Both the position numbers and the translations under genes were made by a program. Below, one piece after another: positions 1 through 34,289 of a stretch of 34,289 nt of DNA. The notes below the pieces were generated by a model. The model was not told the DNA's origin. It saw nothing but the letters and a program-made list of their open reading frames with translations, and made no database searches. Source of the stretch: an uncultured Mycoplasma sp. (GTDB lineage: Bacteria > Bacillota_I > Bacilli_A > RF39 > UBA660); assembly GCA_946500895.1 (NCBI GenBank), contig CAMMXG010000015.1, forward strand, positions 1 through 34,289, read 5' to 3'. Each line of letters begins with the position of its first letter. Within the stretch, counting starts at the first letter, position 1.

Positions 1-168
1 TGGAAAGTCTATCTGGTGATAAAAAACCCGCTCTCGCGAGGTGGTAAGAAACATATATGCTTCTGGATTCTGGCTAATCAAGACCAGCCTTCAACTCCAC
101 ATATAATTATTCTCCCAAAGTAATCACATAGTCGGTTTTATGCTACAGATAAACTATATCCTCTAGGC
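1..168 (-). ncRNA. candidate 6S-like structured RNA (3' end may lie outside window)
   Basis: A strong promoter (175-204) points into this gene-free stretch. The predicted transcript folds into one long rod. A closing helix pairs 147-155 with 6-14 (9 bp, one G-U), continued after an internal loop by ATAAAACC against GGTTTTTTAT. A terminal hairpin has stems TATATG/CATATA, TGGA/TCCA and CTGG/CCAG (about 58-108). On the 3' side of the bubble is a small hairpin, CTCGC-GAGA-GCGGG, near 26-39. Closing stem, asymmetric central bubble with a 3' hairpin, and long terminal stem is the plan of 6S RNA (RNA polymerase mimic). I recognise the architecture, not the primary sequence. Alternatives are another small RNA or a long leader of a gene to the left of the window. 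Confidence 0.4.
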
Positions 169-174
169 ATTATT

Positions 175-204
175 ATTATAGCATACAATCTATTTTTTAT
201 TCAA
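175..204 (-). promoter_or_regulatory. sigma-A-type promoter of the structured RNA
   Basis: On the minus strand: -35 TTGAAT (199-204), an 18-nt spacer, and extended -10 TGC-TATAAT (TATAAT at 175-180). The predicted start is near 168. No coding region follows within the window, so it drives an RNA or a leader. Confidence 0.65.
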
Positions 205-220
205 GTACTTATACACTTTT

Positions 221-730
221 TTACACTAATACTGAATTATATTTATTGCAAGCTTCCTCAAGCAATGGATAATTACAACATCTATCTTCAATATTAACCG
301 GAAGTTTATGGTAAATATACTTTTTATGCAAATTAAGAGCAAGACTCTTAATTTTATTTTTATGTTTATTTAACCAAACATATTGATTCTTTAATAGTTC
401 TTGATATTGTAAATCTTTTTTATTTGAAGTTTTATTATTTAAATCAATAACTTCGTAGTTGTTTTTGGTAACTGGAATCATATTATTAAAATTTATTGCA
501 CCCCAAACACCATTATTAATGCGTAAAAAGTCAATTGTGTTTCGCATCTTTAAATGTTTTGGCTTAGGACTTGTAAGAGGTGCAAAGTATTCTATATCTC
601 CAATTTTAAATAGTACTCCAATAAATGGTCTTAGCTCTTTTCTATTTTTATTATAACTTACACGAGTATCAAACTTTCGCAAATAATCACAATATTTACT
701 ATCTACTTTAACAATTAATAAATTAAACAT
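221..730 (-). CDS. toxN: type III toxin-antitoxin endoribonuclease, ToxN/AbiQ family
   Basis: The 169-residue protein matches the ToxN/AbiQ family in size and layout: an N-terminal strand with a YCDYLRKFD segment, a central FIGVLFKI...YFAPLTSPK block (about residues 36-56), a NFNNMIPV segment (about 81-88) and a C-terminal NYPLLEEAC helix. ToxN toxins are sequence-specific RNases, bound and inhibited by a repeated RNA pseudoknot. The context confirms it: just upstream are three tandem 37-nt repeats and then an intrinsic terminator, the arrangement of toxIN and abiQ loci, where limited readthrough sets the toxin dose. The start is fixed by AAGGGGAG six bases before the ATG. Its role (phage abortive infection or plasmid-style stabilisation) is inferred from the family. 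Assignment to the ToxN rather than the CptN or TenpN branch is less certain. Confidence 0.87.
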   Translation of the reverse strand: MFNLLIVKVDSKYCDYLRKFDTRVSYNKNRKELRPFIGVLFKIGDIEYFAPLTSPKPKHLKMRNTIDFLRINNGVWGAINFNNMIPVTKNNYEVIDLNNKTSNKKDLQYQELLKNQYVWLNKHKNKIKSLALNLHKKYIYHKLPVNIEDRCCNYPLLEEACNKYNSVLV

Positions 731-760
731 TCAAAACTCCCCTTACTAATTAAAGTAAAA

Positions 761-780
761 GACTAGAGTAAAATCTAGTC
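761..780 (-). terminator. intrinsic terminator between antitoxin RNA and toxN
   Basis: A 7-bp stem, GACTAGA/TCTAGTC, with a six-base loop is followed on the minus strand by TTTTACTTT. In type III loci this terminator lets most transcripts end after the antitoxin repeats, so only a minority reach the toxin gene. Confidence 0.85.
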
Positions 781-783
781 AAC

Positions 784-900
784 TTTTTTAACTTCCCGAC
801 TTAATGGCTGGGAACACCGCTTTTTTAACTTCCCGATTTAATGGCTGGGAACACCGCTTTTTTAACTTCCCGATTTAATGGCTGGGAACACCGCTTTTTT
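784..900 (-). ncRNA. toxI: type III antitoxin RNA: three tandem 37-nt repeats (ToxI-like)
   Basis: Three head-to-tail 37-base units lie at 790-826, 827-863 and 864-900; they differ at one visible position (C or T after the CCCGA core), and a short partial copy of the A/T tract follows. Read on the minus strand each unit has GCGGTG, then TTCCC, a 12-base loop containing CCATTAAA, GGGAA, and ends in an A-rich tract. TTCCC/GGGAA can form the core of an H-type pseudoknot. Known ToxI/AntiQ RNAs have repeats of about 34-37 nt, cut by the toxin in an A-rich linker. No protein is needed to explain the region. Confidence 0.88.
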
Positions 901-925
901 AATGTAATTGCTTACATCTATTTGT

Positions 926-955
926 ATTTTACCATAATTATTATACTCTTGTCAA
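926..955 (-). promoter_or_regulatory. promoter of the toxI-toxN operon
   Basis: Minus strand: -35 TTGACA (950-955), 18-nt spacer, -10 TAAAAT (926-931). It lies directly upstream of the repeat array and 13 bases beyond the stop of the acetyltransferase gene, so the TA locus is its own transcription unit. Confidence 0.75.
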
Positions 956-967
956 AGTATTTGATGC

Positions 968-1438
968 TCATTTTGATAATTTACCATTATAGCAATATTC
1001 ATTATCTTTTTTGCCATTATAATTTTTAATTACTTCTTCTAATTTCCAGTGATATTTAAGAATTATTTTTTGGAATGCTGGTAAAACATTTTGATTACAA
1101 CTAAATATTGGTTTATTTGTTTGTAAGAGAAAAAAACTTTTTTCTAATAGAGTTGTTCCTATACCTCTTTTTTGATATTCTTTAGCTACATAAATCGTAC
1201 ATATCTTTTTTTCTGGCTCTTTTTTCAAGGATAGACAGGCGATTATGTTTTGTTTATCTTTCATAAAGAGAATATCTCTTTTTTGCATTAAGCTTTCTTT
1301 TATTTGCTTATCGTAAAACCAATTTTTATAATTGGGGTAATACTTGCTTAAATGTGATGTAAACTCATAAAGTTCACTAATTATTTTGTTTAATTTTTGA
1401 GGATTATTGATATAATCCGTTAATTTTTCAATAATCAT
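968..1438 (-). CDS. GNAT-family N-acetyltransferase
   Basis: A 156-residue single-domain GNAT. The acetyl-CoA pyrophosphate-binding motif A is visible as YQKRGIGTTLLE (residues 88-99), preceded by the strand CTIYVAKE. The C-terminal part (SCNQNVLPAFQKIILKYHWKLEE) resembles the NxxAxxxYxxxGF segment of the fold. The family transfers acetyl from acetyl-CoA to small amines or protein N-termini; the substrate cannot be read from sequence. The start has GAGGT seven bases upstream. The gene sits between the TA locus and the HerA gene. It lacks a DUF1778-type antitoxin partner, so it is not a TacT-like toxin system. Confidence 0.8.
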   Translation of the reverse strand: MIIEKLTDYINNPQKLNKIISELYEFTSHLSKYYPNYKNWFYDKQIKESLMQKRDILFMKDKQNIIACLSLKKEPEKKICTIYVAKEYQKRGIGTTLLEKSFFLLQTNKPIFSCNQNVLPAFQKIILKYHWKLEEVIKNYNGKKDNEYCYNGKLSK

Positions 1439-1460
1439 TAGAATACCTCATTAATAGAAA

Positions 1461-1480
1461 AAGACTAGCTATCTAGTCTT
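1461..1480 (-). terminator. terminator of the HerA-like gene
   Basis: A perfect 8-bp inverted repeat (AAGACTAG/CTAGTCTT, loop of 4) followed by T's on the minus strand. The upstream arm overlaps the TAA stop codon at 1479-1481. Its core GACTAG/CTAGTC is the same as in the terminator at 761-780. Confidence 0.8.
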
Positions 1481-3479
1481 AACCAAACTTTGAAATATCT
1501 CCCATTCCAGACATTGGATTAAAATCTTCGTTCTTTTCTTCTAAATTTTTATTTGGATTTTGTAATTCTTTGAATGTTTTAGGTTTATTTTCTAAAGTGC
1601 TATCGCTTACTTCATTTATTTCTGGTTGCGCTTTTATCTCACTTTCTAAATTACTTGTTGAAACACCCTCTGTTACATAATTATTTGCAACAGTATCTGG
1701 AGCTATTTGTGGGGCAATAGATGGTTCTTCTTCCCAACATGCCGATACATTACAGTTAGTTGAATATGGCATTGGGTCAGGCATTTCTAATTTACAAATC
1801 ATTGGTATTTTAAACGCACTACCAAAAGAAACACAATTTCCTGGTTGTAATACTTTCATTTTTTCAATAACATCAGCACTAATATTAGGAAGCATCTCTT
1901 CAATGTATTTAATATCTTTTGGGTGGGTCATTTTAAAGATTAAAAAGTTAGAACATTGAGCGATAACAGTATCACTGATTTCTACTGGTCTTTGAGAAAT
2001 AATATCAAGAATGACGCCATATTTACGACCTTCTTTAGCAATACGGTCAAAGATATTATATCCAAGTAAGAAAGTATCGGTATCTTGTTGAATATATCTA
2101 TGGGCTTCTTCTAAGAATAAATGGAATGGAATACTTGCTCTTTTTTGTAATCCTTTAGCATAATCAAATAATATTTTAGAAATAATTTTAACAATTACTT
2201 TAGCATAAGCATCATCAATATCTTCTAAGTTAATATTGACAATTTGCGCTCTAGCATTTTCTTTTCTACATAACTCAGCCACAAATTCTTCGGTGCTTGT
2301 ATATTTAGAACCATCAAAATAATTATTAACTTGACCTCCAATAATTGTATTTAATCTAACTTGTAAAATCATTGCTTCATTATACATCATTTGATTTCCT
2401 TGAAATCCTTCACTAATCAAAGTAAATTCTAGGGCATTCGCTAAATCTTTTAATGTGTAAAATGCTTTCATTGGAATAGGCATTTCGGTAATAGATTCAT
2501 CAATATGTTTTAAAATATATTCGGTAATTAAAACAGATTCACCAAAGTTTCCATTAGAATCAATTTCAAAACATTCACTAAAACTTCTCGTGTAACCTAG
2601 TCCAGGTATAACAGAATCAAAGTTAAATTCCTTGGTGTGACATACTTCAATGACTTTAAATATTTCATTTTTCTTATAACTTGTTGTAGCATTACTAAAA
2701 AGTATTGCAATTAAAGCTTTCGCAATTAAATGATTTTTATATTTGGTTACTTCCTCACTATCACTAGAAAATATTTTAGCATATTTAATACTTCTTTCCA
2801 AAATTGGCAACTGAGAATGTGAATTAGCTTGAAGTAATAAGGCCACATCATCAAGCGTTAATAAATTTACTGGTATTTTAAGTAAATAATCAGTTGGTTC
2901 AGTGGGATTAGTTGTAATAAACTTATAGTTATAACTTGGATTAATCTTATTTAGAGAACCAAAAGCATTTTTATATTCACCATATGCATCAAAGAAAAAC
3001 ATATTGGCATTGTATGTTACTGTTTTTGGATTACTAAATATATTTTGAATAATTCTTGATACACCACAGGATTTACCAGAACCAGAGTTACCAAATATCG
3101 CTAAGTGATTAGAAAATAAATCATTAATATTTGGGCAAATCTGAAACCCTTTATAAGTTGCACTAGAACCTAAAGTAAAGCTTTTATTACTTAGTGTTCC
3201 TACTAATTCCAGCAATTCCTCACTATTGATAATTCTAAGAGAACTAGATAATAATGGCTTTCTAATAACACCATTGATATATTTGCTTCCAACATATTCT
3301 CCTAAGAAACGTATTTTTATTTCTTCATCATTTAATTCAATAACCTCACCAAGAATTCTTTGGTCTTTATCTTCAAAAATAACATGAATATTCATTAAAT
3401 CTGCCGTAATTGTGTCTTTACTGATGTTTTCTACATGAGCTATATTATCACTAATATATAAAATTTTACCAAATATCAT
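1479..3479 (-). CDS. HerA-type ATP-binding protein (DUF87 family)
   Basis: A 666-residue FtsK/HerA-superfamily ATPase. Residues 1-95 look like the small HerA beta-barrel domain. Walker A is GNSGSGKS (130-137), Walker B is HLFLEEAH (453-460), and a sensor/arginine-finger-like block AKEGRKYG...SQRP spans 481-498. The tail from about residue 585 is Asn/Glu/Pro-rich and probably disordered. HerA proteins form hexameric rings that pump DNA, usually with a nuclease partner: NurA in archaea, or SIR2 or other nuclease domains in phage-defence systems. No NurA lies nearby; the closest nuclease candidate is the PIN-like gene at 4691. The gene has its own extended -10 (TGC-TATAAT near 3510) and its own terminator, so it is monocistronic. 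The start follows AGGTTGATAGG. Confidence 0.8.
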   Translation of the reverse strand: MIFGKILYISDNIAHVENISKDTITADLMNIHVIFEDKDQRILGEVIELNDEEIKIRFLGEYVGSKYINGVIRKPLLSSSLRIINSEELLELVGTLSNKSFTLGSSATYKGFQICPNINDLFSNHLAIFGNSGSGKSCGVSRIIQNIFSNPKTVTYNANMFFFDAYGEYKNAFGSLNKINPSYNYKFITTNPTEPTDYLLKIPVNLLTLDDVALLLQANSHSQLPILERSIKYAKIFSSDSEEVTKYKNHLIAKALIAILFSNATTSYKKNEIFKVIEVCHTKEFNFDSVIPGLGYTRSFSECFEIDSNGNFGESVLITEYILKHIDESITEMPIPMKAFYTLKDLANALEFTLISEGFQGNQMMYNEAMILQVRLNTIIGGQVNNYFDGSKYTSTEEFVAELCRKENARAQIVNINLEDIDDAYAKVIVKIISKILFDYAKGLQKRASIPFHLFLEEAHRYIQQDTDTFLLGYNIFDRIAKEGRKYGVILDIISQRPVEISDTVIAQCSNFLIFKMTHPKDIKYIEEMLPNISADVIEKMKVLQPGNCVSFGSAFKIPMICKLEMPDPMPYSTNCNVSACWEEEPSIAPQIAPDTVANNYVTEGVSTSNLESEIKAQPEINEVSDSTLENKPKTFKELQNPNKNLEEKNEDFNPMSGMGDISKFG

Positions 3480-3565
3480 CCTATCAACCTACCTACTATA
3501 ATAAAATTATAGCATGTTTAAATATAAAAAAAAAGATGTTTTAAAAATTTTATTTAATAAAAAAC

Positions 3566-3586
3566 AGTACTCAAATTATGAGTACT
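3566..3586 (-). terminator. terminator after the Asn-rich membrane protein gene
   Basis: A 7-bp stem, AGTACTC/GAGTACT, with a 7-base loop, followed by GTTTTTTATT on the minus strand. Confidence 0.8.
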
Positions 3587-3596
3587 ACTTTAAATT

Positions 3597-4613
3597 TTAT
3601 TTTCCACTCCAAATTTCATACCAATTCTTTAGTTTATCTAAACCAGAACTTGCTAAGTCTTTAATTAAATCCCAAGTAAAGCCAAAACTTTTCTTTAGAC
3701 TTTGAAAATCATTTTTGGCACTTTCACATAAATCACTATGATTTTCACATATACTTGTTGTTATATCCAAATATGTACTTACTATTAAGTTTTTTACGCT
3801 AGTATATGCTTTATTAGCACCATTACTAATTGTTTCTTTATATCCGGGGAAAACATTATCTATTTTATCATCAATCCATAAAGCAGCTTTTAATACTTCT
3901 AATTTAGCGCTTGTGCTTAATTCATTAAAAGTGTGTCCGGCTATTTCACCATTATAAAATAGGAAATCAACAACGGTAATAAAACCACTTTTTAAAGTAT
4001 CTGTAATTCCTTTATCAGCATCACTTTCTACTTTATTTACATATTCTAATACCGCCTCATCAGCAGATTTAGTACTTACATTATTATTAGAATTGTTGTT
4101 TGTTGGCGTTTTATTGGTGTTAGTATTATTTGGCTTATTATGATTAGTAACATTATAATTATTATTTGTTGGATTATTATTGGTAGAATTAGAATTATTG
4201 ATATTTTTATTTTCGTTTATTTCATTTAAATTGGTATTATTTTCTTGATTGCTATTTATCATATTTTCTGATTTATTAACAGTGTTATTTTCTTCTAATT
4301 CTTTTTCTGGTTCATTTTCTTTTATTAATTTTTCTTGTATAGCGGTAATTTCTTTAGGATTTGTAGAATCTTTTAAACTGCTTTTTTTGTAAGTAACAGT
4401 TATTTCATCCCCTACTTTATAATTGTTAGATATATTATTGATAATATAATCTTCCTCATCTGTTTCAAGCATGATATAACCATCTCCACGAATTAATACT
4501 GTACCAGTTATGCTTAATTCTTCATCTTCTTTCGTTAGAAAATAAATAGCAATAGAAGCACCAATAAATAAAATAATAATAACAATTAGCCATATTATAT
4601 TCTTTTTTGACAT
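3597..4613 (-). CDS. membrane-anchored protein with Asn/Thr-rich linker, function unknown
   Basis: I do not recognise a family. About 338 residues: a short Lys-containing N-terminus, one transmembrane helix (IIWLIVIIILFIGASIAIYFL), then a small beta-rich region (about 35-85) with ITGTVLIRGDGYIML and YKVGDEITVTY that reads like an OB-type or DUF3221-like barrel. Next is a low-complexity Asn/Thr linker of about 90 residues, then a helical C-terminal domain of about 150 residues with two cysteines (CENHSDLC). The likely topology is one helix with the rest outside the membrane. The start is the ATG at 4613, eight bases after AGGAAG; the in-frame GTG at 4622 falls against the binding site. It has its own promoter and terminator. 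Confidence 0.6.
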   Translation of the reverse strand: MSKKNIIWLIVIIILFIGASIAIYFLTKEDEELSITGTVLIRGDGYIMLETDEEDYIINNISNNYKVGDEITVTYKKSSLKDSTNPKEITAIQEKLIKENEPEKELEENNTVNKSENMINSNQENNTNLNEINENKNINNSNSTNNNPTNNNYNVTNHNKPNNTNTNKTPTNNNSNNNVSTKSADEAVLEYVNKVESDADKGITDTLKSGFITVVDFLFYNGEIAGHTFNELSTSAKLEVLKAALWIDDKIDNVFPGYKETISNGANKAYTSVKNLIVSTYLDITTSICENHSDLCESAKNDFQSLKKSFGFTWDLIKDLASSGLDKLKNWYEIWSGK

Positions 4614-4633
4614 ACTACTCACTTCCTAAGAAT

Positions 4634-4662
4634 ATTATACACGAAAAAAGCTGAAATGTAAA
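4634..4662 (-). promoter_or_regulatory. promoter of the Asn-rich membrane protein gene
   Basis: Minus strand: -35 TTTACA (4657-4662), 17-nt spacer, -10 TATAAT (4634-4639). The -35 lies inside the loop of the upstream gene's terminator. Confidence 0.7.
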
Positions 4663-4668
4663 ATTTCA
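4644..4668 (-). terminator. terminator of the PIN-like gene
   Basis: A 6-bp stem, TGAAAT/ATTTCA (4652-4668), followed by GCTTTTTTC on the minus strand. It is short, so termination may be partial. Confidence 0.6.
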
Positions 4669-4690
4669 CTTATACCTGAATTTTTAATTG

Positions 4691-6097
4691 TTAATTAAAT
4701 CTATATATATTTTCACTTAATGAAATAATTTTTTCTAACTTGAAAATTATATAATTTCTTTCAGGCACTTCTTCATTTCTTAATTCTTCGTCTAATAATG
4801 AAATTAAACTTTCCATTTCAGTTTTTAATTCGATTGGAACTATGGCTTCATGATGATTAAGATGAATTTGATGAAGAAATAAATTTTTTAATAATTCAGA
4901 ATAAATGGGTCTTAAAGCGTTAGGATCTTTTGCAACACTTAATAGAATGATGTATAGAATATAATTATTAAAGAAGTGTTTATTTTTATCAGGTTCATAG
5001 TCATTATATTGTTTAAACAAAGATTTTATATTTGAAATGTTATTGGCATTATCTGTTTTTATTTTAGCCATTTTGTAATGGTGAACTATTTCTTCTTGCT
5101 GATTGATTGAAAGATTTAAACTATTTAAAAATTTTGTTAGATAGTAAAGTTTTGACATTTTAAACATTTCACTATTATATCTTTTAATATTTTCCTTGTT
5201 GTCCTTGACTATAAAACGAATATGTCGAACTTCGTCTATTGCTTCTTCATCTATAGAATTACAATCTATATTTTTATTATACGCCTTTAAAAAGCCTTCA
5301 GACGTATAAATTAAAAGTAAATTACCAGTGCTTTCATAAAATTCCTGCAATAATTCCTTTCTACCTCCAATTGTTTTACCATCTATTTTATCGAACCAAT
5401 CTTCTTTTTCATCATCCGTTACGAAAATAATATTTTTGTTTGTATCTTTAGCATATTTTATCATAGAATAAAATATATAATAGTCACCATTTTCTTCTTT
5501 AGAATCATCCTTGTATCCTGGAGGGATGTTTTCTTTGAAACGACGCAATCCCTCTTTTTTTACATTGTCTAATTCTTCGCCGAAAAAGGGCGCACCAATA
5601 CAATTGTTGAATAAAGATAAAACTTCTTGTTCAATACTATTTTCGCTGCATATTTCTTCTTTTTCTTTTTTCTCGTTTGAAATATACTCTTCCATTTGCT
5701 TTTGAAAATTATCGATGCAAGTTAATAATTCTTTTTTGCTTTTTAACTGTTTATTTTTCTGCTGATTAATGGTATTTTTAATTTTATTTATAGCACTATT
5801 TATGTCGTTGCCTAGACTATCATAGATTTTAAATGATGAATTCATTACTGAATCTTTATTTTTATAAAATTCAAATCCTACTTGATAAGGTATCCATAGT
5901 CTTTTCTTTAATTTTTTTAATATTTCTATGTATAGTTTTTTTGTTTCAGGAGAATATCTGTAAAAATTAAGCAAAATGTTAGCATCTACAACAATAGTGG
6001 CATCTTTCCAAATAGATTTATACTCGCTTTCAGAATAATTTGCATATCCTTTAAATAATTCAATCATATTTACTTGACTTTCTTTTTGAATAGTCAT
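4691..6097 (-). CDS. PIN-like domain protein (PIN_8/DUF4935-type), putative RNase
   Basis: 468 residues. The N-terminal half has PIN-fold acidic positions: VVDANILLNFY (Asp38), IPYQVGFEFYKNK (Glu76), GDYYIFYSMI (Asp205) and FVTDDEKEDWF (Asp228-230). A Lys/Glu-rich coiled-coil insert spans about 95-160. This order matches the PIN_8 group, whose members are large PIN-like proteins, some in defence islands. The C-terminal 220 residues are helical and unassigned. PIN domains are metal-dependent ribonucleases; the target is unknown. The start is two bases after the gatB stop, so translation may be coupled, since no good binding site is visible. An ATG ten codons further on is an alternative. It may be carried as the last gene of the gatCAB operon. 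Confidence 0.7.
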   Translation of the reverse strand: MTIQKESQVNMIELFKGYANYSESEYKSIWKDATIVVDANILLNFYRYSPETKKLYIEILKKLKKRLWIPYQVGFEFYKNKDSVMNSSFKIYDSLGNDINSAINKIKNTINQQKNKQLKSKKELLTCIDNFQKQMEEYISNEKKEKEEICSENSIEQEVLSLFNNCIGAPFFGEELDNVKKEGLRRFKENIPPGYKDDSKEENGDYYIFYSMIKYAKDTNKNIIFVTDDEKEDWFDKIDGKTIGGRKELLQEFYESTGNLLLIYTSEGFLKAYNKNIDCNSIDEEAIDEVRHIRFIVKDNKENIKRYNSEMFKMSKLYYLTKFLNSLNLSINQQEEIVHHYKMAKIKTDNANNISNIKSLFKQYNDYEPDKNKHFFNNYILYIILLSVAKDPNALRPIYSELLKNLFLHQIHLNHHEAIVPIELKTEMESLISLLDEELRNEEVPERNYIIFKLEKIISLSENIYRFN

Positions 6098-6099
6098 AA

Positions 6100-7530
6100 T
6101 TAATCTTTTAGCCTTTCCATTAATATCTCTTTGGTTAAAACTGGATTAGCCTTTCCTCTTGTTTGCTTCATTACTTGACCAACAAAATAATCAAAGATAT
6201 TTGTCCTTCCATTTTTATATTCTTCTATTTGAGCTTGATTATTAGCAAGAATTTCATCAATAATTTTAGTAAGTTCCTCTTTATCACTTATTTGAGCATT
6301 ATCTTTACTTAAAAAGTCTTTAATCTCTTTTTTTTCTTCAATAACTTTTAAGAAAATTTCTTTAGCTTGTTTGGAACTAATGGTTCCCTTATTTAATTCA
6401 TCGATTAATTCTTTTAGTTTTAAGGGAGTTAAATATAAATCGTTAATGGCTATATTATTTTTATTAATATATCCAAGTATTTGCGTAGAAATCCAATTAG
6501 AAGCGCTTTTGGCATCTATTCCTAATTTTAGACATTCTTCAAAGTAATCAGATACATCTTTTTCTTTAATTAATACTTCCGCATCATAATCGCTTAAGCC
6601 ATAGTTTTTAATATAATCTTGCTTTCTTTCTAAATGAAGTCTTGGAATAGATTCCTTTATTTCTTTTAACCAATCCTCATTTAGTTTAAATTTTGGGATA
6701 TTTGGTTCAACAAAATATTTATAATCAATGGCATCTACTTTACTACGCATTCTAATGGTTGTTGCCGATTCTTCATCCCATCTTCTTGTTTCTTGTTCAA
6801 CTTCGTTATATCTTCCCTCTTCTTTTAACTTTGTTTGTCTTTCTATTTCATAGTTAATAGCGCCAATTACCCCGCCAATAGAGTTAATATTTTTAGTTTC
6901 TACTTTTGTTCCTAACTCATTAGAATCTTCATCAGCGATAGAAACGTTTACATCACAGCGAATTTGTCCTCTCTTCGTATCGGCATCAGATATCCCTAAA
7001 TAACGATATATTCGAATCATATGTTCAATAAAAGCACTTGCTTCTTCAGCTGAGTGAAGACATGGTTCTGTTACTAATTCTAAAAGTGGTACACCAGCTC
7101 TATTATAATCAATGTTTGAAGTATCAAAGAAATGGTCTAAGCTAGCTGAATCTTCTTCTAAATGAATATCATGAATATAAACAGGTAAAAGCTTACCATT
7201 AACTTCAATTTCAATTTGACCATTGATACCAATCGGCTTTGTCATTTGGGTGATTTGATAACCTTTCGGTAAATCAGGATAATAATAGTTTTTACGGTCA
7301 AAAATTAGATATTCTGGTTGTTTGCAGTTTAAAACCATACTCATTTTTAAAGCATCTTCCACACATTTTTGATTTACTACTGGAAGAGTTCCTGGAAAAG
7401 CCATATCAATAGGTGCTATATTTGCGTTGGGAGTTTCACTATAAGCATTTTTAGCAGAAGAAAATACTTTGGAATTACTTTTTAATTCGCAATGCATTTC
7501 TATCCCGATAGTTGCTACTTGCTTTTTCAT
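6100..7530 (-). CDS. gatB: aspartyl/glutamyl-tRNA amidotransferase subunit B
   Basis: 476 residues, normal for GatB. The kinase-like N-terminal domain begins VATIGIEMHCELKSNSKVFS and continues through NANIAPIDMAFPGTLPVVN and YPDLPKGYQITQ; the tRNA-binding tail ends VGQVMKQTRGKANPVLT. GatB phosphorylates the Glu or Asp on mischarged tRNA, and the enzyme then amidates it with ammonia channelled from GatA. The start overlaps the gatA stop by one base (TAATG), behind AAGGAGG. With asnS in the same operon, Gln-tRNA(Gln) is the likely obligatory product. Confidence 0.97.
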   Translation of the reverse strand: MKKQVATIGIEMHCELKSNSKVFSSAKNAYSETPNANIAPIDMAFPGTLPVVNQKCVEDALKMSMVLNCKQPEYLIFDRKNYYYPDLPKGYQITQMTKPIGINGQIEIEVNGKLLPVYIHDIHLEEDSASLDHFFDTSNIDYNRAGVPLLELVTEPCLHSAEEASAFIEHMIRIYRYLGISDADTKRGQIRCDVNVSIADEDSNELGTKVETKNINSIGGVIGAINYEIERQTKLKEEGRYNEVEQETRRWDEESATTIRMRSKVDAIDYKYFVEPNIPKFKLNEDWLKEIKESIPRLHLERKQDYIKNYGLSDYDAEVLIKEKDVSDYFEECLKLGIDAKSASNWISTQILGYINKNNIAINDLYLTPLKLKELIDELNKGTISSKQAKEIFLKVIEEKKEIKDFLSKDNAQISDKEELTKIIDEILANNQAQIEEYKNGRTNIFDYFVGQVMKQTRGKANPVLTKEILMERLKD

Positions 7531-8981
7531 TATCGTACCTCCTTAGCAATTTGACCTTTATATGGCATTTTTGATTCTAATGTATAAGCAATATTTAAGA
7601 TATTTTCATCATCGTAACAGTTTCCAGTTAGATTAATTCCAACAGGTAAATCATTTACAAACCCATTGGGAATTGTTATAGATGGAAAGCCACCAAAGTT
7701 TCCTATTTGTAAATGTTCTTCTAAAACATTTGCGTTTTCATCAATAACATCTTTATCTTCATCAAATTTTTTAGCAGGCCCACTTGATACTGGTAAAATT
7801 AGGGCATCATACTCTTTAAATAATTCTTTCATTTTATCAACGATTAATCTTCTTACCCTTTGGGCATTTTTAAAATAACGTTCTTGGTTTTCTTTTTGTA
7901 AAACATAAGAGCCTATGACAAATCTTCTTTTAATTAAAGGAGAAAAGCCGATAGTACGATGGTCTTTCATCATTTCAAATACATTTTTCTTATCACTTCT
8001 TGGACCAAAGATAATACCCGTTAAATTAGACATATTACTAGTTGACTCAGCACAAGAAATAACTACATATACAGAAGGAATAGCATTTAATAAGTTTTGG
8101 TCTATGCTAACTTCTTCTACCATTGCACCCTCTTCTTTTAAGAACTCTAATGTATGAAAGAAGTTTTTTAAATGAGATTTTAATTCTTCGGTTGCATTCG
8201 GATAATTATTGATATCACATATTTCTTTAATATAAAATAACTTTTTTCCTTTGATATTGCCAGTTAGAGCTTCCTGTAAGTGAATATTACTAGAATCCCA
8301 ACTTGTCATATCGTTTTTATCAATTCCTTTCATGATATCTGTTACAATTGCTGCATCTTCGACACTTCTCGTTAGAACCCCACAATGGTCTAGACTACTA
8401 GCAAAAGGAAATAAACCATATCGGGATAACATACCATAAGTTGGTTTGTAGCCTACAATCCCACAAAAAGCTGCCGGCTTCCGAATAGAGTCTCCAGTAT
8501 CGCTACCTAAAGCAAAAGGATAGACACCACTTGCAACTGCGCAAGCTGACCCGGCTGAGGACCCAGCACACATTCTTGTTTTATCCCAAGGATTTAATAC
8601 TGGTCCTGTATGGCAAGTTGTTCCTGTTCCGCCCATACCGAATTCATCTAAAGCTGTTTTATTAGTCATAATAGCACCAGCATCTAATAATTTTTGAACG
8701 ACCGTGGCAGTATAAAATGGCACATAGTTTTTGAGAGTATTAGAAGAACCCGTAGATAATACATCTTTAGTAGAATAATTATCTTTGACACCAAAAGGAA
8801 TTCCATATATAAACGAATCAGTTACTTTCCCTTCTTTAGCATCATCACAAATAGTTACAAAAGCATTATATTTTTGCTCTACTTCATGGGATTTTTGGAT
8901 GGATTCTTTTACTAATTCTTCACTTGTTATTTTTCCCCTTTTTAATAAGTCATGGAGTTCTAAAATACTTTTATCCATCAT
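7530..8981 (-). CDS. gatA: aspartyl/glutamyl-tRNA amidotransferase subunit A
   Basis: 483 residues of the amidase-signature family. The Ser-cisSer-Lys triad regions are visible: Lys66 in GVKDNYST, the serine-rich loop CAGSSAGSACAVASG (138-152) and the nucleophile Ser165 in GSDTGDSIRKPA. GatA releases ammonia from glutamine for use by GatB. The nucleophile loop reads DTGDSIRK where the common form is DTGGSIRQ, so a Gly next to the nucleophile is Asp here. It starts one base after gatC; of the two adjacent ATGs the first is used here. Confidence 0.96.
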   Translation of the reverse strand: MMDKSILELHDLLKRGKITSEELVKESIQKSHEVEQKYNAFVTICDDAKEGKVTDSFIYGIPFGVKDNYSTKDVLSTGSSNTLKNYVPFYTATVVQKLLDAGAIMTNKTALDEFGMGGTGTTCHTGPVLNPWDKTRMCAGSSAGSACAVASGVYPFALGSDTGDSIRKPAAFCGIVGYKPTYGMLSRYGLFPFASSLDHCGVLTRSVEDAAIVTDIMKGIDKNDMTSWDSSNIHLQEALTGNIKGKKLFYIKEICDINNYPNATEELKSHLKNFFHTLEFLKEEGAMVEEVSIDQNLLNAIPSVYVVISCAESTSNMSNLTGIIFGPRSDKKNVFEMMKDHRTIGFSPLIKRRFVIGSYVLQKENQERYFKNAQRVRRLIVDKMKELFKEYDALILPVSSGPAKKFDEDKDVIDENANVLEEHLQIGNFGGFPSITIPNGFVNDLPVGINLTGNCYDDENILNIAYTLESKMPYKGQIAKEVR

Positions 8982-8982
8982 T

Positions 8983-9279
8983 TTAATCCACCACCTTTGG
9001 TACTTCTATTTCTCTGCCATCTGTTTTACCAGCATTTCTTAACGCCTCTTCAATAGGAATGGATGGTTCTGCTACATCTTTCCTTAACTCATAAGTAAAA
9101 TCATCAAGAGCATGAGTCATTGGTTCTACTTGAACAATATTAGGTATTTTATTGATTAAATCAATACTTTTATCTATTGCTTCAAATTCATCTAATACCA
9201 TTTTATTTTCTTCATCTGTTAGGCCAATAAGAAGCTTTTCAGCATAATCATCAACCATTTCTTTGGTAAATTTATTCAT
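8983..9279 (-). CDS. gatC: aspartyl/glutamyl-tRNA amidotransferase subunit C
   Basis: 98 residues, the usual GatC length. The N-terminal helix pair (VDDYAEKLLIGLTDEENKMVLDEFEAI) is followed by VEPMTHALD, the family's VxPMxH segment, and a C-terminal FxVPKVVD-like tail (IEVPKVVD). GatC is the small scaffold that wraps GatA and GatB together. Its ATG overlaps the end of the upstream kinase gene by four bases (ATGA), which indicates translational coupling. Confidence 0.93.
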   Translation of the reverse strand: MNKFTKEMVDDYAEKLLIGLTDEENKMVLDEFEAIDKSIDLINKIPNIVQVEPMTHALDDFTYELRKDVAEPSIPIEEALRNAGKTDGREIEVPKVVD

Positions 9280-9833
9280 TCTTTCGTCCTTTCTATTTCT
9301 TTTAGGATTTCTTCTAAACGATTTTTAAAATCATCAATCGTTTTATTATTATCAATATAATAATCAGCATAAGCAATGGGGCCAGCTTTCGCAATATTTT
9401 CAATTTCCGAAATATCTCTTTTTATGGCTTCTTTTTCATTAAATGGCCTAATAGGGCGATTTTTTAATCTATCATACCTTAGCTTTCTATCTACAATAAT
9501 GGCAATAGAAGTCATTTCATCACCAAATTCATTCTTTAATATTTTTAATTCATCCCATGAATATAAGCCATCTAATACAACGTTATTAGTTTCGGCTAAT
9601 TCTTTAATTTTAGGAAGCAAAAGAATTGCATAAGCACCCATTCCTAGTTCACTTCTTAATTTTTCCCGCATGTATTTTTCATTTTCTGGAGTATCTTCTA
9701 AGCCTTCTTCTTTTAACTTTTCTAAAGTTACACCTCCAAAATAAACTTTTTTAAACTCTTTTTCTTCTAGTAGATTACATGCAACAGATTTCCCGGAACC
9801 ACACATTCCCACAATGGCAATTATTTTGTTCAT
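9276..9833 (-). CDS. UPF0200-like P-loop kinase (dephospho-CoA/adenylate kinase-like)
   Basis: 185 residues of a P-loop NMP-kinase-like fold. Walker A is GMCGSGKS (9-16), followed by FGGVTLEKLKEEGLEDTPENEKYMREKLRSELGMGAYA. That block matches the pattern of the UPF0200 family, better known in archaea, with gGLxxTPEN...LRxxxGMxAxA, more than bacterial CoaE. A lid-like RLKNRPIRPFN segment (about 127-137) follows. The substrate is unknown; a nucleotide or CoA precursor is possible. It lies between asnS and gatC and overlaps gatC by four bases, so it is co-translated with tRNA-charging genes. The functional link, if any, is not known. Confidence 0.75.
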   Translation of the reverse strand: MNKIIAIVGMCGSGKSVACNLLEEKEFKKVYFGGVTLEKLKEEGLEDTPENEKYMREKLRSELGMGAYAILLLPKIKELAETNNVVLDGLYSWDELKILKNEFGDEMTSIAIIVDRKLRYDRLKNRPIRPFNEKEAIKRDISEIENIAKAGPIAYADYYIDNNKTIDDFKNRLEEILKEIERTKE

Positions 9834-9842
9834 CTCATCCTC

Positions 9843-11207
9843 CTAAAATTCACAGTTTTTTGGTGTTCTTGGATAAGGGATAACATCACGGATATTATCT
9901 ACACCTGTAAGATATATAAGTAAGCGCTCAAAGCCCATTCCAAATCCTGAATGAATACAACCTCCATATTTTCTTAAGTTTAAATACCAATCCATAGAAG
10001 ACGTATCCATGTTCATTTCTTTCATTCGCGCTACTAATTTATCGTAATTTTCTTCTCTTTGACTACCGCCCATTAATTCACCAGCACCTGGTACTTCAAG
10101 GTCAACCGCTGCAACAGTTTTACCATCTAAATTTTGTTTCATATAGAATGCTTTAATATCTTTCGGCCAATTTTTAATAAATACTGGTCCATTAAAATAT
10201 TCCGTAAGATATTTTTCGTGTTCTTTCGCAATATCTTCACCATATTCCGGCGTAAATTCCCATTTTACATCCGCCTTTTTAAGAATTGTGATTGCTTCTT
10301 CATGATTGATACGAGTAAATTTACTAGAAACTAATTTTTCCAATTTTTCTTTTAGGCCTTTTTCTACAAATTCATTAAAGAAATTAATCTCTAATGGGGC
10401 ATTGTCTAAAACATATTTTACAATATATTTTAACATATCTTCCATGATATCCATATCACCCTCTAAATCACAAAAGGCAATTTCCGGTTCAATCATCCAG
10501 AATTCAGAAGCATGCGTTTTCGTATTGGAGTTTTCAGCTCTAAAGGTAGGTCCAAAAGTATATGTTTTTTTGAAAGCCATCGCAAAAGTTTCGGCTTCTA
10601 ATTGACCACTTACGGTTAAATTAGTCATCTTACCAAAGAAGTCTTTGCTATAGTCTATTTCTCCTTTTAATTTATCTAAAGGAAGAGTAGTTACTTGAAA
10701 CATCTCACCAGCACCCTCACAATCACTGGCAGTAATTAAGGGAGCATGAAAGTATACATATCCTCTATCTTGAAAGTATTTATGAATGGCATAAGCAGCA
10801 ATACTTCTTACTCTAAATACAGCTTGAAAAAGATTTGTTCTTGGTCTTAAGTAAGCTTGTTCACGTAAAAATTCTCTAGTGTGACGCTTTGGCTGAATTG
10901 GATAATCTTCAGGACAAGCTCCAAGTAGCTTAATGCTTGTTGCTTGCATTTCGTAAGCTTGATTTCCTTTAGAGGGAGTAATAATACCCTTTGCTTCAAT
11001 CGCACTTCCTACTAACAATTTTTTTATTTCGGAAAAATTATCTAGACTCTCATCATAGACAATTTGTAAGTGTTCAAATGTTGTTCCATCAGAAAAGTCG
11101 ATGAAGCCAAACGTTTTTTGATCACGATGAAGCCTGATCCAACCTTCTACTTTTATTTCTTTATCTTTATATTCTTCAATATTTAAAAATAAATCTCTTA
11201 AATCCAT
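9843..11207 (-). CDS. asnS: asparaginyl-tRNA synthetase
   Basis: 454 residues of class IIb synthetase. The N-terminal OB anticodon-binding domain includes IKVEGWIRLHRDQKTFGFIDFSDGT. Motif 2 is GPTFRAENSNTKTHASEFWMIEPE, and motif 3 is the C-terminal GFGMGFERLLIYLTG...RDVIPYPRTP, with the AsnRS ending YPRTPKNCEF. It charges tRNA(Asn) with Asn. Its presence beside gatCAB suggests that Asn-tRNA does not need the transamidation route here. The gene is spaced ten bases from aspS, with a good binding site (AGGAGGATC). Confidence 0.97.
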   Translation of the reverse strand: MDLRDLFLNIEEYKDKEIKVEGWIRLHRDQKTFGFIDFSDGTTFEHLQIVYDESLDNFSEIKKLLVGSAIEAKGIITPSKGNQAYEMQATSIKLLGACPEDYPIQPKRHTREFLREQAYLRPRTNLFQAVFRVRSIAAYAIHKYFQDRGYVYFHAPLITASDCEGAGEMFQVTTLPLDKLKGEIDYSKDFFGKMTNLTVSGQLEAETFAMAFKKTYTFGPTFRAENSNTKTHASEFWMIEPEIAFCDLEGDMDIMEDMLKYIVKYVLDNAPLEINFFNEFVEKGLKEKLEKLVSSKFTRINHEEAITILKKADVKWEFTPEYGEDIAKEHEKYLTEYFNGPVFIKNWPKDIKAFYMKQNLDGKTVAAVDLEVPGAGELMGGSQREENYDKLVARMKEMNMDTSSMDWYLNLRKYGGCIHSGFGMGFERLLIYLTGVDNIRDVIPYPRTPKNCEF

Positions 11208-11217
11208 TTTGATCCTC

Positions 11218-12951
11218 CTAATCTCTTATTTTAATGTGTAACTCTCTTAATTGTCGTTCTTCTAGTTCGTTTGGACTTCCCATAAGTAGGTCCATTCCAC
11301 TTACATTTGGCGGGAATACTTGTACTTCTCTTAAGTTCTCTTCTTCGGTTAAAAGCATAATAATTCGGTCTATTCCAGGAGCCATACCAGCATGAGGAGG
11401 TGCTCCAAATTGGAAAGCAGTATATAAAGAACGGAATTTATTTTTGATGGTTTCTTCATTGTAACCAGCAATATCAAAAGCTTTTTTCATGATTTCAATA
11501 TCGTGGTTTCTAACGGCGCCACTAGCCATTTCATTGCCATTACAAACAAAATCGTATTGATTTGCGACAATGTCACCCGGATTCATATTTTCTAAAGATT
11601 CTAAACCACCTTTTGGCATACTAAATGGATTATGTCCAAAATCCCATTTTTCATCTTCTTCATTCCATTCATACATTGGGAAATCATTAATAATGCAAAA
11701 TTCAAAAACATTTTTATCAATTAAATCTAATTCTTCACCGAGTTTTGTTCTTAAAGTGCCACATATTTTTTCAATATTTTTGGTGCCTGCTAAAATAAAG
11801 ACAACATTTCCTGCTTCTAATTTCAATGTTTCTTTTAAGGCCTCAATTTCCCTTTCGCTTAAAAACTTGGTAATCGTTGATTTTAAGTTTAAGTCTTCTT
11901 CTACTTTGATGTAAGCTAACCCTTCAGCACCTTTTTCTTTGATCCATTCCTCAAGTTTTTTGTACCAAGAATTTGGTTTATCCATTCTTTCTACTTTAAT
12001 TGAGCGTACGCATTTTTCTTTAAATCCATTAAATGTGGTATCTTTAAAAATTTCGGTTATATCTTCAATGATTAATGGGTTTCTTAAATCTGGTTTATCA
12101 CTACCATATTTGAGCATGGCTTCTTTATAAGGAATTCGTCTAAATGGTCTTGGTGATACCTTTTTGTTGCTGAAATGAGTAAATAATTCATAAAAAACGG
12201 TTTCGCCTACTTCATAGACGTCTTCTTCGGTTGCAAAACTCATTTCAAAGTCTAATTGATAGAATTCAAGAGTACGGTCAGCACGACAATCTTCGTCCCG
12301 GAAGCATGGGGCAATTTGGAAGTAACGATTAAATCCAGATACCATTAAAAGTTGCTTATATATTTGAGGTGCTTGAGGCAAAGCATAAAATTTTCCTTTA
12401 TAATTTCTTGAGGGAATAACAAAATCTCTTGCACCTTCTGGACTTGATGCTGTGATAATTGGTGTTGTAATTTCGGTAAAATTTAATCCCTTCATAATAC
12501 TTCTAATGTAATCTATAACTTGAGTTCTAAATAATATTTTGTTGTGTACTTCAGGATTTCTTAAATCTAGATAACGATATTTAAGCCGTGTTTCTTCACT
12601 TGCTTCTTTGCTTCTGTTAATTTCAAAGGGTAATACATTTGCACATTTACCTAAAACTGTAATTTCTTCTAAAAGAATCTCAATTTCACCAGTTTTCATA
12701 TTAGGGTTAATATCTTTTTCTCTTAAAGCAACTTTTCCAGTAATCGTAACGGTTGATTCTCTAGTTAAATTTTCTATTTTCTCTATATCCTCACTAATTA
12801 CTTGCACAATTCCTGATTCATCACGAATGGTTAGAAAACATAAACTTCCTAAATTACGAATGGAATTAATCCAACCAGCAATTCTGATCGTTTTTCCTAC
12901 ATCTTCTTTGGTAATTTCCCCACAATATCTGTTTCTATATATATTTTCCAT
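11218..12951 (-). CDS. aspS: aspartyl-tRNA synthetase (bacterial type)
   Basis: 577 residues, matching bacterial AspRS with its GAD insertion domain (about 290-400). The OB domain begins at about residue 20 (IRIAGWINSIRNLG). Motif 1 is around YRYLDLRNPEV, motif 2 is FRDEDCRADRTLEFYQLDFEMSF, and motif 3 is GMAPGIDRIIMLL. It charges tRNA(Asp). It follows the HisRS-like gene by nine bases. The hisS-aspS order is the usual Firmicutes pair, and both lie under the T-box at 13800-14016. Confidence 0.97.
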   Translation of the reverse strand: MENIYRNRYCGEITKEDVGKTIRIAGWINSIRNLGSLCFLTIRDESGIVQVISEDIEKIENLTRESTVTITGKVALREKDINPNMKTGEIEILLEEITVLGKCANVLPFEINRSKEASEETRLKYRYLDLRNPEVHNKILFRTQVIDYIRSIMKGLNFTEITTPIITASSPEGARDFVIPSRNYKGKFYALPQAPQIYKQLLMVSGFNRYFQIAPCFRDEDCRADRTLEFYQLDFEMSFATEEDVYEVGETVFYELFTHFSNKKVSPRPFRRIPYKEAMLKYGSDKPDLRNPLIIEDITEIFKDTTFNGFKEKCVRSIKVERMDKPNSWYKKLEEWIKEKGAEGLAYIKVEEDLNLKSTITKFLSEREIEALKETLKLEAGNVVFILAGTKNIEKICGTLRTKLGEELDLIDKNVFEFCIINDFPMYEWNEEDEKWDFGHNPFSMPKGGLESLENMNPGDIVANQYDFVCNGNEMASGAVRNHDIEIMKKAFDIAGYNEETIKNKFRSLYTAFQFGAPPHAGMAPGIDRIIMLLTEEENLREVQVFPPNVSGMDLLMGSPNELEERQLRELHIKIRD

Positions 12952-12960
12952 AAGTTCCTC

Positions 12961-13788
12961 CTATAAATTACTAATTATGTAATCAAGTATTTCACTTTCA
13001 TCTACTTTTGTTTCTTCTTTGGTTAGATTATCTTTTACAGTAATCATTCCTTTTTGAAGATCTTCATTATTTAATAAAATAACCATGCGAGCATTTAATT
13101 TATCCGCTTCATTTAATTGCTCATCTAAATTTTTTTCTAAATAGTCCATCTCGGCTGTAATTTCACTCCAACGAATGTCTTGAATTAATCTGATGGCAGT
13201 TAGTTTTTCTTCTTCACTTGTTGCTGTAATGTAAATGTCTATTGCCTTATCGGTTTTAATATTAGAAATACTTTCTAATATTTCTACTACCTTTTCGGTT
13301 GGAATAGATACAGTTACAATATTATTATTGGCTCTTGTACCACTACATAAAACAACTTCTCTATCTTCCTTTTCCGTAACAATTTCAAACACCATTACAT
13401 TATCTTCACTTAAAGAAACTTCGGTTTTATCGTTTTGTTCATAATCGACATCTAGATAATTTAAGTAATTTAGTAACTCTTTTTCTTTTGTATTTATTTT
13501 GATTGTTAAATCCGTAATTCCTATTTCTTCTAAAAAGCGGTAAGCTAGAGATATAATTTCAGCATCAATCATACGTGAGGTAAATCCAATGCTTGTAATT
13601 CCCATTGCCTCTAATTCATTATAATAAAACTTACTTGGCTCACTTTTAATTGCCTCTATTTCTTTGTTGATTTCCTTTGTTGCTGGACTAACTAGTTCAT
13701 AGTTATAGTATTCGCATACCGTTCCAAATACTTTACTTATATAATTGTAATATTTGGCTGTTAAGCCATAAATTGTTTTTGACATCAT
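12961..13788 (-). CDS. degenerate histidyl-tRNA synthetase-like protein
   Basis: 275 residues, against about 420 for HisRS, but an intact open frame. It keeps a motif-1-like start (YYNYISKVFGTVCEYYNYELVSP), a segment like the ADAEVIALA region (MIDAEIISLAYRFLEEIGI), a FEIVTEKEDREVVLCSGTRANN remnant of the YYTG...GGGRYD core, and a complete C-terminal anticodon-binding fold ending NARMVILLNNEDLQKGMITVKD. Missing are motif 2 (FRxERPQxGRxR) and the histidine loop (RGLDYYTG), so it is very unlikely to charge tRNA. It may be a HisZ-like regulatory paralogue, a tRNA-binding partner, or a relic. A functional hisS should exist elsewhere in the genome. The first of two adjacent ATGs follows AAGGAGG directly behind the T-box. 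Confidence 0.75.
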   Translation of the reverse strand: MMSKTIYGLTAKYYNYISKVFGTVCEYYNYELVSPATKEINKEIEAIKSEPSKFYYNELEAMGITSIGFTSRMIDAEIISLAYRFLEEIGITDLTIKINTKEKELLNYLNYLDVDYEQNDKTEVSLSEDNVMVFEIVTEKEDREVVLCSGTRANNNIVTVSIPTEKVVEILESISNIKTDKAIDIYITATSEEEKLTAIRLIQDIRWSEITAEMDYLEKNLDEQLNEADKLNARMVILLNNEDLQKGMITVKDNLTKEETKVDESEILDYIISNL

Positions 13789-13799
13789 TCTATCCTCCT

Positions 13800-14016
13800 T
13801 AAAATAAAAAAACTTAGTAACATAAGGACGAGTATAACCCGCGGTGCCACCTTATTTTACTAAGTACCCTTAAACTTTTATCGCAAAATTTATGCGTTTT
13901 CTAAATTGTGAAAGCTGTCTTTTTAATTATTACACTTTAGGCATTTTCAGCATACTAGCCCTCTCTTGAAAGTGAAACCTAATTATACTCGGTCTTTCTT
14001 TAGAAAAATATTCATA
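13800..14016 (-). promoter_or_regulatory. T-box riboswitch, probably Asp-specific
   Basis: Minus strand leader with the T-box core GGTGGCACCGCGG (about 13839-13851). A long terminator has arms TTACTAAG (13857-13864) and CTTAGTAA (13813-13820), then a T run. Stem I is closed by GAAAG/CTTTC, has the AGTA loop-E motif on its 5' side, an AGAGAGGG element and a GCTG apical motif. Opposite AGTA the specifier position reads AAA-GAC-A, an Asp codon. The TGGN bulge is TGGC, pairing with a G discriminator: tRNA(Asp) and tRNA(Asn) carry G73, tRNA(His) carries C73. Uncharged tRNA(Asp) should therefore turn on the operon. Stem I was folded by eye. Confidence 0.9.
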
Positions 14017-14022
14017 TAGTTC

Positions 14023-14051
14023 ATTTTATTATATTTTTTTTTATTCGTCAA
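14023..14051 (-). promoter_or_regulatory. promoter of the T-box operon
   Basis: Minus strand: -35 TTGACG (14046-14051), 17-nt spacer, -10 TAAAAT (14023-14028). The predicted start is near 14016. The -35 lies just after the stop codon of the upstream gene. Confidence 0.75.
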
Positions 14052-14058
14052 GTATATT

Positions 14059-14709
14059 TTAGCGACGAGAACGAGAATATGCTGCTTTTCTTTCAAATAA
14101 GTTTTCATAATCTAAATTTTCTTTTAACTTATCTTCATATTCCATTATTTCTCTATTTGCTAAGGCAAATAATGACGCTTTAATTACATTTCCATCTTGC
14201 ATTATTTTTTCATATATTGCTTTATATATTTTAGATGAGAGAATATTTTGAAGAATATAATTTTCTGCTTCTTCTTTTTTGTCAAGCTGATTTAACCCAG
14301 GAGTTAGTTTGTTTAAAAAAGTAAAAATATTTAAACCAATATTTTGATTTAATTCTTTTGCTTCCATTTCATCTACTTGCCCATCAAAATTAAAAGCTTC
14401 AATATTTCCTACAGAATCCATAATTACTCCAGATTTATCATCAATTCTCATATAGGTGCGATAAAAGAAATTGATAAAATCTTGATCTAGTTTTGATAAT
14501 GAAGCATAGTCTTCGCTATTTATACTAAAATTACGAAGATTTTTCTTGGTTAGTTTCTTTCCTTTAGGCATTTCTTTTTTTAACCATAAAGTGGCACATC
14601 GGTTAATTAAACCACTTAAATATCCTTCACCTAACCCTATACTTAAATACTTATTATAAAACAATATTAACTCATTTTCATAACTCATAGGAACTGCATT
14701 ATTTTTCAT
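14059..14709 (-). CDS. hypothetical protein, 216 aa, family not recognised
   Basis: No domain recognised. A soluble, mostly helical protein with no membrane segment and a basic C-terminus (ERKAAYSRSRR). The segment NFFYRTYMRIDDKSGVIMDSVGNIEAFNFDGQVDEMEAKELNQNIG shows a mixed region between two helical parts. The start is well fixed: GGAGG lies before the ATG, and a clean promoter (14754-14782) precedes it. It sits alone between the dtd group and the T-box operon. Base composition is like its neighbours. Confidence 0.6.
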   Translation of the reverse strand: MKNNAVPMSYENELILFYNKYLSIGLGEGYLSGLINRCATLWLKKEMPKGKKLTKKNLRNFSINSEDYASLSKLDQDFINFFYRTYMRIDDKSGVIMDSVGNIEAFNFDGQVDEMEAKELNQNIGLNIFTFLNKLTPGLNQLDKKEEAENYILQNILSSKIYKAIYEKIMQDGNVIKASLFALANREIMEYEDKLKENLDYENLFERKAAYSRSRR

Positions 14710-14753
14710 ATGTTTTCCTCCATTTCTTTTTCCCTTTTTAAGGGGTAAAATTG

Positions 14754-14782
14754 ATTATAACAAAAATGAGGAAAATTGTAAA
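14754..14782 (-). promoter_or_regulatory. promoter of the 216-aa hypothetical gene
   Basis: Minus strand: -35 TTTACA (14777-14782), 17-nt spacer, -10 TATAAT (14754-14759). The 5' UTR of about 40 nt contains a small CCCTT/AAGGG palindrome. Confidence 0.7.
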
Positions 14783-14797
14783 GATTGATGTTTGAAA

Positions 14798-15397
14798 CTA
14801 TCTTATTCTTGCTTTAATGGGCATTTCTATTAATTGTTTTAAATAACTTTGGTCTTTTAAGGTAATAATATTGTAGTATGCGTTTTTAAACATTCCGGCT
14901 CGAATTATATCCATTTTATCCATTTTTATTTTTTCTAATTCATGAAATGCATTACTATAAATGTATGATGTTAAAAGCAATTGCCTTAATTCCTTCATTA
15001 ATTTAGAATAATCTATACTCATCTTTTTGAATTCTAAAAACTGAATGGCATGAAGGATATCTAAATTTAGTATAGGTTGCTTTTCATCATTTATAACAAA
15101 TTCTTTTACTACGCCATTTAAAGCAAATATAATATAAGTGTTTTCGTTTACTTGATATTTGATTGTTTCGTTAAATTGGAGATATGTAAGTAAAGTTGGA
15201 TCATTAAAATAGGTTGTTAAATTTAGTTTAGTATTTTCTAATGAAAGTAATTGCTCGTATAAAGATTCAATTTTTTCTTTAGAAAAGAAATTATAATATA
15301 CATTTGCTAAAGCTATACTTAAATTTGTGAAATACTCTGGCGTTTCTAACTCAGTTCCATAAAATTCTAAAGTTGATATTAATTCAACTGTTTCCAT
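14798..15397 (-). CDS. hypothetical protein, 199 aa, family not recognised
   Basis: No family recognised. Soluble and helix-rich, with a central FNETIKYQVNENTYIIFALNGVVKEFVIND strand pair. The ATG comes one base after the dtd stop, so it is probably the last gene of the rel-dtd transcription unit and translationally coupled to it. No membrane segment or signal peptide. Confidence 0.6.
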   Translation of the reverse strand: METVELISTLEFYGTELETPEYFTNLSIALANVYYNFFSKEKIESLYEQLLSLENTKLNLTTYFNDPTLLTYLQFNETIKYQVNENTYIIFALNGVVKEFVINDEKQPILNLDILHAIQFLEFKKMSIDYSKLMKELRQLLLTSYIYSNAFHELEKIKMDKMDIIRAGMFKNAYYNIITLKDQSYLKQLIEMPIKARIR

Positions 15398-15398
15398 A

Positions 15399-15833
15399 TT
15401 AATTTTCTAACATGATGGTAATTGGACCATCATTTGTTATTTTTACCTCCATTTCAGCACCAAAAACTCCCGTTTTGGTAATAACAAACTTATTTAATTC
15501 TTCATTAAATTTTTCATATAATTTGATTGCTTCTTCTCCATTTAAAGCTTCTATATAAGAAGGTCTATTCCCTTTTTTAGTATTTGCATATAGAGTAAAC
15601 TGGCTAATAGATAAAATTTCGCCACCAACATCTAAAATTGATTTGTTCATAATTCCATCTTCATCATCAAATATTCTTAAATTAACTACTTTTTTAGCTA
15701 ATTTTTCAATATCTTCTAAATTATCATTATAAGTAAATCCTACTAACAATACAAGTCCCCTATCAATAGAGTTAATCAGCTTATTATCTACGGATACACT
15801 ACTTTGTTTGCTTCTTTGTACTAATACTTTCAT
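15399..15833 (-). CDS. dtd: D-aminoacyl-tRNA deacylase
   Basis: 144 residues, the standard DTD length. It has the SQFTLYA motif (77-83) followed by KGNRPSYIEA, and the NDGPITI motif (134-140) whose Gly-cisPro enters the active site of the partner subunit. It removes D-amino acids (and glycine) from mischarged tRNAs using RNA-based catalysis in a homodimer. It directly abuts the rel stop codon. The rel-dtd pair is conserved in Firmicutes (relA-yrvI in B. subtilis). Confidence 0.96.
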   Translation of the reverse strand: MKVLVQRSKQSSVSVDNKLINSIDRGLVLLVGFTYNDNLEDIEKLAKKVVNLRIFDDEDGIMNKSILDVGGEILSISQFTLYANTKKGNRPSYIEALNGEEAIKLYEKFNEELNKFVITKTGVFGAEMEVKITNDGPITIMLEN

Positions 15834-17987
15834 TTATAAACTTCTACTCACTTTCCCAACAAAAGATAACATTTCTAAATCTAATATAATTCGTTCTACT
15901 TCCTCTTTATTTTTAACTTTTATTGTAACTTCATATAAATATCTATTAGAGTATTCCTTGGCTTTAAAAGAGTCTATATGAACATTTCTTTTCGTAAATG
16001 TAGCGATAATATCAGATAAATAATTTTTATTGTTATCTGTTTCAATAAATAAATCAGTTAAATAATTTGATTCACTGTCTTCGTTCCATTTTACTTCAAT
16101 CGTTCTTTCTTTTTTATCGATGATATTTGGACAATTTGTTTTATGGACAGTAATTCCTTGGCCTTTGGTAATGAAACCAATAATATCGTCGCCTTTTACC
16201 GGCTTACAACATTTGGCAATATTTACTAAAATATCGCCAATTCCTGCTACAATGATATCATTTTTATAGTTTCCTTCGCTTTTTTGATCTTTGTTTACTT
16301 TTTCAATTAGAGCATCTTCGACATTGGCTTTATTTTCAGTAGTTAAATTAATAATAAATCCAGCGGTATATCTAAGTGTACCAATTGAAAGGTATATATC
16401 ATCTAAATCTTTTAATTTTAAATCTTTTAAAATCTTTTTGATGTTTTCCTCACTCATGATTTCATTAAAAGCAAGACGTCTTTTACGTAATTCTTTTTCT
16501 AAAATATCTTTTCCTTTTTCAATCATGAATGTTCGCTCTTGTTTGCTGAAATATGATTTGATTTTGTTTTTGGCTTGACTTGTCTTAACAAAATTTAACC
16601 AGTCTTTGTTTGGTGAACTATTAGGATTGGTTTTGATTTTAACAATATCATTGTTCTCTAATTCATGATTTAGGGGAACAATCGTGTCATTTACGATCGC
16701 TCCAACTGTTTTATCACCAACATCTGAGTGAATTCGGTAAGCAAAATCAACCGGTGTTGCCCCACGTGGTAGTTCCATGACATCCCCTTTTGGAGTGAAA
16801 ACATAAATCATCTCTGCTAGCATGTCACTGGTTACATCTTTCGCAAAGGCAAGATCATCTACTTCTTCATGAGTTTCAATTAAATTCCTAAACATTTCTA
16901 GCTTTTGTTCCATAATGTTTTGAACTTTTTTCGTGCCATGTTCTTTATATGACCAGTGAGAAGCCATACCTTTTTCAGCAAATTCATCCATTTCATATGT
17001 TCTGAATTGTACTTCGAAAAGGTGTCCATCTACACCAAAAACCGTGGTATGCAAACTTTGATACATATTTGCTTTTGGCATAGCAATGTAGTCTTTAAAA
17101 CGATTCGGAATTGGACGATATTTCGCATGAACAAGCCCTACTGCTAAATAACAATCACTTACTGTTTCTAAAATTACTCTTAAAGCTAAAATATCATATA
17201 TTTCGTTCCATTTCTTGCCATTTGATAGTTTGTTATAAATACTATGTACACTTTTTACTCTTCCTTTAATTTTAAATTTCAATCCTTGTTCTGTTAAAAT
17301 ATTTGTAATACTTTCTTGCATCTCTTCTAGAGAATCATTTAACTCTTTTTGAGTTTCGTTTAGTTTTTCTAAAATATCGTTGTATACATCTGGCTTGGTG
17401 TAATATAAGCATAAGTCTTCTAATTCACTTTTAATAGAATTGATACCTAGACGATGGGCAATTGGTATTAAAACCGCCATGGTTTCATAAGCTTTTTGTT
17501 TTTGCTTTTTTGGATTAATCGCATAATTGGTTCGCATATTATGAAGACGATCGGCAAGTTTAATGAATAAAACACGTACATCTGTTGCAAGTCCTACTAA
17601 TACTTTCCTTAAATAAATAGCGCTTGATTCAGAATCATCTACTAATTCTAATTTATTAATTTTAGTGATAGAATCAACAATGGTTGCAACCGTACTACCA
17701 AATTTTTCTTCAATTTCGCTTAAGGCAGTTTCCCCATTATTCATTACTTCATGAAGTAGCGCACCTATAATAGTTGTAGCATCTACATTTAGACTATTAA
17801 CAATCTGGGCAACATGGAGCGGATGAGTAATGAAATCCTCTCCAGTTAAACGTTTCATTCCTTTGTGTTTTTCTTTAGCAAAATTGTATGCTTCTTTTAT
17901 TTTTAAAAGTTCATTTGTATCTTTAATGTTTTCTTTTATTTCTTCGTAAACGCTTTCAAACGTGATCGCATCTTCTTCCGTTTTCAC
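15834..17987 (-). CDS. rel: Rel-type (p)ppGpp synthetase with degenerate hydrolase site
   Basis: 717 residues with the full long-RSH layout: HD region (about 45-200), synthetase (about 235-345, with RFKDYIAMPKANMYQSLHTTV), TGS (about 395-455, VFTPKGDVMELP), the CC/zinc-finger-like region (KCCKPVKGDDIIGFI) and ACT (about 645-717). In the HD region His55 and Asp146 (KLADRLHNM) remain, but the core HDxxED motif is HEVMNN (79-84): Asp to Glu, Glu to Asn, Asp to Asn. Those residues hold the metal and activate water, so hydrolysis is probably lost while synthesis is kept, as in the E. coli RelA subgroup but with the RxKD of bifunctional Rel. It begins at a GTG behind GGGAGAG, adjoining the comN stop. 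Confidence 0.93.
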   Translation of the reverse strand: MKTEEDAITFESVYEEIKENIKDTNELLKIKEAYNFAKEKHKGMKRLTGEDFITHPLHVAQIVNSLNVDATTIIGALLHEVMNNGETALSEIEEKFGSTVATIVDSITKINKLELVDDSESSAIYLRKVLVGLATDVRVLFIKLADRLHNMRTNYAINPKKQKQKAYETMAVLIPIAHRLGINSIKSELEDLCLYYTKPDVYNDILEKLNETQKELNDSLEEMQESITNILTEQGLKFKIKGRVKSVHSIYNKLSNGKKWNEIYDILALRVILETVSDCYLAVGLVHAKYRPIPNRFKDYIAMPKANMYQSLHTTVFGVDGHLFEVQFRTYEMDEFAEKGMASHWSYKEHGTKKVQNIMEQKLEMFRNLIETHEEVDDLAFAKDVTSDMLAEMIYVFTPKGDVMELPRGATPVDFAYRIHSDVGDKTVGAIVNDTIVPLNHELENNDIVKIKTNPNSSPNKDWLNFVKTSQAKNKIKSYFSKQERTFMIEKGKDILEKELRKRRLAFNEIMSEENIKKILKDLKLKDLDDIYLSIGTLRYTAGFIINLTTENKANVEDALIEKVNKDQKSEGNYKNDIIVAGIGDILVNIAKCCKPVKGDDIIGFITKGQGITVHKTNCPNIIDKKERTIEVKWNEDSESNYLTDLFIETDNNKNYLSDIIATFTKRNVHIDSFKAKEYSNRYLYEVTIKVKNKEEVERIILDLEMLSFVGKVSRSL

Positions 17988-18269
17988 TTAAATCTCTCCC
18001 TTGTTAATATCTCTTCGATAATTTTTTAATTCATTTTTAACATAGCTATCTAATTCACGTTCTTCTATATTAAAAATATCGTTTACCATATCTCCTAAAT
18101 CTAGTGATCTAGAACTGGTCCATTTATAATTTTTTAGATAGTTCCAAATGTCTTCTTCATGAATATAATTCATTCCTTTTTTGTGAATTTCTTTTGCTTT
18201 GCTCTTTAAAGCTGGTAAGATTCGTTCATATAGTTCTGCTAGATTTTTAAATTTAATTTCATTATTCAT
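17988..18269 (-). CDS. comN: ComN-like post-transcriptional regulator
   Basis: About 93 residues. The segment HEEDIWNYLKNYKW...LGDMVNDIFNIEERE matches the B. subtilis ComN/YrzD family pattern (EDVWNCLKEKKW...LHEVVNDILSL). In B. subtilis ComN acts on comE mRNA with DivIVA-dependent placement; the role here is unknown. The start is the ATG at 18269, overlapping the end of the Bro-N gene by eight bases; an in-frame GTG at 18278 is less likely. Its place between spoVB and rel echoes the B. subtilis region where comN lies beside spoVB, which supports the call. Confidence 0.78.
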   Translation of the reverse strand: MNNEIKFKNLAELYERILPALKSKAKEIHKKGMNYIHEEDIWNYLKNYKWTSSRSLDLGDMVNDIFNIEERELDSYVKNELKNYRRDINKGEI

Positions 18270-19128
18270 TTTGATCACTCACTTTATTTTCTAATAAATT
18301 TTCATCAAGATAACGATAATTAAGGGCATTGGTATTTGATATAACACTTCGGCCTAATTCCTGCTCTAAATTTTCTTTAGCACCTCTGGCAATGTTACCG
18401 CCCCTTTTTGCTATTTCTTTGTTTTCAGATAAACCATAAGGCTTATGCTCTTTTACAAGTTCTCTAGTGGCAATTTCTCCTAAATCTGTTAAAGCTACTT
18501 CAATATCGGTCATGTTATCTCGAAGAGACTCTTTTCTAATTCCTTTAAAAGCTTTATATTCTGATGCACTCATTCCCGACCAACTTTTATAAATTTCATT
18601 TGTTAATATTCCATATTCTAAAGGTGTATTAATTCCACTTTCTTTCCAAGCATCGGTTAATTTAAAACGATCAACAATGCCAGTAAGTCGCATTTTAATC
18701 CAATTATTGTCATATCCTTTATTTTTATAATATAGTATAGCTCTATTAATGGCGATTTCGGGATCAAAAACTTCATCTATTCTTTCACTGCCAAGATTAG
18801 ATAACCATATTTTAAATGGTTCTGCTTTTGGGCTGGGAATCGATTCAATTAGCCTAAAAATTCCTCGCATGTCTAATACATCTGTATTATAGTATTTTCC
18901 ATCTTGAGCTTTTAATTTCAGCTGTCCGATTTTTTCGGACAACTCACTCCCCTCTTTTTTTAATTGATATTTTAAATCACTCCAATATTTACGAGGGCGA
19001 GTTGATTCTGTTAAAGCACGAATTACATCTACAACACTGAAGTAATATTCTTCTTTTTTTGAATCCCATATACTTCTAATTTCCTTGCCTTCAAAAAGAT
19101 TGATCATTGTACTTAACTTTTCATCCAT
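18262..19128 (-). CDS. Bro-N domain protein (prophage antirepressor type)
   Basis: About 288 residues. The N-terminal Bro-N domain (about 10-110) begins with FEGKEIRSIWDSKKEEYYFSVVDVIRALTES and includes RGIFRLIESIPSPKAEPFKIWL, the usual core. The C-terminal part contains DNMTDIEVALTDLGEIATRELVKEH and EIAKRGGNIARGAKENLEQELG, a conserved tail of chromosomal Bro-N proteins. Bro-N domains bind DNA and are typical of phage antirepressors. Here it is the first gene of the comN-rel-dtd unit, with no other phage genes nearby, so it may be a captured regulator. The ATG at 19128 is chosen because GGGTG lies six bases upstream; the GTG at 19137 is inside that site. Confidence 0.8.
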   Translation of the reverse strand: MDEKLSTMINLFEGKEIRSIWDSKKEEYYFSVVDVIRALTESTRPRKYWSDLKYQLKKEGSELSEKIGQLKLKAQDGKYYNTDVLDMRGIFRLIESIPSPKAEPFKIWLSNLGSERIDEVFDPEIAINRAILYYKNKGYDNNWIKMRLTGIVDRFKLTDAWKESGINTPLEYGILTNEIYKSWSGMSASEYKAFKGIRKESLRDNMTDIEVALTDLGEIATRELVKEHKPYGLSENKEIAKRGGNIARGAKENLEQELGRSVISNTNALNYRYLDENLLENKVSDQNE

Positions 19129-19230
19129 CCATTTCACCCGCTTTCTTTGATAAGCTCTACTAAATAAAAAATTAATTTCATATATTTAATTATATACTAA
19201 ATGAACTAATTTTAAAAGGGGGAGTAGCAT

Positions 19231-20520
19231 TTGAAGAACAAATTTTTGCAAGCAACTTTTATTTTGATGATTGGAGGTCTTATTACTAAACTGCTTGGAT
19301 TTGCTATTCGTATTATCTACACAAGAATGGTTGGAAGTGACGCGATTAACCTTTATTCTTTAGTTATGCCAACATATTCTTTATTACTTACGATTGCTAC
19401 CCTTTCATTACCTGTTGTTATATCCAAATTAATTAGTGAAAATAGAACGAAAAGTATTAAAATATTATCAAGTGCTACAGTAATTACTCTAATTTTAAAT
19501 TTAGCAGTTATTGTAATCATTTATTTTACTAAAGATTTTATTGCAGGTACTCTTTTAAATGATATGAGATGTAGTGTTTTGTTAATGGCAATGGCTCTTA
19601 CTTTTCCTTTTGTGTCTATTTCTAGTATTTTAAAGGGATATTTTTATGGAAAACAAAAGATGGCACCTCATACTATTTCTAATATCATTGAGCAAATTGT
19701 TAGAATGGCTTTAATATTTATAGTTATTCCAACATTAGTGAATAAAGGCATTGTTTATTCTGTTATGGGTCTTATTTTAATTAGTATTGCCTCAGAACTG
19801 GCAAGTATTTTTACTTTTTTATTTTTTTTACCTAAGAAATTTAAAATTACTAAAAATGATTTAAAACCAGATATGAAGACTGCTAAGGAAATACTTAGTA
19901 TATCTGTTCCTACTGTATCAGGTAGATTAGTTGGCAATATTGGCTTCTTTTTTGAACCAATTATACTTACGAATGTCCTACTTTTTGCTGGATATTCCAT
20001 GGATTTTATCTTAAATGAATATGGGGCTTATAATGCTTATACCATCTCTCTTTTATCTATGCCCTCTTTTTTTATTGCGGCAATATCATCAAGTTTACTT
20101 CCGGAAATTTCTAAATTTTTTTATCATAAAAACTATGAAATGGTTAAAAGAAGACTGAAACAAGCGATGATTTTATCTTTTATTGTTGGCCTTGTTTTTT
20201 CTACTTTTATTTACCTATTTAGAGAACCATTATTATCTACTTTGTATAATACGACCAAAGGAAGTGAATATATTGAAATACTGGCACCATTTTTTTTGTT
20301 ATTCTATCTAGAAGGACCACTTCAAAGTGTATTACAAGCGATTGGTAAAGCAAAAACTACCATGTTTATTACGATGGTAGCTGTTATAACAAAATTAGTA
20401 TCTATGGCTATTTTATCACTATGTCATATTGGCATGTATTCTTTGGTTATAGCCGAGATTATTGATATTTTTATTATTGTTATTTTATGTGTGAAAGCGA
20501 TTAGAAAAGAGTTGTATTAG
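19231..20520 (+). CDS. spoVB: SpoVB-like polysaccharide flippase (MOP superfamily)
   Basis: 429 residues, shorter than B. subtilis SpoVB (about 518). Many hydrophobic segments, about 12 expected, begin with ATFILMIGGLITKLLGFAIRIIYTRMVGSDAINLYSLVMP, the recognisable start of the SpoVB/MATE-like oligosaccharide flippase family. Later marks are VISKLISE and LLPEISKFF. Family members move lipid-linked peptidoglycan or polysaccharide precursors across the membrane. The start is a TTG, seven bases after AAGGGGGAG. It diverges from the Bro-N gene; an IS4 element follows eight bases after the stop. Confidence 0.88.
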   Translation: MKNKFLQATFILMIGGLITKLLGFAIRIIYTRMVGSDAINLYSLVMPTYSLLLTIATLSLPVVISKLISENRTKSIKILSSATVITLILNLAVIVIIYFTKDFIAGTLLNDMRCSVLLMAMALTFPFVSISSILKGYFYGKQKMAPHTISNIIEQIVRMALIFIVIPTLVNKGIVYSVMGLILISIASELASIFTFLFFLPKKFKITKNDLKPDMKTAKEILSISVPTVSGRLVGNIGFFFEPIILTNVLLFAGYSMDFILNEYGAYNAYTISLLSMPSFFIAAISSSLLPEISKFFYHKNYEMVKRRLKQAMILSFIVGLVFSTFIYLFREPLLSTLYNTTKGSEYIEILAPFFLLFYLEGPLQSVLQAIGKAKTTMFITMVAVITKLVSMAILSLCHIGMYSLVIAEIIDIFIIVILCVKAIRKELY

Positions 20521-20528
20521 GAAACGAC

Positions 20529-20548
20529 CTTACCTATGGACAGTTTTT
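20529..20548 (+). repeat. left terminal inverted repeat of the IS4-family element
   Basis: It pairs with 21992-22011 at 17 of 20 positions; the shared core is ATGGACAGTTTT. The outer limit could be a few bases shorter. Confidence 0.75.
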
Positions 20549-20611
20549 CAAAATGAGCAAGATTGATATATAACACTATCCGTCTAAAACTCTTCTTAAA
20601 CCATATTAAAA

Positions 20612-20663
20612 ACAGCTCATTTATGCTACAATAGTTTTGTAAAATAGAAAGTAGCTGAGCTGT
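20612..20663 (+). promoter_or_regulatory. start-sequestering hairpin around the transposase promoter
   Basis: ACAGCTCA (20612-20619) is perfectly complementary to TGAGCTGT (20656-20663), which ends at the base before the ATG. Between them is an extended -10, TGC-TACAAT (-10 at 20627-20632), so the element's own transcript would start near 20639 and lack the left arm. Only a transcript entering from spoVB would fold the hairpin and hide the start region. Confidence 0.6.
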
Positions 20664-21812
20664 ATGTATAAATTATATAATACCCAAAAAGATTTTACAA
20701 CTAATTTAAAAGGATTTTTGAAAAATGCCATTCCTGACATTAGAAAAACACAACTGAATATTATTCCTTATATTATTTTTAGTATGATTATCTCTGAATC
20801 TTGTGTTCCTATGGATATGGCTAAAGTATTAAAAGATGAGTTCTCTTCTATTCAAATTAATTCTACTATTAAAAGAATTAGAAGATTTTTTTCTAATAAA
20901 TTATTTAAACCATATCTCTTCTATCAAAAGTTAATGATTTATATTTTAAAATCTTTTCATGCAAAACATATTGATAAAACTCTTTATATTACTTTCGACC
21001 ATATGTTTAGTAAATCTAATTATACTGTCTTCATGTTTACTTTAAAAATTGGTACTTTCGGTATTCCTATTTGGTTTAAATGCTTTAAAGATATATCTAA
21101 TAATGATGCTTTTAAATTAAATACGATTAAAGAAGGTATTGAAGCTGTTTCTAAGCTTTTTAAAAATACCGATTTTAAATTAGTATTCCTTGCTGACAGA
21201 TGGTTTGGCTCTTCTAAAATATTAGATATTATTGATAAACTTGGTCATATCTATGCCATTCGTATAAAAGGCAATATTATTGTTTATTTAAATGGTAAAA
21301 AAATAAAAGCCAAAAAACTAAAACATCATAAATATCATTCTGTCATTCATAAAGATGTTTATATCACGGATGACAGATATAAAACTACCATTGTTTATTC
21401 TCCTACCGAGAATACTAAGGATCCTTGGATTATTGTTACCAATGGCGATCCTTCTAAAGCATTAAAAAGTTATTCTTATCGTTTTGGCTCTATTGAATGT
21501 ATGTTTAAAGCCCAAAAATCCAATGGTTTTAATTTAGAAAAAGTTTCTAATGCTAGTTTAGAATCTTTTACTACTATGTATACCATGGTTTGTACTTGTA
21601 TTTTATACTTAACTATTTTAGGGGCTGATTACTCTAAAAATACACGATGTTACAAAAACATCCATTTAGAAACACACAAAACTTACAATATAGATGGAAA
21701 AAAAATAAAGAAAAGAATAATGTCTTTATTTAATACTGGTTTAACTCTATTTAAACTCGCATTTAATTCATCTATATACATTAGGATTCCTTTTCAACTT
21801 TATGATATATGA
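20664..21812 (+). CDS. IS4-family DDE transposase
   Basis: 382 residues, intact. DDE positions: Asp112 in YITFDHMF, Asp178 in VFLADRWFGS, and Glu278 in the IS4 signature YSYRFGSIECMFKAQKSNGF, where Y, R, E and K are arranged as expected (R to E spacing of four). The N-terminal helical part (1-100) probably binds the terminal repeats. It catalyses cut-and-paste transposition of this element. No frameshift or stop is seen, so the copy may be active. The binding site is poor (AGAAAG) and partly covered by the hairpin at 20612-20663, which would keep expression low. Confidence 0.92.
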   Translation: MYKLYNTQKDFTTNLKGFLKNAIPDIRKTQLNIIPYIIFSMIISESCVPMDMAKVLKDEFSSIQINSTIKRIRRFFSNKLFKPYLFYQKLMIYILKSFHAKHIDKTLYITFDHMFSKSNYTVFMFTLKIGTFGIPIWFKCFKDISNNDAFKLNTIKEGIEAVSKLFKNTDFKLVFLADRWFGSSKILDIIDKLGHIYAIRIKGNIIVYLNGKKIKAKKLKHHKYHSVIHKDVYITDDRYKTTIVYSPTENTKDPWIIVTNGDPSKALKSYSYRFGSIECMFKAQKSNGFNLEKVSNASLESFTTMYTMVCTCILYLTILGADYSKNTRCYKNIHLETHKTYNIDGKKIKKRIMSLFNTGLTLFKLAFNSSIYIRIPFQLYDI

Positions 21813-21834
21813 GTTCGGAAAATAAACTCTATCA

Positions 21835-21887
21835 ATGAAAAAAATGAGAAAAATTTTTTTGCGTGTAGTAATTTTCTCATTTTTCAT
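21835..21887 (+). terminator. hairpin after the transposase gene
   Basis: Long complementary arms, ATGAAAAAAATGAGAAAA against TTTTCTCATTTTTCAT, separated by about 20 bases. It probably ends the transposase message, though there is no clean T run. Confidence 0.5.
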
Positions 21888-21991
21888 TTGTATTTTGTAA
21901 TTCACTAAATAAAGTTGTAAATAAGTATAATTTTTCTAGTCTATTGGGCGTACTTTTTCTTTCACAAACCCGCATAAACACTGGGTTTATT

Positions 21992-22011
21992 CAAAACTGT
22001 CCATGGGTCAG
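21992..22011 (-). repeat. right terminal inverted repeat of the IS4-family element
   Basis: Reverse complement of the left end, 17 of 20 positions identical. Confidence 0.75.
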
Positions 22012-22056
22012 CAGGCAAACGAAAAAGGAGCATTTTGCTCCTGTAAAGTTTGTCTG
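22012..22056 (-). terminator. nested hairpin terminator after the surface protein gene
   Basis: The inner stem AGGAGCA/TGCTCCT (22026-22042) is followed on the minus strand by TTTTC. An outer 9-bp stem, CAGGCAAAC/GTTTGTCTG (22012-22020 with 22048-22056), is followed by T's on the plus strand. The inner hairpin can stop the minus-strand gene, and the whole structure may also stop plus-strand transcripts from spoVB or the IS. Confidence 0.7.
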
Positions 22057-22070
22057 TTTTTATATACCTT

Positions 22071-22107
22071 GCACGTCATGAAACGACGAATGGAGTTTCA
22101 GACGTGC
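22071..22107 (-). repeat. long inverted repeat across the stop codon of the surface protein gene
   Basis: GCACGTC plus TGAAAC (22071-22084, one bulged base) pairs with GTTTCA plus GACGTGC (22095-22107): 13 bp with a 10-base loop. No T run follows on either strand, so it is not an ordinary terminator. It lies about 43 bases past the end of the suspected variable region, where diversity-generating retroelements carry a target hairpin. Confidence 0.75.
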
Positions 22108-23374
22108 CATTTCCCTCGGAAAATTGGGTATCAGCTTTCAGATTAACTACTGGGCGTACACCCACCGACTCATCCGCGCCGTTGCCAGCGAGGCTGCCAT
22201 TTGCACTCACAAGGAACACGTAAGCATTGGCGTTAAAGTAACGTGGAGACATAGTCCAATAGACTTGGTGTGTATATAGGTAATAACTTGTGTTATTTGT
22301 TCCACATACTCCTCCAGCGTATGCTACTTCATCGGCTGTGATGAGGCCAATTGGATACGTTAATGATTTATTCCCTTTATTACTACTACTTATTGTGAAC
22401 AAATCACTACTATTTTGACATTCAAATGTTGGTGTTTTATTTTTGTATAGTCTGATATATGCAGCGTAGTAGGTTTTTGTTGTTCCAGTTCCTCCACTTC
22501 CGTTACTTGATGAAGAACTTGTACTTGGTTGTCTATCATTACAGAATCCTGCATTCATATCTATATCATCGGCATAACTTGCTAGATTATTTTGATACCA
22601 TGTATTGAGTACTCCTAATATTGTACTATTTGTTCCTGTTCCATGGACATCATTGGTTGTGTATTTAAATCCTACATACATGTTATCTTTATATGTTGAG
22701 TTAAATGCACTCGTATCTGATAATTGTGTTCCTGTTATTGTCGTACTTCTTCCATTATAGATTAATCTGATTGTTCCATCTCCATTGATTCGGATAATTC
22801 GCCAATAGTATCCTGCCCATCTTACCCAGTTATCACTTGGATTTCCTGCAAAATAGTATGTTGTTCCATCATCATCTTCAGCTTGGTATATTGTTCCTGT
22901 TGTATCTGTAGTTAGGGTGGTACTGAAGTCTGTTCTGGTTGCTAATGTTTTGCTTGCAATTAATTCTTGGATATTTGTTATTCCTTTTTCATCAAAATAT
23001 AAATAACACTTTGTTCCTTTTGTTGTCATTGGTGTTACATTTAAACTTTTGGTATCTACGTTGTATGATAAAGATATTGCTTCATCTCTTTCTCCGTTTA
23101 CTGTGCAGTAGCTTTCTTCTTCATTAAGTACATATCCTGATTCCGGAATAGTATCACTTTTGGTGTAACCACTATCGGAATTAATGTATACTCCTACTAG
23201 ATTGCTGTCTGCTAAATCATAGTTGATTGTTCCATTAACTAGTGGTATAGACTCTGTTACTCGGTATTTTGCCCTTGTAAAGTTTAATATTACTGCACTA
23301 ATTATTAGTACTCCTACTACTCCTATTATGATATTCCTTTTTAAATGGCTTTTCTTTAGTACTTCAAAATTCAT
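22076..23374 (-). CDS. membrane-anchored surface protein with C-lectin/FGE-like variable C-terminus (DGR target candidate)
   Basis: 432 residues from the ATG at 23374 (GGGAGAG ten bases upstream; the in-frame GTG at 23383 is too close). One N-terminal transmembrane helix (NIIIGVVGVLIISAVILNF) is followed by an exported body containing DNWVRWAGYYWRIIRINGDGTIRLIYNG, a Ser/Gly linker and the C-terminal block YWTMSPRYFNANAYVFLV...VGVRPVVNL, ending GNGTSETPFVVS. The VGVRPVVNL type of ending is that of C-type-lectin/formylglycine-enzyme-like folds used as DGR variable proteins. The block is GC-rich (57 of 100 bases at 22151-22250) against about 24 of 100 at 22361-22460, and rich in codons such as AAC, GGC, AGC, TAC, GCC. 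The ligand is unknown. No reverse transcriptase or template repeat is in the window. Confidence 0.7.
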   Translation of the reverse strand: MNFEVLKKSHLKRNIIIGVVGVLIISAVILNFTRAKYRVTESIPLVNGTINYDLADSNLVGVYINSDSGYTKSDTIPESGYVLNEEESYCTVNGERDEAISLSYNVDTKSLNVTPMTTKGTKCYLYFDEKGITNIQELIASKTLATRTDFSTTLTTDTTGTIYQAEDDDGTTYYFAGNPSDNWVRWAGYYWRIIRINGDGTIRLIYNGRSTTITGTQLSDTSAFNSTYKDNMYVGFKYTTNDVHGTGTNSTILGVLNTWYQNNLASYADDIDMNAGFCNDRQPSTSSSSSNGSGGTGTTKTYYAAYIRLYKNKTPTFECQNSSDLFTISSSNKGNKSLTYPIGLITADEVAYAGGVCGTNNTSYYLYTHQVYWTMSPRYFNANAYVFLVSANGSLAGNGADESVGVRPVVNLKADTQFSEGNGTSETPFVVS

Positions 23375-23570
23375 ATCTAACACTCTCCCATATGGTGCTA
23401 GGCTTCATTTTAAATTACATTAAAATAATCTATCATATATTTATAATAAGTTTCCTAGCTTATATTTAAATTATAAATATAGCTAGACAAAAAGTCAAGA
23501 AAAAGTTGCAATATTTCAAACTATTATTTTTTAAACTTTTATTAATTTTATAATCTTTTTGGTGAATAGT

Positions 23571-24029
23571 ATGGAAATATCTGAAAATTTAAAATTGTTT
23601 TTAGAAGAAAAAAAGCTTGATAAAATTACTGCGTCTAGTGTTGCAGATTATCTGGGTATCTCAAAGACAACTTTATCTAATTATGTTAATGGTGATGCTT
23701 ATATTCCTTTAAATCATTTAAATAGAATGTGTAACTTTTTTCATGTTTCTATGGATTATTTATTAGGGCTATCAGATATTGAAGTTTATTTTGATAATAT
23801 AGAATTAGAAAATTTAGACGCTAAAGAAATTGGCAATAGACTGAAAAATATTAGAAAAAGCAAAAAAGTAACGCAAGAACAGGTTTCTAAAACTATTGGT
23901 GTAAATAAATCTAGTATTAGTCGATATGAAAATGGTGAGAGTTTAATTCTTACTATATGTTTATATACTTTTTGTAAAAAATATTCTGTTTCAAGTGATT
24001 ATATTGTGGGGAAAACATCACATATTTAG
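23571..24029 (+). CDS. double helix-turn-helix XRE-family regulator
   Basis: About 152 residues with two HTH_3-type domains. The first (about 1-65) has ASSVADYLGISKTTLSNYVNGDAYIPLNHLNRMCNFF; the second (about 85-150) has IGNRLKNIRKSKKVTQEQVSKTIGVNKSSISRYENG. Both end in SxDYLLG/SSDYIVG, usual for Cro/CI-like repressors. The ATG at 23571 (GGTG six bases upstream) is preferred over an in-frame TTG at 23559. It is divergent from the surface protein gene across about 195 AT-rich bases, so it may control that gene; this is inference from position. Two fused XRE domains could bind both halves of one operator as a monomer. Confidence 0.82.
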   Translation: MEISENLKLFLEEKKLDKITASSVADYLGISKTTLSNYVNGDAYIPLNHLNRMCNFFHVSMDYLLGLSDIEVYFDNIELENLDAKEIGNRLKNIRKSKKVTQEQVSKTIGVNKSSISRYENGESLILTICLYTFCKKYSVSSDYIVGKTSHI

Positions 24030-24062
24030 TTTGTTGAAATGTAGAAAAATCGTTTGCAATCC

Positions 24063-24092
24063 AAAAAGTCATAATTTTACTTATGACTTTTT
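24063..24092. terminator. bidirectional terminator between XRE gene and nadK
   Basis: A 12-bp stem, AAAAAGTCATAA/TTATGACTTTTT, with a 6-base loop; T's follow on both strands. The two genes converge here, so it can end both. Confidence 0.88.
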
Positions 24093-24892
24093 TAGTTTCC
24101 AATTAATTTATCATGAACTGTTTTTATGAAATTATCACTATTTCTTTTTAAGCATTTTATTTTATGTTCACTTATCTTTACTTGTATTTTTATCACATCA
24201 TTTATTTCTTTATTTATACCATCTATTGTTAATATTAGATTTGATGTTGTTGGCTCTAATTCGATGATTCTTTCTTTGGATAAAATAATTGAATTATTTA
24301 AGTTTTTATACATTTTACTTCTTAAAGGTGCGACTGGCGTTAAAGCTAAAGCGGTGATGTTTTTATCAATAATGCTTCCATCTAAACTCATGTTATAAGC
24401 AGTACTTCCTACATTTGTGCTGATAAGCAACCCGTCACCAGCATAATCTTCTAAAAATACATCGTCTATTTTTATTTTACTTTCTAATACTTTTAAATCT
24501 TTTCTTCTTATTACTACTTCATTTAAAGCTAAATAATGGTAAGTACTATTTTTAGTAATTACATTTATTTCTTCTAGCGCAATTTCTTCAATAGTAAGAA
24601 TATTATTTATAATATTTTCAAAGAATACTTTATAGTCTTCAGTAGTTAATTCTTGTAAGAAGCCAAGTGTTCCAGTTTTAATACCAACATAATAAACATC
24701 CTCATTAAAATTCGTCTTGTTTACCATTTTAAGAAATGTGCCATCTCCACCAATAGAGATTGCTAAATCATAGTTTTCATCCACTACTTCTAGTCCTAAC
24801 TTTTCTAGTTCTTTTATTAATTTTTCTTCTACCTCTATACTTTTTTCATTATTATTTTTATAAATAGCAACTTTATTTATTTTTTTATTCAT
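24092..24892 (-). CDS. nadK: NAD kinase
   Basis: 266 residues, typical of Gram-positive NAD kinases. The diacylglycerol-kinase-fold motif GGDGT is at 48-52 (ISIGGDGTFLKM), followed by VGIKTGTLGFLQEL, LNEVVIRR (about 123-130) and the signature DGLLISTNVGSTAYNMSLDGSI. It phosphorylates NAD with ATP to NADP in the cytosol. A strong site, GGAGAGG, precedes the ATG. It follows ftsW by 16 bases and is probably co-transcribed with it. Confidence 0.95.
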   Translation of the reverse strand: MNKKINKVAIYKNNNEKSIEVEEKLIKELEKLGLEVVDENYDLAISIGGDGTFLKMVNKTNFNEDVYYVGIKTGTLGFLQELTTEDYKVFFENIINNILTIEEIALEEINVITKNSTYHYLALNEVVIRRKDLKVLESKIKIDDVFLEDYAGDGLLISTNVGSTAYNMSLDGSIIDKNITALALTPVAPLRSKMYKNLNNSIILSKERIIELEPTTSNLILTIDGINKEINDVIKIQVKISEHKIKCLKRNSDNFIKTVHDKLIGN

Positions 24893-24908
24893 TTTCCTCT
24901 CCTACCCT

Positions 24909-26072
24909 TTATCCTGTTATACTTGCCATTTCTCTTTTGGCTTTTATTGTTTTATTTTCAATATTTACTCTTTGGACAACAAATAACATGATTACAACAT
25001 TGATAGTAAACGAACCACCATAACTTAAGAATGGAAGTGGAACACCAGTTAGAGGGATTAAGGCTAATATTCCCAGTAAATTGATTAAAATATGGAATAG
25101 CAAGTATAAGAAGACACCATAAGCAAGAATACTTAATCTTAAGTTTTCAGCTTGCCTTGCAATTCGAAGTATTCGCCATAACATGATCATATACCCTATG
25201 ATAAGTAAAATTCCTACTAATAAACCTAATTCTTCCACAATAATTGGAAAAATAAAATCTGTGTGACTTTCAGGCAAATATAAATATTTTTGGCTACTAT
25301 TTCCTAGACCTACACCAAATAGGCCACCATTATGGATGGCAATAAAACCATTACATACTTGATAGCCAGTATTTTCTTGATAGCGTTCACAAGGATTGCG
25401 GAATTCAAATCTTTGAAGTTGTCTAGAATTTAAAATTTCTGTGCCACTATAAAGAAGAGCGATAACTGCAACAACAAGACATACTGCCCCTATTTTTAAC
25501 ACTTTTACAATATTTTGTTTAACATAAGGAATGCTTATAAATACAAAGAAGACAATGCCACATATAATTAAAGCTGTTCCTAAATCTGGTTGCATTGCTA
25601 TTAAAACGGCTATTGCTAAACAAATAGCAACAGGAATTAAAAAGGAATAAATGTTGGTATTTTTCTTTTTTTCTAATCTACTATAAGCTACAGCTAGAAA
25701 AACAATAATAATTGATTTAGCAAATTCACTAGGTTGCAATGCAAAAGGTCCTAAATCATACCAACTTTGGGCATTATTGGTAATTCTACCATAGGCAAAT
25801 AAACCTATTAAGGCAACAATAATACCTACGATAGCAAAAGGAGCTATGTATTTGTATTTACTAGTTGGAAAACGAATTACAATTAAAAAGCCAATAATAA
25901 AACTTGCAACCAAGAAAATTGCCTGTCTAACAAAAAAATGGTATTGTGGTACATTATATCTAAGTACTGTTGATACACTTGAAGAAGAAAATATCATTAT
26001 TAAACCCACAATACTATATATAATCATGATTAAAAGTAACCAAAGGTCCATTTTACTTAGTAGTTTCTTCAC
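24909..26072 (-). CDS. ftsW: SEDS peptidoglycan glycosyltransferase, FtsW/RodA/SpoVE family
   Basis: About 387 residues with roughly ten membrane helices. SEDS marks: WYDLGPFALQPSEFAKS, AMQPDLGTALII (with the catalytic-type Asp), the external loop NTGYQVCNGFIAIHNGGLFGVGLGNSSQKYLYLPESHTDFIFPIIVEELG, and PLTGVPLPFLSYGGSF near the end. These enzymes polymerise lipid II with a partner class B PBP. FtsW (division) is favoured over RodA because of GNSSQKYLYLPESHTDFIF, but SpoVE cannot be excluded. The start is a GTG at 26072 with AGGGTG six bases upstream; the GTG at 26081 overlaps that site. Confidence 0.9.
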   Translation of the reverse strand: MKKLLSKMDLWLLLIMIIYSIVGLIMIFSSSSVSTVLRYNVPQYHFFVRQAIFLVASFIIGFLIVIRFPTSKYKYIAPFAIVGIIVALIGLFAYGRITNNAQSWYDLGPFALQPSEFAKSIIIVFLAVAYSRLEKKKNTNIYSFLIPVAICLAIAVLIAMQPDLGTALIICGIVFFVFISIPYVKQNIVKVLKIGAVCLVVAVIALLYSGTEILNSRQLQRFEFRNPCERYQENTGYQVCNGFIAIHNGGLFGVGLGNSSQKYLYLPESHTDFIFPIIVEELGLLVGILLIIGYMIMLWRILRIARQAENLRLSILAYGVFLYLLFHILINLLGILALIPLTGVPLPFLSYGGSFTINVVIMLFVVQRVNIENKTIKAKREMASITG

Positions 26073-26203
26073 TATAAACACCCTATTAATAGTTTATCAT
26101 ATAAAGTTACTATTTTAAAGAAAATTTAAAAAGTTCTCATTTTTAATGTCAAAATGATGCCTAAATGAGTAAACTATAATAGATACATAAAGGAGGTATA
26201 AAT

Positions 26204-26386
26204 ATGTATTATTATGGAAATAATGGCTACTATGGTGGTGGCTATGGCGGATACCAACCTTGTTGTAATACCGGATATGCGGGTTATACTAGTGGCTATG
26301 GCATAGGCGCTGCTATTTGGATTGTCCTATTTATTTTACTTGTTATTATCATTGGTGCTGGATGGAGCTGGGGCAATAATAATTAG
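26204..26386 (+). CDS. YjcZ-family small membrane protein
   Basis: 60 residues: a Tyr/Gly-rich N-terminal half with a CC pair (YGGYQPCCNTGYAG) and one hydrophobic helix, GIGAAIWIVLFILLVIIIGAG, ending WSWGNNN. This matches the YjcZ family of very small proteins found in Bacillota, many linked with sporulation. The start is certain: AAGGAGGT lies seven bases before the ATG. A TATAAT -10 (near 26175) and a dedicated terminator make it monocistronic. Its function is unknown. It could mark spore-former ancestry, but does not prove sporulation here. Confidence 0.82.
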   Translation: MYYYGNNGYYGGGYGGYQPCCNTGYAGYTSGYGIGAAIWIVLFILLVIIIGAGWSWGNNN

Positions 26387-26408
26387 GAAGATTTCTCTTC
26401 CTTTTTTT
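26386..26408 (+). terminator. terminator of the YjcZ-like gene
   Basis: A 6-bp stem, GGAAGA/TCTTCC, with a 4-base loop and TTTTTTT. Confidence 0.88.
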
Positions 26409-26410
26409 AT

Positions 26411-26439
26411 TTTACAAATTTTAAAATTTATGGTAAAAT
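26411..26439 (+). promoter_or_regulatory. promoter of def
   Basis: -35 TTTACA (26411-26416), 17-nt spacer, -10 TAAAAT (26434-26439) preceded by TGG. It begins three bases after the upstream terminator. Confidence 0.75.
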
Positions 26440-26463
26440 ATAGCCACTTAAGGGGTGTATGTT

Positions 26464-27015
26464 ATGAAGTTACCAAATATAACAATTTTAGATGAAGTGG
26501 ATAAAAGATTAAGAGAAAAAAGTAGTGAAGTATCATTCCCTCTTTCTAAAGAAGATAAAAGTCATATTCAAGATATGATTACTTATTTAAAGATGAGTCA
26601 AATACCCGAATATGAAGAAAAATATGACTTAAGAGCCGGAATGGGACTAGCCTATGTTCAAACAGGAATTCCAAAAAGAATTTTTGTGATTGTGGAAGAA
26701 TTAGAAGATGGTGAATTTAAAGATTATATCATCATCAATCCTAAAATTATTAGCCATAGTGAAGAAATGATTTATGTTGGTGAGGGTGAAGGCTGTTTAA
26801 GCATTAATAGAGAAGTTGAAGGCATTGTACCAAGATATGCTAGAATTACTGTAGAAGCACAAGATATGGATGGTAATTCATTTAGAATACGCGTTCGAGA
26901 AGATATTGCTATTGCTTTTCAACATGAAATAGATCATTTAAATGGAATTTTATTCATTGATCATATCGATCCTAAAAATCCTTTTAAAGATGCTGAAAAA
27001 TATCGAGAAATTTAA
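26464..27015 (+). CDS. def: peptide deformylase (type 2)
   Basis: 183 residues from the ATG at 26464, eight bases after AAGGGG (a GTG at 26455 lies in the binding site). Motif 2 is EGCLS (109-113) and motif 3 is HEIDH (154-158), giving the Cys and two His that hold the metal, with the catalytic Glu in HEIDH. Motif 1 reads GMGLAYVQ where GxGLAAPQ is usual: the Gln is kept but the two residues before it differ. The longer N-terminal part is that of Gram-positive type 2 enzymes. It removes the formyl group from new proteins. Single gene with its own promoter and terminator. Confidence 0.95.
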   Translation: MKLPNITILDEVDKRLREKSSEVSFPLSKEDKSHIQDMITYLKMSQIPEYEEKYDLRAGMGLAYVQTGIPKRIFVIVEELEDGEFKDYIIINPKIISHSEEMIYVGEGEGCLSINREVEGIVPRYARITVEAQDMDGNSFRIRVREDIAIAFQHEIDHLNGILFIDHIDPKNPFKDAEKYREI

Positions 27016-27039
27016 AAAAACAGAATTAATCTGTTTTTT
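27015..27039. terminator. bidirectional terminator between def and smc
   Basis: AAAAAACAGA/TCTGTTTTTT, 10 bp with a 5-base loop. A's on one side and T's on the other serve both convergent genes; it touches the stop codons. Confidence 0.85.
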
Positions 27040-29980
27040 ATTTTGCTTCTTCTAAGTCAACACTTACAATTTTACTAACACCTGATTCTTGCATCGTAAT
27101 ACCATATAAAACATCAGCATATTCCATCGTTCTTTTTTTATGAGTGATTAAAATAAATTGACTTATATTTTTTCGATCTTGCAAATATTTGCCAAATGTA
27201 TCAACATTTGCTTCATCCAAGGCTGCTTCTACCTCATCTAAAATACAAAATGGACTTGGTTTCACATTAAGTATTGCAAATAATACCGCGATGGCAGTTA
27301 GTGTTTTTTCACCACCTGATAATAATCCAATAGAATTTAATTTCTTTCCAGGAGGTTCTGCTTCAATTTCGATTCCCGTATTTAATAAATCATTTGGGTC
27401 AGTAAGCCTTAATGTTCCCCTTCCACCTTTAAATAAAGCTCGGAAAACGTGATCGAACTCTTTACTGATTGCTTCAAATGTTGTTTTGAATTTCTCTGTC
27501 ATAATTTTATCCATCTCAGTAATTATATTATTTAATTCAAAACTAGAATCTTCTAAATCTTTACTTTGTTTCAGCAAAAATTCATATCTTTCATTTATTC
27601 GTTCAAATTCAGCGATGGAACCAGTATTTACTTCACCAAGACTACTAATCTCTTTTTTTAAGGTATCCACTTTTGATCTTGCAATACCTTCTTCCATATC
27701 TAATTCATAATTTGCACAAGCATATTCAAATGTCATGGAGTAATTTTCAGATAAATTTAATAGTAAATTGTCTAATTTTACATCATATTTACCTAAAGAA
27801 ATTTCCTTTTCTTTTAAGGAATTTTGAATTCGATTGTATTCAGCATTGGCTTTGTGATTTTTGGTTTCTACTTCATTAATGATTAAACTTAAATCTGATT
27901 TTTGTTTCTTTAATTTGGTTAATTCAAGATTTACCATATCTTTTTTGCTTGATACATTATTTGCTTCTTCTAAAATACTTACTAGTTTCTGATCCAATTT
28001 ATTGGTGCCTATTTCTTCATTTCCTTTGATTTCTAGTTCTTTTTTTGCTAAATTATCTTCGATTGTTCTTACTTTATTGGTTCTAGTATTTAAGATTTCA
28101 TTTAAATTAATTAAATTTTTGGCTAAATCACTATTTTTTTGCTCTAAAACATTAAAGTTTTCGTTAAATCTTTTATATTCTTCATTTAAATTCTCTAGTT
28201 CTATTTTTGCTAATTCCAGTTTTTCTTCTAATTCGTTTAGTTCTAGTTTTTCATTTAAAGAATTGTTGCTTTTACTTGCTCCTCCTGTAATAGATCCACC
28301 TACATATAATACTTCGCCATCTAAGGATACAATTTTATATCCATAATCTAATATTTTTCCAATTTTATTTAATGAATCAATATTATTTACTACTAAGACA
28401 TTCCCTAGTTGATTTTTCATTATATTATCGTATTCTTTATCATATTTGATTAGATTACTAGCTATATCTATTAATCCGGGAATATCTTTTATTTTCGATA
28501 ATTCACTTTCGGGAATTTCTCTTGGTTTAATGATGTTTAAAGGAAAGAATGTAGCTCTTCCTAAACGATTTTCTTTTAAAAATTCAATGCATTCTTTACT
28601 AGAGGCCTCATCATCAACTACTAAAAAGTTAGAAGCGCCACCTAGTGATGTAGAGATGGCTTCCTCAAACATTCCTTCTGTTTCTATTAAGTTGCCAATC
28701 GTGTTGTGAACTCCTCTTAAGCGCATATTATTTAAAACACTTCTAACGGCATTGGGAAGTTTGGAATGATTATTGATATTATCTTTTAAGATTTCTATTT
28801 TGTTTTCTAAGACTAGAATTTCTTTGGCATGATCATTTATTTTAGATGTTAAACTGTTCTTCTTTACTTTTTCCATGATGAGATCATTATCTGATTTGTC
28901 TTTTTCAATTGATTTTTCTTTAAGGTCATTAATGATATCATCTAATTTTAATTTCTCAGTTGCTAGTTCTTTTTTTAAAGCTAATTCTTCTTCTTTTAGT
29001 TTGATCATTGCTTCTTCTAAGTTATTTTTCTCAGCGTTATATTTTTTACGTTCCATTGTAACTAGTTTTTCCGCTTCTAGACTGGCTAAATTTTCAGTTA
29101 AATCCAAAAATTCATTGTTCTTCTTCGTAATTTCCTCATCTAATTTTAGATTTTCTAGTTTTAATTTTTCTAGTTTTGAAGAATCTTCCGCATCACTCGA
29201 AGTCATTTTGGTTAACTCTTTTTCTAATGTTTCTACTTCCGCTTTCACTTTTTTATAATCAATATTGATTTTGGAAACATCACTTGCGATTAAAGCAATT
29301 TCAATATTCTTTAGTTCTTCTTTTAACTTTAAATATTTTTTAGCAACTTCACTTTGCTTTTTTAAAGGTTTAACACTTTTTTCTAATTCTTCAATAACTA
29401 ATTTAATTTTGGAAATGTTTTCTTTGGTTTTCTCGAGTTTCTTTAAACTAATCTCTTTTCTTTTTTTGTATTTTAATACTCCAGCAGCATCTTCAAAGAT
29501 TGTTCTTCTCGCTTCTGGTTTGCTTGAGATGATATCTGCAACACTTCCTTGAGAAATGATATTAAACGAGTCATTCCCAGCGCCTGTATCTAAAAATAAG
29601 TCTGTAATATCTTTTAATCTCACTTTACTGTTATTTAAAAAGTATTCATTTTCACCTGTATTATAAATTACTCTTTTTACTTCAATCTCGGTAAAATCAC
29701 TATTTAGATAGTGATCCGTATTATCAAAAACGAGGGCTACATAAGCTCTTGTTTGAGGTGCTCTTGTTTTAGAACCAGAGAAAATGACATCACTCATGGT
29801 ATCGGTACCACGAAGTGATTTTACAGATTGCTCTCCTAATACCCACCGAACTGCATCAACAATATTACTTTTTCCAGAACCATTTGGCCCAACAATCGCT
29901 GTAATTCCTTTTTTTATTTCTAGGTCAATTTTGTCAGCAAAAGATTTAAAACCATATGCTCTAATATTTTTTAAATACAT
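27038..29980 (-). CDS. smc: chromosome condensation ATPase SMC, short-armed
   Basis: 980 residues, against about 1,190 in B. subtilis. N-terminal head: Walker A GPNGSGKSN (31-39). Coiled coil at about 170-405. Hinge at about 405-570, with GGASNFLVVDDEASSKECIEFLKE and GGSITGGAS. Second coiled coil at about 575-830. C-terminal head: signature LLSGGEK (886-892) and Walker B CILDEVEAALD (912-922). All catalytic parts are present; each arm seems about 100 residues shorter than usual. SMC works with ScpA and ScpB to extrude DNA loops. It lies eight bases after rnc, the common Firmicutes order. Confidence 0.96.
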   Translation of the reverse strand: MYLKNIRAYGFKSFADKIDLEIKKGITAIVGPNGSGKSNIVDAVRWVLGEQSVKSLRGTDTMSDVIFSGSKTRAPQTRAYVALVFDNTDHYLNSDFTEIEVKRVIYNTGENEYFLNNSKVRLKDITDLFLDTGAGNDSFNIISQGSVADIISSKPEARRTIFEDAAGVLKYKKRKEISLKKLEKTKENISKIKLVIEELEKSVKPLKKQSEVAKKYLKLKEELKNIEIALIASDVSKINIDYKKVKAEVETLEKELTKMTSSDAEDSSKLEKLKLENLKLDEEITKKNNEFLDLTENLASLEAEKLVTMERKKYNAEKNNLEEAMIKLKEEELALKKELATEKLKLDDIINDLKEKSIEKDKSDNDLIMEKVKKNSLTSKINDHAKEILVLENKIEILKDNINNHSKLPNAVRSVLNNMRLRGVHNTIGNLIETEGMFEEAISTSLGGASNFLVVDDEASSKECIEFLKENRLGRATFFPLNIIKPREIPESELSKIKDIPGLIDIASNLIKYDKEYDNIMKNQLGNVLVVNNIDSLNKIGKILDYGYKIVSLDGEVLYVGGSITGGASKSNNSLNEKLELNELEEKLELAKIELENLNEEYKRFNENFNVLEQKNSDLAKNLINLNEILNTRTNKVRTIEDNLAKKELEIKGNEEIGTNKLDQKLVSILEEANNVSSKKDMVNLELTKLKKQKSDLSLIINEVETKNHKANAEYNRIQNSLKEKEISLGKYDVKLDNLLLNLSENYSMTFEYACANYELDMEEGIARSKVDTLKKEISSLGEVNTGSIAEFERINERYEFLLKQSKDLEDSSFELNNIITEMDKIMTEKFKTTFEAISKEFDHVFRALFKGGRGTLRLTDPNDLLNTGIEIEAEPPGKKLNSIGLLSGGEKTLTAIAVLFAILNVKPSPFCILDEVEAALDEANVDTFGKYLQDRKNISQFILITHKKRTMEYADVLYGITMQESGVSKIVSVDLEEAK

Positions 29981-29988
29981 GCTATCAC

Positions 29989-30636
29989 CTATTTTGCCAC
30001 TTTCTTTAAAGCATCATATGCTGCTTGTTGTTCTGCTTCTTTTTTACTTTTGCCAGTACCCTTACCATAGATAATGCCATCTATTACTACTTCAAAAACA
30101 AAAGTTTTGTCATGTGATGGTCCGGTTTCGCTAACAAGACGATATTCTAAGGATTTTTTGTCTGTTTGAACCATTTCTTGAAGACGTGATTTGTAATCAC
30201 CTAAAAAAACATGATGCTCTAAAACATAGGGGTTTAACACTTTTAATACATAAGATTTGGCAACATCAAACCCTTGATCTAAGTAAATAGCTCCTAAAAC
30301 TGATTCAAATGTATCAGCAATAATGGTATCATTGATATTTCCTTTTTGCCCATTTCCTACCTTAATATGTTTATCTATACCTACATCTTTGGCATATTGA
30401 GCTAAGGCTTCTTCACAAACAAAACTAGCTCTTATCTTGGATAATTCTCCCTCTTGATAATCATATTTTTTATAAAAATATTCACTGGTAATTAATTGTA
30501 AAACAGCATCGCCCAAAAATTCTAAGCGTTCATAGTTAGAACCACCATGTTCGTTAGAATAACTACTATGAGTTAGCGCTGTATTTAATAACTCTTGATT
30601 GTTTATTTTAATATTATATTTATCTAAAAAATTCAT
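29989..30636 (-). CDS. rnc: ribonuclease III
   Basis: 215 residues from the ATG at 30636. The RNase III signature ERLEFLGDA is at 36-44, a second acidic cluster DTFESVLGAIYLDQG at about 107-121, and a C-terminal dsRNA-binding domain (about 147-215, ending GKSKKEAEQQAAYDALKKVAK). It cuts double-stranded RNA in rRNA and mRNA processing. An ATG at 30666 is in frame, but a TATAAT (30669-30674) sits two bases before it. A transcript from that promoter would start inside the extra codons, so the downstream ATG with a family-like start (MNFLDKYNIK) is preferred. It is followed by smc. Confidence 0.95.
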   Translation of the reverse strand: MNFLDKYNIKINNQELLNTALTHSSYSNEHGGSNYERLEFLGDAVLQLITSEYFYKKYDYQEGELSKIRASFVCEEALAQYAKDVGIDKHIKVGNGQKGNINDTIIADTFESVLGAIYLDQGFDVAKSYVLKVLNPYVLEHHVFLGDYKSRLQEMVQTDKKSLEYRLVSETGPSHDKTFVFEVVIDGIIYGKGTGKSKKEAEQQAAYDALKKVAK

Positions 30637-30691
30637 ATTATCACTCTTTTTCTTATTTTTCCTCATTTATTATAACAAATTAGCTAAGAAA

Positions 30692-30713
30692 AATAAACAC
30701 GTTTGTGTTTATT
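30692..30713 (-). terminator. terminator of the 118-aa hypothetical gene
   Basis: A 9-bp stem, AATAAACAC/GTGTTTATT, with a 4-base loop, then TTTC on the minus strand; it overlaps the stop codon. Confidence 0.75.
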
Positions 30714-31068
30714 AAATCCATCTTGATATTCTAATTATTCTTGAGTCTTCAAACTCCACTTTGTGAAATATGGCAATAATGCTTTCAACAATTGTTTTGA
30801 TTATATCTCCACATTTTTTAACCTTTACACGTAATAATTCTTGCTTAAGTGTTTTCCTAAAAAAATAATCATCAATATATCTGGCCATTATTTTATCAAT
30901 TTCAATCGCATTATTTAATTCTTCTTCATTTGTTACATCAATATTAAAAATATAATCTTTATATATTTTTACTAATTGTAAGGATAAGTTGTCCCCTTCT
31001 AAAAAATCAGTATTATTAATTTTTTCAAAATTTTTGCAGTAGCTTAAAACTAATTTGTTATTTTTCAT
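30712..31068 (-). CDS. hypothetical protein, 118 aa, family not recognised
   Basis: No family recognised. Soluble, charged and mostly helical, with a single IIKTIVESIIAIFH amphipathic stretch near the C-terminus and two cysteines (residues 11 and about 86). The start is supported by GGGTG five bases upstream and by a consensus promoter (31102-31130) that shares its -35 with the divergent carboxypeptidase promoter. It has its own terminator, so it is a real monocistronic gene. Confidence 0.65.
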   Translation of the reverse strand: MKNNKLVLSYCKNFEKINNTDFLEGDNLSLQLVKIYKDYIFNIDVTNEEELNNAIEIDKIMARYIDDYFFRKTLKQELLRVKVKKCGDIIKTIVESIIAIFHKVEFEDSRIIRISRWI

Positions 31069-31101
31069 CTTTTCACCCTTTACTTCATACTTTACAATTA
31101 C

Positions 31102-31130
31102 ATATTACAATGAAAAAATAGATTTGTCAA
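31102..31130 (-). promoter_or_regulatory. promoter of the 118-aa hypothetical gene
   Basis: Minus strand: -35 TTGACA (31125-31130), 17-nt spacer, -10 TAATAT (31102-31107). Its -35 overlaps the -35 of the plus-strand promoter at 31124-31152. Confidence 0.7.
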
Positions 31131-31152
31131 ATAAAAGATTATTGGGTATAAT
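31124..31152 (+). promoter_or_regulatory. promoter of the VanY-type carboxypeptidase gene
   Basis: -35 TTGTCA (31124-31129), 17-nt spacer, -10 TATAAT (31147-31152). The 5' UTR is short, about 12-15 nt. Confidence 0.75.
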
Positions 31153-31170
31153 AATATTGGGTGATAACTT

Positions 31171-32133
31171 TTGAAGAAAACAAAATTAAAATTAAAGAAA
31201 AATGTTTGGTTTGCGCTAGGTGGTATTCTAGTTGTTATTATTGCAATTGTCATTGGTGTTAACGTTTATCAGGATTATCAGTATAAGCAGACAAATGAAT
31301 ATAAGCTTTTAGAAGCAGGTTATACGGATGATGAGATAACAATTTTGGAAGATAAATTAACGGAAGAAGAAGTAACTTCTCTGGCAGAAGCAGAGAAAGA
31401 TGAATTTTTAATTCAAGTATTGCAAGATGATTATTTTATTAAAAACTATTTAGATCGATATATGGCTTATCATCAGGATCATGAAGGATCATCTGCAAGA
31501 AATGTTGTAGCAACCGTCAATACTAATACAGATTATGATTATTATACACAAGATTTTGATACCAATGTAGAAGATGATTATTTAATGCTCGTTAATAAGT
31601 ATTATCACTTGGATTCTTCTTATTCACCAACTGATTTAGTTAATATTAATAATCGCTATTATTATGGTGAAGGACATCAAATTAGAGATGTTGTTTATGA
31701 TGCTTTTATTGATATGTGGAATCAGGCCAATAATGATGGGATTTATTTAATTATTAACTCAAGCTATCGAACTTATGAAGAGCAACAGCAGGTTTATGAT
31801 TCATATAAAGACTCTCGTGGTACTACTTATGCCGATAGTATTGCCGCTCGTCCAGGATACTCTGAACATCAAACTGGGTTATCATTAGATATTTTTAGTA
31901 CAGAATATACAACAACATCTAACTTTAAAGACTCCCCTGCTCATGAATGGTTAGTTAATAATGCTTATAAATATGGATTTATTCAAAGATATACAGAAGA
32001 TACAGAAGAACTTACTGGTTTTGCTGAAGAAGCTTGGCATTGGCGATATGTAGGTGTAGAAGTTGCTACTTACTTACATGAACATGATATTACTTTCGAT
32101 GAATATTATGCTTACTTCATTTTAAATGGGTAA
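31171..32133 (+). CDS. VanY/LdcB-type D,D- (or L,D-) carboxypeptidase, membrane-anchored
   Basis: 320 residues. A basic N-terminus and one helix (about 12-32) anchor it outside the membrane. A stalk of about 100 residues is rich in Asp/Glu and Tyr. The peptidase_M15B/VanY domain (about 165-315) shows SSYRTYEEQQQVY, SEHQTGLSLDI (zinc His233 and Asp240) and EAWHWRYVG (His290). The family trims the terminal D-Ala, or the D-Ala of the tetrapeptide, from peptidoglycan stems; which one cannot be told from sequence. The start is a TTG behind GGGTGATA. It is a single-gene unit, with the terminator overlapping its stop. Confidence 0.92.
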   Translation: MKKTKLKLKKNVWFALGGILVVIIAIVIGVNVYQDYQYKQTNEYKLLEAGYTDDEITILEDKLTEEEVTSLAEAEKDEFLIQVLQDDYFIKNYLDRYMAYHQDHEGSSARNVVATVNTNTDYDYYTQDFDTNVEDDYLMLVNKYYHLDSSYSPTDLVNINNRYYYGEGHQIRDVVYDAFIDMWNQANNDGIYLIINSSYRTYEEQQQVYDSYKDSRGTTYADSIAARPGYSEHQTGLSLDIFSTEYTTTSNFKDSPAHEWLVNNAYKYGFIQRYTEDTEELTGFAEEAWHWRYVGVEVATYLHEHDITFDEYYAYFILNG

Positions 32134-32143
32134 GCTTTTTTTT
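32110..32143 (+). terminator. terminator of the carboxypeptidase gene
   Basis: GCTTAC/GTAAGC with an inner CATTT/AAATG stem, then TTTTTTTT; the 3' arm contains the stop codon. Confidence 0.85.
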
Positions 32144-32187
32144 ATTTATATTCTTAAAAATAATTTGAGAAATCTTTAAAAAACGAC

Positions 32188-32709
32188 CTAATGTATTTTC
32201 AAATTTGCTTTTAATTTTTTTACTTGATTAATATAAATCAATAATAGTTGCCAACAACTTTTTCCAATTAAATATAATACTATTCCTGTAACTATACTAA
32301 CTATTAAACCTATAAAAGGACTTAGTGCGACACTTCCAATTTGAAAAGAAATAAAAGGGATATTTAAATTCAATATTCCACAAATAAAATGTAATAAACC
32401 ACCAATTGGACAAATCAAAGAACTAATCATAAAGACAGGAGCAATAATTCCTAATGTAGGAAAAACGACTATTCCTGTTAAAATGACTATACAGTAAAAA
32501 ATGATTGAAGAAAATATATTATTTGATTTATCTTTGCTTGACACATCACTTTTTCCTATTAAAAAGTCATATATTTCTAAACCGTCTTTTTCTGATACAT
32601 TCATTTTATTCATTATATAATTTATTGCTTTTTCTTTATTATTATATTTTTTTAAACCTGTTTGTAATTTCTTTAATTTTTCAATATTCTTAATAATACT
32701 TCTGCTCAT
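32188..32709 (-). CDS. small membrane protein, possibly DUF1700/HAAS-like
   Basis: About 173 residues from the ATG at 32709, which has AGAGAAGAG upstream; an in-frame TTG at 32739 would overlap the hydrolase gene. The N-terminal 55 residues are helical and charged (IIKNIEKLKKLQTGLKKYN...MNVSEKDGLEIYDFLIG). Three to four membrane helices follow, the last ending LYLIGKSCWQLLLIYINQVKKLK. A short helical head before such helices recalls DUF1700/HAAS proteins, which are often paired with regulators; this is a weak suggestion only. It is the second gene of the hydrolase unit under TetR control. Confidence 0.6.
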   Translation of the reverse strand: MSRSIIKNIEKLKKLQTGLKKYNNKEKAINYIMNKMNVSEKDGLEIYDFLIGKSDVSSKDKSNNIFSSIIFYCIVILTGIVVFPTLGIIAPVFMISSLICPIGGLLHFICGILNLNIPFISFQIGSVALSPFIGLIVSIVTGIVLYLIGKSCWQLLLIYINQVKKLKANLKIH

Positions 32710-32723
32710 AAAAAACTCTTCTC

Positions 32724-33347
32724 TTAAAATTTTTTCCAAAAATTATTAATTAGCGAAGCAAGTTTTTTTGGATTTTCTTCATTTATAACATGCCCAGTAT
32801 TTTTTAAGATTATTAAATCTGAATATTTAATGTTTTTATATAAGTAATTAGCAGATTTAATGTTTGCACTATCTTTTTCGCCACATATTATTAAAACTGG
32901 ACAATGAATCGTTTTTACTCTATTACTAAAATCTAAATTTTTCATCGAATTTCCTAAAATAAAGGTGTTTTTCTTATTAAAAGCCATGCTTTCAAAAAGT
33001 GATTTTGGTAAAAATTTAAATATAATATTTTGAATACTAAACGTAATTTTAGGAACTTTATGTGGTGTTCCAATTAAAATTAGTGAGTTTACTTTATTAG
33101 GAAAATCTAAAGCATAATTTAAGGATAAAATACCACCTAAAGAAAGCCCACACAAATCAATTTTTCCATCTACGGCATTACAATATTCTACAAATGAAGA
33201 ATATAAATTTTCATAACTTGCTTCTTTGTCTTTCAAAATCTTGGATAGATCTGGGCATAATATTTCTTTTTTATCTTTTATATATTCTATGGTTTTTATC
33301 CAGCTTGTAGCTTTATGCCCTGAGCCATGTACTAAAATTTTTTTCAT
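32724..33347 (-). CDS. alpha/beta hydrolase
   Basis: About 207 residues from the ATG at 33347, six bases after GGAGG. The oxyanion region is LVHGSGHKATSW (5-16), the nucleophile elbow GLSLGG contains Ser69, the acid is Asp159 in ICGEKDSAN, and the base is His186 in LKNTGHVINEE. The family covers esterases, lipases, haloperoxidase-like and related enzymes; the substrate is unknown. A TetR-type operator at 33369-33391 lies just upstream, matching that of the neighbouring tetR gene, so it is probably induced by a ligand of that repressor. It is followed by a small membrane protein gene. Confidence 0.87.
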   Translation of the reverse strand: MKKILVHGSGHKATSWIKTIEYIKDKKEILCPDLSKILKDKEASYENLYSSFVEYCNAVDGKIDLCGLSLGGILSLNYALDFPNKVNSLILIGTPHKVPKITFSIQNIIFKFLPKSLFESMAFNKKNTFILGNSMKNLDFSNRVKTIHCPVLIICGEKDSANIKSANYLYKNIKYSDLIILKNTGHVINEENPKKLASLINNFWKKF

Positions 33348-33368
33348 TTTCATCCTCCAATACATAAA

Positions 33369-33391
33369 TATAGATACTCTAAGTATGTATA
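33369..33391. promoter_or_regulatory. TetR-family operator upstream of the hydrolase gene
   Basis: TATAGATAC-N5-GTATGTATA: 17 of 18 arm positions match the operator at 34071-34093, with the same 5-base spacer. It lies 22 bases before the hydrolase ATG, around the ribosome-binding and leader region. Confidence 0.8.
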
Positions 33392-33403
33392 AAGTTTTTT
33401 TAA

Positions 33404-33422
33404 ATTGCCTTTTTCAGGCAAT
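33404..33422 (-). terminator. hairpin after tetR
   Basis: ATTGCC/GGCAAT with a 7-base loop. Only a short T tract follows on the minus strand, so termination may be partial and tetR readthrough into the hydrolase gene is possible. Confidence 0.55.
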
Positions 33423-33424
33423 AT

Positions 33425-34057
33425 TTATTTTTCATAATATGGTAAATTTTCAATCTTTTCAAGCATCTCTTCGTCATAAAGTGGCAAGCCCATCTTACCT
33501 AACATTATTGTTACAAATTTATAACGTCTTTTCATATCATTGATATTTCCTGGGAATAGAGATGGTATCATCCATAAATCTGTTAATATTAATAGTTCTG
33601 CTAATTCTCTTGGCTGATCAGTTTTAATAGAGCCATCTTTTTGCCCTTCTTCTATCAATTCTAACCAGTATGGAAGTAAATTTTGATAATTTGATTCAAT
33701 CATTTTTGCTAACATTTGGGGATTTTCTAACAAGGGCAATGCTTGATTTGTTATTTCAATCTTCTGGTTATTGGACTGATTAAGTTTAATTACATATTTC
33801 ATTTTTTCAAGTCCGTTTAAATCGTTATGTTTTTTTGCGATTTCAAAAGGATTATTGTTTACAAACATGGCTTCACAAAGTACATTCATTATTTCTTCTT
33901 TAGAACTAAAATGATGATATATTGCTCCCTTTGTCATACCGAGTTCATCCGCTATATCTTGAATCTTAGTACTATCATAACCTCTTTCTAAAAACAGTCT
34001 TTGTGATACCTCTAATATTTTCTCTACAGTAATTTCAGGATATTTGTTACGTGACAT
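33425..34057 (-). CDS. TetR/AcrR-family transcriptional repressor
   Basis: 210 residues. The N-terminal TetR HTH is clear: ILEVSQRLFLERGYDSTKIQDIADELGMTKGAIYHHFSSKEEIMNVL (about 14-60). The C-terminal helical ligand domain is not assignable to a known inducer class. The start has GGAGG seven bases upstream. Its own promoter carries a perfect 9-bp-arm operator right after the -10, so it should repress itself. A second near-identical operator precedes the hydrolase pair, making a small local regulon. A role in responding to a lipophilic or toxic compound is usual for the family, but only inferred here. Confidence 0.93.
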   Translation of the reverse strand: MSRNKYPEITVEKILEVSQRLFLERGYDSTKIQDIADELGMTKGAIYHHFSSKEEIMNVLCEAMFVNNNPFEIAKKHNDLNGLEKMKYVIKLNQSNNQKIEITNQALPLLENPQMLAKMIESNYQNLLPYWLELIEEGQKDGSIKTDQPRELAELLILTDLWMIPSLFPGNINDMKRRYKFVTIMLGKMGLPLYDEEMLEKIENLPYYEK

Positions 34058-34070
34058 AATTTACCTCCAA

Positions 34071-34093
34071 TATACATACTTTCGGTATGTATA
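34071..34093. promoter_or_regulatory. TetR-family operator overlapping the tetR transcription start
   Basis: Perfect palindrome TATACATAC-TTTCG-GTATGTATA. It starts one base downstream of the -10 box and covers the expected transcription start. A weaker ACATA/TATGT palindrome lies upstream of the -35 at about 34128-34141. Confidence 0.88.
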
Positions 34094-34094
34094 A

Positions 34095-34123
34095 ATTATA
34101 TATCAATTATTTCAATATGTCAA
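34095..34123 (-). promoter_or_regulatory. consensus promoter of tetR
   Basis: Minus strand: -35 TTGACA (34118-34123), 17-nt spacer, -10 TATAAT (34095-34100). This is full sigma-A consensus in both boxes, held down by the adjacent operator. Confidence 0.88.
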
Positions 34124-34200
34124 TATAAACATACTTTTATGTATATAGAATTATAATCACTTTAACTAAACATAGTTTTTTAAATTATATTTATCACATA

Positions 34201-34221
34201 ATAAAAACCCGTAAATACGGG
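34201..34221 (-). terminator. terminator after tRNA-Glu
   Basis: CCCGTA/TACGGG with a 2-base loop, then TTTTTAT on the minus strand. It begins 17 bases after the tRNA CCA end, so the tRNA is the last gene of its unit. Confidence 0.88.
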
Positions 34222-34237
34222 CTTACATTGCAAATTA

Positions 34238-34289
34238 TGGTGACCAGTACGGGATTCGAACCCGTGAATGCTGCCGTGAAAGGGCAGTG
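34238..34289 (-). tRNA. tRNA-Glu (anticodon UUC), partial at window edge
   Basis: The 3' 52 bases of a tRNA. The anticodon arm CTGCC-CTTTCAC-GGCAG carries anticodon TTC (Glu). The T arm is ACGGG-TTCGAAT-CCCGT; then acceptor strand ACTGGTC, discriminator A and an encoded CCA. The D arm and 5' acceptor strand lie outside the window. Confidence 0.95.

Follow-up and report, generated by a model that had tools for sequence, protein, structure and literature searches.

A lectin-like surface protein gene of an uncultured RF39 bacterium as a probable remote target of a diversity-generating retroelement with dispersed candidate template-RNA genes

The target gene and its variable region

The window, a 34,289-nucleotide stretch of DNA from an uncultured Mycoplasma sp. 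of the GTDB lineage RF39, contains a surface protein gene (Table 1) whose product ends in the segment YWTMSPRYFNANAYVFLVSANGSLAGNGADESVGVRPVVNL and carries its variable region (VR) at residues 380–411. The C-terminal part of the protein was predicted with pLDDT mostly above 90. Superposition of the model gave Z scores of 13.2 with an IgA peptidase (9qa6, N-terminal region), 6.4 with the C-terminal domain of Legionella Lcl, and about 4.0–4.6 with C-type lectins; the Lcl and C-type lectin matches, having Z below 8, are weak taken alone. Foldseek by itself gave no match below an E value of 0.001. The C-lectin-like ending that an earlier note had read from the sequence is borne out by the superpositions on the Lcl domain and C-type lectins. 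Judged from the predicted model, the product is a C-type-lectin-like variable protein with the VR at the 3′ end of its gene.

Table 1. Positions of the target gene, its variable region and hairpins, the cassettes of the window genome, and MutS domain I-like genes.
Feature	Position	Strand	Details
Target (variable protein) gene	22076..23383	-	435-aa ORF; N-terminal membrane helix, C-terminal lectin-like domain with VR
Variable region (VR)	22149..22249	-	5′ anchor TCTCC to 3′ anchor GGTGTACGCCCAGT; near-copies in 15 non-coding cassettes
3′ anchor of VR, IMH-like, GC-rich	22149..22162	-	GGTGTACGCCCAGT in window; GGTGTGCGCCCA in cassettes and most paralogues
Hairpin/cruciform-capable inverted repeat	22071..22107	-	Over stop codon, ~42 bp past VR; 13-bp stem, one bulged base
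Intrinsic-terminator-like hairpin, then T run	22022..22041	-	Ends target gene's transcript (predicted)
Cassettes on C5	26548, 27902, 29250		Lower ends
Cassettes on C11	41423, 42771		Lower ends
Cassette on C16	22994		Lower end
Cassettes on C18	20465, 21795, 22109		Lower ends
Cassettes on C22	13179, 14519		Lower ends
Cassette on C24	2176		Lower end
Cassette on C30	12725		Lower end
Cassettes on C45	4387, 4729		Lower ends
MutS domain I-like protein	L054:8289-8648	-	
MutS domain I-like protein	L086:7489-7911	-	Pfam PF01624, E 1.2e-6 (type B)

The end of the gene had been described earlier as a high-GC variable block followed by a strong hairpin. The GC content is indeed 0.57 at 22151–22250 against 0.26 at 22351–22450, and the variable block is real, but narrower (22149–22249) than first reported. 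The hairpin just downstream is confirmed at 22071–22107: the 121 nt around it fold with z = −4.9, and none of 200 shuffles folded equally well. The diversity-generating retroelement (DGR) of BPP-1 has a hairpin beyond its VR that assists homing (PMC3240598), and by analogy the hairpin of the window may have a role in homing. Such a hairpin is not a universal mark of targets, as stems of at least 9 bp follow the VR in just 10 of 30 targets. The GRNA loop was looked for in the post-VR hairpins of targets and not found. No reverse transcriptase (RT) gene is apparent among the ORFs of the window, and the sole significant match of the template repeat (TR) RNA model there is the VR itself (22057–22274); both results agree with the earlier view that the window holds neither an RT nor a template.

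Directly downstream of the target gene, an IS4-family transposase gene (20664–21812, + strand) lies inside an insertion (20536–22004) with terminal inverted repeats ATGGACAGTTTT at 20536–20547 and 21993–22004. The syntenic place in genome G014 (L248) has no room for the IS4-family insertion.

The genome of the window is represented by a 71% complete assembly of 1.28 Mb in 53 contigs. It contains 46 protein-level matches to the target protein, about 40 of which are paralogous genes. The family motif consists of YWTMSP, a variable stretch, and GVRPVINL. Across 30 family members, the eight columns of highest entropy all lie within residues 388–407, and the variable block therefore goes beyond chance. 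A direct VR comparison with a close orthologue of the window gene fails, as the syntenic gene of G014 is just 69% identical. In the orthologous target pair L029/L228, a sharply bounded block of ~1.2 kb diverges by ~25% (up to 40%) between flanks that are mostly 96–100% identical, a pattern that looks like an exchange of the extracellular part with a paralogue. This suggests that exchange of extracellular parts adds to the rewriting of VRs.

Non-coding cassettes and the adenine footprint

Near-copies of the VR, expected elsewhere in the genome, were found at 15 non-coding places by DNA searches with one cassette and its 3′ element. One layout is shared by all 15 cassettes. The 5′ end is composed of GGTTAATCT, an unrelated linker of 13–21 nt, GTCTCC, and the TR block of about 90–110 nt. 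The 3′ end is composed of GGTGTGCGCCCA, a 3′ element such as AATATCCTTTTAAACTTAATATTTGGTTAAGGCTAAATAAAAAAGCATTAGGATACA, and AGATTAACC, which pairs with the 5′ GGTTAATCT. TATAAT stands exactly 12 nt before the RNA start in 10 of the 15. RNAalifold folds the cassettes into a closing helix and two nested 3′ helices, in which double changes occur, for example TATCCT/AGGATA versus TACCCT/AGGGTA. In a helix counting test, 100% of cells pair (21–49% when slid), and double-change cells across the three helices number 16, against 4.1 in shuffles. TR lengths vary by multiples of three, though the cassettes are not genes for proteins, as would follow if they must template in-frame VRs. Five cassette-bearing loci have no match to an Rfam family. 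The linkers were rejected as addresses, since in the examined DNA each is confined to one cassette and the orthologues of that cassette, and targets lack it. No RT lies near any of the at least 15 cassettes in the examined sequence. Thus, the search for a template returned near-copies, but at least 15 stand-alone cassettes instead of a single template beside an RT. Because the same model finds TRs adjacent to RTs, the cassettes are taken to be TR RNAs by architecture, and from its sequence each looks like a stand-alone template-RNA gene.

The order cassette–nuclease–cassette, with YhcG_C/DUF1016_N nuclease genes, occurs in the window genome and its nearest relatives (L057:4938–5855, L059:1684–2604). 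As several cassettes of the window genome flank genes with YhcG_C and DUF1016_N domains, the cassettes might be remnants of decayed genes, or a mobile element belonging to these nuclease genes. We find this hardly credible, since the arrays of genomes G017 and G030 have no YhcG-like gene between units, and decay would not account for conserved helices, in-frame TR lengths and a fold homologous to that of RT-adjacent TRs.

The near-copies differ from VRs mainly where the copy has an adenine, as the earlier note had anticipated. In the 14 best-fitting VRs, with template switches allowed, 205 of 411 adenines are changed versus 35 of 951 other bases. The path search favours adenine changes by design, and we therefore give less weight to the Fisher value than to a free-base control, in which the total cost is 190 for A and 369–370 for C, G or T, and to an unconstrained alignment of VRs with their nearest cassettes, in which adenines are far more often changed in the better-matching VRs. 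Three VRs are free of any non-adenine change: C31_12701 (12/24 adenines, 0/75 other bases), C37_5114 (14/28 and 0/71) and L045 (12/32 and 0/67). Changes from another base in the cassette to an adenine in the VR are few (12/951), which gives the direction of change as cassette to VR. An origin of each VR from a single template fails for most VRs, which require at least two templates; the mosaics reflect either template switching or unseen templates. The older paralogues have no clear template among the cassettes found.

The VR of the window is also adenine-biased, with 16/30 adenines and 8/63 other bases changed in the best two-template fit (C5:26602 and C11:42792, cassette labels from the layout alignment), but it is not an exact adenine-only derivative of a template that was found. 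The template may lie in the missing 29% of the genome, or the VR may have drifted since its last rewriting. A stronger form of the latter is that the window gene is a retired target, whose VR was once made by a DGR and is now drifting by point mutation; the non-adenine changes, the altered anchors (TCTCCA and GGTGTACG) and the want of an exact template fit such a history. However, the VR retains the length, frame and position of the family, its adenines are still the bases more often changed, and some templates are missing together with the missing part of the genome. Retirement seems rather unlikely to us.

In vlsE and pilS antigenic variation, many non-expressed sequences are donors for surface proteins. 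The window genome resembles these systems in its many silent donors, and the cassettes could be moved by RecA-type gene conversion, without reverse transcription. Cassettes do swap segments among themselves, and the ~1.2 kb block of the L029/L228 pair appears to have been swapped as well. Nevertheless, only a few bases per end are shared outside the TR, donor-to-target changes are confined to adenines, and a gene-conversion model leaves the conserved RNA helices and promoter boxes unexplained. Here, unlike in vlsE and pilS, the donors appear to be structured RNA genes, and change is specific to adenines; we regard silent donation without an RT as very improbable.

Judged from the orthologues of two cassettes, template evolution seems slow, proceeding through sporadic changes and the exchange of segments, without hypermutation at every adenine. 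In two related genomes, the orthologues of C18:22109 retain the linker and almost every TR base; the codon following GTGTTC and the final codons differ. What appears to be the C5:27902 orthologue in G014 has the same linker and 5′ half but a different 3′ half.

Reverse transcriptases of the window genome and its relatives

A DGR RT, called for by the earlier note, is present in the genome. The type A locus on contig C2 contains a target with a VR, MutS-I-like ORFs, a TR, Avd, and an RT, which is the sole DGR RT found in the window assembly. The DGR-type RTs of types A and B contain GxxxSQ and YxDD motifs. The closest solved structure by RT sequence is the reverse transcriptase 8ub7 (E 3.3e-27), which we take to be the Bordetella phage DGR enzyme. 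The Avd proteins match the bAvd Pfam family, and NF033474 with E values of 7.6e-14 (type A) and 1.3e-9 and 6.5e-9 (type B), all scores lying below the curated cut-off of NF033474. The type A TR and its own VR differ at 20/32 adenines and 1/61 other positions. When the related genomes G000 and G003 are compared, 21/32 adenines and 0/61 other positions differ in the type A VR, against a single difference in the TR; by this comparison, a DGR RT appears to have left an adenine-only footprint between sister genomes of the lineage. The type A TR was rejected as the source of the window VR. Also rejected as DGR RTs were those at C5:57373, which is group II intron-like, and C5:3389, which is retron-like.

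The type B RT has about 370 residues and is 47–48% identical to type A. Of 36 congeneric genomes, 18 carry an intact copy, one has it divided between two contigs, and five have a degraded copy. The type B locus encodes, in this order, a MutS-I-like protein, Avd, and RT, sometimes with one target of the window's family. A TR beside the RT is a usual but not strictly defining trait of DGRs; the RNA model revealed none in more than 20 type B loci, that of G017 included, and its matches there are coding VRs. Type B forms a supported clade (99/99) in the RT tree, from which no polarity is claimed because its rooting is distorted by the frameshifted L157 and L155 sequences. Close type B RTs in named records belong mostly to uncultured gut Bacilli MAGs, and also to Candidatus Caccenecus avistercoris (75%). 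The type B RT was not found in the 71% complete window assembly, and its presence in the window genome is therefore only presumed. Thus, DGR RTs exist in the genome and genus, but the type thought to use the cassettes is absent from the assembly.

Matches to the RNA model, comprising cassettes and weaker VR matches, occur in 34 of the 36 congeners; G002 and G023 have neither such matches nor a DGR RT match. G017, which is 99% complete and has type B as its single DGR RT, contains 11 cassettes above 100 bits, G028 contains 13, and G030 has a tandem array of 12. In the wider family, 42 of 193 genomes match the model; the copies form tandem arrays in G166 and G169 and are dispersed in G131. TRs close to DGR RTs of other lineages are likewise matched, among them the four-unit tandem array of L151. 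Tandem arrays consist of 4–12 TR-RNA units with a spacing of about 260–370 bp (L124:3372–4826, L125:4567–8034, L287 in G166, and L151:362–1746), and that of L151 lies directly upstream of the RT. In G024, G025, G031, G016 and G033, many model matches were found and the type B RT was not detected, which may be due to RT loss, a diverged RT, or gaps. G001, G007, G009, G011 and G013 keep many model matches and have a type B RT with stops or frameshifts, or a remnant of it, explained either by recent loss or by assembly error.

It could be argued that the type A RT on C2 serves the cassettes in trans and that type B is not needed. Type A is the only DGR RT of the assembly, and its TR RNA fits the cassette model, which finds it with 35 bits (E 3.5e-6). 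However, the RT that is widespread in the genus is type B, and G017 combines cassettes with type B alone; moreover, type A retains its own adjacent TR, the helix sequences of which differ from those of the cassettes. Service by type A is, in our judgement, improbable.

Proposed mechanism and comparison with known systems

We propose that the window gene is, with high likelihood, a remote target of a DGR with a split, multi-template architecture. The earlier suggestion of a DGR target served in trans is supported by the near-copies of the VR elsewhere, their adenine-biased differences, and the presence of DGR RTs both in this genome and in its genus. The enzyme would be made by an RT–Avd locus without its own TR, the type B locus seen in congeners and presumed here. 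At least 15 stand-alone RNA genes would each provide one template RNA, built of the 5′ strand of the closing stem, the 13–21-nt linker, the TR, and the structured 3′ element that closes the RNA. In BPP-1, a folded spacer on the 3′ side of the TR recruits bRT–Avd and primes the cDNA (PMC12875486); the 3′ element would occupy the place of this spacer RNA. The RT would copy the TR, misreading adenines, and the cDNA would replace the homologous 3′ block in one of dozens of lectin-like surface proteins, with the shared short anchors GTCTCC and GGTGTGCGCCCA marking the ends of the replacement. Cassette sequence, conserved structure, genomic layout and the adenine-biased footprint are the observed part of this mechanism. 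We infer from sequence that the cassettes are transcribed, that the RT acts on them, and that retrohoming takes place. The system would probably serve to vary what the cell surface binds, or to evade phages or host immunity.

Somewhat doubtfully, we also put forward a V-gene-like repertoire, in which dozens of dispersed and tandem template-RNA genes would recombine with one another, template switching or repeated partial retrohoming would give combinatorial mosaics, and adenine mutagenesis would add hypermutation, in 30–50 surface receptors per cell.

The system resembles the BPP-1 DGR in its RT motifs GxxxSQ/YxDD, Avd, and adenine-specific TR/VR pair (PMC12875486, PMC3240598), and in the structured RNA 3′ of the TR, the GC-rich 3′ anchor, and the lectin-like target. 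Whereas TR, Avd, and RT of BPP-1 form one locus, the putative RT–Avd locus here lacks a TR, and the TR-RNA genes, at least 15 in number, are located elsewhere. The Treponema denticola DGR has one TR and seven targets (PMC4891356), cyanobacterial DGRs have remote variable proteins (PMC7517822), and Thiohalocapsa has trans activity, with 15 targets and several complete DGRs (PMC10907252). Several targets, some distant from the RT and altered in trans, are common to these DGRs and the present one, but in those the targets are remote, and here the templates are also remote and many. The accessible part of the MetaCSST survey reports some elements with 2 to 6 TRs, which likewise exceed one TR, and does not describe template-RNA genes that are dispersed, have separate promoters and bring their own closing stem (PMC6642488). 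Our literature search, with preprints and most subscription journals beyond its reach, found no such dispersed and separately promoted genes, no DGR RT conserved without an adjacent TR, and no such system in RF39 or Caccenecus.

The enzyme and footprint of this DGR are ordinary, and its layout is new; it looks as if the single TR of a DGR became a dispersed RNA-gene repertoire feeding dozens of targets. Because DGR surveys seek repeats near the RT, they would overlook a system of this kind or class its RT as an orphan; Roux et al. state that their own approach would not detect remote targets (PMC8144416). A separately working TR RNA gene would show full uncoupling of template, enzyme, and target. 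It would make the minimal RNA parts for RT–Avd testable and could serve targeted mutagenesis. A further suggestion is that certain gut bacteria, despite very small genomes, maintain a large gene family just for surface variation.

In both DGR types, the gene immediately upstream of Avd encodes a small MutS domain I-like protein, which perhaps takes part in mismatch or cDNA handling. In the window, a helix-turn-helix gene (23559–24029, + strand; XRE-like by eye) diverges from the promoter side of the target gene. Similar genes diverge from the type A target (L054:10762–11220, + strand) and the type B cis target (L086:9851–10303), and these neighbours of targets possibly regulate target expression.
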